The position numbers and the translations under genes were made by a program. From contig JARUKZ010000010.1 in NCBI GenBank assembly GCA_029688955.1, forward strand, positions 62,001 through 126,000: a DNA stretch of 64,000 bases, given 5' to 3'. Below are positions 1-64,000 of this stretch, in pieces (the stretch's first letter is position 1; each line of letters starts with the position of its first letter). Below the pieces are notes generated by a model that did not search any database, was not told the DNA's origin, and was given only the letters and a program-made list of their open reading frames with translations. The stretch comes from Chitinispirillales bacterium ANBcel5. GTDB taxonomy: Bacteria; Fibrobacterota; Chitinivibrionia; Chitinivibrionales; Chitinispirillaceae.

Positions 1-26
1 CATATCTGTACCATAAAGGAGTGAAA

Positions 27-1379
27 ATGAAAGACTTACCAATCATGTCTGTTTCCGGAATAAGAGGTATTTACGGGGTTACTCTTGATGAGCTTTTTGT
101 TTCAAGAATTGCCTATATCCAAACCAAACTATCGGGTGCAGGAAAAGTGGTAATTGGCCGTGACACACGCCCCAGTGGGGAGCGACTTATGCGGGCCATA
201 TGCAGAGGTATAAGAGCTGCTGGTGGTGAACCTGTGGATATTGGGATTGCTCCCACCCCGACAACCTGTGTTGCTGTTTCGGAGCTTAAGGCTTCAGCGG
301 GTATAATTATTACTGCAAGTCATAACCCGTCCCAGTACAATGGCTACAAAATGGTTCACTCATCGGGACGTCTTTTTAAGGGCGATGAGTGCGAAACAGT
401 TTACAGCCATTTTAAAAGGGGGGAGTATCCTCAAGAGCAGGAGCTTAAACAATACGATGACTCACCAGCTAAAACGGTTGATGCGGTTTCGATTCACATA
501 AACAAAATCATTTCTACTGTCGATGTATCCCTTATTGCATCAAAAAGAATGAAAGTAGCAGTAGATTCAATTAATGGTGCTGCGGGGGCTATTTTTCCGG
601 CACTCTTAGAAAAGCTTTCCGTAGAGTGGACAGGTGTTCATAACAAACTGGATGGGGATTTCGTTCACAACCCAGAGCCAAGACCTGAGCACCTCACCGA
701 CTTAAGCTCATTACTGAGCACAAGCGACGGATTCTGGGGTGGGTTTATTTTCGATCCAGATGCAGACCGGCTTGCAACAATGGGACAAAATGGTGAAGCT
801 GTATCAGAGGAGATGACTCTTGTACTGGCTCTTGAAAATATTCTTGAGCATACTAAAAGTGATATAGCTACCAATCTGTCTACCTCGATGTTGATAGATG
901 ATGTAGGGGCTAAGTTTGGAGTACATATTTTCAGAACAAAAATTGGTGAAGCCAATGTAGTTGAAGGAATGAAAAAGTTTAACTGTAAAGTTGGCGGTGA
1001 AGGTAATGGCGGAGTGATCTATCCAGCTATGTCGACTGTAAGGGATGGACTTGGAGCTATGGCACTTATTCTTGAGCTTATGGCTAAAAGGGACAAAAAG
1101 CTTTTTCAGCTTACAGCAGCCTGGCCTTCATATCCTATTGTTAAGGATAAAATATCCTGTGAATCTCTTGAACCTAAACAGCTAATAGAGAAGATAAGCG
1201 CCAGATTTCCTGATGAGAAGAAAGATCTTCTTGATGGCCTCAAAATCATTCGCGATTATGGATGGGTGCACTTGCGAGCTTCAAATACTGAACCGATCAT
1301 TCGTTGTTATGCAGAAGCCAAAACGGATCAGCAGGCAAAGGAGTTATCCGAAATGGTTCTTGCAGAAGCGAAGAGATAA
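27..1379 (+). CDS. Phosphohexomutase (phosphoglucosamine/phosphomannomutase family)
   Basis: Alpha-D-phosphohexomutase of 450 residues, the usual family length, moving phosphate between C1 and C6 of a hexose or hexosamine for cell-wall or glycan precursors. Visible motifs are the phosphoserine loop TASHNP near residue 96, the Mg-binding loop DPDADR near 243, the sugar loop GEGNGG near 325 and the phosphate-binding RASNTEP near the C-terminus. ATG 27 is preferred because AAAGGAG lies five bases upstream; a GTG six bases earlier overlaps that ribosome-binding site. Substrate (GlcN-6-P, Man or Glc) cannot be decided from sequence, so glmM, manB and pgm are all possible. It converges on the sugar-isomerase gene. 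Confidence 0.93.
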   Translation: MKDLPIMSVSGIRGIYGVTLDELFVSRIAYIQTKLSGAGKVVIGRDTRPSGERLMRAICRGIRAAGGEPVDIGIAPTPTTCVAVSELKASAGIIITASHNPSQYNGYKMVHSSGRLFKGDECETVYSHFKRGEYPQEQELKQYDDSPAKTVDAVSIHINKIISTVDVSLIASKRMKVAVDSINGAAGAIFPALLEKLSVEWTGVHNKLDGDFVHNPEPRPEHLTDLSSLLSTSDGFWGGFIFDPDADRLATMGQNGEAVSEEMTLVLALENILEHTKSDIATNLSTSMLIDDVGAKFGVHIFRTKIGEANVVEGMKKFNCKVGGEGNGGVIYPAMSTVRDGLGAMALILELMAKRDKKLFQLTAAWPSYPIVKDKISCESLEPKQLIEKISARFPDEKKDLLDGLKIIRDYGWVHLRASNTEPIIRCYAEAKTDQQAKELSEMVLAEAKR

Positions 1380-1400
1380 CTTTTATTACTTTAACCCGGC

Positions 1401-2282
1401 CTAATCAACAGAATGGCTGGGTATTTCCACTGATGGTGGGCTTGACAGGTACAATTCTTTGCTTATTTTTCTTAAGTAGAGACGTGCCTGCCTCGCCTCT
1501 TCCAGGGTTATCAGAGGGTCACCATTTTCAGCACCTGACAGTTCCAGAATTATTCCTCCCCTGAAATTAGTTTCTCCAAGCTCAAACAGTACTTTATGCC
1601 AGTCTATTACTCCTTTTCCCGGAGGTAAGTGGCTGTCGTACTTTCCGGTATTATCATTTGCATGAACGATTCTCATATGGCCCGAAAGTTTATACATGAC
1701 GCTGTATATGTCACCAGATAACCTGGCATGGCCGGTATCAAGACAGGTACAGATATTTAAATTATCCATAGCTCCCATTATCCACATCATATCACTTGTG
1801 CTTCCAAAGGGTAAATGGGGAAGCATGTTTTCAAGCACCAGCCCCACTCCAAGTTTCTGACACTTGTTAGCTACTTTATTTAATACATCGGCGGCGTTTC
1901 TGAGTCTCTCTGCCCGCTCTTCAATTGAAAACTGAAGCATATTGTCCGGACCAGGGTGTATTACAAAATGTCTTGCTTCAAGTACCCCGGCAGCTTCTGC
2001 GGCGCGCATTATCTCATTTTTTGATTTCTCTCTCTGTTGTGGATCGATGGAGGATATATCAACATCGATAAAGGGAGCATGGAAAGAGTAGGGTTCCATG
2101 CCAAGTTTTTTCATTAATACGGCTGCTTTTTTAACAGCCTTAATGTCATGGAAATTAAGGTGTGCAGGTGAGGAACATACTTCAATTAAACAAAACCCAC
2201 CATCCCTAATCATTTCCAGACAATCAAAAATACTCTTCTGGTAAAAACAGCCCGTTGAAAGGCCTACTGGCCAGTCGCTCAT
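1401..2282 (-). CDS. Sugar phosphate isomerase/epimerase-like TIM barrel (AP endonuclease family 2)
   Basis: 293-residue protein of the xylose-isomerase-like TIM-barrel superfamily. It shows the typical strand-end metal ligands: HAPF and HPGP early, LENM in the middle, CLDTGHA, VHANDN, and a late LELSG. These usually coordinate divalent metal for sugar isomerisation, epimerisation or phosphodiester cleavage; the substrate is unknown. The start at MSDWPVG is chosen because AAAGGG precedes it and family homology begins there; a 33-residue upstream extension would lie wholly inside the primase gene. The chosen start still overlaps the 3' end of the primase gene by 59 bases, so the two are probably co-transcribed and perhaps translationally coupled. 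Confidence 0.8.
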   Translation of the reverse strand: MSDWPVGLSTGCFYQKSIFDCLEMIRDGGFCLIEVCSSPAHLNFHDIKAVKKAAVLMKKLGMEPYSFHAPFIDVDISSIDPQQREKSKNEIMRAAEAAGVLEARHFVIHPGPDNMLQFSIEERAERLRNAADVLNKVANKCQKLGVGLVLENMLPHLPFGSTSDMMWIMGAMDNLNICTCLDTGHARLSGDIYSVMYKLSGHMRIVHANDNTGKYDSHLPPGKGVIDWHKVLFELGETNFRGGIILELSGAENGDPLITLEEARQARLYLRKISKELYLSSPPSVEIPSHSVD

Positions 2283-3678
2283 TTTTAACCCTTTCTGAAA
2301 GAGATTTTCTATAGTTTTCCAGACTACATCTTTGACCGCTTCTGAAACAATATCCCGATCCCTCAACGGATTGGCAGTCAAAAAACTTCAAATCATCTCT
2401 GTTTGTTTTTATAAGGCCGGAGAAGATCCTGGTATAGAAGTCAGCTCTTGTGGCTGCGTCATAGAAATACCACTCACTTCCCCATCCATAATCACGTTCA
2501 AATTTAGAACGTATTAACCCGGCCACATGCCTGGGGTGCCATCCCAGTGCCAGAAAGATTCTTACTACAAGCAATATGCATGCAGGTTTAAGCAAAAGGT
2601 CATTGGGATTTTTGAGGATATGCCTGGCACAGGGAGGTATCATATTCTTTGGAATTAGGTCGTAAGTAAACTCCCAATTTTCTGTTGTATGGTGTTCAAG
2701 AGAGTAATACCAGTCGTGAAATTGTGCGACATCGCTTTTTTGATAATCTTCAATAAGATCAAGCATCTGCTCAGATTGATCGGGTATTTGAATAGAGGCT
2801 CTCTGAGCTAATTCTGCTGCTTTGCTCAGATCCCTCATACGCTCAACACCTTCTTCTATTCCCATTTCAAACAGTGGCACTGAAGCCATAAGGGGAATTT
2901 TATCTTTTATTTCTTCTGTAAGTATTCCGCCTTTTCTCCAGGGTTTTAAATACACACTGTAAGGGATACGTACAACACGGGTATGCAGCTGATCCCCGTA
3001 TTCTGAGATATCAATAGAAACCATTTCTCTCCCACGCTGCTGTGGAGGGACTTCAATCGCTGTTAGTTCCACAGGAACGCTGGTCTGAGGGGTTGCCCTG
3101 TCTCTCACCCGATAAGCTAAGTATTCCATCAACAGACCTAAACCAGAGTAGGCTGCTCCTAAATCTCTGTTAATATTTCTCTGCACCGGCCAATGAGGCT
3201 CTGCATAACAAAGTTCAAGATGTGGAGGTACCCTGCCTATACTAGAAAGTTTACCAAATGCAGCACACTTTCGGCTTAAGCACCATATAAAGTGATGTCC
3301 CCTTCCGCTTAATACATGAAGTGGAGCTATGCCGTATTCCAAAAGTATCTTTTGTATTGCATTTTCTGATGCACTCTGGAGTGAAAAAGATCGAAACTGA
3401 TCAAGATAGGGCTCCGCCGGGAAGTCGAAATTAACATACTCCAAGTCCAGATGTGCAATGAGTGAATGTTGGTCCCAAAGAGATCGACTTACATCAAGGC
3501 CCGTAGAAAGCAGCTCTTCCAATCCCCCCGGAGTTGTAAAAGAGCTCCCAAGTTCCAACCACGGTGTATCACACTGGGTAATAAAGAACGCAGATACTTC
3601 GTCCAGTTTCTTGCCCCCCAGAAACTCAAGCATTCTTTTTTTTACATACACATCTTTGTAATAGTCCTGTATATCCAT
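2224..3678 (-). CDS. Archaeo-eukaryotic-type primase (AEP) with PriL-like cysteine C-terminal domain
   Basis: 484-residue protein. The N-terminal half carries the three AEP primase/polymerase signatures: a metal motif HLDLE (about residues 76-80), a nucleotide-binding motif SGRGHH (about 124-129), and a late acidic residue in SIDISEYGD followed by spaced arginines (HTRVVR, about 221-237). The C-terminal part (about 345-455) resembles the PriL iron-sulfur domain: PPCARH, then KPACILL with a helical stretch, then three further cysteines near 435, 444 and 451. In archaea and eukaryotes catalytic and Fe-S parts are separate subunits; here they seem joined. ATG 3678 is preferred over TTG 3693. It is divergent from transketolase and overlaps the isomerase gene. 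Role (replication, repair or translesion) is not shown by context; no helicase or phage gene adjoins it. Confidence 0.72.
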   Translation of the reverse strand: MDIQDYYKDVYVKKRMLEFLGGKKLDEVSAFFITQCDTPWLELGSSFTTPGGLEELLSTGLDVSRSLWDQHSLIAHLDLEYVNFDFPAEPYLDQFRSFSLQSASENAIQKILLEYGIAPLHVLSGRGHHFIWCLSRKCAAFGKLSSIGRVPPHLELCYAEPHWPVQRNINRDLGAAYSGLGLLMEYLAYRVRDRATPQTSVPVELTAIEVPPQQRGREMVSIDISEYGDQLHTRVVRIPYSVYLKPWRKGGILTEEIKDKIPLMASVPLFEMGIEEGVERMRDLSKAAELAQRASIQIPDQSEQMLDLIEDYQKSDVAQFHDWYYSLEHHTTENWEFTYDLIPKNMIPPCARHILKNPNDLLLKPACILLVVRIFLALGWHPRHVAGLIRSKFERDYGWGSEWYFYDAATRADFYTRIFSGLIKTNRDDLKFFDCQSVEGSGYCFRSGQRCSLENYRKSLSERVKNERLASRPFNGLFLPEEYF

Positions 3679-3835
3679 CGTTCTGTATCCCAAAAAAGCT
3701 AAAACGTCTTTCCCTGGACCACCAGAGAGTCAGTTCAAGATCTGTGCCAGTAATCTGTTTTATTCGAATGGCAAAATATTTGCTCATATAGAATTTTGTA
3801 TACAGTTCTATTTGACCTAAGGAGTGTAATTAAAT

Positions 3836-5767
3836 ATGAATGACGCCTTATTTGTTGGGCAAAAGGCAATAGAGTTATCAAAACTTGTGTTAAAAATGAC
3901 CACAAGCGCAGGTTCAGGCCATCCCTCTTCAGCATTGTCTCTTGCGCACATCGTTACCTCACTTATGTATATTTGTATGCGGTGGGATCCCGATAATCCG
4001 TGGAATAAATCAAACGACCGTATCATCTTAAGTGAAGGTCATGCTGTACCTATTATATACGCTGCAGCAGCAGATCTAAATGTCAAAGTAGGAACAAAAC
4101 AAAATAACAGAAAATTAACTACAAAAGATCTGGATAAATACCGAACTATTTCTTCTGAGTTGGACGGCCACCCTAATCCCTCTTCTGATTTTCCTCTCTT
4201 TGACTGTGCAACCGGTTCTCTTGGGCAAGGTCTTTCATGTGCCTGTGGTCTTGCTTCCGGGTGTAAACACTTGGGAATAGAAAACTACTTTTATACGATT
4301 ATCGGTGATGGAGAAGCACGAGAGGGGCAAATCTGGGAAGCGTGTGATTTTTTGGTAGATTATAAGCTTTTTAACGTTATACCTGTTTTCAATTGTAACG
4401 GAATGGCTCAAAGCGACCCAATATCTCCTCAACAATCCATAGAAAAGCTTCATTCGAAGCTAAATGCCTATGGTTTCTCGGTAGAAACTATCGATGGGCA
4501 CAATTGCGAGGAGGTTCTTTCTGCTCTACAGCGGGCAAAAGAGAATAGAGGTCCCAGTGCCATAGTCGCCAAAACGGTAAAAGGATGGGGGGTTACAGGT
4601 TTATCTAAAGAAAATCATCATGGTAAACCATTAAAAGAAAGTCAGCTAACCGATGCCTATAAAGATCTTGATTCACTCCTTCCTCATCCCTCTTCCCCTG
4701 TTTCTGTCAAAGTAGGACCCCGGGTACCTAAAGGATTCACCCCTTTAGACTACCAATCGCAAAGCCTTCCAGACCCCGATTTTCAGTTGTTATTAAAAGA
4801 TGATCCTACTGTGCTTGCAACTATTGAAAAAGGTATTCTTAGCACCAGGCGGGCATACGGTCTTGCACTCAGGGAGCTGGGACGAGTGGACCAACGTGTT
4901 GTGGCCCTTGATGCTGACGTAAAAAATTCCACGTTTTCTGAATATTTTGCCAAAACTTTTCCGGACAGGTTTTATGAATGCAGAATAGCAGAGCAAAATA
5001 TGGTCTCGGTAGCAGCTGGCTTGGCCGCTACAGGGCTGACACCATTCATTTCAAGTTTTGCAAAATTCATAACACGAGCCTATGACCAGTTCGAACTTGC
5101 AATGATAGCCCAACTCCCGTTAAAAATGTGTGGTTCACACTCGGGGCTCAACGTAGGTGCAGACGGGCCCAGCCAAATGGGTCTATCTGATCTTGCCTAT
5201 ATGCGCGCATTTAGCACTGTTAAAAATAAGGCTTCAAAACCACTGCTTACTATTTTTAATCCCTCTTGTGCGGTTTGTGCTTATAAATGTGTTGAGTTAA
5301 TGAATCAAATTGAAGGCGCCTGTTACCTAAGATCCATCAGAACTGATCTGCCTATTCTATACTCACCTCAGGAAGAATTTAAGCCCGGAGGTGCAAAATT
5401 TCTACGAATCGGCAGAGATTTGATAATTATCTCCAGTGGTTTTATGGTTCATGAGTGTATCAAAGCAGCAGATAAACTGGAACACGAAGGGATCGAGGTC
5501 ACACTTATAGATTGTTACAGCTTCCCGGTAGATAAGCAGGTGATACGAGATGCGCTTCAAACTGGCAGCAGCGAAATAGTTACAGTCGAAGACAACCTGG
5601 GAAATAGCCTTGGTGCAGAAATAGCCTCTATAGTAGCTTCTGATACAGAGATTAGTGCCAAAGTAACACAACTGCACGCACAGCAAATCCCCCCTTCAGG
5701 TTCGACCAAAGAGGTATTGAGGTTTGCAGGACTGGAATTGATGGATAGATGGTACAGAAAAGGGTAA
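3836..5767 (+). CDS. tkt: Transketolase
   Basis: Complete thiamine-diphosphate transketolase of 643 residues, moving two-carbon ketol units in the non-oxidative pentose phosphate pathway. The N-terminal domain has the SAGSGHPSS active-site histidine and the GDG thiamine motif (GDGEAREG near residue 160); the pyrimidine domain has RIAEQNM with the catalytic glutamate near 386; a C-terminal transketolase domain follows. Both halves are in one chain, unlike the split archaeal-type enzymes. GGAG lies 11 bases before the ATG, slightly long spacing. It stands alone between a divergent primase gene and a strong terminator that includes its stop codon. Confidence 0.95.
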   Translation: MNDALFVGQKAIELSKLVLKMTTSAGSGHPSSALSLAHIVTSLMYICMRWDPDNPWNKSNDRIILSEGHAVPIIYAAAADLNVKVGTKQNNRKLTTKDLDKYRTISSELDGHPNPSSDFPLFDCATGSLGQGLSCACGLASGCKHLGIENYFYTIIGDGEAREGQIWEACDFLVDYKLFNVIPVFNCNGMAQSDPISPQQSIEKLHSKLNAYGFSVETIDGHNCEEVLSALQRAKENRGPSAIVAKTVKGWGVTGLSKENHHGKPLKESQLTDAYKDLDSLLPHPSSPVSVKVGPRVPKGFTPLDYQSQSLPDPDFQLLLKDDPTVLATIEKGILSTRRAYGLALRELGRVDQRVVALDADVKNSTFSEYFAKTFPDRFYECRIAEQNMVSVAAGLAATGLTPFISSFAKFITRAYDQFELAMIAQLPLKMCGSHSGLNVGADGPSQMGLSDLAYMRAFSTVKNKASKPLLTIFNPSCAVCAYKCVELMNQIEGACYLRSIRTDLPILYSPQEEFKPGGAKFLRIGRDLIIISSGFMVHECIKAADKLEHEGIEVTLIDCYSFPVDKQVIRDALQTGSSEIVTVEDNLGNSLGAEIASIVASDTEISAKVTQLHAQQIPPSGSTKEVLRFAGLELMDRWYRKG

Positions 5768-5795
5768 TGAAAACCCGATTCGGCTTTCATTACCC
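5762..5795 (+). terminator. Rho-independent terminator after transketolase
   Basis: Perfect 11-bp stem (GGGTAATGAAA paired with TTTCATTACCC) around a 12-base loop, overlapping the tkt stop codon. A short T-rich stretch follows. It sits between two convergent genes and could serve both strands. Confidence 0.7.
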
Positions 5796-5820
5796 TTAAC
5801 AGTAATTTTTGTGGTTTATT

Positions 5821-6741
5821 TTACCTCATAATGATAGCATACTGGGCATCCTGGCGGACAAAAATCAACGCATCACCATCCTTCTTTATATAATAGTCGC
5901 CGCTAAAATGAACTATGCCTGAGTTAATTAGGGTAAAAGATGGCTCCGGTGATCCAAAATCGTAAGTAACTTGTGACCTAATATCATTATAGAAAAACTG
6001 AGTACCTTCAGAATTATATGAGAATTCCTCAAGAGTGTTGGTCTGAGCATTATATTCAACTGTAAAAGCCGTAAGAACACTCAAGTCAGGGCCACCGGTA
6101 CCAACAACTTCAAATTCCTGATACATGTTATCTATACTTGGCAATGGATCTGGCACAGGAACAGAGAACTGGTCCAAAAGTGTTTCTTCTTCAGGCTCTT
6201 GTTCAACAACTATTACCGTTCGCTCCGCTACAACAGTTTCTCCCCCAGAGGAGACTGTGTAAATCACCTTATATTCTCCCGGCACACTAGTATTAACCTG
6301 ATCATCAGTCTCTACCAGATGGCCAATATCGAAGCCTCGATCATTGTATGCAGTTGCCCCCGGATCCCTAAAATCTGAGTACTGTTCTACAGTAATAGTA
6401 CTTTCACCAACCATTTCAATCCTTAAGCCATCAGAAGGGGCTTGGTCACCACTATCGCCGTTGTCACCTGTATCGCCATTATTCCCATTATCGCCATTAT
6501 CGCCATTATTCCCATTATCTCCATTATCCCCGGTGTCTCCAGAATCTCCATTGTCCCCGGTGTCTCCGTTATCACCACCATCTCCATTGTCGATGATTTG
6601 TTCATCCTCTCCGGGATCATCCGGTGATACTGAAGAATCGCAGTTATAGAAAAAAAGTGAAACCGCAGCCAGAAGACAAAAAGTTTTACAAGTTTTCCGG
6701 GAAAATAAACCCCACACTGTTTTGTTTTTAAAACAAAGCAT
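5821..6741 (-). CDS. Probable cell-surface protein with Gly-X-Y-like triplets and a DUF5011/Ig-like domain
   Basis: 306 residues, exported. An N-terminal signal (hydrophobic FCLLAAVSLFF) is followed by a cysteine at 34, so a lipoprotein is likely although the lipobox (FYNC) is atypical. Residues 52-99 are 16 uninterrupted triplets of the form X-G-D/N, a collagen-like glycine period rich in Asp and Asn that may bind calcium or act as a stalk. Residues about 107-177 match the bacterial Ig-like DUF5011 pattern (TVEQYSDFRDPGATAYN, then PGEYKVIYTV). The last 110 residues are unrecognised. GAAAGG precedes the ATG. No operon partner. Confidence 0.68.
   Translation of the reverse strand: MLCFKNKTVWGLFSRKTCKTFCLLAAVSLFFYNCDSSVSPDDPGEDEQIIDNGDGGDNGDTGDNGDSGDTGDNGDNGNNGDNGDNGNNGDTGDNGDSGDQAPSDGLRIEMVGESTITVEQYSDFRDPGATAYNDRGFDIGHLVETDDQVNTSVPGEYKVIYTVSSGGETVVAERTVIVVEQEPEEETLLDQFSVPVPDPLPSIDNMYQEFEVVGTGGPDLSVLTAFTVEYNAQTNTLEEFSYNSEGTQFFYNDIRSQVTYDFGSPEPSFTLINSGIVHFSGDYYIKKDGDALIFVRQDAQYAIIMR
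6445..6588 (-). repeat. In-gene triplet repeat encoding (X-Gly-Asp/Asn)16
   Basis: Low-complexity DNA with a 9-base and shorter periodicity, made of GGNGAT/GGNAAT-type codons, encodes 16 tripeptides with glycine in every middle position. Codon variants are mixed, so the array is not a very recent simple expansion. It produces long spurious open frames on both strands. Confidence 0.85.
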
Positions 6742-7009
6742 AGAAAAAACCTTTCTTTTTATGGTTACTCTGATAATCCTAAAACCCTAATTCCAATTAA
6801 AAAAAATCAGCTTACTTTTATTCACCCATTGGAAAAAACCTCATTTAATCGCTTTAACTAAGACCTTATAATGGGTAGTACATTATTGTATAAGACTATA
6901 ATATGATTAATTACCACATGCTCCAACAATGGATATTAAGTTGATTTTTCATTTCCCAGACAGAAGAGAGGATTTTTAGGGGGGATCGTTGAATTCGGGG
7001 GCACCCAAA
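6742..7009. other. Non-coding stretch between the surface protein and the encapsulin terminator
   Basis: AT-rich stretch with no supported gene. It should hold the promoter of the leftward surface-protein gene. A G-rich patch (TTTTTAGGGGGGATC, about 6974-6988) lies near the encapsulin end; I see no recognised element there. Confidence 0.5.
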
Positions 7010-7039
7010 GCTGCATCCAGAAACGTTTCTGGATGCAGC
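7010..7039 (-). terminator. Perfect 30-base palindrome ending the encapsulin cluster
   Basis: GCTGCATCCAGAAAC is followed directly by its exact reverse complement. On the minus strand it lies about ten bases beyond the encapsulin stop codon and is followed by TTTGGG. The most economical reading is a transcription terminator with a weak T tract. The zero-length designed loop and the perfect symmetry also allow a protein-binding site. Confidence 0.6.
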
Positions 7040-7048
7040 CGGCCTTTT

Positions 7049-7861
7049 CTATACCTGCATAACACACACCGACTCGGGAACATTTACCCTCAGTGCAATG
7101 CTTTCGGAAACAAAGAACACATACTCCATCCCCTCAGGGCCTTCAAATCCGGCCATTAAATCCTGTCCAAGGGCAATAGTGGCAAACTGCTCACCCGATG
7201 CAACCAACACCCCACCGGAGTTTAGTGCAGAAGCTTTTATTATTGAACCACCAACAAGGGATTTTAGGTGCTCAAATTCAAGCACCTCTTCCTGTGGATA
7301 ACGCCTAAAGAGGCTGTTATAGAGTGTAGGTTCAAGAGCTAAACTGTATGGTCCATGAAAGCCAGCTTTGTCTAATTCATTTATGGCTTCAATTACCGAT
7401 TCTGTTGCATCACCAACACCACTCCACTCTCTAAGCTTTGTCTTTTTTGTCCCTGGGGAATTGGTAAGACCATGTGTTTTCATTGGCTCTGAGCCATAAT
7501 AGAGAAGTTTATCCTCCATTTTTGCACAGGTAAGAACACTTGAAACAAGGTCTTTCATATCAAACACTATTTTTGACTTGGTGTAAAGATCCAGATCGCG
7601 TCCATCCAAAGAGAATGAGCTTGAGATTAGAACAAGCGGTATTGACTGAGCGCTTATAAGTTGGGGACCGCTCTCTCCGTTACCCTCTATGTGCTGATCA
7701 TGCATTGAAATACTTTTTACACCCAAGCCATATGGTCCTTCAATATGTAACAACTTTCGTGCGCTTAATTGCTGTGTTGCGACTGATTTTACAGTACTAT
7801 CGATTAAATCCCATACACTTTCTTCAAAAGGTGCATCATCTCTATTTAGAAATTCGCTCAT
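7049..7861 (-). CDS. Encapsulin shell protein (family 1, linocin M18-like)
   Basis: 270-residue HK97-fold protomer that self-assembles into a protein nanocompartment. Length and landmarks fit family 1: an N-terminal helix region DAPFEESVWDLIDSTV, ARKLLHIEGPYGLGV, then GLTNSPG, the HGPYSLALEPTLY segment, and a C-terminal end rich in FFVSESIALRV. GGGAGG lies eight bases before the ATG. It is the last gene of a same-strand run: DJ-1/PfpI protein, kinase homologue, ferritin-like cargo, shell. The cargo stop is 41 bases upstream. The likely role is mineralising and storing iron or limiting oxidative damage, inferred from the cargo. Confidence 0.93.
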   Translation of the reverse strand: MSEFLNRDDAPFEESVWDLIDSTVKSVATQQLSARKLLHIEGPYGLGVKSISMHDQHIEGNGESGPQLISAQSIPLVLISSSFSLDGRDLDLYTKSKIVFDMKDLVSSVLTCAKMEDKLLYYGSEPMKTHGLTNSPGTKKTKLREWSGVGDATESVIEAINELDKAGFHGPYSLALEPTLYNSLFRRYPQEEVLEFEHLKSLVGGSIIKASALNSGGVLVASGEQFATIALGQDLMAGFEGPEGMEYVFFVSESIALRVNVPESVCVMQV

Positions 7862-7902
7862 TACTAAGCCTCCCTAAGTGCAACAATAGTTAAGAAATAA
7901 TC

Positions 7903-8247
7903 CTAATCTTTTAAATTTCCAACAGTTTTAATTTCCTTTTGCTGTGCAGCACCTTCTTCAAGCATTTCTTCAACTTCTTCGGCACCTTCTTGCATTAATT
8001 TTTTCTCATCTGGCAATAACAGCTCAAGCAGTTTCTGAAACTCCCCGGCATGGACCCGTTCTTCATTTGCCACATCCTGCAAAACAGCCTTGGCAAGCTT
8101 GTTATCGGTTGCATCTGCCAAAGCCTCATACAGATGAATGGCCTCTTCTTCAGCAGCAAGCGATAAGCGTATAGCCCTGCTTAATTCTCTTTCTGAAATT
8201 TTTTTCCCTGGAACCACACCAGAGAACGGGTTTACAAACTCAGCCAT
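7903..8247 (-). CDS. Encapsulated ferritin-like cargo protein (EncFtn)
   Basis: 114 residues from ATG 8247, chosen for AAAGGAG six bases upstream. Two helices carry the half-ferritin iron ligands: a glutamate in EEEAIHLYEAL and the E-x-x-H pair in NEERVHAGEF, the pattern of encapsulated ferritins that form a ferroxidase site across a dimer. The C-terminus ends KTVGNLKD, close to the family 1 targeting peptide type TVGSLK, which docks cargo on the inside of the shell. A Glu-rich linker precedes it. The encapsulin gene follows by 41 bases, which makes the cargo assignment firm. Confidence 0.92.
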   Translation of the reverse strand: MAEFVNPFSGVVPGKKISERELSRAIRLSLAAEEEAIHLYEALADATDNKLAKAVLQDVANEERVHAGEFQKLLELLLPDEKKLMQEGAEEVEEMLEEGAAQQKEIKTVGNLKD

Positions 8248-8292
8248 TTCTTTACTCCTTTCCCGATCGTGTACCAACACATTTTTTTATCT

Positions 8293-9318
8293 CTATTCCT
8301 GTCCAAAAAGTATATCAAACAGATTTATTTCATTATCATCAGTGATATTAATGCGCATTACACCATAGTACGCAAGGAGTACAGAGATACCGATGGTGAG
8401 CAATACTTTAAAAACCCTTCCCCTTTTTACCCCAATCTCTATTCTACCCTCTGTAGCATTTACAAAATAATCGATTACATCTTCTGGTAAATTACAGGTG
8501 AATTTGAGATGTATACCACTTAATTCTTCAAGAATGTTTGCAATACTTGGTGGACGTTTTTTTGCCTTTTTTGACATGCATGATTCTACCAGTCGAATCA
8601 ATTGTGGTGGTAACTTCAATTTATATCGCTTAAGGCGCCTGTAGCGATTTTTCCTTTTAGCCCGATGTAGTCTTTTTCTCTTTTTTTGGCTAAATGCAGC
8701 TTGCCCTGTAATAAGTTCATACAAGATACAACCGAGTGAATAGATATCTTCTTTTACTCCCGAATCTTTTCCCTTTAATTTTTCGGGTGAACAGTACTTA
8801 ACAAAGTTATCGTTTTCTTCAATTTTTTCTTTCCCCGCAAGAGGGGTACTTAAGCCTATATCAGTAACCTGTATGGTTCCGTCTTTAGTTAAGAAGACGT
8901 TTGAGGGCCTAAGGTTTCCATGAATAAATGAAATGGCATCATCCTGAGGACAATTAAGCTGATGTAAAGCCTTCAAAGCCTTACATACCATTATCCCCAC
9001 TGAAGTACATACCTCCAGGGGAAATGCACCTCTGGTTGAGAGAAGCTCAGCTAATGTAGGCTCACTTACCCATTGCTGCTCAAGAAATGGCAAACCGTTA
9101 TAAAACCCACTACCTAACACCGGAACAACTAAAGGGTGGTGGATCGACTCAAGGAGCTTTTTATCTACTCTAAAGGGTGATGATTTTGTCCTGAAAAGCT
9201 TAACTGCTCTAAGCTGCCCCTCAGGTAAAAGAGTCTGGTACACGATAGAATCGCTACCCTCTGAAACAGTACTGATTATTACTCCTGAACCAATTTGTCG
9301 TGTTTTTTTTGAATTCAT
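8293..9318 (-). CDS. Membrane-anchored Ser/Thr kinase homologue, probable pseudokinase
   Basis: 341 residues. The kinase fold is clear: ATP lysine in AVKLF (K40), activation-loop DIG at 153-155, SPE at 177-179, and DIYSLGCILYELITG (sub-domain IX) near 191-205. The catalytic loop reads HGNLRPSN (133-140) where active kinases have HRDLKPxN, so the catalytic Asp is Asn. A very basic insert follows (about 212-234). A hydrophobic helix at about 304-322 makes a single membrane anchor, with a short tail after it. It lies 15 bases after the PfpI-like gene and 45 bases before the encapsulin cargo gene, so it probably belongs to the same transcript. It may be a scaffold or a weakly active enzyme. Confidence 0.85.
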   Translation of the reverse strand: MNSKKTRQIGSGVIISTVSEGSDSIVYQTLLPEGQLRAVKLFRTKSSPFRVDKKLLESIHHPLVVPVLGSGFYNGLPFLEQQWVSEPTLAELLSTRGAFPLEVCTSVGIMVCKALKALHQLNCPQDDAISFIHGNLRPSNVFLTKDGTIQVTDIGLSTPLAGKEKIEENDNFVKYCSPEKLKGKDSGVKEDIYSLGCILYELITGQAAFSQKKRKRLHRAKRKNRYRRLKRYKLKLPPQLIRLVESCMSKKAKKRPPSIANILEELSGIHLKFTCNLPEDVIDYFVNATEGRIEIGVKRGRVFKVLLTIGISVLLAYYGVMRINITDDNEINLFDILFGQE

Positions 9319-9333
9319 GGTGTTTTAAAACTT

Positions 9334-9849
9334 TTAGTGTTTACTTAACATCTCAACACAGGTATTTAAAAATTGTGGTAAATCTTTAGGACCTCTGCTT
9401 GAGACCATATTTCCATCTATAACAACAGGTGCGTCTATATATTCTGCTCCTGCGTTTTTTATATCAACAGCAACTGATTTCCATCCCGTTAGTTTTCTCC
9501 CTTCAAGCACTCGAGCTGAAATAAGCAGCTGAGGTGCATGGCAAATTAAAAAAAGAGGCTTTTGAGTTTCCATAAATGCCCTCGCAAATACAACCGGCTC
9601 TTTATGAGCCCTGAGCCTATCGGGAGAATACCCCCCGGGAATAAACAGAGCATCGAACGCAGCCGGATCGGCTGATCCGGTTTCTAAATCGATTGCCACA
9701 ACGGTCCCTTCCTTTTTTCCCTTTACCTCCGCTCCCTTCTTTAGTCCCAGGTGAACCAGCGAATGCCCAGCTTCCCTGAACGCTTTAGCGGGGGTAGTGT
9801 ATTCAACGTCTTCAAACATATCATCAATGAGTATAGCAATAACAGCCAT
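9334..9849 (-). CDS. DJ-1/PfpI family protein
   Basis: 171 residues, full length for the PfpI/YhbO branch of the DJ-1 superfamily. Marks are the N-terminal IDDMFEDVEYTTP with the conserved acidic residue, FIPGGYSPDRLR, and the nucleophile elbow LICHAPQLL with the reactive Cys-His pair. Members act as deglycases, hydratases or stress proteins, often in oxidative or carbonyl stress. AAGGAG precedes the ATG. It is the first gene of the probable four-gene encapsulin transcript, which suggests a stress-linked role for the whole set. Confidence 0.9.
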   Translation of the reverse strand: MAVIAILIDDMFEDVEYTTPAKAFREAGHSLVHLGLKKGAEVKGKKEGTVVAIDLETGSADPAAFDALFIPGGYSPDRLRAHKEPVVFARAFMETQKPLFLICHAPQLLISARVLEGRKLTGWKSVAVDIKNAGAEYIDAPVVIDGNMVSSRGPKDLPQFLNTCVEMLSKH

Positions 9850-10147
9850 TCTCTTCTCCTTTTCTGTTTTTTAAGGTATCGCTTATTTCAGCAACACTGA
9901 GAGTAGAGCAAACTCTATTCCATTTACCTACCAGCTATGTAGTCACCGTCATATTCGTTAGAATTGAAAATGTGGAAAAGGATTTCTTAATACTGCAAAC
10001 CTTCCACGACCTTTCCCCTAACCTGGGCATCGATACTAATGAATTAGATGCAGCCTGAGCTGGTCATGGTTTTTGCTTATCTGAGGATATTCAATTTAAA
10101 ACGATATCACAGTTTCTAATTACTCGGTTTTGAAAGGATTTGTCATT

Positions 10148-10609
10148 ATGATCAGCTATGGAATAAGCAAAAACTACTCTCTACCAATCCAAACAGTTCT
10201 CAAACAACTTCCAAAAGAGCTTACTAAAAAAGGGTTTAGTGTACTCTCAACCTATGACATTGAAGAAACATTTAACGAACATCTTGGGGTCAGCTTTAAA
10301 CCTTATTATATAATCAGTGCAGCTATTCTCCCGCTTGCTTATAAGGCGCTATTGAAAGAAGAGCATTTTGGGGTAGTCCTTCCCTGCAACGTTGCAGTAT
10401 TTAAGAAGTCAGATCAAACAGTAGTGACAGGAATTAATCCAAACACCTTCATGCACGTTATCAATAACGAAAATTTAAACGAAGGGGCCCTTGTGGTGGA
10501 AAGAAAGCTTCGTGAGGTGCTGATTGCACTGGAGAAACGTGAAAACAAGTTAAAGAGGGAAAAAAACAGCTACAAAGCTACTAAACAACTGGATAAAGTT
10601 GTAGCCTAA
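10148..10609 (+). CDS. DUF302 family protein
   Basis: 153 residues. The core YDIEETFNEHLGVSFKPYYII...LPCNVAVFKK has the typical DUF302 fold pattern of two beta-alpha-beta halves; the biochemical role of the family is not established. The C-terminus adds a Lys/Glu-rich helical tail. ATG 10148 is chosen because AAAGGA lies nine bases upstream; a TTG at 10130 precedes that site. It is divergent from the encapsulin cluster across about 300 bases and converges on engB at a shared terminator. Confidence 0.75.
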   Translation: MISYGISKNYSLPIQTVLKQLPKELTKKGFSVLSTYDIEETFNEHLGVSFKPYYIISAAILPLAYKALLKEEHFGVVLPCNVAVFKKSDQTVVTGINPNTFMHVINNENLNEGALVVERKLREVLIALEKRENKLKREKNSYKATKQLDKVVA

Positions 10610-10617
10610 CCATTACC

Positions 10618-10646
10618 AAAGGAACCGGCTTAACCCCGGTTCCTTT
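10618..10646. terminator. Bidirectional terminator between DUF302 gene and engB
   Basis: Inverted repeat AAAGGAACCGG / CCGGTTCCTTT with a seven-base loop between two convergent genes; the engB stop codon lies inside it. Flanking A and T runs suit both directions. Confidence 0.75.
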
Positions 10647-11262
10647 GACTTGAGTTTTCCTGACGCCACAACTCAAACATTTGCCAGAACCTCTCACGTG
10701 AAGAATGATCCGTTACCGTGTAAAGCAGGGTATCAGTTTTAAAATTAAATATTTTTTTAAATTGAGCAGCATTTTTAAGCTGATTATTTCTGGACAGTTT
10801 ATCACTTTTGGTAAGAACAGGGAAAACCGGCAACTTAAGTTCATACAGCCAGCTTGCAGCCTCCTTATCAGCAGCGATGCCCGGATGCCTTATATCCAGT
10901 AACCATATAATCCCAGCCAAGTTCTCTCTTCCGGAACAATATTCACCAATTAATCTGCTCCATCGTTCCATCTCCCTGATTGAGGCCCGGGCGTATCCGT
11001 ACCCGGGAAGATCGACCCATGCACTGCCATCACTGACCTTATACAAATTTGCAAGCGTTGTTTTCCCTGGTTTCTGTGATGTTCGCGCTATTACCCCCGA
11101 TGAAAATACATGATTAATAAAGGATGATTTACCAACATTTGAACGCCCAAACACAGCATATTCATCCTCAGTAAGGGGGGGTAAATCTGAGAAATGCGCT
11201 GCTGATGTAACAAATTGAGCTTTATAAAGTTTGACCTTACCATGGGTTTTATCATTCATCAT
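10630..11262 (-). CDS. engB: Ribosome biogenesis GTPase EngB/YsxC
   Basis: 210-residue P-loop GTPase needed for large-subunit assembly. It has G1 GRSNVGKSS near residue 40, G2/G3 KPGKTT and WVDLPGYGYA, and G4 TKSD near 155. Length is normal. Two start codons (11262 and 11259) are in tandem. It is a single gene, divergent from trpD. Confidence 0.95.
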   Translation of the reverse strand: MMNDKTHGKVKLYKAQFVTSAAHFSDLPPLTEDEYAVFGRSNVGKSSFINHVFSSGVIARTSQKPGKTTLANLYKVSDGSAWVDLPGYGYARASIREMERWSRLIGEYCSGRENLAGIIWLLDIRHPGIAADKEAASWLYELKLPVFPVLTKSDKLSRNNQLKNAAQFKKIFNFKTDTLLYTVTDHSSRERFWQMFELWRQENSSQRNRG

Positions 11263-11450
11263 TTCATAAATTCCTAAAAAAAATGGTTATCTGTTTTGAA
11301 CGTGATGGTGTAAGTTTTTATTTTTTATCTGCCACCCGGGCATAAATATAACCTTTTTTCCACTCTGCTGTTAAGCAATGCTTAGTATTGGTATAAATAA
11401 ATAGGAGATTGTGCCTTTAAAGTAGCTTATCAGGCAGCCGGAGTAAATAT

Positions 11451-12488
11451 ATGACAATCAATGATGCCATAAAAACAATTGTATCTGGAAAAAACCTCAG
11501 CCTTAAAGAAGCCAGAGACACATTCACTACTATTATGAACGGAGAGGCGACCAGCGCTCAAATCGCCGCATTCATTATGGGGCTGCGAATGAAAGGGGAA
11601 TCGGTTGAAGAGATCACCGCTGCAGCTGAAACTATGCGGGATAAAGCAACCAAGGTGATTCCTCAGAGTTGTGAACATCTGGTCGATACGTGTGGAACCG
11701 GAGGAGACAGCTCAAATACTTTTAACATCTCTACAGCTACGGCACTAGTTGCAGCAGGGGCAGGTGCCAGGGTAGCCAAACACGGCAACCGCTCAGTATC
11801 AAGTAAAAGTGGGAGTGCTGATGTACTTGAAGCACTCGGTGTGGATATCACTATTACTCCCCAGCAAATGAAAGAGTGCATTGAAAGGGTGGGAATAGGT
11901 TTTCTGTTTGCTCCAACACTCCATAAGGCGATGAAGTTTGCTGCAGCGCCCAGAAAAGAGATAGGAATACGAACGGTATTTAATGTTCTGGGCCCTCTTA
12001 CAAATCCCGCTTTCACAAAACAACAACTCCTTGGAGTCTTCTCAGCCCACCTTACCGAGACTATGGCTACAGTGTTGAACAACACCGGTGCTACCAGAGC
12101 ATTCGTTGTACATGGCCTCGATTCACTGGATGAAGTCTCTATATCTGCAGGCACCCGTGTATCGGAGGTAAAGGATGGGAAAGTAAAAACGTATACGGTT
12201 GAGCCAGAAGACTTTGGCCTAAAAAAATCACCCGCCAAACAGATTGAAGGTGCTGAAGCGAAGCAAAATGCAGCAATAATTACTACTATTTTAAACGGGG
12301 AAAAGGGTGCGCCCAGAGATATAGTAGTTCTTAATGCTGGGTTTGCATTGTGTGCAGCCGGAATGTGTGAAGAGCCAAGGGAGGGAGTAGAGCTTGCTCA
12401 GAGATCTATCGATTGCGGTTCTGCCCTTAACAAACTTGATGAGCTTGTTTCCCTTACCAACAGTTTCAAAACGGTTGCCCAGCCTTAG
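11451..12488 (+). CDS. trpD: Anthranilate phosphoribosyltransferase
   Basis: 345 residues, full length. It transfers the phosphoribosyl group to anthranilate in tryptophan synthesis. The PRPP-binding signature CGTGGDSSNTFNIST lies near residue 80, followed by HGNRSVSSKSGSADVLE and the FAPTLHKAMK stretch. GGAG is six bases before the ATG. It is alone; no other trp gene is in the window, so the pathway genes are dispersed or the gene has its own control. Confidence 0.95.
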   Translation: MTINDAIKTIVSGKNLSLKEARDTFTTIMNGEATSAQIAAFIMGLRMKGESVEEITAAAETMRDKATKVIPQSCEHLVDTCGTGGDSSNTFNISTATALVAAGAGARVAKHGNRSVSSKSGSADVLEALGVDITITPQQMKECIERVGIGFLFAPTLHKAMKFAAAPRKEIGIRTVFNVLGPLTNPAFTKQQLLGVFSAHLTETMATVLNNTGATRAFVVHGLDSLDEVSISAGTRVSEVKDGKVKTYTVEPEDFGLKKSPAKQIEGAEAKQNAAIITTILNGEKGAPRDIVVLNAGFALCAAGMCEEPREGVELAQRSIDCGSALNKLDELVSLTNSFKTVAQP

Positions 12489-12509
12489 AGCTAAGCAACC
12501 ATTCCTATA

Positions 12510-13682
12510 TCATCGCGGATCTAAAAGACGGGCCATTATCACCCCGTCTATTGCCTCAATTTTTCCAGTTATATCCCCGCCAACTTTACCATCAATATCT
12601 ATGATGTTGTAAGCAAGTTCTCCTTTATGCTTGTTGATCATATCAGCGATATTAATTTTTTCAGTAGCAAGCAGTGATGTAATCTGCCCCACCATGTTAG
12701 GGATATTTTTGTTGGCAATGATTAGTCTTGCAGTACCTGAGTAATCCATCTGACATTCAGGAAAATTAACAGAGTTTTTGATATTACCGTATTCAAGATA
12801 ATCACGGACCTGATTTGCTGCCATTACTGCACAGTTGTCTTCAGATTCCGGAGTTGATGCACCCAGATGAGGAAAAGGGATGACATTTTCCTGTTTAAGA
12901 AGCTGCTCGTCGGGGAAATCGGTGACATAGGTGGATACGGTATTCTCTTCAAGAGCCTCAATCAGGTCGTTATTGTTAACCAGTCCACCACGAGAAAAGT
13001 TAAGCAGCCGTACGCCTTTTTTCATTATTGCAAAGCGTTCTTTATTAATCATCCCTTTGGTTTTTTCATTAAGAGGAACATGTATTGTAATGTAGTCTGA
13101 TTCTGCAAGGAGGCTCTCCAGTCCCCTTGCTCTCTTAACACTGCTTGAAAGCCCCCAGGCCGCCTCAACAGAAATAAAGGGATCGTAGCCTGTAACTTCC
13201 ATACCTAAAGCTATAGCATCATTTGCCACCATTACCCCTATTGCACCCAGACCAATAACACCAAGTCTTTTACCTCTAATCTCCGGGCCCGCAAAATTTG
13301 ATTTACCTTTCTCAACGAGTTTTGGTACCTTATCTCCTTCACCAATAAGCCCTTTAGCCCAAAGTACACCGGGTACAAGTTTCCTTGAGGACATGAAAAT
13401 ACCTGTAAGTACCAGTTCTTTAACACCGTTTGCATTTGCCCCGGGAGTATTAAAAACCACCTGTCCATTTTCGGTGCATTTATCAACAGGGATGTTATTA
13501 ACTCCTGCCCCTGCCCTGGCGATAGCCTTCACCGATGCGGGAATATCCATATCATGCATATTAAAGCTTCTCAGCACTACTGCATCAGGGTTGACTATCT
13601 CTGAAGCGATCTCATAATCATCTCGTGGAAACTGTTCGAGTCCCTTGTAACTAATCTTATTTAACGTCTGAATTTTGTACAT
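12510..13682 (-). CDS. serA: D-3-phosphoglycerate dehydrogenase
   Basis: 390 residues. It oxidises 3-phosphoglycerate with NAD+, the first step of serine synthesis. The nucleotide fold has GLGAIG near residue 150; catalytic residues sit in NFSRGG and PHLGAST. The C-terminal 75 residues form an ACT domain (NMVGQITSLLATEKINIADM), so serine feedback is possible. The start MYKIQ is chosen because GAGGAG lies six bases upstream; ten codons of upstream open frame lack a site. serC ends 32 bases before it on the same strand. Confidence 0.94.
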   Translation of the reverse strand: MYKIQTLNKISYKGLEQFPRDDYEIASEIVNPDAVVLRSFNMHDMDIPASVKAIARAGAGVNNIPVDKCTENGQVVFNTPGANANGVKELVLTGIFMSSRKLVPGVLWAKGLIGEGDKVPKLVEKGKSNFAGPEIRGKRLGVIGLGAIGVMVANDAIALGMEVTGYDPFISVEAAWGLSSSVKRARGLESLLAESDYITIHVPLNEKTKGMINKERFAIMKKGVRLLNFSRGGLVNNNDLIEALEENTVSTYVTDFPDEQLLKQENVIPFPHLGASTPESEDNCAVMAANQVRDYLEYGNIKNSVNFPECQMDYSGTARLIIANKNIPNMVGQITSLLATEKINIADMINKHKGELAYNIIDIDGKVGGDITGKIEAIDGVIMARLLDPR

Positions 13683-13714
13683 TTTTTTCTCCTCAGTAGC
13701 TTTTGTTGGCACTT

Positions 13715-14797
13715 TTAGCTGTTTTCCTGTTCAAATTTTCTCATAAATTCCACCAAAGCTTTTACCCCCTCAACCGGCATAGCATTATAGATACTTGCCC
13801 TCATTCCACCTACCGATCTGTGCCCTTTGAGGTTAATCAGGCCGGCTTCTGTAGCACTTTTAATAAATGTTGCGTTAAGAGCATCCGTGGGAAGCACAAA
13901 TGGTACATTCATAAGAGATCTGTGCTGTGGCTCAACGGTGGCCTTAAACAGTTTTGAATCATCCAGAAAACCGTAGAGGATTGCAGCCTTTTCATCATTT
14001 ATTTTCTGTATTGCTTCAACACCTCCGGCTTCCTTTAACCACTGGAAAACTAGCTTTGCCATATAGATTGGATAGCAGGGAGGGGTATTATACATTGAAC
14101 CACTCTCAGCGTGTGTTTTGTAGGTAAGCATAGTAGGTGTAAAATCCAGTTTCTGATCCAACAGATCATCTCGTATTATTACTACTGTAACACCTGCCGG
14201 GCCGATATTTTTCTGTGCCCCTGCGTAGATAATACCAAAGCGTGTTACATCCATCTTTTCAGAGAGGATATTTGAAGACATATCGGCTACAATCGGTACA
14301 TTACCGGTATCAGGCAATTGAGTGTACTTGGTACCAAAGATAGTATTATTGGTAGTGATATGTACATATGCAGCATCGGGATCGAACATATCCTTTGTAA
14401 GTGAAGGTATGTAGGTAAAATTCTTATCCTGTGATGTAGCCACTTCATTAATCTGTCCATATCTTTTAGCTTCAGCGATTGCCTTTTTTGACCACATTCC
14501 TGTGTTTATATAATCTGCTTTTTTGGATTTACCCATAAGGTTAAGAGGAACCGCAGCGAATTGAGTTGATGCACCACCCTGAAGAAACAGAACTTTGTAG
14601 TTTTCAGGAATGTCCATGAGTTGCCGGATAAGTGCTTCTGCCTGGGTAATGATATCCATAAAGGCAGAGGAACGGTGGCTCATCTCCATTACAGATGTTC
14701 CGGTTCCGTTATAATCAAGCAACTCTGATGCAGCCGTCTTAAGTACCTCTTCTGGAAGTGTAGATGGTCCTGCACTAAAATTATACACTCTGCCCAT
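13715..14797 (-). CDS. serC: Phosphoserine aminotransferase
   Basis: 360 residues, class V PLP aminotransferase for the second step of serine synthesis. It begins with the family's NFSAGPSTLP; the PLP lysine is in YAGAQKNIGPAGV near residue 190; GHRSVGGMRASIYNA lies near the end. GGGAGAAG precedes the ATG. It stands between rex (35 bases before) and serA (32 bases after), so the three form one probable transcript. The pathway's phosphatase serB is not here. Confidence 0.95.
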   Translation of the reverse strand: MGRVYNFSAGPSTLPEEVLKTAASELLDYNGTGTSVMEMSHRSSAFMDIITQAEALIRQLMDIPENYKVLFLQGGASTQFAAVPLNLMGKSKKADYINTGMWSKKAIAEAKRYGQINEVATSQDKNFTYIPSLTKDMFDPDAAYVHITTNNTIFGTKYTQLPDTGNVPIVADMSSNILSEKMDVTRFGIIYAGAQKNIGPAGVTVVIIRDDLLDQKLDFTPTMLTYKTHAESGSMYNTPPCYPIYMAKLVFQWLKEAGGVEAIQKINDEKAAILYGFLDDSKLFKATVEPQHRSLMNVPFVLPTDALNATFIKSATEAGLINLKGHRSVGGMRASIYNAMPVEGVKALVEFMRKFEQENS

Positions 14798-14832
14798 GAA
14801 ACTTCTCCCTTCTTAAAATTAGTAAAATAAAG

Positions 14833-15465
14833 CTAATTGTTTTCTCTTAAATGTAACAGTGCTGAAAGCACCCTGAATTCACCGGTCAAATCCACATTAC
14901 GAACAAGTACAGAAGAGGGGGCTTTTATGACTACCGGGGTAAAGTTTATTATCCCCTCTATTCCCCCATCAATCAAACGTTGAGCAACCTCCTGTGCGCC
15001 CGATGATGGAACGGTGAGTATTGCAAGCTCAATGTGCATCTTCTTCACTGTTTCTGTTATTTCATAAGCCGGAAACAAATTGACCCCGCTGTGCATTGTT
15101 TCAATCAGATTTATGTTAGAGTCAAACCCTGCAACGATTTTAAACTCTCCCCCCCTGAAGCGCTCATGATGAAGAATAGCAGACCCAAGATGCCCAAGCC
15201 CTACCACACAAGTCACCTTCTCTCTGTTAAAACCCATTCTTAGCGCAATAAGCTCTATGAGGTTTATTACATTGTATCCCCCACCCGCGCTGGCGGTTTC
15301 ACCAAGATAGCTTATATCTTTTCGCACATTGTGTGCACCCACCCCCAATATTTCACCCAGTGCAGAGGAGGACACCCGCTGCTGACCACTCTCGTTAAGA
15401 TCACAAAGGACCTGATAAAGAGTACAGAGCCGGGCTACTGCAGGGAGTGGAATTGAACTAGCCAT
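14833..15465 (-). CDS. rex: Redox-sensing transcriptional repressor Rex
   Basis: 210 residues, normal length. An N-terminal winged helix (IPLPAVARLCTLYQVLCDL...VGAHNVRKDISYLGE) reads DNA; the Rossmann domain (VVGLGHLGSAILHH) senses the NADH/NAD+ ratio; a C-terminal helix swaps in the dimer. The start MASSIPLP follows AGGAGG directly. A near-perfect Rex operator overlaps that ribosome-binding site and a second palindrome lies about 80 bases further upstream, so autoregulation is expected. serC and serA follow with gaps of 35 and 32 bases. Confidence 0.96.
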   Translation of the reverse strand: MASSIPLPAVARLCTLYQVLCDLNESGQQRVSSSALGEILGVGAHNVRKDISYLGETASAGGGYNVINLIELIALRMGFNREKVTCVVGLGHLGSAILHHERFRGGEFKIVAGFDSNINLIETMHSGVNLFPAYEITETVKKMHIELAILTVPSSGAQEVAQRLIDGGIEGIINFTPVVIKAPSSVLVRNVDLTGEFRVLSALLHLRENN

Positions 15466-15473
15466 TAAGCCTC

Positions 15474-15491
15474 CTGTGAAAGTTTTCACAA
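15474..15491. promoter_or_regulatory. Rex operator overlapping the rex ribosome-binding site
   Basis: CTGTGAA-AGTT-TTCACAA fits the Rex consensus TTGTGAAnnnnTTCACAA at 13 of 14 defined positions. It covers the start of the rex leader, where a bound repressor would block transcription. Confidence 0.85.
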
Positions 15492-15569
15492 TTAATATAA
15501 CACCATCACGGGAAACATGCAAGCATTTTTTTGTTTCAGAGCACAGAAAACGCAGCAAATTAACCCTTT

Positions 15570-15587
15570 TTGTGATTTTTTTCACAG
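15570..15587. promoter_or_regulatory. Second, weaker Rex-like palindrome
   Basis: TTGTGA-TTTTTT-TCACAG has the half-site symmetry and 18-base length of a Rex operator, with some mismatches. It lies between the divergent rex and DUF2225 genes, so it could affect either promoter. Confidence 0.6.
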
Positions 15588-15737
15588 ACGTTAAACCCTT
15601 ACAGCTAATATTAGGGGTTGATTTATCCACTGAAAGGTGAGATAATATCAAAACAGTTAACCAGATTATCGCCATCGCCGTATCAGGCTGCACAAAAGGG
15701 CCATTTGCGCAGTCTATTTAGTTTTAGAGGAGCATTC

Positions 15738-16712
15738 ATGGCAATAAATGTTAATGAAGTAAAAAGAAGGTTGCTTGTATTACTCAATAACCCCAATTTG
15801 GTGAATGAGTATATACGGCAGTACGGTCCTACAATTGACATAAAGTGTATCAAAGCAGTAAAAGAGAGCCAAAAACGCAATATCCCCCCTGATGCTAAGC
15901 ACCAGGATGGTGATGATCCCATTTTTGAGATAAAGGCAAAGTGCCCGGTGTGCAATAAAGAAGAGATTACGGGGTATGAACTCAGGGCAAAAACGCAGCA
16001 AGTTACGCAAAACCGCTTCCTGGTCCCTTCTTATACCGGAACACAAAATTATAACACTGTCGACTATTCGTTGATCGCAGTAACCATTTGCCCCCGCTGT
16101 CTTTACGCATCCCCGGACAAAAAGGATTTCATCCGTCACCAGATCGCTTCGGGTGTTGAGGTTAAAAGCCAGCTTTCGGGAAGTATCCTGATAACTCTTC
16201 AGGAAAAAATTGGTGAACGCAAAGCCTTGCTGAATTCGATCACCGATTATGAAACCTATTTTGTCCGTCCACGCTATTACGATTCAGCTATGGATAGTTA
16301 CCGTCTGGCGATGTCCAGAGCCAAGGTAGAAGCCTGGTATGAACTTCCCTATTCCTATTACAAATTAGGCTCCTATGCATTAAGAATCGCCAAGATTATG
16401 AAAGACAGCTCTTTGGATGACACCGAAACGCTTGAAGAAGCCTTAAGTTATTTTGAAGTAGCGTTCAGGACTTCAAACTGCCCGGCTGAAGACCTTGAGA
16501 TGCAGGTAATCTATCTTATCATTGCAATCAATATACGGTTGAACGACTTTAATAAGGCAAATTCCTATATTTCAGTATTCAGCAATCTAAAAAACACAAG
16601 AATCGCCGAAATGAAAGAAAATCCACAACTTACTACTACTATTATCGATAAGTGGAACGACAGAGCAAAATTTCTCTGGGAGGATCGCCATTGTCCCTCG
16701 CTCTTTGAGTAA
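15738..16712 (+). CDS. DUF2225 family protein
   Basis: 324 residues. The N-terminal half has two zinc-knuckle-like pairs, KCPVCNKEE and TICPRCLYA, the hallmark of DUF2225. The C-terminal half (YDSAMDSYRLAMSRAKVEAWYELPYSYYKLGSYA onwards) is helical and TPR-like. The family is widespread in anaerobes and has no proven function. ATG 15738 follows AGAGGAG; a 40-codon extension upstream would run into the rex control region and is rejected. It is divergent from rex, with Rex-type palindromes between them. Confidence 0.8.
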   Translation: MAINVNEVKRRLLVLLNNPNLVNEYIRQYGPTIDIKCIKAVKESQKRNIPPDAKHQDGDDPIFEIKAKCPVCNKEEITGYELRAKTQQVTQNRFLVPSYTGTQNYNTVDYSLIAVTICPRCLYASPDKKDFIRHQIASGVEVKSQLSGSILITLQEKIGERKALLNSITDYETYFVRPRYYDSAMDSYRLAMSRAKVEAWYELPYSYYKLGSYALRIAKIMKDSSLDDTETLEEALSYFEVAFRTSNCPAEDLEMQVIYLIIAINIRLNDFNKANSYISVFSNLKNTRIAEMKENPQLTTTIIDKWNDRAKFLWEDRHCPSLFE

Positions 16713-16755
16713 AAATGATGTAGAAGAACCCAAAATCCTCCATAGCCCCCCCCTG

Positions 16756-16810
16756 AGTTTTGCTGATTAAGTCTTAGAATTTATTCTCTACGTATCAGAT
16801 CAGCAAAACT
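16756..16810 (+). terminator. Possible terminator with a long loop after the DUF2225 gene
   Basis: Arms AGTTTTGCTGAT and ATCAGCAAAACT are perfect complements separated by 31 bases, followed by TTTTA. It may instead be a paired operator for the ATPase gene that follows, because the loop is long for a terminator. Confidence 0.4.
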
Positions 16811-16943
16811 TTTATAATTCATAGAATTTATTTTCTTCTGTTTCGTATTTTTCATCTATATTCATTAGTTTGTTTCAGGTTCCGCATAGAGTACAGAAAA
16901 ACCGAACTGAATTTGTAATCTTATTTTGGAAGAGTTTGCACGT

Positions 16944-17876
16944 ATGGAAAAAGTTACCATAGGAAATGTAGAGTTGGTTCTTTCACATCCGGTTAAAACA
17001 GAAATGGAGTGGATCGGACAGGGCGAACCGATACGTCAGCTTGCAGCCTGCTGGATGGTGCTTGAGGAGTCTGATATAGCACTTACTCCCCGCATTATCG
17101 GTCTTCCCGGTATAGGGAAAACTACCCTTGCCATGGCTGCGGCGAGGCAGCGAAATCAGGATGTGTACGTAATGCAATGCACATCAGACACCCGACCTGA
17201 GGACCTGCTGGTAAGCCCGGTTCTGTCCCAGGATGGAAAAATATCCTACCATGCCAGCCCTCTTCTCAGTGCAGCTATAAAGGGAGGGGTGGCGATCCTT
17301 GATGAAGGCAACCGAATGTCTGAGAAGTCCTGGGCATCTCTTGCCGGGCTGTTTGATCACCGTCGCATGGTAGAGTCGATAGTAGCAGGTATCACTGTAA
17401 CTGCACATGCAGATTTCAGAGCTGCAGTTACCATGAATGAAGATTCCTCAACTTTTGAAATTCCCGACTATATCATGTCTCGTCTTCAACCCGGTATTCG
17501 CATTCCGTTTCCACAGCGCGAAGATGAGTTGCGCATCCTCTCCTACAGCCTTCCGTTTAGTTCTAAAGAGGTTTTGGATATCTGTGTTGATTATTTGCAA
17601 AGAGCTCATGAACTTGATCTTCCCTACTCGGTCCGTGATGGAATCAATGCTATGCGATATACACTTAAGTTACTTAATAGTGGTGAGCAACAAAAGGACA
17701 CCCAGAGTGTGTTTAATGAAGCACTGAAGCAAATTTTAGGAGATGAAGCTCTTGATCTTGAAAAACTTGCTTCCAGACGCAAAAATTCCGGTGAACACCT
17801 TCCATCAATGAATCTGGGGGATTTTTTCTTTCCCGATGATGAGGACCTGAATCCAGATAATGATGAGGAATACTGA
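16944..17876 (+). CDS. MoxR/CbbQ-type AAA+ ATPase
   Basis: 310 residues. Walker A GLPGIGKTT is near residue 55, Walker B AILDEGNRM near 113, sensor-1-like TMNED near 163, and a helical lid follows. MoxR proteins remodel or mature partner complexes, commonly with a VWA protein; here no VWA gene is present and the partner seems to be the next gene, whose GTG start directly abuts this stop codon. The acidic C-terminus (PDDEDLNPDNDEE) may be a binding tail. ATG 16944 follows GGAAGAG; an upstream TTG is possible. Confidence 0.85.
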   Translation: MEKVTIGNVELVLSHPVKTEMEWIGQGEPIRQLAACWMVLEESDIALTPRIIGLPGIGKTTLAMAAARQRNQDVYVMQCTSDTRPEDLLVSPVLSQDGKISYHASPLLSAAIKGGVAILDEGNRMSEKSWASLAGLFDHRRMVESIVAGITVTAHADFRAAVTMNEDSSTFEIPDYIMSRLQPGIRIPFPQREDELRILSYSLPFSSKEVLDICVDYLQRAHELDLPYSVRDGINAMRYTLKLLNSGEQQKDTQSVFNEALKQILGDEALDLEKLASRRKNSGEHLPSMNLGDFFFPDDEDLNPDNDEEY

Positions 17877-19709
17877 GTGAAACTTGCTTCTGAAATAACT
17901 TTAATACCTGTTTTGCACGGTAAAATCGCATTTGCTGCGCATGTTCGTAAACTCTGCAATTCCGAAAATTTTGATGCTATAGCTATCGATGTACCGCTTA
18001 CTTTTGAGCAGGATTTAGGAGAAGCGGTTGACAGACTACCTTTTATCAGTGCGCTGACAGCTAAAGACAATGAGGACCATCTCTTTTATGTACCCATCGA
18101 TCCCTGCGATTCGACTATTGAGGCTGTTCGCCAGGCAAGGCAAAAGAGAATACCCTTTCACTGTATAGGATTTCCAAAGCTCTCTATCCCCTCACCGATG
18201 CAGGGGCTTCCGGATGAGTACGCAATTAATTCTGTAGGATTTGATACCTTTAGCGCCTTGTGTCTTCATGCTGCAAAGTTACCGCAAAAAGGTTCTTATA
18301 ACGATGAAGCTGCACGGTTTATTGCACACAAACTTTTACAATTAAAACAGTCCCAAAAAAATGTTTTAGCTTTGGTGCATTTTCGAAGGTTTGCTGCGGT
18401 TGTTAAACATTTTGGCAAAGAGGAGACCTATAACGCTCTCTTTGCTCCAGCACCTACCTATTCTCTTTCCAAATTTCTTATTAATCCAGACCACCTGTAC
18501 TTTGCACTTGGAGAGCTTCCGTTTGTAACTGCAAAATTTGAAAAGGAAAGACAAAACATATTTTCTGAGCCTGTCGATATAATTGATTGCATAAAGGATC
18601 TTTTCAGAGAGACCAGGGATGATTATATGGACCACAGCATTGCAGCCGAAGAACTTTCACCTGTCAGGATACAGGCTGCTTTGAGCTATCTGAGAAATTT
18701 AACCGTTATGTCCCAACGATTCTTGCCATCACTTTTTGATATAATTGAAGCTGCAAAGGGGGTGGGTGGAAACGCTTACGCAGTACGAATACTTAAAAGT
18801 GCACGATATTACCCTTTTCTGCCCTTCGATTCCAATGAAAGAATTATGGATACAGGAATCAGCAATGTTGCGTTATCTTCTGAAGTGGGGCCGGGTGATA
18901 AAAAGGAAATTTTCGAATCAACCAATTTGTTCCGGGATATGCAGATGCACTGGAAAACTCTTTCCATCAAACCTGATCCGTCTTTAGAGAAGAGGAAAAA
19001 ATATAAGTACACCTGGAATCCGTTGGGTATGTGCTCACATCAGCCTGAGGATATACGTATAGAAAATTTCAATTCACACTTAAGGCACCGTTCACTGCAA
19101 ATTCTTTCAGAGAGCTACAGCAAATCAGAAAAATTTACATCTTCTGTAAAAGATGGGATAGATATACGTGAAACATTACGAAACTGGTACACAGGTGACA
19201 TCTATGTAAAAGAAATACCGCCGGTTAAAGGCAAAATTGATACTGTGGTGATTTTGTTTGATGAAAATAATGATCACCTGTATCCTCACCGCACTGTCTG
19301 GTATGCAGAACATGATCAGGAATCGACTCTTACTTTTTATGCTTCTGACCCCTTTGAAGACCTTATCGGTCCCGGTGTTGCCAGATGTACTTATGGTGGT
19401 TTATCTCTTCTTTTTCCACCAAGAACGATTCCCAGTGCATTTGAAGTTACAGGTGAATTGAACCTTACTGACTGTGCTTCTAAACTTGTTGCGGGGGCAC
19501 TGATGTTTAGCAGAGAGAAAGCTGTGGCAATTGTATCGGCCCAAAAGCCAGATATTAAAAAACGTATGCTGGCTTCCAGGTTTAAAAAGCATCTGGTATG
19601 GATACCCATGGCCTCTTTTTCAAGCGAAACATTACGCAAACTTCGCCGGTTTCATATACTGAATGGTAAAAACGTGAGAAGCTGGGCATCTCGTTTCATA
19701 GGGGATTAA
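17877..19709 (+). CDS. MoxR-associated protein, TraB/DUF5682-like N-terminus
   Basis: 610 residues beginning with GTG immediately after the ATPase stop. The first 110 residues (ITLIPVLHGKIAFAAHVRKL, FDAIAIDVPLTF, FYVPIDPCDSTIEAVRQAR) resemble the TraB-like start of DUF5682 proteins, which occur beside MoxR ATPases and VWA proteins in bacteria. The remaining 500 residues are unrecognised, soluble and mixed alpha/beta, with no signal peptide. The coupling to the ATPase argues that it is its client or cofactor. The function of the family is unknown; my family match is by eye. Confidence 0.6.
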   Translation: MKLASEITLIPVLHGKIAFAAHVRKLCNSENFDAIAIDVPLTFEQDLGEAVDRLPFISALTAKDNEDHLFYVPIDPCDSTIEAVRQARQKRIPFHCIGFPKLSIPSPMQGLPDEYAINSVGFDTFSALCLHAAKLPQKGSYNDEAARFIAHKLLQLKQSQKNVLALVHFRRFAAVVKHFGKEETYNALFAPAPTYSLSKFLINPDHLYFALGELPFVTAKFEKERQNIFSEPVDIIDCIKDLFRETRDDYMDHSIAAEELSPVRIQAALSYLRNLTVMSQRFLPSLFDIIEAAKGVGGNAYAVRILKSARYYPFLPFDSNERIMDTGISNVALSSEVGPGDKKEIFESTNLFRDMQMHWKTLSIKPDPSLEKRKKYKYTWNPLGMCSHQPEDIRIENFNSHLRHRSLQILSESYSKSEKFTSSVKDGIDIRETLRNWYTGDIYVKEIPPVKGKIDTVVILFDENNDHLYPHRTVWYAEHDQESTLTFYASDPFEDLIGPGVARCTYGGLSLLFPPRTIPSAFEVTGELNLTDCASKLVAGALMFSREKAVAIVSAQKPDIKKRMLASRFKKHLVWIPMASFSSETLRKLRRFHILNGKNVRSWASRFIGD

Positions 19710-19712
19710 CGT

Positions 19713-20594
19713 ATGATGAGTAAAAAAGTACGTTTCATTCTATTTGTGGTTACAGTGCAGGCTTCAATACTTTTTGCACTGGAGCCGGAGTTTTTTGATT
19801 CTCTTGAGGTACGTCTCAGAAATGATTACCGAATTTGTACCGGAAACAGATCTAACCCTTCAACACACTACCTTATAAGGTGGAAAAGGGAGATTGATGA
19901 GCTGTTATCATCAACTGATTCCGATTCTCTGCAAAAAGCCTACCTGCGTATGACCAATCGAGATCCGCATGATGTCAGGCCTTGTGAAATTGCCGTCTGG
20001 TATAAAGAACAGCTCACTCAGGAGCAGCAGCTTCAAGTGTCGTTAGAAGAGATTGTTAGAAGTAAGGAACTTGCTGAAGCTGATTCTGTGTCTGTAACCC
20101 ATGAGTTATCTTCCCTGCAAAACCGACCTGCTGATTTTTTTGCAATGCCCGCAGGTATTACACCCCAGAGCTTTAAATGGCTTTTTAAAAGAAATACAGA
20201 CAGAGAGCTTACAGAGAACAACTCCAGTTATGTTGCAGATTCGATCTATATACAAAACAGGCCATTTACTGCCACATTCTACTTTGATGAGCACGACAGG
20301 TATTTCAAATATGAGTTGGTTTCACCATTAGCCCCTGCGGATTCACTTGATCTCAGAGTAAGGCAAGATGCAGCAATTCTTGAAAACCACTTTAAAGGAA
20401 AGTTGGAACTTTCTCCTGAAGTTTTCCGTGTCGGTTTTTTTGATATAAAGGAGGGAAAAGGCGCCACATACAGAAGCTGGCAGAATGAGGCTTTTTCGAT
20501 CACTATACAGCTTTCAACAGCAAACAATCTTTATTATACCAAAGCAGTTGTTCAGTACTCCTTGAATATGTTAAACCTTAAAGAGTCGCAATGA
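19713..20594 (+). CDS. Exported protein of unknown function
   Basis: 293 residues. A signal peptide (MSKKVRFILFVVTVQASILFALE) should send it across the inner membrane. The rest is mixed, with an AWYKEQLTQEQQLQVSLEEI helix and beta-rich C-terminal half (TATFYFDEHDRYFKYEL). I recognise no family. It starts three bases after the MoxR-partner gene, so the ATPase, its partner and this periplasmic protein probably form one transcript. Confidence 0.7.
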   Translation: MMSKKVRFILFVVTVQASILFALEPEFFDSLEVRLRNDYRICTGNRSNPSTHYLIRWKREIDELLSSTDSDSLQKAYLRMTNRDPHDVRPCEIAVWYKEQLTQEQQLQVSLEEIVRSKELAEADSVSVTHELSSLQNRPADFFAMPAGITPQSFKWLFKRNTDRELTENNSSYVADSIYIQNRPFTATFYFDEHDRYFKYELVSPLAPADSLDLRVRQDAAILENHFKGKLELSPEVFRVGFFDIKEGKGATYRSWQNEAFSITIQLSTANNLYYTKAVVQYSLNMLNLKESQ

Positions 20595-20664
20595 ACATTT
20601 CATTTCCTTTTTTAGCCCATAGATCACCTTTGAACCGCAACTCTTTTCATAATGGTTTACGTGC

Positions 20665-21054
20665 ATGAAAACACCTGAAATGAAAATCGGCCTGTTTCGG
20701 ACAGGTGACCTTATAATCCTTCTTCTATTGCTTGCAGGGATGGTAATCGTTTGGCCGCTCATTAGATCTTCTCATCCAGGTGAAGTAGTTATTTTCAGGG
20801 ACAATCAACCTATAGCAACATATCCCCTTCGAAGTGAAAATGTCATCAGTATAAGGGGCGAACTTGGGCAGGTAGGGATAATGATTTCTGATGGGAAAGT
20901 GCAGATACATTCTGTAACCTGTCCTCACCAGATATGCAAACGCTCCGGAGCGATTCAGCGCTCATTTCAGCAGCTTGTCTGTGTTCCCAATCGAATACTT
21001 GTAGAGATACGTACATCGGAAGACAGTGGTGGTATAGATGCAATCACCTATTAA
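20665..21054 (+). CDS. NusG domain II (DUF1312) membrane-anchored protein
   Basis: 129 residues. A transmembrane helix (LIILLLLLAGMVIVWPLI) near residues 17-34 is followed by an external NusG-II beta domain with the family's cysteines in SVTCPHQICKRSG and the LVCVPNRILVEI end. Such proteins are common beside Gx-transporter, FMN-transfer or electron-transfer genes, though their biochemical role is unclear. It overlaps the next gene by 17 bases, a strong sign of co-expression. Confidence 0.82.
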   Translation: MKTPEMKIGLFRTGDLIILLLLLAGMVIVWPLIRSSHPGEVVIFRDNQPIATYPLRSENVISIRGELGQVGIMISDGKVQIHSVTCPHQICKRSGAIQRSFQQLVCVPNRILVEIRTSEDSGGIDAITY

Positions 21055-22183
21055 ACAGAGTCGCGATTCAGATGTAGCAATAAAAGCTACCTGGCTTCTG
21101 CTTGCAGTAGCAATAAATGCACTGGAACTTGCCTTCCCCAGACTTCCTTTTCTTCCCTGGCTTAAGCCCGGCCTGGCAAACACAATCACTATCATCTGGA
21201 TCGTCAAATACGGGCTGACAGATGCTTTGCTTTTTACTACACTCAGGGTGTGGATTTCAGGGTTTTATTTTGGATTTTCTCTTATCACAATGTCACTTGG
21301 ATTCGGTGGAGGAATTCTATCCACTCTGGCCATGGGTTTAACCTGGAGTCTGTTAGGTAAACATCGTATGATAGGGACAATAGGTCTTGGGATGATTGGA
21401 GCCCTGTTTCATAACATTGGTCAAATAGTAGTGGTATACCTGTTGATGGCCCGAAATTTCAGAATTTTTTACCAGATGCCCTTTATGCTTGGCGCTGCAC
21501 TTATTCTGGGTGGAGCAGTTGGAGCACTTGCACTACCCCTCATGAGACTTCTTGAAAAAAGTAGCGTCAGTGATATTCAGTCTAAACAGGAAACGAACAA
21601 AATACCCCCCGGTTTAAGAGATAAAGTTGCTGTAGCATTCACACTGATTCTAAGTTTTACTCTCGTCTTTATATCTGATATAATTTTGCTTGCAGCAGCA
21701 GCTATTTGTTTTTCTCTGATTTCAATAATCCTTCAGAAACGGGGCATCCGGAGTGTATTATTTCCATTAAAATTATATTGGATATTTCTCTTTTCAGGTT
21801 TTGTTCATCTTTTCTTTTCCTATGGAACTAAAGTTGAGTTGTTACCATTTGTTACCGAAGAGGGGATACAGCAGGCTATATTGCAATGGATAAGACTATG
21901 GACTTGGCTTCATGCAACAACTATTTTCAGACGTTTCAAATTCCATGACATCTTCTTTGATTTGCTGGGCAAAGTGTTTCCGTTAAAAAGCTCAACTTTA
22001 GATGCTGGGCTGATTGCACTTGATTTTTTTCCCGAAACACTTCAGCATTCTGGCAAACAAAGGGGGGCAAATGTTATCAGGCGGCTGCTAAAGGCCCCGG
22101 TACAAACACTCTTCAATTATGTTGAGGGCATGAATCAACGTATTGGCACCATTATCACCCAAAATAGTGAGCTTAAAACATAA
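21038..22183 (+). CDS. Gx-transporter family protein fused to an EcfT/CbiQ-like membrane domain
   Basis: 381 residues. The first 180 are a multi-helix membrane domain like the Gx transporter/HepS family (COG4769), a relative of ECF-type substrate-binding components (LPWLKPGLANTITIIW, GFSLITMSLGFGGG). The rest, after a polar linker near 190, resembles EcfT/CbiQ energy-coupling proteins (four helices, then a cytoplasmic FRRFKFHDIFFDLL). Both parts normally are separate chains. No ATPase gene adjoins, so energy supply would need an unlinked one. Coupled by a 17-base overlap to the NusG-II gene. Substrate unknown; lipid or isoprenoid precursors are suggested only by family naming. Confidence 0.72.
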   Translation: MQSPIKQSRDSDVAIKATWLLLAVAINALELAFPRLPFLPWLKPGLANTITIIWIVKYGLTDALLFTTLRVWISGFYFGFSLITMSLGFGGGILSTLAMGLTWSLLGKHRMIGTIGLGMIGALFHNIGQIVVVYLLMARNFRIFYQMPFMLGAALILGGAVGALALPLMRLLEKSSVSDIQSKQETNKIPPGLRDKVAVAFTLILSFTLVFISDIILLAAAAICFSLISIILQKRGIRSVLFPLKLYWIFLFSGFVHLFFSYGTKVELLPFVTEEGIQQAILQWIRLWTWLHATTIFRRFKFHDIFFDLLGKVFPLKSSTLDAGLIALDFFPETLQHSGKQRGANVIRRLLKAPVQTLFNYVEGMNQRIGTIITQNSELKT

Positions 22184-22224
22184 AGAAACAGAGCATAATA
22201 ATTATTATTTATAAATGAGGGACT

Positions 22225-22377
22225 ATGAACAACATTCATGAAAAAGACTGGGCATCAGAGAACTGGGGAGGACACAGTGGGATGGCTAGTCAATCAGAAT
22301 ACAGCATAGTAGATGACAGTGCAGAAGAACGAGCTAAAACAAAACTGAAAAGTGAAAAAGATCGGTCTAAAGAGTAA
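22225..22377 (+). CDS. Small hydrophilic protein, 50 residues
   Basis: Short frame with a good ribosome-binding site (GAGGG, four bases before ATG). The product is soluble and highly charged, with aromatic residues in the first third (KDWASENWGGHSG) and a Lys/Glu-rich helical C-terminus. No family recognised. The coding look (codon use, RBS, position after a gene) makes it more likely real than not. Confidence 0.55.
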   Translation: MNNIHEKDWASENWGGHSGMASQSEYSIVDDSAEERAKTKLKSEKDRSKE

Positions 22378-22409
22378 ATAACATACTACTTTTCATTTAA
22401 GGATAACTT

Positions 22410-22789
22410 TTATAACTTATTTACAATTCTTTTTATACCGTCTTTCATTAGTGGCGCACCAAAGTTCAGTAAAAGTCCAAGACGGTAATCGAGAAGCTTA
22501 ATGTAGGTTAACAGCTTTTTACTATATACTGGGTGGAGATTTTCGACTGATTTCAATTCAATGACTATCTGATTTTCAATGATTAAATCGGCTCTAAACC
22601 CTTCTTCAAAAAACATATCTTCAAAAACAACAGGCACTGGCTTCTGGCGTTGAACACCAAGGCCCAGGCTTTTAAGCTGTTTTGCAAAATCGTTTCATAA
22701 ACAGATTCAAGTAGCCCTGGCCCAAGTTTAGAGTGTATGTGATAGGCAGTGTCGATTATCAAGCCAGATATTTCATTTATCTCCTTCAT
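22410..22789 (-). pseudogene. GxxExxY family protein, frameshifted
   Basis: The N-terminal part (NEISGLIIDTAYHIHSKLGPG, then LLESVYET) has the family's GxxExxY motif. The C-terminal part (GFRADLIIENQIVIELKSVE, LLTYIKLLDYRLGLLLNF, GIKRIVN) is in another frame. Translating both frames shows the intact order would need one extra base near 22687, beside a run of four A on the plus strand. The whole family-length protein is present, so this is a recent single-base loss, or a sequencing error at a homopolymer. The family has a PD-(D/E)XK-like fold; the role is unknown. Confidence 0.8.
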
Positions 22790-22825
22790 TCATACTTCCC
22801 TCTCTTATATATGCCTCAAGTATTC

Positions 22826-22975
22826 TTTCCCTCTCTCCCTCTTCATCCTACTCTTCTCTGCGCCTCCCCGACTCTGCGCGATCCCTCTCTCTCCATCCTT
22901 CTCTTCTCTGCGCCTCCCCGACTCTGCGCGAACCCTCTCTCTCCCTCTTCATCCTAATCTTCTCTGCGCCTCCCA
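22826..22975. repeat. Pyrimidine-rich tandem repeat with CTCTGCGCCTCCCC core
   Basis: Two full copies of a core (TTCTCTGCGCCTCCCCGA followed by CTCTGCGCGA) lie at 22854 and 22904, a 50-base period; a truncated third starts at 22960. Spacers are CCCTCTCTCCCTCTTCATCC-like. It lies between the GxxExxY gene and the outer-membrane gene and makes spurious open frames. Confidence 0.8.
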
Positions 22976-22977
22976 AC

Positions 22978-24009
22978 CTAAAAATCCAAAGACGCCGTTA
23001 ACCCCCAGTTCTCACTCCCCCTGTAGAAATCTAATTGAAGCTGGTTAACTATCATCCCTGCCCCGCCAAAAAAGAGATTTCCTTTTCTTAGAGCAGAGAA
23101 AACTTCAGGCACACTATCCGGTGCTCTTGAAAACCCAAATCTCAGATAATAATTGGATAAAACCCGGGCTTGGACTCCTGAGCGAAAGACAGTTGTTCTT
23201 TTTATTTTACGATCGAACAATCCAAACACCTCAATGTCCATAGGAATAGAGATCTCGACTCCCTGACCCAGAGAAAAATGATAAGCGATTCCAACCACCA
23301 TTGTACGATACCTTGATGCGGTCCAACCTCTGTTCCTTTCACTTTTATTTAAATCCTGCAGCGTGTCAGCCAGCTCTTCATCGGCATACGCTTCTTTTGT
23401 TCTGCTCCATCTGTACCCTACCAAGTTTTTGAGTACAAAAGAAAAATCCAAATTATCCATTACGTTTGTTTGGAAGAATCCAAGATCAAACAAAAGCCTT
23501 CTCTCCCTCATATCTTTAATGATGTTTGCAGAGGCTGAATCTTTAAGTTCATGGCTGAACGACATATTTTGATAATGAATGTTGAGTCCATAATCCACAG
23601 GGCCCTGACTGTCGACCTGTTCACTAAGTCGCCCAGAGATATTTCCGGTGAATTCATAAAGGTTACCGGAGGTTCCTCTTTGAATAGAGTAAAAGAATCC
23701 CAAGGCTCCTTCGTGGTTGGCATAGCTAACTCCTCCTGGTAGCAATAAGTCGTTATAAAGAGAATCATAGCCATACCCTACTGCCAGAGCTCCCCGTTCA
23801 GGAACGTGGCTTCTGTAACTAAAAACCAGTGCGGGATTAATTGTACCCTGCATTATTCCCATGGAGAGTGCACTTCCGGCTCCACCCAGAGAGGTGGAAA
23901 CTACGCTGTTGGCTGAAAGTTGAGGGGTTAAAAACATATCTACGTCAGACCCCTTAGCTACTACTGCGATCAACAAAATTAAACTACATAAAGAAAGGCG
24001 ATATCTCAT
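22978..24009 (-). CDS. Outer-membrane beta-barrel protein, PorV/UPF0164-like
   Basis: 343 residues from ATG 24009, chosen for GGGGAG five bases upstream. A signal peptide (MRYRLSLCSLILLIAVVAKGS) precedes a sequence rich in alternating hydrophobic strands ending in aromatic residues and a final phenylalanine (GLTASLDF), typical of barrels. The early STSLGGAGSALSMGIMQGTINPAL resembles the start of PorV/FadL-like proteins. No function can be read. It may serve the C25 peptidase system or be a general surface protein. Confidence 0.65.
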   Translation of the reverse strand: MRYRLSLCSLILLIAVVAKGSDVDMFLTPQLSANSVVSTSLGGAGSALSMGIMQGTINPALVFSYRSHVPERGALAVGYGYDSLYNDLLLPGGVSYANHEGALGFFYSIQRGTSGNLYEFTGNISGRLSEQVDSQGPVDYGLNIHYQNMSFSHELKDSASANIIKDMRERRLLFDLGFFQTNVMDNLDFSFVLKNLVGYRWSRTKEAYADEELADTLQDLNKSERNRGWTASRYRTMVVGIAYHFSLGQGVEISIPMDIEVFGLFDRKIKRTTVFRSGVQARVLSNYYLRFGFSRAPDSVPEVFSALRKGNLFFGGAGMIVNQLQLDFYRGSENWGLTASLDF

Positions 24010-24281
24010 TTTTCTCCCCGAAGTCATACATTTAATGCCCGATACAGTTTTAAAATAGATCATGTCATACCGATTTTTCTTCCATCGGGGATTTGTTCAC
24101 TTAAACTGGGGGCTTCGGTCAAATCAATAAATATTACCCGACATTAAACGAAATAATATATAATAATCTTCACTCTAACAGACATTTTTGCCGGGATAAA
24201 TATTTTCACTTGCTCTTAATGAGGGCTTTAGCTATTTTGCAATTTAATTTTTTTATCCCAGAATTCCTTCGGAGAGGATAT

Positions 24282-24494
24282 ATGAAAGAGAAGATACATC
24301 CAAAATACGAAAAAGCTACCTTTACCTGCTCATGTGGAAATGTAATCGAGACCAGGTCCACAGCAAAGAGCACACATTTGGACATTTGCAATGAGTGCCA
24401 TCCATTCTATACTGGCAAGCAGAAGCTTATTGATACTGCAGGTAGAGTTGAGAGATTCCGCAAACGTTACCAAAAAAACAACAAAAAATCTTAG
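24282..24494 (+). CDS. rpmE: 50S ribosomal protein L31
   Basis: 70 residues, zinc-binding (C+) form with the cysteine pairs CSCGN and CNEC and the ending [12 protein letters not shown] 24282 follows GGAGAGG; longer frames lack a site. A terminator follows. prfA and prmC come next, as in many genomes. Confidence 0.95.
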
Positions 24495-24513
24495 CTTCCC
24501 AAAAGATCTCTTC

Positions 24514-24549
24514 AGGACGGAAAAGTGTCATACCTTTTCTGTCCTTTTT
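24514..24549 (+). terminator. Rho-independent terminator after rpmE
   Basis: AGGACGGAAAAG pairs with CTTTTCTGTCCT across an eight-base loop with one mismatch, followed by five T. Confidence 0.85.
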
Positions 24550-24699
24550 GTATTCAGGCTGATCTGTTCAGCTTTTTTTCGCATAAATAGTTATGAAGTT
24601 TGATATCTGTTTATTTTTTGGCAGATTATTTTTTAGTCCGCTAACGTTAGATGCACCAAAGCTGCTTACTTAGCTTTGCCGGCACTTGAAAGCGATCCT

Positions 24700-25773
24700 A
24701 TGATAAAAGAGAAAGTTAAAAACGTACTGATACACCATAGTGAGCTTGAAGCCCGACTTGCCTCACCTGAGGTAACTTCAGACCCCTCCAAAATGGAGAA
24801 GCTTGGAAGAGAGTACAATTCTCTGAACAAAAATTTGCCTGTGTATAAAAAGTATCTTGAGATGGTGGAAAATATAGAATCGGCTCAGGAGCTTATTGAG
24901 TCAGAATCAGATCCAGAGCTACTTGAACTTGCCCGTGAAGAGCTTTACGAGTATCAGCATCAACTCCCTGAGATCGAGCAAGAGGTGAAAATTCTTCTGG
25001 TTCCAAGGGATCCAAAGGATCTCAAAAACGCGGTGGTGGAGATCAGAGCAGGCACAGGTGGTACTGAGGCCGGGATATTTGCCGCCGACCTTTACCGTAT
25101 GTACACCCACTACGTGGAAAAAAGGGGTTGGAGTATAGAGGTACTGGGCTCAAGTTTTGGAGACCTTGGTGCGGTAAAAGAGGTCATTATGATGATTAAG
25201 GGGGAAAACGCGTATGGAACCCTTAAATATGAATCGGGAGTTCACAGAGTTCAGCGGGTTCCTCAGACAGAGACGCAGGGCAGGGTTCATACTTCAGCAG
25301 CATCGGTTGCGGTATTTCCTGAAGCAGATGACTTTGAGGTGGATATCGATCCTAATGAGCTGCGTATCGACCTTTTCTGCTCAAGTGGTCCAGGCGGCCA
25401 ATCGGTTAATACCACCTATTCTGCAGTACGGATAGTTCACTTACCTACCGGTCTGACCGTTTCCTGTCAGGATGAAAAATCTCAGCACAAAAACAAAGCA
25501 AAAGCTATGAAAGTGCTTCAAACCAGGCTCTACGAGCAGAAATTAGCCGAAGTGGAAGCAAAAGAATCGGCGGAGAGAAAGAGTATGGTTAGCACCGGTG
25601 ACCGAAGTGCCAAAATCCGCACCTACAACTTTCCTCAGAATCGCCTTACCGATCACCGGATGAATCTAACCCTTTACAGCCTGGATTCTATAATAAACGG
25701 AGAGTTAGATGAGCTCATAAACTCTCTTTCTATTGCTGATCTCAATGAGCAGGTAAAAAAGGCTGGCATGTAA
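24700..25773 (+). CDS. prfA: Peptide chain release factor 1
   Basis: 357 residues. Recognises UAA and UAG. The stop-codon tripeptide region reads RVPQTETQGRVHTS (P-x-T, the RF1 type, not the SPF of RF2). The catalytic GGQ lies in SSGPGGQSVNTT near residue 230. ATG 24700 fits the family N-terminus, though its ribosome-binding site is weak; an upstream TTG (24676) is an alternative. prmC, the enzyme that methylates this GGQ glutamine, follows by 24 bases. Confidence 0.95.
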   Translation: MIKEKVKNVLIHHSELEARLASPEVTSDPSKMEKLGREYNSLNKNLPVYKKYLEMVENIESAQELIESESDPELLELAREELYEYQHQLPEIEQEVKILLVPRDPKDLKNAVVEIRAGTGGTEAGIFAADLYRMYTHYVEKRGWSIEVLGSSFGDLGAVKEVIMMIKGENAYGTLKYESGVHRVQRVPQTETQGRVHTSAASVAVFPEADDFEVDIDPNELRIDLFCSSGPGGQSVNTTYSAVRIVHLPTGLTVSCQDEKSQHKNKAKAMKVLQTRLYEQKLAEVEAKESAERKSMVSTGDRSAKIRTYNFPQNRLTDHRMNLTLYSLDSIINGELDELINSLSIADLNEQVKKAGM

Positions 25774-25797
25774 TTTCTCGTTTCTGGAGTAGTTTTT

Positions 25798-26643
25798 ATG
25801 AACAGGGGTGAAGCGTTACACTATATAGAATCTAAAATCACCTCTGTTTCTGGCGAGTTCAGCCGTCCGGAAGCCGAAAGTATACTTCAAAATCTCCTGA
25901 AGATCTCACGAACCGAGCTGTTACTATCACACGCTGAAGCGATAGACTTTCAGACCGAAAGTCGTATTAATGAGATACTAAAACGCAGGCAAAATCATGA
26001 ACCACTGCAGTACATATTAGGGTCGACCTATTTTTATGATCGTGAATTTAAGGTAAACTCAAGTGTTTTAATACCTCGCCCGGATACGGAGACTCTTGTA
26101 GAGGCAGTATTGAACTCTGAGAGTTCAGGGGGAAAAAGATTTATTGATCTGGGAACCGGTTCGGGAATAATTGCTGGTATTTTGTCTTCACACTGCTCGA
26201 GATGGCGTGGAATAGCTGCAGATATATCGATTAGTGCACTAAGGGTGGCAAGGGAAAATCTTGGCCCTGAGCTCTCCCTTATTTGCGCAGATATGTTAAA
26301 ACCGTTTAAAAAACGTAAGGTTTTCGATTTTTTTGTTAGTAACCCGCCCTACATCTCTTCCCGTGATATAGATTTTCTGGATAAAAGTGTAATTGACTAT
26401 GAACCGCTAAGTGCACTTCTTGGTGGTGGTGATGGGCTCGATTTTTACCGATACCTTGCAAAAGAATCCTCCTCGTACTTAAAAGAGGGAGGAAGGATCT
26501 ATTTAGAGATTGGATATGATCAAAGTGAAGCAGTTCAAGAAATACTTAGAACTGAAGGGTGGGAAAAAATTACTTTGATTAAAGATCTTGAACGGCGTCC
26601 AAGGGTAATTAGCGCATGCCTCAGCACCGATAAAGGCTTGTGA
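25798..26643 (+). CDS. prmC: Release factor glutamine methyltransferase
   Basis: 281 residues. SAM-dependent N5-methylation of the GGQ glutamine of release factors. It has the N-terminal helical substrate domain, motif I IDLGTGSGIIAG near 118, and the catalytic NPPY in VSNPPYISSRD near 180. Its TGA stop shares bases with the ATG of lpxK, so the genes are coupled. Confidence 0.94.
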   Translation: MNRGEALHYIESKITSVSGEFSRPEAESILQNLLKISRTELLLSHAEAIDFQTESRINEILKRRQNHEPLQYILGSTYFYDREFKVNSSVLIPRPDTETLVEAVLNSESSGGKRFIDLGTGSGIIAGILSSHCSRWRGIAADISISALRVARENLGPELSLICADMLKPFKKRKVFDFFVSNPPYISSRDIDFLDKSVIDYEPLSALLGGGDGLDFYRYLAKESSSYLKEGGRIYLEIGYDQSEAVQEILRTEGWEKITLIKDLERRPRVISACLSTDKGL

Positions 26644-27728
26644 TGAGAGAGAATCTTGAAAATCCATTTCCACTACCTCTTTGGTTGAACAAATGTTTTG
26701 CAGCTCAAAGTGCCTCTGTTCTCTATAGAGCAGTGGTGGCATTGCGAAACAAAGCGTATGACAAGTTCGCCTTTCTCTCACATCCACCATCGAGGCCTAC
26801 CATAAGTATTGGTGGAATCCGGGCTGGTGGAACAGGAAAAACTCCGGTAGCCCATTTTTGTGGTGAGTACCTTAGCTCACGGGGCTATGATATCGCATTT
26901 TTATCCAGGGGTTATGGGAGAAGAAGTAAGGATCAGTTGCTTATTTCTCCCTCAGAGACGGTGTCCTGGGAAAGTGTTGGTGATGAGCCATCGTTGCTGA
27001 AAAAAAATCTTCCTCAGAGTTGGATTGCAGCGGGTTCAAACAGGGTTCAAAGTGCAAAAGAGTTATCGGGCAGGGTTTCTAAGGATACAGTTTTTATTCT
27101 CGATGATGGATTTCAGCACCGGCGTTTAAGGCGCAACCTTGATATCATCTGTGTACATGAGCACGTTTTAAGCGATTTTATGATTCCCCATGGGTATTTG
27201 CGTGAGCCACTTTCTTCCCTTTTTCGGGCAGATTTTCTGATTCTTACAGCTGGGATCAGTGATTCTGTTGAGAGGCTTACAGAAGTAGCAAAAAAGCTAA
27301 GGAACAGGTATAAAAAGCCGGTCAGCATTCTTATTCAGAAGCCTGAGTATTGGGTAAATGGAACAAGTGGTGAGACCAGCGCTGTTTTACCATTAAAGGA
27401 GCCGATTGTTGTGTGTGGGATTGCGCGCCCCCATCGTTTTATCAATCTAATCCGCTCTATGGACATAAGGCCATCTGAAATTTTGTCTTTTAAAGATCAT
27501 CATATATTTCAAATGAATGATTTTTTGGGAATGCGCAATTTATATTCAAAAGGATTAGTCACTACCGAGAAGGACTTTTTGCGGCTTTCATCAATAGATT
27601 CAGCGAAATTGCCGCAAACGTGGTATCTTAAGATAAAACTTGATTTTGCTGATAATGAATCACAAACAGCATTTTACTCGACAATGGACAAGTTCAATCA
27701 TAAAATTACTCAAAAGGAGGCTCTCTAA
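26643..27728 (+). CDS. lpxK: Tetraacyldisaccharide 4'-kinase
   Basis: 361 residues. Phosphorylates the lipid A precursor on the inner membrane. P-loop GGIRAGGTGKTPVAH is near residue 54; FLSRGYGRR and DDGFQHRRLRR (catalytic Asp-His region) follow. A single N-terminal amphipathic segment should bind the membrane. ATG 26643 overlaps the prmC stop codon. The enzyme shows that the organism makes lipid A. Confidence 0.95.
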   Translation: MRENLENPFPLPLWLNKCFAAQSASVLYRAVVALRNKAYDKFAFLSHPPSRPTISIGGIRAGGTGKTPVAHFCGEYLSSRGYDIAFLSRGYGRRSKDQLLISPSETVSWESVGDEPSLLKKNLPQSWIAAGSNRVQSAKELSGRVSKDTVFILDDGFQHRRLRRNLDIICVHEHVLSDFMIPHGYLREPLSSLFRADFLILTAGISDSVERLTEVAKKLRNRYKKPVSILIQKPEYWVNGTSGETSAVLPLKEPIVVCGIARPHRFINLIRSMDIRPSEILSFKDHHIFQMNDFLGMRNLYSKGLVTTEKDFLRLSSIDSAKLPQTWYLKIKLDFADNESQTAFYSTMDKFNHKITQKEAL

Positions 27729-27729
27729 G

Positions 27730-28191
27730 ATGAGGTTCGTTTATTATTTAATCCTGGTTGTTCTGACTGCAAGTGTTTTTGCATCACCGATTTATGCAGA
27801 AGATAGTGATACAGAGATGGAAATGGCCACCATGGAAATGAGCGGCGAAGATATGGAGGATATCGAGGGAGAAACAAAGTATGTAGAAGTTACAAGAGCC
27901 TTCCCTAATATTTATGAAGAACTGGATCCCAAATCAAGAGTTATACGCCAGCCAAGAAGAGGTGAGTTTCTTGAACTGATAAGTCAAGGAAGAAGGTGGT
28001 ATAAGATCAGAACTGAGGATGGTGAAGAGGGGTTTCTTGAGATGAGAGCAGGTCGTGTAGTGGAAAGAAAAGGCATTTTCTCCTCCTGGCAATCAATTCT
28101 CGGTTTTATATTGAACATAGTACTGCTTTCAGGGCTTGTTGTTGGAGTAGTTATATTCGTTAAAAAACAAAAGGCTGCAGTAGAAAACTAA
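27730..28191 (+). CDS. Membrane protein with SH3-like domain
   Basis: 153 residues. Signal peptide (FVYYLILVVLTASVFASPIYA), then an acidic Met-rich stretch, then an SH3-like domain (YVEVTRAFPNIYEELDPKSRVI, FLELISQGRRWYKIRTEDG) and one C-terminal helix (ILGFILNIVLLSGLVVGVVIF) with a short basic tail inside. The family role is unknown, but bacterial SH3 domains often bind peptidoglycan. AAAGGAGG lies in the end of lpxK. The next gene has the same N-terminal layout, so they look like a duplicated pair. Confidence 0.75.
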   Translation: MRFVYYLILVVLTASVFASPIYAEDSDTEMEMATMEMSGEDMEDIEGETKYVEVTRAFPNIYEELDPKSRVIRQPRRGEFLELISQGRRWYKIRTEDGEEGFLEMRAGRVVERKGIFSSWQSILGFILNIVLLSGLVVGVVIFVKKQKAAVEN

Positions 28192-28201
28192 AGGTTTTTG
28201 T

Positions 28202-29512
28202 ATGTTGATTTTCATGAGTACAGTGCTGATTGCACTCGTTTTTCTGGTTCCTGAAGGAGTGGGTAGCCAACATCCTTCCGATGTTTTTAATGAATTTGGC
28301 GCATCCCCCAGCTCAGCACCTGCTCATGAAAATGTTGCTTTAAATGAAGAGGGTTCCGATTCCTCACCTTCAGCACCGTCTCACTCGCGTCATCCATCCC
28401 ATCTCCCTCCGGATCATTCTCCTGATCACATGGAAAATGAAGAGCAGCTTTATGTGCAGATACAAAGGACCCCCACTAACATCCTTGCACATCTAAGCCC
28501 TAACGCACCCATATTGGGAGTTGCCAGAAACGGGGATGTTTTTCCACTTATAGCAGAGGGAAGACGCTGGTGTACTATAGTGTATGACGATACGACTGGG
28601 TGGGTAGAGAGAAGGCATGTAGAGATTGTCACCGCCCCTTCATCGGTGTTCCTTGCCGATGCTAAAGCACTATTATTTGCGATCGCTATAATCGTGTTTA
28701 TTGTGCTTGTGATAGGGGCAATTATCACCTGGCGTCATATTAAAGCTGAAAAACTCAGGGGTGTGGTTATTCCAAAAAACGCCCTGATAATCGCGGCAAA
28801 AGACAAAACGGTTCACTATATGTTGAGTGATGTCAAGGCTCCACTTGAAAGATGTTTTACTGAAATAGGATTCAAGGTTAATAAAGCTCACGATTTAATG
28901 GCAGCACGCAACATAATCAGTCACTCTCCTCCTGATCTTGTTCTTGTAGACTGGCAGTTTGCTCCCGGTGTTTTAACTGTAATAGAGCGAATGTTCTCAC
29001 AGCACCCATCAGCCAGTAATGCGTTGTTTTTATTCTATAACATTCCTGACCCCTCCTCTGTTCATCTTCAAAGTGTATTGCCCAATATTGGTTTTTTGGG
29101 TCTGACATTTTCTGACAGAGACATTTTTAAGCTTGTAACGCCGCTGATAATCACTGCAGAGAAGAGTATGAATATTCAAAAGAGTGTTAAGTCTTCAGCA
29201 CTTGAGGGGATCATAAAAGATGGAAACTTGCTTGAAGTACTCCAGTTTATAGAAATTGGCAGTAAGACCGGCTGTCTTATGATTGAAACGAAATCTCCTT
29301 TTGGTCTTATGTATTTCAACAGAGGGCGGATAATCTACGCAGCAACTCCAAAATCGCAGGGGAAAAAGGCAATATTTTCAATACTTAACCTAAAATCTGG
29401 TAAATTCCGTTTTGTGTTGAATAAAACTCCCAAATCTGCCAATCTTAATCTTTCCACTCTTGAGATTCTGATGGAATGGACAAAGGAACTGGATGAAGCT
29501 ACTGGGCATTGA
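28202..29512 (+). CDS. SH3-like / transmembrane / degenerate receiver / DUF4388 protein
   Basis: 436 residues. A signal peptide, a Pro/Ser/His-rich linker, an SH3-like domain (about 81-150: YVQIQRTPTNILAHLSPN, LIAEGRRWCTIVYDD) and one transmembrane helix (about 159-181) face the periplasm. Inside is a response-regulator-like domain (about 196-320) with VLVDW at the phosphoacceptor site but no paired acidic residues at its start, then a DUF4388 (PATAN-like) domain at the C-terminus (LLEVLQFIEIGSKTGCLMI, FNRGRIIYAAT). It reads as a wall-to-cytoplasm signalling protein. It overlaps ruvX by 20 bases. Confidence 0.75.
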   Translation: MLIFMSTVLIALVFLVPEGVGSQHPSDVFNEFGASPSSAPAHENVALNEEGSDSSPSAPSHSRHPSHLPPDHSPDHMENEEQLYVQIQRTPTNILAHLSPNAPILGVARNGDVFPLIAEGRRWCTIVYDDTTGWVERRHVEIVTAPSSVFLADAKALLFAIAIIVFIVLVIGAIITWRHIKAEKLRGVVIPKNALIIAAKDKTVHYMLSDVKAPLERCFTEIGFKVNKAHDLMAARNIISHSPPDLVLVDWQFAPGVLTVIERMFSQHPSASNALFLFYNIPDPSSVHLQSVLPNIGFLGLTFSDRDIFKLVTPLIITAEKSMNIQKSVKSSALEGIIKDGNLLEVLQFIEIGSKTGCLMIETKSPFGLMYFNRGRIIYAATPKSQGKKAIFSILNLKSGKFRFVLNKTPKSANLNLSTLEILMEWTKELDEATGH

Positions 29513-29900
29513 TTACGGACGCCGCCGTATCGGTCTGGCAGTTACAGATGATGATGGTTACTGTATCAGAGGCCTGGATGTAATAGACAGGAAGAAAACC
29601 TCCGACAGTATCGAAAAGCTTTTACACATAATCTGCGCACAAAAGCCTCAAACAATAGTATTTGGGCTTCCGCTCGATGTAGAAGATAAGGAAACAGTGA
29701 TGAGTCGGGAGGTTAGAGAATTTGCTTCAGAGGTGCAAAAGAGAAGCGCACTGCCAATAGAGTTCATCGATGAGAGTCTTTCTTCACGCAGAGCTACGGA
29801 ATTTTTATCCTTAAAGAAGAAAAAACAGAGACGCGATAAGGCAATGGTAGACAAAATTGCCGCTTGTTTGATTTTGGAGCGGTATCGTGAGGAAGTATAA
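29493..29900 (+). CDS. ruvX: Holliday junction resolvase-like RuvX/YqgF
   Basis: 135 residues, RNase H-like fold. GIDYGRRRIGLAVTD at the start carries the first catalytic Asp; FGLPLDVEDKE, IEFIDESLSS and DKIAACLILERY with the last acidic residue follow. It is involved in 16S rRNA 5'-end processing in E. coli and possibly recombination. Its start lies in the 3' end of the previous gene and its stop overlaps the next start by one base. Confidence 0.93.
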   Translation: MKLLGIDYGRRRIGLAVTDDDGYCIRGLDVIDRKKTSDSIEKLLHIICAQKPQTIVFGLPLDVEDKETVMSREVREFASEVQKRSALPIEFIDESLSSRRATEFLSLKKKKQRRDKAMVDKIAACLILERYREEV

Positions 29901-30613
29901 TGAGGCTTTTTGTTCGTTATTCGATGTGCGTTGTAACCAGCCTGTTGTTGCTCGGCTCTGTTTGCCCAACCTTTGAGCCACCACCACCTCCTCCTTTATC
30001 CCAGCCATTTATAACTGATATAGAGCTAAAAGAGTTTAGGAATTCAGGTCAATTTGTAGAAGCTGCCTATGTGCAATGGTCTCCACCGATGGACAGTTCA
30101 CTGAATGCCACCTCTTACACTCTGCTAAAGAAAACCACCGCTGATTCGCTTTTTGATATCTTGTCCGAGAATATCCCTTCTCATATCACTGAGTACTATG
30201 ACCGACTATCTGAAGCTGATTTCCCTTCGATACATTACGACACCATTTTCTATAAAGTTTTTGCAACCGATTCTCTTGGACGCCGGGGAGATACATCATC
30301 ACCCTGTTCGCTCATTCTTGCCCCCCAGCCCTCGTTTACCAGTTATGACACAACAAGCGGCCGCATAAACTGGAGCATGCTTGGAATTCAGGGGGCATTG
30401 GATTCCTGGGTTAAGATATGGAATGATGAAGAAACGAAAACATGGAAAAATGAAAAAATCACCAGGTTCAGCGGTGAAAACGATATAATAAATTTCTCTG
30501 TCATGCTACCCAAAGACTTTAACCCTCTGAGTACGGGGAAGTGGTATTATGGTTTGCATATAGACGCTTATGGGCGTAACTCTTTAAAAATTGGTGAAAT
30601 TATGATACCATAA
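29900..30613 (+). CDS. Exported protein with fibronectin-III-like content
   Basis: 237 residues. A hydrophobic N-terminus ends in GSVC, a possible but weak lipobox, and is followed by a proline run (PPPPPPL). The rest (VEAAYVQWSPPMDSSLNATSYTLLKKT ... VFATDSLGRRGDTSSP) reads like fibronectin type III beta-sandwiches, usual for surface attachment or protein binding. It overlaps ruvX by one base and ends four bases before the C25 peptidase, so the two may work together at the cell surface. Confidence 0.65.
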   Translation: MRLFVRYSMCVVTSLLLLGSVCPTFEPPPPPPLSQPFITDIELKEFRNSGQFVEAAYVQWSPPMDSSLNATSYTLLKKTTADSLFDILSENIPSHITEYYDRLSEADFPSIHYDTIFYKVFATDSLGRRGDTSSPCSLILAPQPSFTSYDTTSGRINWSMLGIQGALDSWVKIWNDEETKTWKNEKITRFSGENDIINFSVMLPKDFNPLSTGKWYYGLHIDAYGRNSLKIGEIMIP

Positions 30614-30617
30614 CTTT

Positions 30618-33600
30618 ATGGTATCGTTATTACTTATACTTCTGATCTATAGTTTTGTATCTGCATTTTCTGGTTCAGAGTTTTCAAACATCTCTGTGCA
30701 TTCCTCAGGGTTTTCTATCGATTTTTCATTAACTAACAGTAGTGGTCATCAATCATCAGGATTTGTGTTTGGCTATACCTGCTCCCCATCTTCAAAAGGG
30801 GCTCGAACAGTTACTGCAGAACTAGGGATGAATGAAAGTGAAATTTATCCATTAAAAATTGAGCCGATTGTAAGTGACTGGTCGGCAAACAATTACATCC
30901 AGTGGTGTGAAATTAGCATACCTGATAACCTTAAAAACCGATCCTCAGTTTTAGACGGCACAATTACCTTTTCCGGCATAGATGGGTTACGAAAAGATGG
31001 GATATCCACAAGAAATAATGTGATACTTATTGATCAGCCGCAAAGGGTTTTAACAAAGTCAGCATCACACCATCATCCCCAATTACCCTTTGATCAGGGT
31101 GTGAGGATCGATGTTACGACCGATGGGCTTTACCAATTAAGTGTTGGCGATCTTTTGGAGTTGGGTGTATCGGTAAACACTGTTCCGGCAAGATTTTTCA
31201 GAATGTTTCAAAAAAATAATGAGATTGCATTATACAGCACAGCAGGTAATTCAGAATACTTTAGCCATGATGATTTGATCGTCTTTTACGGGCAGCACCT
31301 TAGGGGCGAAAACTCCCACTTCACTCAGTACAGTAATACTAACACTTACTGGCTAAGCTGGGATACTACACCGGGAAACCGGATGATGGAAATTTCGGGT
31401 GCTCAAAGGAGAGATCTTAGAGTCTTTGATAGTCACCAAAGCTCAGATGCAGTAAAAGCCGGAAATTTTCATGATACTATTCATATTGAATATGATAACG
31501 AGATACGATGGCTGGGTTCGATCTACCAGCCATCTGACATTGCCTCTATTCCTGTTACCGACACTTTAATTGATAATTGGTATTGGGGATTAATGGGCGC
31601 CAATGACCTTACAAGCTATACAATACAGCTCCCTTCCCCTGCAGAAAGTGGATTAGCTCAGGTGCTTATCTCCATGACTGGTCTTACCAGAGTTGCAGGC
31701 GACCGAAATGATCATATCTACTCGATCCTGATTAACGGTAAAAAGGCGGGTAATGATAATAGTGCGGTTTGGAAAGGTCAACGACCGTATATTTTTACAA
31801 GTGATCCTTTTCCGGTAGATTTGCTCAATAAAGGGGATAATCGTATAGATTTTATCAACCAGCAGCATGAATTTGAAAACAGAGCAGCTCTGAACTGGAT
31901 TCGTGTGATTTATCCCCGCAACTATGAAGCCTCAGACAATTCACTTCTTTTCAGAAACGACGAATCAACATTCGATAAACTGGTTCAGTATGAAGTCGAT
32001 GGGTTTGATGACAACAATATAGAATTGTGGGATATCGAGCAAAACCGTTTTTTCACAGAAACAACTATAAAGAGAAATGAAACCAGTAATCCAGGTACCT
32101 ACTCTTTAGTTTTTCAGGACAGTGTTTCACTGACGAGCCGTTACCTTGCACAAAGTGTCACAAACAGATTAACACCCGACTCAATAAAATTAGATACTCT
32201 GGCAGCAAAGTGGGATACTCTTGCGGGAGTGGATTACATTGCAATCAGTGTTGATTCCTTTAAGACAGTTCTCGAGCCCCTTCTTCAAACCCACCGTTCA
32301 CGGGGCTTACGGACCGCTTTTGTCGACATTGGTGATATATATGATCGTTTTTCCTTTGGCATTCCTAATCCCGAGAGCATTCGTTTATTTATTTCCTTTC
32401 TCTTTTCAATCTCAGGGGATAATCCACCACGTTTTCTTCTTTTGGGGGGAGATACCACACATGATTTGGATAAGAAAAACGGTGATCGTAATTTGGTACC
32501 AACCAATCTTGCCAGAATCCCGGGATGGGGTCCAGCCAGTAATGATGGTTACTTTGTGACAGTGCGAGGAGACAATCAGTTTCCAGATATGGCTGTGGGC
32601 AGATTTCCTGCACAGAATAAAGAGGAGATGAAGACTTTAGTCACAAAGACTGTCAATTATATAAATAACCCGTCCAGGGGGTTTTGGAGAGATAATATTC
32701 TTTTGGCCGGAGGTGGTAAACGAGATGAGCCAGAATTTACTAGATTTAACAATCAAATCACCACAGAAGTCATTGGCTCTCAAATGAATATTTTGCGAAT
32801 GGATGCAGATCCTTCCTCTCCATGGTATAAAAATGAATTCAACGCATCAGGTGCAATGGCTGATTTCATAAATGCCGGCGTTTACCTTGTAAATTTTAAT
32901 GGTCATGGTGGGGGCAATGTCTGGTCTGATAATCGTTTTTTCAGTTATAATGACATTCACCGCCTGCATAATGGTGGGTGGGGCGGAAGTGGTAAATTAC
33001 CTATAATTTTTAGCTTTACCTGTCTTACGGGATTTTTTGAAAGCCGATCATACCGTTCCCTTGGTGAGGAGTTGGTTAGGTTTAATGAACATGGTGCCAT
33101 CGCGTTTTACGGAGCCTCCTCTTATACTTCCCGTAACGGTAATATAATCATAAACAGGCTTCTTCTCGACCAGGGTTTGAATGGTAATTTCGAAACACTT
33201 GGTGAGCTTTTAAAGCATACAGAGACATTAATGCTGGTAAAATATGGCAGGGAACATCTTCCACTTATTCGCCAGTATAATCTTCTGGGTGATCCGGCTT
33301 TGCCCTGGCATTTAACACCGGACTCTGTTGATTTGACATTAAGTAATGAATTATTGTCTGAAGATGAAAGAATATTGCTTGTAGAAGGAAAAAGTCCCTC
33401 TATTGAAGAGGGGCACGTTCTTGTACAATTACAATCAGACTCCCGGGAATGGACGCGAAAGATCAGCACGGTAGAGGATTCTGGTTTTAAAGTGTCGATT
33501 CCGGTAAAAGAGGGAACACAAACATCCCGGGGATATATCAGAGCTTATGTTTGGAATGATTCGGCTGAAATGAGAGGAAGTACCCCTTTTTCAAAAAACA

Positions 33601-35291
33601 ACCTTTTAATCTACGATCTAAAAATCAGCCCTTCAACTCCGGCATTTGGTGATAGTGTAACCGTTAGATGCAGAGCGCATGTTCCGGATGGCTCATCGAT
33701 ACCTCAACTTTTTTTATTATACTCCACAGCCCCGCCTCATGGTGATTTTAAGTCACAGGGAGGCATACTTATGAACAGAGACTCTTCGGGTGTTTACACC
33801 TCTACTTCTGCAGTTCCTGTCATATATGGTGACAGGCCCGGAGAGATGCTTCAACTTCGGTTCAGGATGGTAGCAGGTGCAGAATCGATTGAAAGCAGTC
33901 GATTCACTTACGATATACTTGGCCGGCCGGATCTGCTTTTCTCAAAGGACTCACTGTCTTTTCAGTGGAGTGATGATTCCCTTTTTCTATCATTTGAGGT
34001 GCTTAATTCCGGTAATGTTACAGCTCCCCCTTTTAGCGTTGATCTCAACTGGGTAGATACAGAAACCGCTCAACGTACCCGGTTTCATCAACGAACAGCT
34101 CCGGATTCTTTGCTACCCGGCACATCCCATCCTTTTAGAATAAGTCTGCCGGATACAACTGGAACCTTAATAGTCGAAGCATCTATAAACAGTGATACTG
34201 AATTTGAGGAGATAAGTTTTGAAAACAACATCGCCACCCGTGAGTTTAGTATTTCAAAAGGTCTTCTCCATGTTAGTTCAGATACTGTCACAACCCCGGG
34301 AGATGATCTTTCGCTTACGCCTCAGGGTGATTTAAGCAAAGCGTATTCTGTTTTTATCTTTTCTGAAGAACTTGAGGAATCTCAACCCCTTAGCACAGCC
34401 TCCCACTGGATACCATCTGCTCAGAATAATCACCAAAAGTTTACTATAGGTACCCGACCAGCTCTTAAAAGTAGCGATACCTTGTTATGGACATTTTCTA
34501 CTGAAGCAGATAATTCAGATATCTCGGTCATGACCCGGGATCAATATTCAGGAAACTGGCGTTACGCAGGAAACTCATCATTTATTGGTGGCAATGTTCT
34601 GTTCAGATCTTCAGAAACAGGGCCTTATGCTATTGCTCACTTAAGTGACAATTCTCCTCCCCGGGTCAGGTTGACAGTGGTCGGAAGAGAGATTAGTTTT
34701 TTAGACTATGTGGCAAAGGATCGTCCATTCAATCTTGGTATATCCGACCCCTCAGGTATCTATACGCCTTCCATACGTCTGCTTCTTAATGGAAAAGAGT
34801 TAACCCAGGAAAGTCACTCAGAAATTCCGTTACACAAAAATCCCGAAAATGTAAATGTAACCGTTTATCCCCCGTCACAAAGGAACATAGATTCTCTTTT
34901 AGTACTTGCTGAAGATCTTGCTGGTAACAGGATATCAGAGACGTTTGCCTATAAACCGGGTGAAGACCTTAAGATACAGTTCCTGTCCTGTCACCCAAAT
35001 CCATTTACCGCAAGAGTTTCTGATGGAGTAACAGTAGAAAATGTCAGGTTTGCATTTTTGATAACGGATTTGGCAGACATAGAGCTCACGATTTATACTT
35101 CAAGTGGCCGTAACATACGAAGCTGGAGATTTCCCGATCTTATAGGTTACCAGGAAATACAGTGGGATGGTCGTGACAGACACGGCTACAGGATCGCAAA
35201 CGGGACCTATTTTGCTAAACTTACTGCCAGAAATAATTTTAAGAGAGTAAACAGAACAATCAGAATCGCTAAATTAGAAGGCTACAGATGA
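30618..35291 (+). CDS. Giant C25 (gingipain/PorU-like) cysteine peptidase with FlgD-like C-terminal domain
   Basis: 1557 residues with a signal peptide. The N-terminal part resembles PorU (GVRIDVTTDGLYQLSVGDLLELG, LIVFYGQ). The C25 domain is about residues 530-900, with the catalytic His in FNGHGGG (about 763) and Cys in SFTCLTGFFE (about 802). Beta-sandwich repeats follow, and a final FlgD-like domain (about 1455-1557, from CHPNPF to the IRIAK end) resembles type IX secretion sorting domains. It could be the sortase of such a system or a secreted protease. The neighbouring exported protein and the PorV-like protein at 22978 fit a surface-export role, but no core secretion genes are in the window. 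Confidence 0.82.
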   Translation: MVSLLLILLIYSFVSAFSGSEFSNISVHSSGFSIDFSLTNSSGHQSSGFVFGYTCSPSSKGARTVTAELGMNESEIYPLKIEPIVSDWSANNYIQWCEISIPDNLKNRSSVLDGTITFSGIDGLRKDGISTRNNVILIDQPQRVLTKSASHHHPQLPFDQGVRIDVTTDGLYQLSVGDLLELGVSVNTVPARFFRMFQKNNEIALYSTAGNSEYFSHDDLIVFYGQHLRGENSHFTQYSNTNTYWLSWDTTPGNRMMEISGAQRRDLRVFDSHQSSDAVKAGNFHDTIHIEYDNEIRWLGSIYQPSDIASIPVTDTLIDNWYWGLMGANDLTSYTIQLPSPAESGLAQVLISMTGLTRVAGDRNDHIYSILINGKKAGNDNSAVWKGQRPYIFTSDPFPVDLLNKGDNRIDFINQQHEFENRAALNWIRVIYPRNYEASDNSLLFRNDESTFDKLVQYEVDGFDDNNIELWDIEQNRFFTETTIKRNETSNPGTYSLVFQDSVSLTSRYLAQSVTNRLTPDSIKLDTLAAKWDTLAGVDYIAISVDSFKTVLEPLLQTHRSRGLRTAFVDIGDIYDRFSFGIPNPESIRLFISFLFSISGDNPPRFLLLGGDTTHDLDKKNGDRNLVPTNLARIPGWGPASNDGYFVTVRGDNQFPDMAVGRFPAQNKEEMKTLVTKTVNYINNPSRGFWRDNILLAGGGKRDEPEFTRFNNQITTEVIGSQMNILRMDADPSSPWYKNEFNASGAMADFINAGVYLVNFNGHGGGNVWSDNRFFSYNDIHRLHNGGWGGSGKLPIIFSFTCLTGFFESRSYRSLGEELVRFNEHGAIAFYGASSYTSRNGNIIINRLLLDQGLNGNFETLGELLKHTETLMLVKYGREHLPLIRQYNLLGDPALPWHLTPDSVDLTLSNELLSEDERILLVEGKSPSIEEGHVLVQLQSDSREWTRKISTVEDSGFKVSIPVKEGTQTSRGYIRAYVWNDSAEMRGSTPFSKNNLLIYDLKISPSTPAFGDSVTVRCRAHVPDGSSIPQLFLLYSTAPPHGDFKSQGGILMNRDSSGVYTSTSAVPVIYGDRPGEMLQLRFRMVAGAESIESSRFTYDILGRPDLLFSKDSLSFQWSDDSLFLSFEVLNSGNVTAPPFSVDLNWVDTETAQRTRFHQRTAPDSLLPGTSHPFRISLPDTTGTLIVEASINSDTEFEEISFENNIATREFSISKGLLHVSSDTVTTPGDDLSLTPQGDLSKAYSVFIFSEELEESQPLSTASHWIPSAQNNHQKFTIGTRPALKSSDTLLWTFSTEADNSDISVMTRDQYSGNWRYAGNSSFIGGNVLFRSSETGPYAIAHLSDNSPPRVRLTVVGREISFLDYVAKDRPFNLGISDPSGIYTPSIRLLLNGKELTQESHSEIPLHKNPENVNVTVYPPSQRNIDSLLVLAEDLAGNRISETFAYKPGEDLKIQFLSCHPNPFTARVSDGVTVENVRFAFLITDLADIELTIYTSSGRNIRSWRFPDLIGYQEIQWDGRDRHGYRIANGTYFAKLTARNNFKRVNRTIRIAKLEGYR

Positions 35292-35968
35292 GTCTCTACA
35301 TCGTTTCCACCCCTATAGGAAATCTTTCGGACATTACCTACCGTGCAGTAACAGTGCTTAAAGAGTCAGAGCTGGTTCTTGCCGAAGACAGCAGAATAAC
35401 CAAAAAATTGTTTCATAACTTTGGGATTTCAACACAGATAAAAGCGTACCATGATTTTAATAAGGAAAAAGTAACCCCTTCATTAATAGAGCAGCTAAAA
35501 GAGAATACAACTATGGCACTGGTTACCGATGCCGGTACTCCTGGCATTGCTGATCCCGGGTTTTATCTTATACGAGCAGCTATTGCTGAGAATATTACGG
35601 TGACACCTATTCCCGGACCTTCGGCTTTTATCAGTGCTCTAATTTCCAGTGGTTTACCCACCGATCGGTTTATATTTGAAAATTTCCTTCCACCTAAGAG
35701 TTCCCGCAGAAAAAAGCTTTTTGAGCAGTTTTCAACAGAGCCCCGCACTCTGATATTCTATGAATCACCTCACAGAATTTTTAAAACGCTTCGGGATATT
35801 GATGAGGTGTTGGGCGATGTCAGAGTTGTTGTAGCGCGCGAGCTTACCAAAATCCATGAAGAGTTTCTCAGGGGAGCTCCTCAATCATTGCTGAAACATT
35901 TTGAAAAACACCCGCCTAAAGGAGAGATGGTTGTTCTGTTCAATACCAGAATCAGGGAAAATGGGTAA
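35288..35968 (+). CDS. rsmI: 16S rRNA 2'-O-methyltransferase RsmI
   Basis: 226 residues, a little short of the usual 270-290, because the C-terminal helix-rich extension is absent. Tetrapyrrole-methylase fold with STPIGNLSDIT at the start, EDSRITKKL, TDAGTPGIADPG (SAM loop) and IPGPSAFISAL. It methylates C1402 of 16S rRNA in E. coli. It overlaps the peptidase gene by four bases (ATGA). Confidence 0.93.
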   Translation: MSLYIVSTPIGNLSDITYRAVTVLKESELVLAEDSRITKKLFHNFGISTQIKAYHDFNKEKVTPSLIEQLKENTTMALVTDAGTPGIADPGFYLIRAAIAENITVTPIPGPSAFISALISSGLPTDRFIFENFLPPKSSRRKKLFEQFSTEPRTLIFYESPHRIFKTLRDIDEVLGDVRVVVARELTKIHEEFLRGAPQSLLKHFEKHPPKGEMVVLFNTRIRENG

Positions 35969-36144
35969 TTGCACTTACTTTGGAAAACCTGGAGCGGTAT
36001 TGGCAGTTTCTTTCGTCTTATAAATATGAGATAAACAGCGCACTTAGATGTTTTTTAGTGGCATGAAGGTATTATATTTCTATTTGTTTTACTCTAAAGT
36101 GACACTAAAGGTAATAGTTTCATATACATAGAACAGGATCTCAG

Positions 36145-37209
36145 ATGAAGAAAAAAGCACTGATAACTGGTATTACAGGCCAGGACGGCTCCTATCTTTG
36201 CGAATTTTTGATGAAAAAAGGGTACGAAGTACACGGGATGATTCGTCGTGCCAGCTATTTTAATCGCAAGAGAATCGACCATCTCTATAAAAACCCACAA
36301 AAAAAGCCTAACAACCTGTTTCTTCATTACGGTGATATGTCTGACAGCAGCAATATTAATCGGATGCTAGAGCGTGTTGCGCCTGATGAGATTTATAATT
36401 TAGCGGCTCAATCACATGTTAGGGTGTCTTTTGAGATGCCGGAGTACACTACAGACATAGATGCTACGGGTACGCTGCGAATCCTGGACGCGATCAGAGA
36501 GGTTGGGATTACTCCCCGTTTTTATCAGGCCTCTACATCAGAACTATATGGAAAAGTGCAGCAGATTCCTCAGAGTGAAAAAACCCCGTTCTACCCCCGT
36601 TCACCCTATGCTATTGCCAAGCAATATGCATATTGGATGGTGGTAAATTACCGAGAAGCGTACAATTTGCATGCATCTAATGGGATACTGTTTAATCATG
36701 AATCTCCCCGCAGAGGTGAAAATTTTGTCACGCGTAAAATCACCCTTGGTGCGTCAGCCATAAAAAGGGGGGAAATGGAATGTTTATATATGGGTAATTT
36801 AGACTCCAAACGTGACTGGGGGTATGCTCCCGATTATGTGCGGGCAATGTGGATGATGCTTCAGCAGAGTAGTTCCGATGACTATGTAATCGCTACCGGT
36901 GAAATGCATTCGGTTAGAGAGTTTATTGAAAAAGCTTTCACTATTTTGGATATCCCGATCGAATGGAGAGGAAAAGGAATCAATGAACAGGGTATTGACA
37001 CCAAAAGCGGCAAGGTTGTTGTAAGAATTGATCCTAAGTACTATCGCCCCACTGAAGTGGATGTGCTTCTTGGTGATCCGCGCAAAGCAAAAGAGCAACT
37101 TGGATGGAAACCCAGTGTTGGGTTTGAAGAGCTTGTTGAGATCATGACTCTCTGTGACTACAAAAACTGCTCAGAGGTTAATGAAATAGTCCCGAAGAGT
37201 TATAAGTAA
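36145..37209 (+). CDS. gmd: GDP-mannose 4,6-dehydratase
   Basis: 354 residues, SDR family. Converts GDP-D-mannose to the 4-keto-6-deoxy sugar for fucose, rhamnose or perosamine synthesis. NAD-binding [10 protein letters not shown] near residue 8; catalytic Thr/Ser-Glu in STSELYGKV and YxxxK in [28 protein letters not shown] binds GDP-mannose. Single gene; no fcl or glycan cluster adjoins. AGGA precedes the ATG. Confidence 0.95.
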
Positions 37210-37242
37210 TACTTTTAATTTCAACACCAGGAGAGGTTTTAA

Positions 37243-37425
37243 ATGGCCGAATGTACAGGTTCAAAGTGTCCATGCACCTACACTTCATGTAAAAGGAGAG
37301 GTAATTGCTGTCAATGTGTCAGTTACCATCGTGAAAGTGGTGAGATTCCAGGATGTTTCTTTAGTAAGAACGCTGAGCGTACTTACGACAGATCGATTGA
37401 AGCATTCATACGGGACAGAAGCTGA
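37243..37425 (+). CDS. DUF6485 small cysteine-rich protein
   Basis: 60 residues with eight cysteines in CTGSKCPCTYTSC, CCQC and GCFFS patterns, the layout of DUF6485 (probable metal or Fe-S binding). The role is unknown; it is frequent in anaerobes. GGAGAGG precedes the ATG, and the DUF3108 gene follows with its own site. Confidence 0.8.
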   Translation: MAECTGSKCPCTYTSCKRRGNCCQCVSYHRESGEIPGCFFSKNAERTYDRSIEAFIRDRS

Positions 37426-37450
37426 GTTTTATTGTTAAAGGAGTTGGGGA

Positions 37451-38320
37451 ATGAAAAAAAGTGGCAAATTACCTGTTTATACCGCTCTGGTCTTTGGAGT
37501 ACTTTTATTTACCGGACTAAGCACCCACGTTGTTGCAGAGAGTTGGAAAAATGCAGCCCGGGATGTTGAGTCATTCCCCTTCTCTGAGCACTATATCGAC
37601 TCGGTAATGAGTTACCATGGTGTGGAACGTCCAGTATCGCCCCTTCGCTCAATCAGCACCCCAGCTTTTGCGGCTTCCGGCGAAAGACTGGTATTTCAGG
37701 TTTCCTGGGGATTTGTAAAAGGTGGTTATGTTGTTATAGAAACAAAACCTCAGCCCCACAACCGGACAATCAGAATTGGTGCAAAAGCACTATCCAGTAA
37801 CTTTGTAAGTGCGTTTTTCCGAATACGTAACTATGTATTATCCACAGTTGATGCCGATGGTCTTTACCCGATCTATTTTGAGCAACATACCCGTGAAGGT
37901 AATTACACTGCAGATGGTTATATGCTTTACGAGCATGGGAATCAGGTGATTGTTGAAGGCAGGAGGTCGATGGTTTTGGATGCTCCAAGCTACGTTCACG
38001 ATTATCTTTCACTGATACCAAGAATACGCTCTATGAATTTCACTAAACATGACGTGTTCTCTCATTATGTTTACATGAACCGTGAAGTAAGCCCCATGAC
38101 CTTTGAAGTCACCGACAGAGAGAATATCAGCGTAGATGCCGGGTCGTTCAATTGCCTTAAAATCGAGCCTACGCTAATTGGTGAGGGCAGAACGTTAAGC
38201 CGAAGGGATCGAATGGAGATCTGGGTAACCGATGATGAGCACAAAATGCCGGTGAAACTTAGAACAAGGGTTAAATTTGGCTCACTCACCGCCAGACTTA
38301 TTCACTACGAAAGGTTTTGA
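37451..38320 (+). CDS. DUF3108 exported protein
   Basis: 289 residues with a signal peptide (LPVYTALVFGVLLFTGLSTHVVAES). The core GERLVFQVSWGFVKGGYVVIE ... DADGLYPIYFEQHTREGNYTADGY ... DRMEIWVTDDEHKMPVKL is the DUF3108 pattern, a beta-rich periplasmic protein related to LolA/LolB-like folds. Some members are linked to envelope or lipid handling, but no mechanism is known. AAAGGAG precedes the ATG; it converges on cutA. Confidence 0.8.
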   Translation: MKKSGKLPVYTALVFGVLLFTGLSTHVVAESWKNAARDVESFPFSEHYIDSVMSYHGVERPVSPLRSISTPAFAASGERLVFQVSWGFVKGGYVVIETKPQPHNRTIRIGAKALSSNFVSAFFRIRNYVLSTVDADGLYPIYFEQHTREGNYTADGYMLYEHGNQVIVEGRRSMVLDAPSYVHDYLSLIPRIRSMNFTKHDVFSHYVYMNREVSPMTFEVTDRENISVDAGSFNCLKIEPTLIGEGRTLSRRDRMEIWVTDDEHKMPVKLRTRVKFGSLTARLIHYERF

Positions 38321-38336
38321 TAGAAATCAGGCAGAT

Positions 38337-38657
38337 TCAGTCCTGCTTGGTTTCCTCACTGATCCAGTTTAAAAAATCGCTGCTTCCCTCAACCAGTGGC
38401 AGAGCCACAATACAGGGAGTGGAGTAGGAATGAAGCTGCCTTACTCTTTGAGCCACATCATTGAAAAGCTCGTTGCGCGTTTTAGCAATAAGTATAACTT
38501 CTGAATCCTCAACGATCTTATCTTCCCAACGATAAACAGAACTCATTCCATCGATTATATTGGCACAAGCTGCCAGCCTCTCATTAATTAGAGTGCTGGC
38601 GATCTCTTTTGCTTCCTGTTTATCCTGAGCTGTTATATATACAAAAATATGATCCAC
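38337..38657 (-). CDS. cutA: Divalent-cation tolerance protein CutA
   Basis: 106 residues, trimeric ferredoxin-like fold. Conserved ERLAACANIIDGMSSVYRWEDKI and the YSTPCIVALPL ending are present. A GTG start at 38657 follows AAGGAG. E. coli mutants show copper sensitivity; the direct role is unclear. Confidence 0.93.
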   Translation of the reverse strand: MDHIFVYITAQDKQEAKEIASTLINERLAACANIIDGMSSVYRWEDKIVEDSEVILIAKTRNELFNDVAQRVRQLHSYSTPCIVALPLVEGSSDFLNWISEETKQD

Positions 38658-38684
38658 AAGAGTTCTCCTTGTTTTTAGTGAGTA

Positions 38685-39059
38685 CTAAACGCTGCAGAGT
38701 TCTTTTTGCTGCTCAAAAATAATTGCTCCCAGTTCTTTCATGGGAACCGGTTTTTCAAAAACGGTGGCTTCTAACTTTTCGATTCTCTCTTCTGCTAATT
38801 CCGATACATAGCCGGAAATTATTATTTTCTTAATGTGAGGCTCAACAGCTTCCATAAGCTCAATGCCATCGATTCCAGGCATCATATAATCTGTAATGAG
38901 AGTATCCACCTTATTATTTTGGATAAATTGCAGAGCTTTGAGCGGATCGTTAAAGGTATATACAATAATATTGTCAGAGGAAATCTCAATAAATGTTTTT
39001 AACAGCTCTGTTATCTGAGTTTCATCATCAACAACGACGACTTGTAGTTTTCTGTGCAT
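38685..39059 (-). CDS. Response regulator, single receiver domain
   Basis: 124 residues. VVVVDDETQ supplies the acidic pair, TLITDYMMPG the phosphoacceptor Asp (about residue 53), IIISGY the switch Ser and FEKP the lysine. There is no output domain, so it acts by protein contact. The start MHRKLQV is preferred; an upstream extension has no clear site. No kinase adjoins. Confidence 0.88.
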   Translation of the reverse strand: MHRKLQVVVVDDETQITELLKTFIEISSDNIIVYTFNDPLKALQFIQNNKVDTLITDYMMPGIDGIELMEAVEPHIKKIIISGYVSELAEERIEKLEATVFEKPVPMKELGAIIFEQQKELCSV

Positions 39060-39291
39060 GATAGGTTTTACTTTCGAAAGGTGCTTTGGCCTATGTAGTA
39101 AATTAAACAAATTTCACTTTTTTTTCAAGATTTTTTCATGGAAATTATTTAGCAACAAAGAAAAAACCATTTTTTCATTCACTGTCTGAGACTTAATATA
39201 CGAAATAGGAAAATAAATGCAAAGGGGAAGACGATTTATTTTTTTAATACGTACTAAAAGATACCCTTAACTTCAGTTTAGATAGAAAAAT

Positions 39292-42200
39292 ATGAATAAT
39301 TCGACCGCTGTATATGACCAAAACCTGCCGATTTTTGAAGCACGTCAAAAACTGATCTCACTTATCAGTGCACATCAGGTAATAATTGTAGCAGGACAGA
39401 CCGGCTCGGGTAAAACAACCCAATTGCCGCTGCTGTGCCTTGAGGCGCAAAGGGGCACCAGAGGCAAAATAGCCTGTACTCAACCCAGACGTATTGCTGC
39501 AATGTCAGTAGCATCCTATGTTGCTTCTAAACTCAATACTCAGCTTGGCAATTTTGTAGGGTACAAGGTTCGTTTTTCGGAAAAAGCAACCCCTCAAACC
39601 GTGATCAAATTTATGACCGATGGAATTTTGCTGACCGAAATTGAACGTGACAAGTTGCTCAGACAGTATGATACGATCATTATCGATGAAGCACATGAGC
39701 GCAGCCTTAACATCGATTTTCTTCTTGGATATCTTCGTTTTCTTCTCCCCAGGCGCCCTGACCTCAAGGTCATCATCTCCTCTGCCACTATCGACACTAC
39801 CCTCTTCTCCAAATCTTTTAACGATGCCCCCGTACAACAGGTGTCCGGCCGCCTTTACCCCATAGAACTACTCTATAAAAATGAGATGATTAGTGAAGAG
39901 TCTTTAGATGATTCGGATAACTATGTAGACCAGGCGCTAGTAGCAGTTAAGGATCTTTTTGGAACATGTGGCTGGGGTGACATGCTGGTATTTATGCCAA
40001 CCGAACGTGATATCAGAGAGACTTGTGAACGACTTGGTGGTGATAATTATTACAGAGATGTAGATATCATTCCTCTGTTCTCACGGCTTTCAAAAAACGA
40101 GCAACTAAAGATCTTTACTCCTTCCCGGCGCACAAAGATTGTAGTATGTACCAACATTGCAGAAACATCAATCACCGTTCCCGGGATCAGGTATGTTGTT
40201 GATACAGGACTTGCACGCATTTCCAGATATGCACCACGTTTACGTACAAACCGCTTACCCATCGAGCCCATAAGCAAAGCCAGTGCAGATCAGCGCAAGG
40301 GACGATGCGGACGTGTGCAGGAGGGGGTTTGTATAAGGCTTTATACAGAAAAAGAGTATCTCAGCAGAGATGAATTCACCCAACCGGAGATCATGCGCAG
40401 CAATCTTGCCGGTGTTATTCTCAGTATGAAGGCTCATAATCTTGGGTGCCCTGAAGAGTTTCCCTTCATTCAGCCCCCTTCTAAACAGGCAATCTCAGAT
40501 GCCTATGCCATGCTTTACGAGCTTGGTGCTCTTGATAATAGAAAGGAGCTTACCCCTTCAGGAAAAGAGATGGCCCGTTTGCCATTCGATCCTCACATCT
40601 CCCGAATGATCTTAGCTGCACGGGATGAAAATGCCTTAAAAGAGGTTACAATAATCGCAGCAGCACTATCCATTATTGATCCACGGGAAAGGCCTCTGGA
40701 TCGTCAGGAGCAGGCTGATCAAATGCATGCTAAATTCATCGACAAATCATCGGACTTCATGACCTTTGTTAACTTGTGGAGTGCCTATCAGAGTGAATGG
40801 AAAGCATTGAAAAGCCAGAACCGGATGCGTAAGTTTTGCAAAGAACACTTTTTGTCATACCTCAGGATGCGGGAATGGAATGATGTGTACCAGCAACTCC
40901 ATGACACACTGTGCAAAATGAAAGGTTTTAAAGAAAACACCTCAGCTGCATCTTACGATTCCATTCATCGCTCGCTTTTATCTGGCCTGCTATCAAACTG
41001 TGCATTTTTGGATAACCGGGGCAAATATCGTGGTGCAAAGGGCAAAGAGTTACTTATTTTCCCGGGCTCAGCCCTGGCGAAGAAAAAGAATCAGTGGATA
41101 ATGTGCCATGAAGTAGTTGAGACTTCACAGGTATTTGCAAGAACAGTTGCCTCTATTAAGCCTTCCTGGCTTGAAGAACTTGCGGTACCTTTATGTAAAA
41201 AAAGCTATGACAATCCGTTTTTCGATTCAGGAAGCGGTACTGTGAGGGCTAAAGAGCGCGTTTCACTCTTTGGGATGCTTATCAACTCAAACAGATTAGT
41301 CAGGTACGGAAAAGTTAACAAAGACGAAGCTTCAGACATCTTCATCAATCAGGGGTTAATTGAAGAAAACCTCAGATGTTACCATAAGTTTTATAAGCAC
41401 AACAGAAAAGTAAAATCTGATATCCTCTCCAAGGAGGATCGTATAAGAAGCCGCACTCTTTATGCGGGGGATACTATGTTGTATCGATTTTATAAAGCCC
41501 GAATACCTGAAGTATCTTCAATTCACGACCTTAACAGAGTAATAAAAAAGAGAAAAGGTGATGGCTTTTTATATATCAACAAAAAAGACCTCCTGGCAGC
41601 TCCGATGCCTCAGAAAGTTCACTCTTATCCCGATAAAATCACTATTGGTGGAAGTGCTTTTCCTATATCTTATAATTTTGAGCCCGGTTCAGACAATGAC
41701 GGTTTCACCGTTACTTTTCCTTCCTGTGCGCTATCCTACATCCCTGAGAACACCTTAGACTGGATCGTTCCGGCACTGTTACCAGAGAAGGTAAAGGATC
41801 TCATAGGCAATCTTCCACGGGAGCTCAGGAAAAAGTTCATCCCTTTAAACGAAACCAGCCAAACTATCGCTTCTGCCCTCTCCCCTTCATCACAGCCATT
41901 TGCAAGGGTACTGTCCGATACTATAAAAACTTTATACAACATCGACATCGCCCCTTCGTTTTTTGATGAAAAAAGAGCTGCCCCTCACCTTGTTGCAAAG
42001 GTCAAAGTAGTGGATCCAAAGGGTAAAGAGATTATAAGTGGTCGAGGTGCAGAAGTTATAACCAGGTGCTCTGATATCGACACTAGAGCTAACGCTTCCC
42101 CACTACAAAAGAGATTTGATTCATTCAGAAAGGTGGGAATAAGAGAATGGCCTGATGAGAATCTGAGTGAGCCAATTGAGATAGGCTCCGGTGATGATGG

Positions 42201-43005
42201 TATTCCGCTAAAGGGATACGCAGCCTTAAAAGCAGACAAAGACGATTCTGTTGAATACATTCTTTGCAAAACAGAAAAAGAGAGTGATCAGATACATAGA
42301 TCTGGAGTCCAAAAACTACTTGAAATCGCTGCTGCAAAAGATCTTTCATGGCTTGAAAAAGACCTCTCTTTTTCTCGCAACCTGAAACTTTTATGCACTC
42401 CGTTTGGTGGTCCGGATTTAATTAAAAGCCAACTGTATGAGCTAATCTGCGACTATGCTCTGTCATTTACTAAGTTACCCAGAACAAAGCAAGGTTTTGA
42501 ACAGCTACTCTCTGATACGCACAATAAGTTAAAAGGCACAGGGTACAGATCTGTTACCTTACTTGAAGATTTTATAACTCAATTGAACGAAAATTATAAG
42601 AAAATTGGTAATGCAGGCAAAACTATTCCAAAGGATATTCGGGGAGAGTTGTGTGATGACCTTAAGACTTTTACCGATGATCTTATTGATCTGAAAATAG
42701 ATTACAATGTATTTGTTAATTACCCCCGTTATATGCGCGCTTTCAGTTACAGAATAGAACGGGCAATGAACGATCCTTTAAAATACAGAAACAGCAGATC
42801 TCTTCTGGCCCAATACCAGAATTTAGCTAAGAAGTATTCAAACGTAGTAAAAGAAAAGCAGTCAGGAACTGTCGAAGCTTTTAAAGAGTATTTATTCATG
42901 GTAAATGAATTCTCCATTTCACTCTTTGCTCAGCACATCCGAACTGCTATGCCGGTCTCTGAAAAGAGGCTTAAGAAAAAATTGCAGGAGATAGGTATTC
43001 AGTGA
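39292..43005 (+). CDS. hrpA: ATP-dependent RNA helicase HrpA
   Basis: 1237 residues, full length. DEAH-box helicase with Walker A GQTGSGKTTQ near 37, DEAH in IIDEAHERSLN near 132, SATID, the QRKGRCGR motif VI near 335, then HA2, OB and the long C-terminal DUF3418 region. It resolves stalled ribosomes or processes mRNA in E. coli. The start has a weak ribosome-binding site. It converges on the glycosyltransferase. Confidence 0.94.
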   Translation: MNNSTAVYDQNLPIFEARQKLISLISAHQVIIVAGQTGSGKTTQLPLLCLEAQRGTRGKIACTQPRRIAAMSVASYVASKLNTQLGNFVGYKVRFSEKATPQTVIKFMTDGILLTEIERDKLLRQYDTIIIDEAHERSLNIDFLLGYLRFLLPRRPDLKVIISSATIDTTLFSKSFNDAPVQQVSGRLYPIELLYKNEMISEESLDDSDNYVDQALVAVKDLFGTCGWGDMLVFMPTERDIRETCERLGGDNYYRDVDIIPLFSRLSKNEQLKIFTPSRRTKIVVCTNIAETSITVPGIRYVVDTGLARISRYAPRLRTNRLPIEPISKASADQRKGRCGRVQEGVCIRLYTEKEYLSRDEFTQPEIMRSNLAGVILSMKAHNLGCPEEFPFIQPPSKQAISDAYAMLYELGALDNRKELTPSGKEMARLPFDPHISRMILAARDENALKEVTIIAAALSIIDPRERPLDRQEQADQMHAKFIDKSSDFMTFVNLWSAYQSEWKALKSQNRMRKFCKEHFLSYLRMREWNDVYQQLHDTLCKMKGFKENTSAASYDSIHRSLLSGLLSNCAFLDNRGKYRGAKGKELLIFPGSALAKKKNQWIMCHEVVETSQVFARTVASIKPSWLEELAVPLCKKSYDNPFFDSGSGTVRAKERVSLFGMLINSNRLVRYGKVNKDEASDIFINQGLIEENLRCYHKFYKHNRKVKSDILSKEDRIRSRTLYAGDTMLYRFYKARIPEVSSIHDLNRVIKKRKGDGFLYINKKDLLAAPMPQKVHSYPDKITIGGSAFPISYNFEPGSDNDGFTVTFPSCALSYIPENTLDWIVPALLPEKVKDLIGNLPRELRKKFIPLNETSQTIASALSPSSQPFARVLSDTIKTLYNIDIAPSFFDEKRAAPHLVAKVKVVDPKGKEIISGRGAEVITRCSDIDTRANASPLQKRFDSFRKVGIREWPDENLSEPIEIGSGDDGIPLKGYAALKADKDDSVEYILCKTEKESDQIHRSGVQKLLEIAAAKDLSWLEKDLSFSRNLKLLCTPFGGPDLIKSQLYELICDYALSFTKLPRTKQGFEQLLSDTHNKLKGTGYRSVTLLEDFITQLNENYKKIGNAGKTIPKDIRGELCDDLKTFTDDLIDLKIDYNVFVNYPRYMRAFSYRIERAMNDPLKYRNSRSLLAQYQNLAKKYSNVVKEKQSGTVEAFKEYLFMVNEFSISLFAQHIRTAMPVSEKRLKKKLQEIGIQ

Positions 43006-43009
43006 TATT

Positions 43010-44194
43010 TCAGGGGAAGGTTTTCCCCAAGACTATCTCTTCATACAGGTTAGTTAGTTTTCCGATTGTTACAGAGGGAGAGAAGTGTTTTCTGTACTGC
43101 TTAAGTGCTTCAGAACCCATCCTTTCCCTTCTTTTTTTATCATGAATCAACTCTTCAATACTCTCTCTGAGGGCTTTAGAGTTCCCTGGTTTGACCAGAA
43201 TACCACACCTTCCGTTTTGAACAATTTCAGATACAGGTGCTTTATCCAAAGCGATAACCGGCTTTGCGTAACTCATCGCCTCTGCGTAAACGATCCCAAA
43301 GGTTTCGTTTATTGAAGGGACGCAGAGAAACTCACAACCGGAAAGCAGGGTATGTTTCATCGTTTCACTAACGCTACCAAGATCGATTATCCTTTCATCA
43401 GACCCCAGCACCTCTCCGGGACCAGCCACCACCAGTTTAAAATCAGTTGCAATTGGTGAAAAGGCTTTGAGCAGATCATTCAGTCCCTTATAGTTTTCTT
43501 TTCTACCCAAAAACAGGATATAAGGAGAGTCAGTGATTCTTTCAGTCGCGTTCTGTTCATCTGGTTCATTTATAACCGGTGGGATCACTTTCAGTAGTGG
43601 TGAAGGGGTTTGTGAGCGGGAAACGAAATTTCGCTTATAGTCTTGTGAATGGCAAATAACTGCGTCAGCTTTGTTATAGGCACTCATCTGAGCAGGTGAA
43701 TCGCCCCATCGGTTAAAATGGATATAGGGAGATTGAACGATTGGAATTGAAAACGTTTCACAAATCTCAGCCGCACAGCGCCCCAGATACCCTGTGGAAT
43801 AGGAATGAACCACATCATACTCTTTAAGATAGCCCTGTAACTGTTGTTTGAATGCTGCCTGGTAGAAACGATACAGGGTATCGAATAACTCGGGGGCTCT
43901 AATACCTTTTAAATTGGGAAATGACCAGAGTTTCAGTGGCAGAAGAGTGATACGGGCATTTAAAGCAGGAAAAAGGGTAACCACCTGTTTTCCGGATGGG
44001 TCCACAGTTTCTCTTTTTTTTACTTGTGCAGCGTACTTTTTATATAAGGATTTATGAATCGTTGTACAGTTATGGGCAAAAATGGTGCACTGATAGTGCT
44101 CAGGCAACTGTGCGGCAGTCTGCCGCACATTTTCTTCTACACCACCCACAATTGGCCAGTAATAATCGCTAAGAAGTGCTATTTTTAGATTCAC
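43010..44194 (-). CDS. Glycosyltransferase family 4-like
   Basis: 394 residues, GT-B fold. The N-terminal domain begins LKIALLSDYYWPIVGGVEENVRQTA; the C-terminal domain has LFLGRKENYKGLNDLLKAF and the nucleotide-sugar site SINETFGIVYAEAMSYAKPVIA (E-x7-E). The GTG 44194 is chosen because the family begins there; a TTG 60 bases upstream is the longest frame. Product unknown; probably an envelope glycan. An isolated gene. Confidence 0.85.
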   Translation of the reverse strand: MNLKIALLSDYYWPIVGGVEENVRQTAAQLPEHYQCTIFAHNCTTIHKSLYKKYAAQVKKRETVDPSGKQVVTLFPALNARITLLPLKLWSFPNLKGIRAPELFDTLYRFYQAAFKQQLQGYLKEYDVVHSYSTGYLGRCAAEICETFSIPIVQSPYIHFNRWGDSPAQMSAYNKADAVICHSQDYKRNFVSRSQTPSPLLKVIPPVINEPDEQNATERITDSPYILFLGRKENYKGLNDLLKAFSPIATDFKLVVAGPGEVLGSDERIIDLGSVSETMKHTLLSGCEFLCVPSINETFGIVYAEAMSYAKPVIALDKAPVSEIVQNGRCGILVKPGNSKALRESIEELIHDKKRRERMGSEALKQYRKHFSPSVTIGKLTNLYEEIVLGKTFP

Positions 44195-44323
44195 AACGCT
44201 ACTTTTAAGCCCCCATATCCTTGTAGACAGGAAAATTATATCATAAGGGGGCAATAAAAGCCGTAATTTTTAGTAAGCAGGTAATCAAAGCATGGTTAAT
44301 GGCTGAAGGAATTACTATTTTCA

Positions 44324-44375
44324 TGTTTACCCTTCACTTAAGATATTTTAGAATATAGATTTATAAGGGTAAACA
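44324..44375. promoter_or_regulatory. Inverted repeat upstream of the Ski2-like helicase gene
   Basis: TGTTTACCCTT and its exact complement AAGGGTAAACA lie 30 bases apart, ending 22 bases before the GTG start. The AT-rich spacer (ATATTTTAGAATATAG) looks promoter-like. Two half-sites flanking a promoter suggest an operator; an RNA hairpin is also possible. Confidence 0.5.
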
Positions 44376-44397
44376 CATGGCCAATTAAGGAGTGTAT

Positions 44398-46323
44398 GTG
44401 AAATATCAGAATCTTGAGCTTGATCCGTTTCAGACCGACGCAGTAGAAGCTATAGACAGAGGAGAGTCAGTGATTGTAGCAGCCCCTACTGGATGCGGGA
44501 AAACACTTATTGCAGAGTATGCGGTCGAAAAGTCGATCAATGAGGGCAAAAAGGCGATCTATACCGCCCCTATCAAAGCTCTTTCCAATCAAAAGTACCG
44601 TGATTTTCGTAGCCGCTTTGGTGAAGAGATCGTGGGGATTCACACCGGGGATGTTACCATTAATCCCGATGCCCGCTTACTCATCATGACTACAGAGATC
44701 TTTCGTAATCTTATTCTCGAAGAATCCCCCAGGCTGATGGGGATTTATTACGTTATTTTTGATGAAATTCATTATCTGGATGACCCTGAGCGTGGGACGG
44801 TATGGGAGGAGAGTATAATTTTAGCTCCCAAAGCGATACGTTTTATGTGCCTTAGTGCTACTGTGCCCAATATAAAAGAGCTTGGTTCCTGGATGAGTAC
44901 TGTGCGCGATACCAATTTTGCCCTTATTGAAGAGAAAACGCGCCCGGTGCCACTGAAGCACTCTTTTTTTCACCCCAAATTTGGGATCATGAGCATACGA
45001 TCGATCAAGCGAAAGTACCGAAAAGATCCGGTGATACGAAAGAAATTTTTGCGCCGAAAACCCTCATCAAGAAGAATCGTTCAATATGTACTGGAGCAAG
45101 ACAGAATGCCTGCTCTTTATTTCTGTTTTAAGCGCAGGGCCTGTGAATACAATGCTGAACTGCACATGCGCCTTAAGCTTTTGAATGCTCAGGAACTCCA
45201 GGAAGCCAGGGAGATGATCGATAAACTGGTAGTGCAGTACAAGCTTGAAGACTATGAGCGTCTTGGGTATTTAAAAGAGATGTGGGAGTCTGGTTGTGCT
45301 TTTCATCATGCGGGCATACTCCCTGCTGCTAAAGAGATAGTGGAGCGGCTTTTTACTGCCGGATATATCAAGCTTTTATTCTGCACAGAAACATTTGCTC
45401 TTGGTGTAAACATGCCTGCACGTTCGGTGATCTTTGATGAGCTGGAGAAGTTTGATGGTGTTGATTTTAATTACCTTATGACACGGGAATATAATCAGAT
45501 GGCGGGGAGAGCCGGAAGGCGCGGGATGGACAGTGTCGGCTATGTGTACTCTCAGGTTACTCCCGAAGCAACTGATCCCAACCATTTAGAGCGTCTGTTG
45601 TATGGTAAGAATGAAAAGATAAGCAGCCGCTTTTTTGCCTCCTATTCAACTATTTTGAATCTCTACAGCCAATTTGGTGAGAATATTTTTGAGATATTTC
45701 AAAACAGTTTTCACAATTTTCGCAAAGGCACCTTTTCTATCACCAAGGCTTACAGAAGAGAAGAGGCGCAGGTACGAAACAGAATTCGCTTTCTTAAATC
45801 TGCCGGTTTTCTGGACGGAATAATGCTCACCGAAAAAGGCCAGCTTGCAGCAGGGGTCAGTGGGTATGAGATCCAGGCAGCAGAGTTATTCTTTTCCGGC
45901 AGTTTTGAGGAGTGTAGTGTAGAGCAACTGCCGGTGATTATGGCGGCATTAATCACCGAGGAGTGCAGAAGTAAAAAGAACACTCCGGCCACCCCTGCTC
46001 ATTTAAAATTTAAAGCAGAGAAGGTGATTCATAAGCTTCGTGCAAAAGAGATTCGACATAACATTTCAAATCCGATACGGGAGATGGATTTCTCTCTGGC
46101 TGCTCCGGTCTTTTCATGGGCCAGGGGGTGTGATCTTAAAACACTGGGTACTTTTGGGGTGCCTGAGGGTGATTTGGTACGAGTCTTACGAATGGTTATA
46201 CAACTACTTAGAACGCTACGAGACAGAGTGCCCGACCCGGAAATCAGTGACAAGATGCATGATGCTCTTGTGCTTGTTAACAGAGATGTCGTGGATGCAC
46301 AGGCACAGCTTGAGGTTGAATAA
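44398..46323 (+). CDS. Ski2/Mtr4-like DExH helicase
   Basis: 641 residues. Walker A APTGCGKTLIAEYA near 28, DEIHYLDD (DExH) near 122, SATVPNI, and motif VI QMAGRAGRRG near 365; a helical C-terminal region resembles the Ski2/Mtr4 ratchet. These are RNA helicases in eukaryotes and found in part of the bacteria. GTG 44398 follows AAGGAG at five bases; a GTG six bases earlier overlaps that site. A paired inverted repeat lies before it. Confidence 0.85.
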   Translation: MKYQNLELDPFQTDAVEAIDRGESVIVAAPTGCGKTLIAEYAVEKSINEGKKAIYTAPIKALSNQKYRDFRSRFGEEIVGIHTGDVTINPDARLLIMTTEIFRNLILEESPRLMGIYYVIFDEIHYLDDPERGTVWEESIILAPKAIRFMCLSATVPNIKELGSWMSTVRDTNFALIEEKTRPVPLKHSFFHPKFGIMSIRSIKRKYRKDPVIRKKFLRRKPSSRRIVQYVLEQDRMPALYFCFKRRACEYNAELHMRLKLLNAQELQEAREMIDKLVVQYKLEDYERLGYLKEMWESGCAFHHAGILPAAKEIVERLFTAGYIKLLFCTETFALGVNMPARSVIFDELEKFDGVDFNYLMTREYNQMAGRAGRRGMDSVGYVYSQVTPEATDPNHLERLLYGKNEKISSRFFASYSTILNLYSQFGENIFEIFQNSFHNFRKGTFSITKAYRREEAQVRNRIRFLKSAGFLDGIMLTEKGQLAAGVSGYEIQAAELFFSGSFEECSVEQLPVIMAALITEECRSKKNTPATPAHLKFKAEKVIHKLRAKEIRHNISNPIREMDFSLAAPVFSWARGCDLKTLGTFGVPEGDLVRVLRMVIQLLRTLRDRVPDPEISDKMHDALVLVNRDVVDAQAQLEVE

Positions 46324-46334
46324 CAGTGAAACGA

Positions 46335-46363
46335 GGCGGCATTGCCCTAAAACAATGCCGTCC
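46335..46363. terminator. Convergent terminator after the Ski2-like helicase gene
   Basis: GGCGGCATTG pairs with CAATGCCGTC across an eight-base loop, followed by CCCTCTTT. It serves the helicase and possibly the opposing ferritin-like gene. Confidence 0.7.
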
Positions 46364-46368
46364 CCTCT

Positions 46369-46797
46369 TTAGTACGTCTCCGAAAGTAGTTCTCGTATAG
46401 TCTGCAAATGAAGCAGATCGTCTTCATAATCATTTTCAAGATCTGCTGCTATCTGCGGTATCGTAACCTGATCCAATAATTTCTCGTATTTGTCGCTTAC
46501 TATCTTTTCATCCCGCATAAGTGTGCGCAGAATATCTTCTATCTGATACTGGCCCTTTTTTCCATCGTGTTTTAATTCAGAGCCAATCTCATTTTTCCTG
46601 GGTGGTTTTTCCCCTAATTGCCGTATGTAGCGAGAGAGGTTTTGCACATGCTCCTCGTGATCTTCCTTGAAGTCACACAGCTGCTCACACAACCCCTCAT
46701 CCTTTATGTTTTCCAATGCCCAGGAATATTCCCTGGCAGCTTCCATATCCAGAGCTGTTAGATTTTTAAGCTGACGTGCAATCTCCTTATTTTCCAC
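46369..46797 (-). CDS. Ferritin-like DUF2383 protein
   Basis: 142 residues, four-helix. A glutamate-rich helix (ALDMEAAREYSWALENI) and a second with DHEEHVQNLSRYI carry E-x-x-H-type ligand pairs of the ferritin-like fold. Family members may bind di-iron or be structural. It is separate from the encapsulin cargo gene and lacks its C-terminal targeting peptide. Confidence 0.8.
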   Translation of the reverse strand: MENKEIARQLKNLTALDMEAAREYSWALENIKDEGLCEQLCDFKEDHEEHVQNLSRYIRQLGEKPPRKNEIGSELKHDGKKGQYQIEDILRTLMRDEKIVSDKYEKLLDQVTIPQIAADLENDYEDDLLHLQTIRELLSETY

Positions 46798-46878
46798 TTG
46801 TACCTCCTTTAACCCAAAAAAACCACTACTATAGTGATTACGAAAAAAGGGGGGCCAAACATATTACCTATCTAAGGT

Positions 46879-47514
46879 TCACGCGACTTTTAAATCCGGC
46901 TTAATTTCGCTTTTAATTACTCCGCCTGTAAGAACCATCTTCACCGCGTCTTCAACTGCGACATTAAATGGGCGTACTCTTTCCGTAATCACCATAAATC
47001 CACTTGTTGGATTAGGGGTAGTGGGTATAAAGACTGTACTAAACTCTCTGCCACTTCCCTCCGGATCACTAACCGCCCCCGTTTTGAACGCTATCACCCA
47101 ATTACCCTTACTGGGATATTCCACAAGAACTGGTTGTGTAAAGAAACTCTCGCTCTTTTTTGAGCCCAGCATATCCACCAACTGACGAGTTGCCCTGTAA
47201 ATAAGCTTAAGAAAGGGTATGGAGCTAAAAAAGGAATCGACCTTTGAGATTAGTGTCTTGCCAACAAGAGTCTTGATCAAAAACCCAAAACCAACAATAA
47301 GAGCTATAAGGGATAGGAAGGTAAGCGCTTCTAAGATAAAAGCCCAAACAGTTGATGCCATCAGGTGTTGGGGCATGAGGATGAGAATATCATTTATAGA
47401 GTTTTTGGCTAATCTAAACAGAAATGTTATAACAAACCATGACACTATAAGCGGCAGTAACGCAAATAAGCCCTGAAGAAAGTATGAGAAGATGTGTGAG
47501 AAGTATTTTTTCAT
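46879..47514 (-). CDS. DUF502 membrane protein
   Basis: 211 residues. Two transmembrane helices at the N-terminus and near 55-75, then the family core SIPFLKLIYRATRQLVDML, the TVFIPTTPNPTSGFMVITE stretch and a C-terminal AVKMVLTGGV. Widespread inner-membrane family with unproven function. ATG 47514 follows GGAG; a longer frame adds ten residues without a site. Confidence 0.85.
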   Translation of the reverse strand: MKKYFSHIFSYFLQGLFALLPLIVSWFVITFLFRLAKNSINDILILMPQHLMASTVWAFILEALTFLSLIALIVGFGFLIKTLVGKTLISKVDSFFSSIPFLKLIYRATRQLVDMLGSKKSESFFTQPVLVEYPSKGNWVIAFKTGAVSDPEGSGREFSTVFIPTTPNPTSGFMVITERVRPFNVAVEDAVKMVLTGGVIKSEIKPDLKVA

Positions 47515-47552
47515 TAAGTTCTCCGCTTCAAACCTGGTGCACAAAAAGCTGC

Positions 47553-47771
47553 TTAGAATAAAAGGTACATATGTTCAAAAGGTGAAAACCGGGCTTGTTC
47601 TTCGGTGCCCTCTTGTGGTTGAGGTTGTCTAAATTGAGGCAAGAAAAACAAAAGCCTGTTTATGGCGCTGCATTCTCTTTGGATCCTTGGGCATTGAGCA
47701 AATTGCTGGTTGTTTGCACCTAAAGGTGAAAATGAAGCTGCTTTTAACAAAACTATGGCTGCTACAAACAA
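47553..47771 (-). other. Possible small exported protein, 72 residues
   Basis: A leftward frame with a TTG start begins with a signal-like LFVAAIVLLKAASFS and then is Gln/Pro-rich (FRQPQPQEGTEEQ). There is no usable ribosome-binding site; the frame runs on upstream without ATG or GTG. It precedes the DUF502 gene on the same strand. It may be a real short gene or chance. Confidence 0.25.
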
Positions 47772-47989
47772 AACAATAGGTGTCCTGTTTCTTTTAAGCA
47801 GAAAGGTTAGATGAGTAGATTTTAGTACCGTCCCTGGCCTCCTTTTTTCATGTGTAATTTTCCTTGTTTTACGATTTAGAAACCAACTTTATTGTATCTA
47901 TGTGTATAACAAACATAGAACTGTTATTTATAAATAGGTTCGGTGTCTGGGGAAAGGAGGCTTGAAGCAGAAAAAAAAGGTTTGAAAAT
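47772..47989. other. Non-coding stretch between DUF502 region and receiver gene
   Basis: I see no further supported gene here. The A/T-rich part near 47880-47950 may hold a promoter. The stretch TTTTTTTCTGCTTCAAGCC near 47965 (reverse strand) is a weak terminator candidate for the receiver gene. Confidence 0.3.
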
Positions 47990-48379
47990 TTAGATGGAGG
48001 TATCAGAGGAGGCGTAGATCCCCTTTTTCTGCAACAGAGTTCTTAGAGCTATAGGAGAGACCGGTTTTATCAGGAACATATCTGCACCGGCTTGCAGAGC
48101 ATGAGACTTTAAATCTTCATCTCCATAGGCAGTAATGACGATAATGATAGCCAATGGGTGCAACGTTCTGGCCATGGTGACCAGCTCACAGCCCTGCATT
48201 TTTGCAGTACCCTCTATTCTCAGATCGATAATTAATACATCATAGTCTTTGGTTTCTATAAAGGCATAAGCTTCAACGGTGGAATTTGCCACATCTACTG
48301 TAACTCCTTGTTTTTGAAGGAGTTTTTGAAAAGCCAAAAGGATAGCTTCTTCATCATCGACAATCAGTATTCTACCCAT
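47990..48379 (-). CDS. Response regulator, single receiver domain
   Basis: 129 residues. ILIVDDEEA, VLIIDLRIEG (phospho-Asp near 51), ITAYG and IKPV make a complete receiver with no output domain. It is divergent from, and similar to, the receiver at 48626: both begin with the same pattern and share LLAFxxLLQ, DLRxxGT and ITAYG. A local duplication is likely. Confidence 0.88.
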   Translation of the reverse strand: MGRILIVDDEEAILLAFQKLLQKQGVTVDVANSTVEAYAFIETKDYDVLIIDLRIEGTAKMQGCELVTMARTLHPLAIIIVITAYGDEDLKSHALQAGADMFLIKPVSPIALRTLLQKKGIYASSDTSI

Positions 48380-48625
48380 AGTGCTTTATTCCTCCTATAC
48401 CTGAAAACAAAAGCAAATCCAGTACCTCTTTTGGGGAAAGTGGGAAATAGTTCTTACATCTCACTCACTCACATCGTATATTATGCACTACCTCATTCAA
48501 TGTATCACCACCCCCAAGCAAACATTTTATACACATATTTTCACCGCATTAGTGATAGACAGTACTGTTTCTGTACTTATTAGCGATGTAGTAAAAATCC
48601 TGTAGCCAAATTCGTAGAGGAGTGC

Positions 48626-48997
48626 ATGAGTTTCGACAAAAGAATTCTTATAGTTGATGATGAGACAGCAATTTTACTTGCCTTCAAAAGGCTTCTTCAA
48701 AGACCTGGCATTGAAGTAGTTACAAGCGAAAGCCTCAGTGAAGCAAAAGAGAAGATCGACCGTTCTTTTTTCGATGCTGTTATTGCCGACCTTCGGTTAT
48801 CGGGGACTTTTGACCAGGAGGGCTTTGAGATCATAAAGTTCACCCGATCCAAGTATCCCCAATCAAAAATCGCCCTCATTACCGCATATGGAAGCAACGG
48901 TATAAAAGAGGAGGCTAAAAAGCTTGGCGCAGATTTTTACTTTGAAAAACCGGTATCTAAAGATAAATTATCCCAGATTTTAGACAGCCTGGGCTGA
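48626..48997 (+). CDS. Response regulator, single receiver domain (paralogue)
   Basis: 123 residues. ILIVDDETAILLAFKRLLQ, AVIADLRLSGT (phospho-Asp near 55), ITAYGS and FEKPVS. No output domain and no kinase nearby except the histidine kinase at 51248, which is 2 kb away and may or may not be a partner. It lies head to head with its paralogue across 246 bases. GTAGAGGAG-like site precedes the ATG. Confidence 0.88.
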   Translation: MSFDKRILIVDDETAILLAFKRLLQRPGIEVVTSESLSEAKEKIDRSFFDAVIADLRLSGTFDQEGFEIIKFTRSKYPQSKIALITAYGSNGIKEEAKKLGADFYFEKPVSKDKLSQILDSLG

Positions 48998-49157
48998 TTT
49001 TCCATTAAGGTGTACCCCATCAGACTGCTCCCTCCTTTGCCTCATCTATTTTGCACCGGGAAACCGGGATAGAGCACTCTCGCTAACACCAACATTTAAA
49101 CTGGCGGAGTAGTTTGAACGCTGTTTCAACTGCGCATGTACCTACCTCCGAGCAGAG

Positions 49158-49475
49158 TCAAGCACCAGGCGGTAACTCAATCCCACTTTTTCCAAAGGGG
49201 TTGATCTCAGCCCATGCTCGTATAATCAGAGGTGCCGACACCCCGATATTTGCCGCAAGAATTGGCTGCAGTTCAACTCCTGACGTGATATATACATACG
49301 CCAACCCTGCACCCAGAAGCGGCATAATCACAAAGGGAAGCCAGTAGATAATATCGGTGAAATCAGGTCTTTGCTCTTTTGCAACATGCTGCAGCTCCGT
49401 TAATTCCAGCAATTTTATGGCTAATGCTCCTCCAAAGGCACACAATACAGGTAATTGTAATAACGATGTATCCAT
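49158..49475 (-). CDS. Small membrane protein with three predicted helices
   Basis: 105 residues. Hydrophobic helices at about LLQLPVLCAFGGALAIKLL, IIYWLPFVIMPLLGAGLAYVY and LQPILAANIGVSAPLIIRAW, then a polar C-terminus. No family recognised. One base separates it from the upstream wHTH gene's stop, so the two form an operon. ATG 49475 is preferred to TTG 49484. Confidence 0.65.
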   Translation of the reverse strand: MDTSLLQLPVLCAFGGALAIKLLELTELQHVAKEQRPDFTDIIYWLPFVIMPLLGAGLAYVYITSGVELQPILAANIGVSAPLIIRAWAEINPFGKSGIELPPGA

Positions 49476-49476
49476 T

Positions 49477-49749
49477 TCAGGCAATCCTATTTTTAAATGA
49501 GGCTACTATTCTTTCGCAAACACTTGCATTCTGTTTATAATGACGACGGGTGGTATAGAGCGTTTCACCTTTTTCACTTTTCAATGATGAACGTACTATC
49601 TTTTCCTTATTGGCGTGAATGACACATTCGACTCTTTCTGCACTCATACATTCCTCTTCTGCAATACCCTGTATGGTGCGCCACCTATACTTTTTATTCT
49701 CCAGTGCTCGTAACACTTTTTCCAATTCACTGTGACTTTCATCGGTCAT
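49477..49749 (-). CDS. Winged-helix DNA-binding-like protein, partner of the membrane protein
   Basis: 90 residues. The sequence LEKVLRALENKKYRWRTIQG, IAEEECMSAERVECVIHANK, ETLYTTRRHYK looks like a winged helix with the recognition helix at about 30-45 and a wing containing LYTTR. It may be a regulator or an adaptor domain; similar wHTH domains are known in conflict-type cassettes. Coupled to the membrane protein downstream. Confidence 0.6.
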   Translation of the reverse strand: MTDESHSELEKVLRALENKKYRWRTIQGIAEEECMSAERVECVIHANKEKIVRSSLKSEKGETLYTTRRHYKQNASVCERIVASFKNRIA

Positions 49750-50032
49750 GATTGCTCCTCTCCCCTATACGGTAACCTGGCAAAGTAAAAGATATTCATA
49801 CAGGAAAACTTTCTCCTTTTAGGATCAGATAAAACGGAGCTGCACCATTGGATGTTTATTATTTTAATAAATAGTTTCATAGGAGCAGATTATAAAAGGT
49901 GTATTCCTCATTGAGAAGTATGTTATGCTGTATATAAGTAAAATAAAGGTTTATACTCTCGAGGTCAATACCTAAGGATTCAAAAAACTCATCACAGTAA
50001 GTACTTACCGTTTTCACTTTTTTAGGAGTAAA

Positions 50033-50878
50033 CTATTCGCGGTTAATTAGTGGCGGATTTTTATTAACAGAACTTTTAATCTCTCCTCTCTTAGTCATAA
50101 ACTTCCACGACAAAACAAGTACCACCAGGGCTATCCCGGCCTCAACACCAAACCCGATTGACTGGACTGTAAAATCGGTATCGGTAAAAGACAACACTTC
50201 TCTCATGGCATTACCTACCCCATGATATAACACCGCAATTACCCCTATTTGACCCGCAGCATTATAAAGCCATGCATAAAAAATTGAACCAGCCAGAATA
50301 GATGCGTTGAAAAACCAAAACCCCGAAGTCCCAAAACCAACTGAATGTTGATAGGTCCCTTCCAACAAAAAAAGTGGTACATGCCATAAAGCCCAAACTA
50401 CTCCTATCAAAATGCTGCCATTTAAGGGGGACATGTGGCTCTGCAATCCTTTTTGAGCGTAACCACGCCACCCGGGCTCCTCTATGGCACCAGCAATGAT
50501 TCCTACTAAAATGAAAACAGTGGGTGCGCTAAAATCAGTAAGGTGGTTTATACTTTGGCCGAAAATAAGACTACCAATTAACAGGGGTAATCCGGACAAA
50601 AGTAAAACAAACCCCAACAGATACAGATACCAGCGAACGGATAACAATCTTAGATCAAAGTTATTACGCAAAAACCCCCTTACGTTTCCGTTCCAAAAAC
50701 CAAGTTTGACCATTAGTACTGCAACCAAAAAGGGGCCGCAAAACCCCAGTACTGTTAGTAGCAGTGTTGGGAATTGTAGCCAACTCTGGCCGGTTAACAC
50801 CGCTCCAAACCAAAAAATCCAGGTCCATAGAAGGGTAGTTATGAGATAGATAAAGGGGTTTAGACGATCGGTTTTCAC
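50033..50878 (-). CDS. CPBP-family intramembrane metalloprotease
   Basis: 281 residues, about eight helices. The motif EEPGWRGYAQ (EExxxR type) lies near residue 135 and WALWHVPLFL with the second histidine near 165, then the HGVGN end motif, as in CAAX/bacteriocin-immunity-type proteases. A GTG start (50878) follows GAGAG. Its substrate is unknown. Confidence 0.88.
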   Translation of the reverse strand: MKTDRLNPFIYLITTLLWTWIFWFGAVLTGQSWLQFPTLLLTVLGFCGPFLVAVLMVKLGFWNGNVRGFLRNNFDLRLLSVRWYLYLLGFVLLLSGLPLLIGSLIFGQSINHLTDFSAPTVFILVGIIAGAIEEPGWRGYAQKGLQSHMSPLNGSILIGVVWALWHVPLFLLEGTYQHSVGFGTSGFWFFNASILAGSIFYAWLYNAAGQIGVIAVLYHGVGNAMREVLSFTDTDFTVQSIGFGVEAGIALVVLVLSWKFMTKRGEIKSSVNKNPPLINRE

Positions 50879-51247
50879 TATGATTCTCTCAAATTTGCGT
50901 TTTGTTCCATACGGAACTGAGCTGTTATGAGCAGATCTATTCTTCTGTATCCATAATTTTCAGGCCACATGGAACAATGCAATACGCATTCCAGAATACA
51001 ACAGAAAGGAGCTTTCTATGAAGCGAATCTGCATATTCCACGTAGACATCCATTACGAGTAGTAGTTATCAGCTCATAATAGGTTCCCAGAGCCCAGGCA
51101 TAGTACTCCATTATTTGACAGTCACTTTAGTATCAATATAATTTGAATAGAATTAGCCGTAAATCGAAGGGTAATGTTGAATACAACACTCTTCCGGTTT
51201 CACTTAAAGCTCACTATCCACCTACTTACTATTTTCAGAGGTTCCCG
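50879..51247. other. Intergenic region with a possible 14-residue leader
   Basis: Between the CPBP gene and the histidine kinase I see no full gene. A very short frame starts at 51018 (ATG, preceded by AAAGGAGCTTTCT) and ends at 51062 after 14 codons. It has a strong ribosome-binding site but no coding evidence. A leader peptide or a remnant is possible. Confidence 0.4.
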
Positions 51248-52366
51248 ATGAATACTTTTTATGCTTCGCCTGGGAGAGCGGGCAGTGAAGAGCTTAAAAA
51301 TGCAATAGTACATTTATCTAATGATTCCTTTATTAACGGTTTGATGAAAACTATAGGGGGACTGCTGGTGGTACTCAACGAGCACCGTCAGGCAGTTGCC
51401 ATCAATGAGGAGTTCATAAAGTTTCTGAATTTAGATGACAGCGAAACCATTCTGGGGCTGCGATTGGGTGAGATGGTTGGATGTATCCATCAGGATAAAA
51501 ACACAGCCGGATGTGGCACAACGGAGTACTGTCAGACATGCGGAGCTGCGATAGCAACGGTCTCATCTCTGGCAGGAAATAAGCCCATAGAGCGCACCTG
51601 TGCTATTCAGACAGGCAAAAACGGGGTTGGCAATGATCTGTTCTTTTCTGTTCGCGCTGTCCCGATCACGCTTCAGGAGCAACAATTTATCCTGATCTTT
51701 CTCCAGGATATCTCAATGCATCAACGCTGGGCCTATTTGGAGAAGAAGTTTTTTCATGACCTTAAGAACATGCTCACCGGTATTATTGGTGTCAATGAGA
51801 TGATGTGTGAAAAATACAATGATTCACTGTTGGAAAAGATATTTGAAACATCCCTGCGTATGGATCGTGAGATAACCGCACAGCAACTGCTCTTTGGGGC
51901 TGTGGGGCAAAACCATACAGCTCTTTACAGTGAAGTTGATATTACTGCTTTTTTCAAAGATCTTCAGGAAGAATTTACAGTTAATCATTCTTCTCTAAAC
52001 ATAAGTCTTGAAGTACTTACTCCGGAGAGTGCGATAGTTTTGCGCACCGACAGGGGATACCTCAGGAAAGTTGTGGAAGAGATGCTTTTCAATGCCGTTG
52101 AAGCATCCGGACCGGGAGATTTTATTAAGCTGTGGGTGTCGCGGGACAACGCCACTGCTACAATTTATGTCTGGAATAAAGAGTGTATACCAGATAAAAC
52201 CGCCTTGCGGGTATTTCAGCGCAACTTTTCAACCAAATCATCACCGGGAAGAGGCATCGGCACTTTTCTTATGAAACTGATTGGTGAGCAGGTTTTGGGA
52301 GGAACCGTTTCATTTACATCAACGGTTACCGGGGGAACAACATTCAGGATTACTTTGCCGCTGTGA
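51248..52366 (+). CDS. Sensor histidine kinase with Cys-rich PAS-like domain
   Basis: 372 residues. A PAS-like domain (about 15-170) contains CGTTEYCQTCGAA, a Cys cluster that may bind metal or haem or sense redox. The H-box is FFHDLKNMLTGI near 210. The HATPase_c domain (EEMLFNAVEASGPGD, then GRGIGTFLMKL) follows. There is no transmembrane helix, so it is cytosolic. ATG 51248 follows AGAGG; an upstream TTG is the longest frame. No receiver adjoins it directly. Confidence 0.85.
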   Translation: MNTFYASPGRAGSEELKNAIVHLSNDSFINGLMKTIGGLLVVLNEHRQAVAINEEFIKFLNLDDSETILGLRLGEMVGCIHQDKNTAGCGTTEYCQTCGAAIATVSSLAGNKPIERTCAIQTGKNGVGNDLFFSVRAVPITLQEQQFILIFLQDISMHQRWAYLEKKFFHDLKNMLTGIIGVNEMMCEKYNDSLLEKIFETSLRMDREITAQQLLFGAVGQNHTALYSEVDITAFFKDLQEEFTVNHSSLNISLEVLTPESAIVLRTDRGYLRKVVEEMLFNAVEASGPGDFIKLWVSRDNATATIYVWNKECIPDKTALRVFQRNFSTKSSPGRGIGTFLMKLIGEQVLGGTVSFTSTVTGGTTFRITLPL

Positions 52367-52370
52367 ATTC

Positions 52371-52410
52371 GCTCTGCCCCTGTTGCTTGGGGGAAGAGCT
52401 TTATCTTTTT
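52371..52410 (+). terminator. Terminator after the histidine kinase gene
   Basis: GCTCTGCCCC pairs with GGGGGAAGAGC across an eight-base loop with one mismatch, followed by TTTATCTTTTT. Confidence 0.7.
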
Positions 52411-52623
52411 CATTCTGTAACTGACACTCCATCTATTTTATTCTGAAAGTATTGTGTTAGATTCTGAGGGGGTCATGCTGCCCCCCCCCGGGTACACTGT
52501 TGAAACCCAATTGTTCTTCGAGTAAAAACTACCTATCCATACATACAGGTTCTATAATTGCAATACAGAAAACTGAGTAACGACCTAAATTTATTAACAA
52601 AGCTTATGAACAAAGGTTATGAA

Positions 52624-54852
52624 ATGTTTCCTAAATTATTTTTGTCATTTATTTATATTGTTCTGGCTATAATTTTCATGGTACTACTCATAAGACGAAC
52701 TGGTTTTAAAGTGAAACCGTTGCGAAGTCTTATATTTATTCCAATAATAACATAGGTGATAATATTTGGATCAACCATTTATTTCATTAGCGCAGCAGAA
52801 TTTATCAATGAGGACTACGGTTTTTCAGCTATCATTCCTAACATTTTCAATGGAATATTTCTTGCTATACTGGGACTCGCTGCATTTGACTCCATGAAGC
52901 ACTCTTTCGACAAAAAAAAATCCCAGGAAGATCTTGGCTATACGGTAAAATACATAGAGCGCCTTCAGCAGCATGGTTTTTTTGAAAGCAGTAAACATAT
53001 ATCGGAAAATCTTTTTAAGGATATTTTTAAGCACCTTGAAAAAGATAGTAAATCCCCAATTAATTCTGCCTACATTGGTAACCTTGAAGTGTTCGGGAAG
53101 AGCCTTCAGGAATCCTCGGCTTTCTCTCATGAGCTGACAAATTTAAAATGTTTGGAAAGATTATACAGCGAAATATTCCAAACAGCTCTAAATGCTACTA
53201 TTAAGGAATCCAATAAAGAAACTGTTTTGAATAACTATTTTAAACCTTACCTGAACCGGAAAAGTGAAGTAAAGTTATGCAAAGCACAGCTTAGAATCGC
53301 CACCTATATAAACACATGGCTTGAAGTACTCATAAAATTGTCCAGCTTTATAGATAAAAATCATTATCTTCAACAGGCCGATCTGGTCAGTAAGTGGAGC
53401 GATAAGCTTTTTGCTACTCAATATATAGATATATTTAGCCCTTCAGCACTTAATTTTTTCTTACACCTGAAGATGAAACGCCTCCCGGGGGATAGATCGT
53501 ATGATTTCATTCTCCAAAGAATCAAGTTCTATCGTTTAAAAGGTAACCTTCACCACGAGCAGGTTAGAATTACTACTACTGGTAAAATTAACATTAAAAA
53601 TATTGAAGATACTGAAAAGGAATACCGCAAATCCTTATCTATTCTATATTGTTTAATGAAAAACGAAGATATTTCAGACCCATTGCCTATAGAAAACAGG
53701 GCTTTTTTGGATTGTACCGATTACGCCGATGAATGCAGCAATCAAACATTTGCGAAGATTCTTCACGATAAACTGTTTAACGATAAGCCTAAGTATTTTT
53801 CCTGGGGAGTACTTGAAGAATGTAGTGATGTAGAGAAGAGTTTGAAGAATTTCGATAACGATGATAATTACTTAAATAGTATCTATGAAGGTAATGTTGC
53901 TCTGGAGAAACTTTTTGGAGAGTTCTCAATTGAAACTGCTCTTGTGTATGAAAGTATTGCTCTGAACAGAGTCAGGTATGTTGAACATTATATAGACAGT
54001 GAAAATGATTCAGAAATAGTTCCGTTCAAAGAAAATGATCTGATCATTAACAAAGCATTCGGAATGATGCAGTCGTTGTTGAGTTATGAGCAGTCCTGGA
54101 AACATTGCATTAAAATGTATGATAATATGGGGATATATTTTAGAGTTAAAGGAGAATACTTAAAAAGTGTAAACAAAAATAAATCAGCTAATTACTTTTA
54201 CGATTCCGCCATTTCTATTCATAAGCTGGTTTCCGGCCATCTCACTGATCCGACCTTTACCAATAATCTATCACTTACATGTAAAAAAACTGATGATTCC
54301 AGCCCCATAGATTATCTGATCTATTTGAGGAATTTAATCAATCTGAGCAAAGCTCAATTATGCCTGTACAAAGTAAATGAAAATGAACAAACTTACATGG
54401 AATCCCAAAAAAACCTCAAAGAAGCCATATGCCATGCTTCAAAAACCGGCAACTATATCTACAGAGCACGGGCTTACGGTTATCTTGCTGAGCTATACTC
54501 AATGCGTAAGGAGTATAACGAAGCATTACTATCATATTTTTACAGCATAGAAACTTTCAGCAAACTAAACTATCCAGCCTTCCACCACAAAATCTGTAAC
54601 CGTTTGGCAAATTTTTATAAAAAAAATGAAGAAAGATTTGATGAAATACATAGGGTGATTTTCGCTAAATCATTTAATCTTTGTCTAAACTTTTCGAAAA
54701 AAGGTTTATGCAAAATTCATCTTTGTAATAATTACCCAAACCCCTATTTAGAATTGTTTAAAAGAGCACCAGACCAGTGTAAGCATATAAATGACTGTGA
54801 TGCATACTCTATGGAGTCTGACCAGAGTACTATAGATAGAGTTTTTGAATGA
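52624..54852 (+). pseudogene. Membrane/helical-repeat protein interrupted by an in-frame TAG
   Basis: One reading frame of about 742 codons is broken only by TAG at 52753-52755. Before it: MFPKLFLSFIYIVLAIIFMVLLI and a second helix; after it: VIIFGSTIYFISA and a third helix, then a long helical region of TPR-like appearance (YLAELYSMRKEYNEALLSYFYS) and a Cys cluster at the end. The three-helix N-terminal block only makes sense with both sides of the stop. AAAGG lies eight bases before ATG 52624; the GTG immediately after TAG has no site. It is AT-rich compared with neighbours. Stop may be a mutation, a sequencing error or recoding. Confidence 0.7.
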
Positions 54853-54904
54853 ATACCGTGATACTCACCTTCAACTTAATAACCCTCACAGATTACCACA
54901 TCCA

Positions 54905-56056
54905 TCACCCTCTAAGCCTCCCCAACCTTCTCCCTGCCTCTTTTAGTGTTTCCGGTTTCTTTGCAAAGTGAAGCCTCACCAGATCATTAACCGGTTCCCT
55001 GAAAAAACTTGAACCCGGCACTGCCGCTACCCCAATTTCACGGGCCATCCATTCACAAAAACGATTATCATCTCCAAAACCAAACTCCCCCACATGCAAC
55101 ATCACATAATACGCTCCCTGTGGTTCTGTAAAGGATAGACCGGCATCCCTGAGATACCCAAGAAACAAATCCCGTTTTGAGCGATAGGTCGTCGCAAGCT
55201 CATCATAGTAAGAATCGGGGAACAGAAGCCCGGTAACGGCAGCCTCCTGAAGTGGCGCTGCGGCACCAACGGTAAGAAAATCATGCACCTTTTTCACCCC
55301 ATCGATCACCTCCTCAGGGCCCGCCACATACCCTAAACGCCACCCGGTGACTGAATAGGTCTTTGACAACGAGCTGCAACTAAGCGTTCGCTCCCACATT
55401 CCCGGAAGGGATGATAAGTAGGTGTGCTTGTGCGGGGGATAGACGATATGCTCATAGACTTCATCGGTGATTACAAAGGTATCAAACTCGATTGCAAGAG
55501 ACGCAATATACTGAAGTTCCCCGGGTGTAAAAACCTTTCCCGATGGGTTAGATGGATTGCAGAGAATAAGCGCTTTGGGTTTCTGCTCAAAGGCATGGCG
55601 AAGTTCATCGCGGTCGAAACTAAATGATGGTGGTTTGAGAGCCACATAGATCGGCTCGGCTCCACTGAGAATTGTATCGGCAGTATAGTTTTCGTAAAAT
55701 GGTGAGAAGATCACAACCTTATCGCCCGGATTGCAACAACTCATCATCGAAGCCATCATTGCTTCGGTGCTGCCACAGGTGACTACGATATTTTTTTCAG
55801 GATCGATATCCATTGCCATGAAACGGCTGAGTTTTGATGCAAGCGCGGAGCGAAATTTTGGCGCGCCCCAGGTAACCGCGTACTGATGCGGACCGTGGCG
55901 ACCGGCATGCTCTGCCGCGCTCAGAATTTCCCCGGGCGGATCGAAATCGGGAAAGCCCTGCGAAAGATTTATCGCCCCGCACTCATCTGCAATACGGGTC
56001 ATTTTTCTGATAACCGACTCGGTGAACCCCTCAATACGCTTGCTCGTTTTTGGCAT
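54905..56056 (-). CDS. Class I/II PLP-dependent aminotransferase
   Basis: 383 residues, fold type I. NLSQGFPDFDPP at the start, NPSNPSGKVF near 165, the PLP lysine in SSLSKTYSVTGWRLGY near 230, and a C-terminal VRLHFAKKP. It resembles aspartate/kynurenine-type aminotransferases; exact substrate is not readable. Isolated gene. Confidence 0.9.
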   Translation of the reverse strand: MPKTSKRIEGFTESVIRKMTRIADECGAINLSQGFPDFDPPGEILSAAEHAGRHGPHQYAVTWGAPKFRSALASKLSRFMAMDIDPEKNIVVTCGSTEAMMASMMSCCNPGDKVVIFSPFYENYTADTILSGAEPIYVALKPPSFSFDRDELRHAFEQKPKALILCNPSNPSGKVFTPGELQYIASLAIEFDTFVITDEVYEHIVYPPHKHTYLSSLPGMWERTLSCSSLSKTYSVTGWRLGYVAGPEEVIDGVKKVHDFLTVGAAAPLQEAAVTGLLFPDSYYDELATTYRSKRDLFLGYLRDAGLSFTEPQGAYYVMLHVGEFGFGDDNRFCEWMAREIGVAAVPGSSFFREPVNDLVRLHFAKKPETLKEAGRRLGRLRG

Positions 56057-56596
56057 AAACCTGTTACCCTGCTTTCTGATCGTTTTTCATGGCCGGTGCC
56101 TTTTTAACACAAAGCAAAATAGTTGATTCCAAGCACCTTACTCCGTTAAAAACGTGTAGCAATGTACGCGCTCTCACCCCTGCGACCAACCTGCCGCATT
56201 AAAGCTAGGGAGTGTGGTTCAAAACTGATGTGGTTTAAATCAATTGGGATAGAAAAACAGAAATGACCATTTCCGTGAGAATGATGGTTTTTTAGAGATT
56301 TACCCCGTGACACCCAATAAAAGCACAGTTCTACATTTGCTTTCGGTTGTTTTTGGAAAAGCGGCCCCCCCGGCTTCTCACGAAAGGGGGTAGGCACTGT
56401 TTATGTAGATCAAAAAGGTAACATTTTTCAACAGCCCGGTTTGAATGGATGATAGAGAGGGATTTGATCGCCACAGGCCCTGCAGGGGAGCATTTTTCGC
56501 ACAAGAACAGTAAATTGACTATTATGACCTTAAAGTGTTATTTTGTATGTTAGAGATCTATTCTTAATTTCACCGAAGAAAGCGCAGCCCAAAACC
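56057..56596. other. Non-coding stretch of about 540 bases
   Basis: No supported gene. A leftward frame of 83 codons (56146-56397) is rejected for lack of a ribosome-binding site and of a credible protein pattern. The region should hold the promoter of the leftward aminotransferase and of the rightward radical SAM gene. Confidence 0.5.
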
Positions 56597-58201
56597 ATGA
56601 AGATCTGTCTTGTGAGGCCGCCCAGTTTCTGTAAAAACCTTACTTACCCGTCTGGCCCCCGGTTCGGTCTGCCACTAAGCCTTCTCTATCTGGGGGCGAA
56701 CCTGGAGAGTGTCGGACACGAGGTGGTGTTATATGATGCGTTGAGTGATCTGGAAATTGAGGATCTCAGGCCGGATCGGGATGGCAGTTATCATGTGGGG
56801 GCGTCCTGGGATAAGGTGGCTCTAAGGGTCAGGGAGTGCGCCCCCGACCTGGTCGGGATAACAAACCCATTTTCCGATTTTGTTTCCTGTACCATAAAAT
56901 GCGCGGAGGTTATAAAAGAAAACCTGCCATCTGCTTATATAGTAGTAGGTGGGCCACATGCCACAAGCGAGCCCTCTGCGTTTCTTTATGATGGTAGCCC
57001 GGTGGATTATATTATGCGCGCAGAGTGCGAGTCAGCAGTGCTATCATTGTGCACAGCGCTTAGTAAGGGGGGGGATCTCTTGAAGGTGCCCAATCTGGCT
57101 TATTGCAGAAAGGGAGAGTTACAATGTAACCAGCTGGCCCCCTTTCTGGTGGATTTGGATAAGCTTCCCCTGCCTGCTTACCATCTTGCTGATCTGGAGA
57201 AGTCCTTTGAGCTTGTAAAAGCAGGATTTCCCTCCCGGTTTTCTTTCGCCTATCCCGGGTCTCACCGCGAGGTATCATTGATAACGTCACGGGGTTGTCC
57301 CTTTGGCTGCATTTTTTGCGGCAATCATCTGCATATGGGAAGACGCTGGCGTTACCATTCGGTTGGCTATATTATGAGGCACATGGAGCTACTTGTTTTG
57401 CACTACGGAGTACGCCATTTTCATATTGAAGACGACAATCTGGGTCTTGACCCCAAACGTTTTGAAACGTTTCTGGATGCGCTGCTTGCAAAAGAGTGGA
57501 ACATCACATGGGATACACCAAACGGAATCAGGGCAGACAGGCTTCCACCCGCTTTGCTGGAAAAAGTCAAGGCAAGCGGATGCACCTATCTGATATTTGG
57601 CATTGAATCGGGTAATCAAAAAGTTCTTGATACTATAGTCAAAAAAAATCTCAGGCTCGATGATGTAACGAAATCAGCCCGGTATGCAAAGCGCTGCAGG
57701 CTTGATGTACACGCTTTCTACGTGGTCGGGTTTCCCGGCGAGACCCGCAGGGAGATAGTGGATACGTTTCGCTATGCTTTAAAGATGCTTGCGCTGTATG
57801 ATGTTATACCTCACCTTTGTCTGGCAAGGCCGTTGCCCGGCACTTCTCTTTTTGAGATGTGCCAAGAAAAAGGATTCCTCACTGAGCCGGTTTTGCCCCA
57901 AATCGGAAAAGGACTCAGGGGAGAGCTTTTTGCCCGCCGGATGATTCGGACCAGTGATTTTTCTCCCGCTCAGCTTGAAAAATGGGTAAGCTCCTTTAAT
58001 CGCAAGGTCATAACCCTCATCATTCTCAAATCGGCCATTTTCTTACTGTTTCACCCTCGTGTAGCAAAACAAGCTATCGGAGGCGCCCTGTCTTCTTCCG
58101 GAGTAAAGAGCGCTCTTCTGAAGATTTTTTTCGGAGGGCTTTTCTATAAATTCAATTACCTCAATCCCAGGCTCCGGCAGAAAAAGTCGAGAGTTGCTTA
58201 G
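56597..58201 (+). CDS. B12-binding-domain radical SAM protein
   Basis: 534 residues. An N-terminal B12-binding-like domain (KICLVRPPSF, LPLSLLYLGANLESVGHEVVLYD, VGGPHATSEPSAFL) precedes the radical SAM core with the cluster motif SRGCPFGCIFCGN near 240. BchE/hopanoid-type and methylthiotransferase-like enzymes have this layout. C-terminal hydrophobic stretch (VITLIILKSAIFLLFHP). The start MKICLV is chosen by family fit; the upstream ATG 56543 would add 18 residues. Substrate unknown. Confidence 0.88.
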   Translation: MKICLVRPPSFCKNLTYPSGPRFGLPLSLLYLGANLESVGHEVVLYDALSDLEIEDLRPDRDGSYHVGASWDKVALRVRECAPDLVGITNPFSDFVSCTIKCAEVIKENLPSAYIVVGGPHATSEPSAFLYDGSPVDYIMRAECESAVLSLCTALSKGGDLLKVPNLAYCRKGELQCNQLAPFLVDLDKLPLPAYHLADLEKSFELVKAGFPSRFSFAYPGSHREVSLITSRGCPFGCIFCGNHLHMGRRWRYHSVGYIMRHMELLVLHYGVRHFHIEDDNLGLDPKRFETFLDALLAKEWNITWDTPNGIRADRLPPALLEKVKASGCTYLIFGIESGNQKVLDTIVKKNLRLDDVTKSARYAKRCRLDVHAFYVVGFPGETRREIVDTFRYALKMLALYDVIPHLCLARPLPGTSLFEMCQEKGFLTEPVLPQIGKGLRGELFARRMIRTSDFSPAQLEKWVSSFNRKVITLIILKSAIFLLFHPRVAKQAIGGALSSSGVKSALLKIFFGGLFYKFNYLNPRLRQKKSRVA

Positions 58202-58386
58202 GCCTTTTAGTAACTGTTTGTCACAATAGGTTTATTCAGCACCCTCTGCTTTTTTCTTTAAATTGTAACAGTTACACACCCGATGCGTGTACCCTTTATA
58301 TCTCAATCACCAGAAAAGACGGATCAGTTTACGAACCATAACTGATCGCACTCGTCCTCTGCCCCTCCCCCATCGCTATCAAGTAA

Positions 58387-59229
58387 CTATATCCTGGCGC
58401 TCTCTATATCAGTTAAAAGTATTCCTTTACAGCCAAGATCGGATAATTTATCCATTATAAGATTCGCATCCGATTTTTTCACCATTGCTTTAACAGCATA
58501 CCATCCCTTTTCATAAAGCGGGCTTATGGTAGGAGAAGATAATCCTGGTGTGATACTACAGGCGTTTTTAAGGTTTTCATCACCAACATCATATTCAATC
58601 ATCATCCATGACTTAGCAACGAGTTTTCCTTCAAGACGTTTTTTGAGCGTTACAATGTCGCCAAGGCCAGCCCTGCCGGGATGAGCAAAAAGAGCAGCCT
58701 GGGAGGTAAACAACGGTTCACCTAAAATACGAAGGCCGGCTTGCTTTAAGGTAGTCCCAGTTTCGACCACATCCACCACAGCGTCGGCCACACCCAGACT
58801 CACACTGATTTCAACAGCTCCGGTAAGCGGTATGATCTCCGGTGCAGGCGAACCGAAATAGTTGCGCACTATTTCAGGATAACTTGTCGCGATTCGTTTA
58901 TCACGCAGCTCATCAAGAGTTTTAATGGCACAGTCATTGGGAACCGCCGCATAGTGTTTTGATTTCCCAAATTCCAGATCGAGAACCTTTTCGCACAACA
59001 TACCCGCTTCAGCTTCAAAATCGATTCCCGTAACCCCGGCATCGATAATTCCCTTTCCCACATACATGGGGATATCGTCGGGGCGCAGAAAAAAGAATTC
59101 CACACCATTATCCGGATCAGCACTCGAAAGAGATTTGCGACTTTTTGATGCCTTATAGCCACATGCACGAAACAGATCTATGGTGGGATCAAAGAGCATC
59201 CCTTTATTTGGCAAAGCTATTTTAATCAT
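58387..59229 (-). CDS. hisG: ATP phosphoribosyltransferase, long form
   Basis: 280 residues. First step of histidine synthesis. The PRPP motif is in ADAVVDVVETGTTLKQAGLRI near 145, and the C-terminal regulatory (HisG_C, ACT-like) domain begins near 205, so it needs no HisZ. It overlaps hisE by four bases (ATGA). Feedback by histidine is expected. Confidence 0.95.
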   Translation of the reverse strand: MIKIALPNKGMLFDPTIDLFRACGYKASKSRKSLSSADPDNGVEFFFLRPDDIPMYVGKGIIDAGVTGIDFEAEAGMLCEKVLDLEFGKSKHYAAVPNDCAIKTLDELRDKRIATSYPEIVRNYFGSPAPEIIPLTGAVEISVSLGVADAVVDVVETGTTLKQAGLRILGEPLFTSQAALFAHPGRAGLGDIVTLKKRLEGKLVAKSWMMIEYDVGDENLKNACSITPGLSSPTISPLYEKGWYAVKAMVKKSDANLIMDKLSDLGCKGILLTDIESARI

Positions 59230-59486
59230 AATTTTTCATACACCTCATCTAAAGAAAGGTTTTTTTCCGCCATCATTACCGCTACATAGTAAAGAACCTG
59301 TGAGAGCTCGAGGGCGAGATTTTCATCACTTTCGTAATTAGCAGCCATCCAGGATTCAGCCGCTTCCTCCACCAGTTTTTTGCCAATGGCATGGGTGCCC
59401 TTTTTGAATAACTGAGTGGTGGAACTCTCTTCCGGCATTTGAAATTTTCGCTCTTTGGCCAACTGCACCATCTCTTCAAACGTCAT
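59226..59486 (-). CDS. hisE: Phosphoribosyl-ATP pyrophosphatase
   Basis: 86 residues, all-alpha MazG-like fold. KKLVEEAAESWMAA carries the metal-binding glutamates. It catalyses the second step of histidine synthesis, usually fused to HisI; here it stands alone ahead of hisG. AAAGGA precedes the ATG. Confidence 0.92.
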   Translation of the reverse strand: MTFEEMVQLAKERKFQMPEESSTTQLFKKGTHAIGKKLVEEAAESWMAANYESDENLALELSQVLYYVAVMMAEKNLSLDEVYEKL

Positions 59487-59741
59487 AGTGATTCCTTTCG
59501 CTGCAGACCCGGGTTGTGAAAATTAGCGAAATTGTGTATGCTACGGTCGTTTTTCCCGGGTACTTTTTGCTGAAGAACTGTGTAATATAAATAACGACGG
59601 ATTAATTTGGAATTATCAGTAATTACTAAGATTAATCACACATTCTAACTAATTGAAGTTATTGGGATTGTTGTCCCCGCGGTTTCTTCGTCGCTCCTTT
59701 CATTTTTATATGGGGACGCTCACAGCTCATAGCTACAATAA

Positions 59742-60805
59742 TCATAAAGCCCAATGAATTTTCAAGGCAAACGTATTGTCAGTGTTTCTTTGATCAAGTT
59801 CATACAGAGAAGCCAATCGTAGTTTTTGGTTTACACGATAGGCTAAAAAGAGTGATTTTGGAGTTGCATAATTCATATCGAACACATTGGAGCTAAAATT
59901 CCACGCTATATTTACATCAATTCTCGCTCCAGCAGTAAATTTTCCACGGTTCCCAGGTAATGATTAAAGGTAGGTTTACAATGTAATACCAATCAAACCA
60001 TTTCCTGAAAGTAAGTCTTGGTATCGATGCTACCCCGAATAAAGCAATGTCCGATTTTAGAAATGATGATAAAGCCAGTGTTAGAATTTTATCGGTATAA
60101 TTATGTTGATTGAAAGTCGTATCATAGGCAAGTGAAGATCCGTATACTGCCGTATAAAAAGTGTCTATGGTGGTAGTTTCATACTTCCTATTTATTTGCC
60201 GTGAGGTGAGCGTTGCTTCTGCATACCGTACAATGCTTTCGAATTTCAGAATATAGGAAAGACCTACCTCGTTAATCTGGTTTTTATAGTAAAATTTTTT
60301 TTTTGGGATTTAGTCTGTTTATGTAGGGCCGATAGTCTTCATTGGATTATCTCTCCTTTGAGCTTCTAAAACTGGTTGTAACAAACTGATTTCCTGTAAC
60401 ATTAACGGTAGCGTTTATCCCATAATTATAGTCTTCTTTTCCTTTCAACGGTGTCACAGATACTGTATCTAATGAAGCGTTCAGATAGCTTAGTTGTGAA
60501 CTGAATTTATTCCTCAAAGACAGGTATCCTGAAATTCCCGTAAAGAACCGTGCGTTTTTAGCGTGTAACCATGCCTCCGTTTTTACCCGTGGTTTTTCGT
60601 AATCCCACCAGTTTTCTTCCCGTTCACCCAGGCGAATACCCGAAACAAAATTACCCACAGGAATCTGCAAATAGGTGGAATAGGAGCTAAAGTTTGCTGT
60701 ACCAACGCCAATTTCTTTGTGCGGATATAGCTTTAATCCAGGATTATTCATTGCCTGACTTACAGTAAAATAATCCAGCGAGTAAACATGTTTAAATTGA
60801 GCCAA
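59742..60805 (-). pseudogene. Decayed outer-membrane beta-barrel gene
   Basis: Three adjoining frames read as one barrel. First, an intact 5' part of 152 codons (60347-60805: IPVGNFVSGIRLGEREENWW). Then, after a shift at a homopolymer (AAAAAAAAA on the minus strand near 60295-60305), a segment with YKNQINEVGLSYILKFESIV and FYTAVYGSSLAYDT. Then, after a second shift near 59950, AGARIDVNIAWNFSSNVFDM to an end FALKIHWAL. Alternating strand pattern is kept in all three, so it was once a full-length barrel. There is no signal peptide at the present 5' end, so it may also have lost its start. Confidence 0.75.
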
Positions 60806-60824
60806 TAAACTACTGAAATTGCCT

Positions 60825-60992
60825 TATTTTAAATTGAAATGAGACTGATCACCTACTGAGTAGCTCTATTTTAAATTGAAATGAGACTAATCACCTATGG
60901 AGGAGCTCTATTTTAAATTGAAATGAGACTAATCACCTATGGAGGAGCTCTATTTTAAATTGAAATGAGACTGATCACCTATGGAGGAGCTT
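60825..60992. repeat. Four tandem copies of a 42-base unit
   Basis: Units start at 60825, 60867, 60909 and 60951. Each begins TATTTTAAATTGAAATGAGA and ends at GAGCTC or close to it. Copies two and three are almost identical; copy one differs in the last 14 bases, copy four ends in GAGCTT. There are no spacers, so it is not a CRISPR array. Each unit carries ATG after TTGAA and GGAGGAG near its end. Confidence 0.9.
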
Positions 60993-61102
60993 CAATCAAT
61001 GGTTTAATTGGAGCATTTCGCGACTATATAATTAAAATGTCCAAAGAGATGGGGAGTAGTAATAAGGTAAAACAGTCTGTTCGCTCAATTATGATGGGTT
61101 AG
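60965..61102 (+). other. Possible 45-residue frame starting in the last 42-base unit
   Basis: The frame from the fourth unit's ATG runs 45 codons, beginning MRLITYGGASINGLIGAF and ending at TAG 61100. It has Lys/Ser-rich content and no recognised family. It has no site of its own, unless the GGAGGAG in the previous unit serves. Perhaps the stub of a gene whose start was duplicated. Confidence 0.25.
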
Positions 61103-61611
61103 ATCCAAGCATAAAGCCGAAATACAAACAAAAAGACGAGCTTTGGTCATGATAGGATAAGTTTCAGTGCGGTTCGCACAGATCATCGATCTGATTTCTG
61201 TCAAAAACCGGTTAGAATCTTAGGGTATGGCGTATCGGATTTGAATTTGATTGATTGAGATTTGCTCCGGTCCCATCCCTGTGACTGGAGTGGGTGATAC
61301 CAAACCAAACACCACTCCTGCAACAAAGGCTACTGAACGGGGTCCCCCTTCTCTCCGTGGGAGAAGGGGATGGTTGCTGAGCGGCAGCCGAAGTACAGGG
61401 GATGAGGTCAGAATGAAACGAACTCTAATCCCAGGGACATCGGTATAATAGCCTGTAAGGCTTTTTATATCAGCATGGGGGTTTCCTACCCTATGCTAAA
61501 AGCGCGGAGTAACAATCAAAACCTCCGGTCCCGGCACGTCTGCAAGCTGATAGCCCGATCCGTAAGAGAGGGCGTCTTCGCGGAGTTGTGGAAGAATATC
61601 ATTACTCCTTG
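61103..61611. other. Non-coding stretch with a REP-like hairpin
   Basis: No supported gene. A frame of 65 codons (61251-61448, plus) lacks coding character. It holds the hairpin at 61345-61369 and the GC-rich CGGCAGCCG beside it, and a weak hairpin AGCCTGTAAGGCTTTTT near 61450-61467. Confidence 0.5.
61345..61369. repeat. REP-like hairpin
   Basis: CCCCTTCTC and GAGAAGGGG pair across seven bases, followed by GATGGTTGCTGAGCGGCAGCC. This resembles the dispersed palindromic elements of other genomes; whether it recurs in this genome cannot be seen here. Confidence 0.5.
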
Positions 61612-62613
61612 TTAGTATAATTTTCTCTTTATAATTTCTTTGTAAAACTCATCAAACGATATTTCAAGTCCTTTATCATCAGTTATACTTTTCAATTGGT
61701 TCTGGTAATACAAAATAACGGATTTCTTTAAAGAATTAAAATGGCTAATCGGCATTGGGATCGATGATGGCTGTATTTGCTCACAGAATTGATAACTCAA
61801 ACCTTCTTGATCTTTAGGACTGTCATATTTTTCAGGTAATGTATAATATAAGCCCTCCCATTCTATTTTTTTATTAGTAAGTGAAAAATCAAAAATTGTT
61901 GCGTCCCTGGGTATAGAGTCGTAACCATACCAGTATTCTATGCTTTTATTATTTAGAAAAGGTACATTTTGTTTTGCAATATTTACTTGTTTATTCCCTT
62001 CTTCTATTTGCTCAGACTTTAACATAAGACAATCTATTATAATGTATATATTTCTGTCCAAATAAACACCACTTTTGAGAGCGTCCAAAAAAGTAATGTT
62101 CTTGTTGTTTATTCTTGTTTTTCTATTTGTCTCCCAGCGCTTTATAGCAGCATTATAATCAGATTTCGTTATCGGCTTAGAATTTGGCCATATTTGATTA
62201 TCAAACCACCCTTTAGTTTCTTGTATGACTTTTTTATCGTCGGTATAAACAGACACCTCTTCCCAACCAGTTATTTCCTTATCTTCAAGAACAAGTCCAT
62301 TGGAAGAGGCGTTTGCAGAACCAATTATAACACCTTGATCAGTCCAGTAAACCTTAGCATGTAAAATATTATTCATTTTAACATCACTGTTTTTTGTGGT
62401 CAGTTGATTTTTAATTTTTTCTATTTCTTCCGGGTTCGTTGCACCAGAAGTATAATTACATACGATTTGTATTGACACGTTGTCCTTACATGGGAAAATA
62501 TTAGCTGCCCCTTTTCCCCAAAATGCCACAGCGCATTTTATCTCAGAAGCTTTTGAAAAGAGTTTCTTAATTTCGTCCTGAATGTCCCGATTTTTTGTAA
62601 GTAATTTATACAT
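61612..62613 (-). CDS. Phospholipase-D-like protein beside hsdM
   Basis: 333 residues. A PLD-type HxK region reads ILHAKVYWTDQGVIIGSANASSNGL near residue 110; one such motif is visible, as in single-motif nucleases that dimerise. The rest, including a Lys/Asn-rich C-terminal half, is unrecognised. It starts 63 bases after hsdM on the same strand, with AAGGA before the ATG. It is AT-rich compared with the core genes, suggesting transfer. A nuclease or defence role is inferred from position. Confidence 0.75.
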   Translation of the reverse strand: MYKLLTKNRDIQDEIKKLFSKASEIKCAVAFWGKGAANIFPCKDNVSIQIVCNYTSGATNPEEIEKIKNQLTTKNSDVKMNNILHAKVYWTDQGVIIGSANASSNGLVLEDKEITGWEEVSVYTDDKKVIQETKGWFDNQIWPNSKPITKSDYNAAIKRWETNRKTRINNKNITFLDALKSGVYLDRNIYIIIDCLMLKSEQIEEGNKQVNIAKQNVPFLNNKSIEYWYGYDSIPRDATIFDFSLTNKKIEWEGLYYTLPEKYDSPKDQEGLSYQFCEQIQPSSIPMPISHFNSLKKSVILYYQNQLKSITDDKGLEISFDEFYKEIIKRKLY

Positions 62614-62676
62614 ATTTAAATCCTTAATCCTTAATTATTTTTCTAGTCTACAGATCTGCTTGGCAAAGATATGGTC

Positions 62677-64000
62677 TCAGTCGGTTATCTCCCTCTCTTC
62701 TGATGTTTTATTTATAGTAACCAGAAGATCTTTAAAACTTTCTAATCCTGATTCCACATTCTCAATTATCTCACTTGCCAGAATATCAGGATCGGGCAGG
62801 TTGTCGAGGTCGGTGAGGCTTTTATCCCGCAACCAGAATATATCAAGATTGGTCTTGTCGCGGGCCAGCACTTCCTCATAGGTAAATTTTCTCCATCTTC
62901 CTTCGGGGTTTTGTTCGCTCCATGTTTCTTTTCGCTTATGGCGGTTTTTTGGATTGTAGAGCTTAACGAACTCTTCCAGATCTGATGAAGCCAATGGTTT
63001 TTTCTTCAGTGTATGATGAACATTGGTACGATAATCGTAAAACCAGATCTCTTTTGTGTGGGCTTCCTTGCTTGCTGCTCTGTTATCGAAAAACAACACA
63101 TTTGCCTTAACACCGGGACGGTAAAATATTCCGGTTGGCAGCCGCAGGATCGTATGCAGATCGGTTGTTTTCATGAGCTGTTTTCGGACCTCTTCACCTG
63201 CTCCCCCTTCAAACAAAACATTATCGGGCAGTACAACGGCCGCTTTACCGGTAACTTTCAGCATGGTTTTAATATGCTGCAGAAAGTTAAGCTGTTTGTT
63301 TGATGTTGTTTCCCAGAAGTCCTGGCGGTTGTAACTTATGTCCTCTTTTTCCGCTTCACCTTCTTCATTGGTAACCGTGTAGGAGCTCTTCTTTCCAAAA
63401 GGAGGATTGGTAAGTACATAATCAAAACGGTTTCCATCATCGGCCACGAGTGCGTCATTGGGTGAGATGTAGCTTTCACCCTCAATTTCTCCGATGTTAT
63501 GCAGGTACATATTCATCAGACACAAACGGCGGGTATTGGCGACAATCTCATTTCCGTGAAAAGCTTTATTCTTTAAAAATTCTTTCTCTTCCCTGTCTAA
63601 CTTATGATTTTCTGCAATCCAGTCATAGGAGGCCAAAAAGAATCCGCCTGTACCGCATGCGGGGTCGGCAATGGTTTTCATTGGTTTGGGCTGAATGCAC
63701 TTGACCATTGTTTTGATAAGTGCACGGGGAGTAAAGTATTGCCCTGCACCGGATTTGGTATCTTCGGCATTCTTTTCCAATAAGCCTTCGTAGATCTTGC
63801 CTTTGATATCGGCGCCCATGGTTGACCATTTTTCCTGGTCGATCATGTTTATCACACGGGAGAGCTTTGCTGGGTCCTGTATTTTATTTTGGCTTTTGGT
63901 GAATATCTGCCCTAAAATTCCTTTTTCGGAGCTTAAGGTGCGAAGCAACTGATTGTAAAATGCTTCCAGTTCAGCACCTCTTTTGCCGGATAGTGTTTCC
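62677..64000 (-). CDS. hsdM: Type I restriction-modification DNA methyltransferase (partial, 5' end beyond window)
   Basis: The frame is open to the window edge; 441 codons are visible, the rest lies beyond 64000. Motif I ADPACGTGGFFLAS and motif IV TNPPFGKK of N6-adenine methylases are present, with an N-terminal helical domain (YFTPRALIKTMV) and the C-terminal WLRDKSLTDLDNLPDPDILA typical of HsdM. An internal TTG at 63948 is not the start. HsdS and HsdR are not visible; HsdS would normally come next in the direction of transcription, but a PLD-like gene is there. Confidence 0.93.
   Translation of the reverse strand, partial: ETLSGKRGAELEAFYNQLLRTLSSEKGILGQIFTKSQNKIQDPAKLSRVINMIDQEKWSTMGADIKGKIYEGLLEKNAEDTKSGAGQYFTPRALIKTMVKCIQPKPMKTIADPACGTGGFFLASYDWIAENHKLDREEKEFLKNKAFHGNEIVANTRRLCLMNMYLHNIGEIEGESYISPNDALVADDGNRFDYVLTNPPFGKKSSYTVTNEEGEAEKEDISYNRQDFWETTSNKQLNFLQHIKTMLKVTGKAAVVLPDNVLFEGGAGEEVRKQLMKTTDLHTILRLPTGIFYRPGVKANVLFFDNRAASKEAHTKEIWFYDYRTNVHHTLKKKPLASSDLEEFVKLYNPKNRHKRKETWSEQNPEGRWRKFTYEEVLARDKTNLDIFWLRDKSLTDLDNLPDPDILASEIIENVESGLESFKDLLVTINKTSEEREITD

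Follow-up and report, generated by a model that had tools for sequence, protein, structure and literature searches.

A ferritin-encapsulin pair with two additional upstream genes

We found that a four-gene cluster of Chitinispirillales bacterium ANBcel5 is organized around a conserved ferritin-encapsulin pair, and the account that we consider probable is that of a vertically inherited iron compartment of the EncB/EncC type with lineage-specific accessory genes added upstream. In favor of this account we counted the pairing of ferritin and shell genes in 12/12 genomes, the synteny of the locus, the single clade formed by the carriers of the PfpI gene, and a kinase homologue that lies beside encapsulin in this genome only and has lost catalytic residues. 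Two points were counted against it. The conservation of PfpI rests on three genomes, and the kinase homologue has an intact reading frame and keeps all of the family-invariant positions past residue 171; this pattern agrees with selection for the fold and speaks against a mere transient in the genome.

The cluster occupies positions 7049-9849 of the minus strand of the window, that is, the whole stretch of 64,000 nucleotides that was analyzed. Read 5' to 3', the genes encode a PfpI protein, a kinase homologue, a ferritin-like protein and an encapsulin, and the ORF coordinates gave gaps of 15, 45 and 41 bases, exactly the layout that the first-pass annotation had described; its four family assignments likewise agreed with the profile matches. 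The terminator scan detected no terminator-like site in any of the three gaps. A hairpin with a 14-bp stem lies directly 3' of the encapsulin stop codon (7005-7040, minus strand; -28.9 kcal/mol for 6995-7051, z = -5.15), and it likely marks the end of the transcript; it was missed by the terminator scan because its T tail is weak. Since the gaps carry no terminator-like site and the hairpin follows just past the encapsulin stop, a single transcript covering all four genes is plausible from the sequence. The promoter scan returned one plus-strand site, which is below chance expectation, and the Rfam search of the window returned no RNA family. Clear Shine-Dalgarno sites precede the PfpI gene (AAAAGGAG), the ferritin gene and the encapsulin gene, and none precedes the kinase gene.

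The core is a family 1 encapsulin with ferritin-like cargo

The shell protein (270 aa; 7049-7861, minus strand) matched Linocin_M18 (E 6e-69) and encap_f1 (E 1e-66), and it scored 224.8 bits against NF041155 (cut-off 100), which places it in family 1. The ferritin-like protein (114 aa; 7903-8247, minus strand) scored 105.2 bits against EncB_fam (NF058679, cut-off 90), as encapsulated-ferritin cargo does, and stayed below the cut-off of TIGR04535 (78 vs 125). The mechanical ORF of this gene opens at a GTG at 8280; we preferred the ATG at 8247 because the alignment with most relatives starts at MAEFVNPF and because this codon is preceded by an AAAGGAG site. The protein ends in the C-terminal targeting peptide KTVGNLKD. 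Tails of the TVGNLK, SVGNLK or TVGDLR form were found in 12/12 ferritins, and all 12 also keep the ExxH metal-site positions (E...NEERVH).

Among 168 genomes of the phylum, 13 carry a shell gene that scores over the family cut-off. In 12/12 genomes related at the family or order level, including the present one, the same type of ferritin gene stands directly before the shell gene, which bears out the earlier statement that the pairing of ferritin and encapsulin is known; these ferritins are 57-74% identical to the protein of the window. The thirteenth genome (G109) has a distant shell protein, 27% identical, and no ferritin. Within family f1 the encapsulin locus is flanked by transketolase, engB, trpD and an ABC-transporter-like gene set, and because these neighbors are shared, we conclude that the locus has been inherited in place within the family. 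A search of plasmid records with the ferritin gave no match.

The pair resembles the system of Myxococcus xanthus, a family 1 system of the FLP-TP class in which the EncA shell holds the ferritin-like cargo proteins EncB and EncC. The shell protein of the window matches EncA over its full length (8v4n, E 5e-37), and the ferritin-like protein matches the EncC structure (7s8t, E 4e-18). The EncC tail is listed as a TVG(S/N)L-type motif (PMC11202242), in agreement with the tail found here. Unlike in M. xanthus, the cargo gene of the window lies directly before the shell gene, and PfpI, kinase homologue and DUF302 genes are its neighbors. Judged by these family relationships, the core is an ordinary operon for an iron-storing nanocompartment of a known kind, with putative assembly and cargo loading. 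The TVGNLK tail would load the ferritin-like protein into the shell, where the ferroxidase site of the ferritin would oxidize Fe(II) and the mineral would be stored.

The PfpI gene accompanies the core in one clade

The first gene of the cluster (9334-9849, minus strand) encodes a protein of 171 aa that belongs to the DJ-1/PfpI/YhbO class (TIGR01382, 162.5 bits vs cut-off 139; PF01965 also matched). Its best structure match was Escherichia coli YhbO (1oi4, E 5e-48), and against the deglyc_PfpI equivalog it scored 139.9, below the cut-off of 330. The nucleophile elbow with its Cys-His pair, a hallmark by which the DJ-1/PfpI assignment was judged, is intact (ICHAPQ; FLICHAPQ or LLICHAPQ in three orthologs). 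The PfpI protein of Pseudomonas aeruginosa is reported to be a methylglyoxalase (PMC11987610). What sets the protein of the window apart from the YhbO/PfpI class is its place in an encapsulin operon. As canonical cargo it was rejected: it ends in CVEMLSKH and has a TVG(S/N)L-type motif at neither end. Lacking a targeting peptide, it is most readily taken for a putative cytoplasmic partner that stays outside the shell.

The first-pass annotation had extended the encapsulin cluster by both the PfpI and the kinase gene; next to encapsulin in relatives, the PfpI part held, narrowly, and the kinase part did not (0/12 other genomes with a shell gene over the family cut-off). The two sister-genus genomes that have encapsulin (L018 and L021) each carry a PfpI gene with 65-66% identity directly upstream of the ferritin gene, so that conservation beside encapsulin covers three genomes of two genera; beyond L018 and L021, no further close PfpI ortholog was found within the family. 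In the tree built from ferritin and shell sequences, the three carriers form one clade (branch support 93/95). Since the carriers group together in this way, a single gain is the simplest account, and the PfpI gene was probably gained once and then kept.

It could be argued that PfpI is a mere neighbor, functionally unconnected with the compartment. Its narrow distribution would suit this reading, and so would an order-level relative (G033) whose 62% identical PfpI gene lies on a separate 10-kb contig that has no encapsulin gene. However, a comparison with 36 relatives placed the close ortholog (at least 62% identity) in four genomes, the three carriers and G033, and all four have encapsulin. 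All three carriers keep the order PfpI-ferritin-shell, with the kinase gene inserted in the present one, and the 65-66% identity implies that this arrangement outlasted the divergence of the sequences. A further point comes from structure 3fse, in which, according to its depositors, DJ-1/PfpI-like and ferritin-like domains are joined in one protein; by analogy it may serve as an independent, if thin, hint at a functional link between PfpI and ferritin. We therefore regard the mere-neighbor reading as somewhat unlikely and a link between PfpI and the compartment as modestly supported. PfpI would then be a cytoplasmic enzyme, either a methylglyoxalase or one for damage control, that is produced under the same stress.

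A predicted membrane pseudokinase, beside encapsulin in this genome only

The second gene (8293-9318, minus strand) encodes a degenerate Ser/Thr kinase homologue of 341 aa that matched Pkinase (PF00069, E 5.5e-29, 101.8 bits). Its relatives among solved structures are StkP and PknB. Its kinase domain spans residues ~8-268 and is followed by one TM helix predicted from hydropathy (~302-325), whose basic side faces the kinase domain, and by a 16-residue tail. HRD is replaced by HGN and DFG by DIG, the helix-C Glu has become Asp (E52D), and the glycine loop is gone (SEGSDS, two glycines lost), so that the HRD Asp, glycine-rich loop and helix-C Glu of an active Ser/Thr kinase are all missing. The AxK Lys, the HxxLxPxN Asn, the DxG Asp and the PE motif are kept. 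We compared the protein with 15 homologues; these are its best matches, so the comparison is fair for the family and not for kinases at large. It has lost 16/55 family-invariant positions, whereas any one of the homologues has lost 0-10, and the HRD Asp is present in 15/15 homologues. Beyond residue 171, 13/13 invariant positions are kept and the reading frame is intact. Since the Pkinase match and the catalytic losses go together with these 13 kept positions, the assignment as a pseudokinase whose fold is seemingly preserved is well founded at the level of sequence, and the predicted TM stretch supports the earlier designation as a membrane pseudokinase. The protein ends in NLFDILFGQE, with a TVG(S/N)L-type motif at neither end, and was rejected as canonical cargo.

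No ortholog was found in the 168 genomes of the phylum, where the best matches were 31-37% identical kinases, mostly of 603-712 aa; a search of genome contigs based on the kinase likewise gave no ortholog and a single 24% match, in a cyanobacterium. Apart from the present genome, the comparison set begins with the sister genus (g8). In the sister-genus genomes the interval between PfpI and ferritin measures ~28-43 bases, and in the present genome it holds the kinase gene. The composition of this gene is slightly under that of its neighbors (GC 0.387, GC3 0.325); composition is not decisive for a foreign origin, and the kinases that it matches best come from the same phylum. The PknB/StkP-like membrane Ser/Thr kinases of this lineage share the kinase domain and the TM position with the window kinase (32-38% identity to the 15 homologues). 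Unlike it, they have an extracytoplasmic C-terminal half and the catalytic residues, whereas the window kinase stops shortly past the TM helix (341 aa vs 603-683 aa). On these sequence features, the gene is a putative offshoot, now shortened, of an expanded membrane kinase family whose members have 600-680 aa. This genome and its relatives show a strong expansion of membrane Ser/Thr kinases; most of the relatives searched gave 5-26 matches each.

Two readings of what the gene now does have to be weighed. It may be a decaying duplicate, a chance survivor on its way to loss: the C-terminal half and the catalytic motifs are gone, the ribosome site is poor and no ortholog is found. However, the frame has neither a stop nor a frameshift, the invariant positions of the second part of the domain are untouched, and the identity of only 32-38% to homologues suggests long unbroken persistence, unless evolution has been unusually fast. 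We judge this possibility unlikely. Alternatively, the kinase homologue may be a working part of the compartment, a TM-anchored cytoplasmic pseudokinase whose binding to shell, ferritin or a partner kinase places or regulates the compartment at the membrane. Its position within the operon with short gaps, the single TM helix, oriented with its basic side towards the kinase domain, and an intact frame in which invariant positions of the C-terminal lobe are kept while catalytic ones are lost would all agree with such a role; the retained AxK Lys, Asn and DxG Asp would make nucleotide binding possible. Yet within the phylum set the gene adjoins encapsulin in this genome only, it lacks a Shine-Dalgarno site and a targeting tail, the literature search gave no description of a kinase with encapsulin, and co-location is the only basis of the tethering or regulation idea. 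A working role is thus quite improbable, and the fuller scenario, in which a duplicated receptor-type kinase became a membrane-anchored pseudokinase that docks or regulates the ferritin encapsulin at the inner membrane, is very improbable. If it were true, an encapsulin iron store would have its first known membrane tether or signalling input in this pseudokinase. In the account that we prefer, the kinase homologue would be a shortened, catalytically dead inner-membrane offshoot that joined the operon in the lineage of this genome; it is probably co-transcribed and weakly translated, and is probably no working part of the compartment.

Relation to described encapsulin operons

Lineage-specific accessory genes of unknown role have been catalogued in family 1 operons, with short-chain oxidoreductases, cupins, DUF1345 membrane proteins and ferredoxins among the examples (Andreas and Giessen, 2021; PMC8346489). 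The main text of that catalogue names no PfpI, DJ-1 or DUF302, and the kinases that it names are the xylulose kinases of family 2. Outside subscription papers, preprints and supplements, no paper was found that brings encapsulin and PfpI together, and encapsulin co-occurs with 'threonine protein kinase' in one broad review, with a single mention each. The association of PfpI with encapsulin is thus likely to be new, and the four-gene arrangement appears to be undescribed. Of the additions to the cluster, PfpI alone has evolutionary support; the pseudokinase link is seen in one genome and is the least supported, so that the most eye-catching element is also the one with the weakest support. Little is known about the regulation of encapsulin iron stores, their placement in the cell and their coupling to stress defence, and the comparison shows neighbors worth testing: DUF302 (8/12 loci), PfpI (3/12), and a superoxide reductase downstream in two order-level relatives.

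DUF302 and other neighbors of the compartment genes

A DUF302 gene (PF03625, E 9e-13; 156 aa; 10139-10609, plus strand) is divergent from the cluster across a 289-bp spacer. DUF302 genes lie beside ferritin-encapsulin in the window and in L019, L020, L021, L022, L023, L024 and L025, which makes DUF302 the commonest neighbor of the pair in this family. In a search of 61 genomes, each of the seven best DUF302 matches was a gene next to encapsulin. DUF302 is thus a better conserved partner than PfpI or the kinase, and one that the first-pass annotation had missed. No paper joining DUF302 and encapsulin was among the matches listed in the literature search.

In two order-level relatives from other families, a desulfoferrodoxin-type superoxide reductase gene lies directly downstream of encapsulin (L016:6166-6573, minus strand; L017:2758-3153, plus strand). 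Like PfpI, superoxide reductase is an enzyme type of stress defence, and the two would fit a shared theme around the compartment. In L016, a pyridine nucleotide-disulphide oxidoreductase gene comes next after the superoxide reductase gene.

In four loci (L019, L020, L021 and L023), DUF302 and engB are separated by a set of four genes; one of these is ABC ATPase-like, and the set resembles a lipid-transport system. It is missing from the window, as DUF302 and engB are direct neighbors there (10609-10630). The gene downstream of the encapsulin operon (5821-6741, minus strand), which is not conserved at this place in relatives, encodes a lipoprotein-like protein that combines a bacterial surface Ig-like domain with a Gly-Asp-Asn/Thr/Ser repeat of low complexity, which matched collagen weakly.
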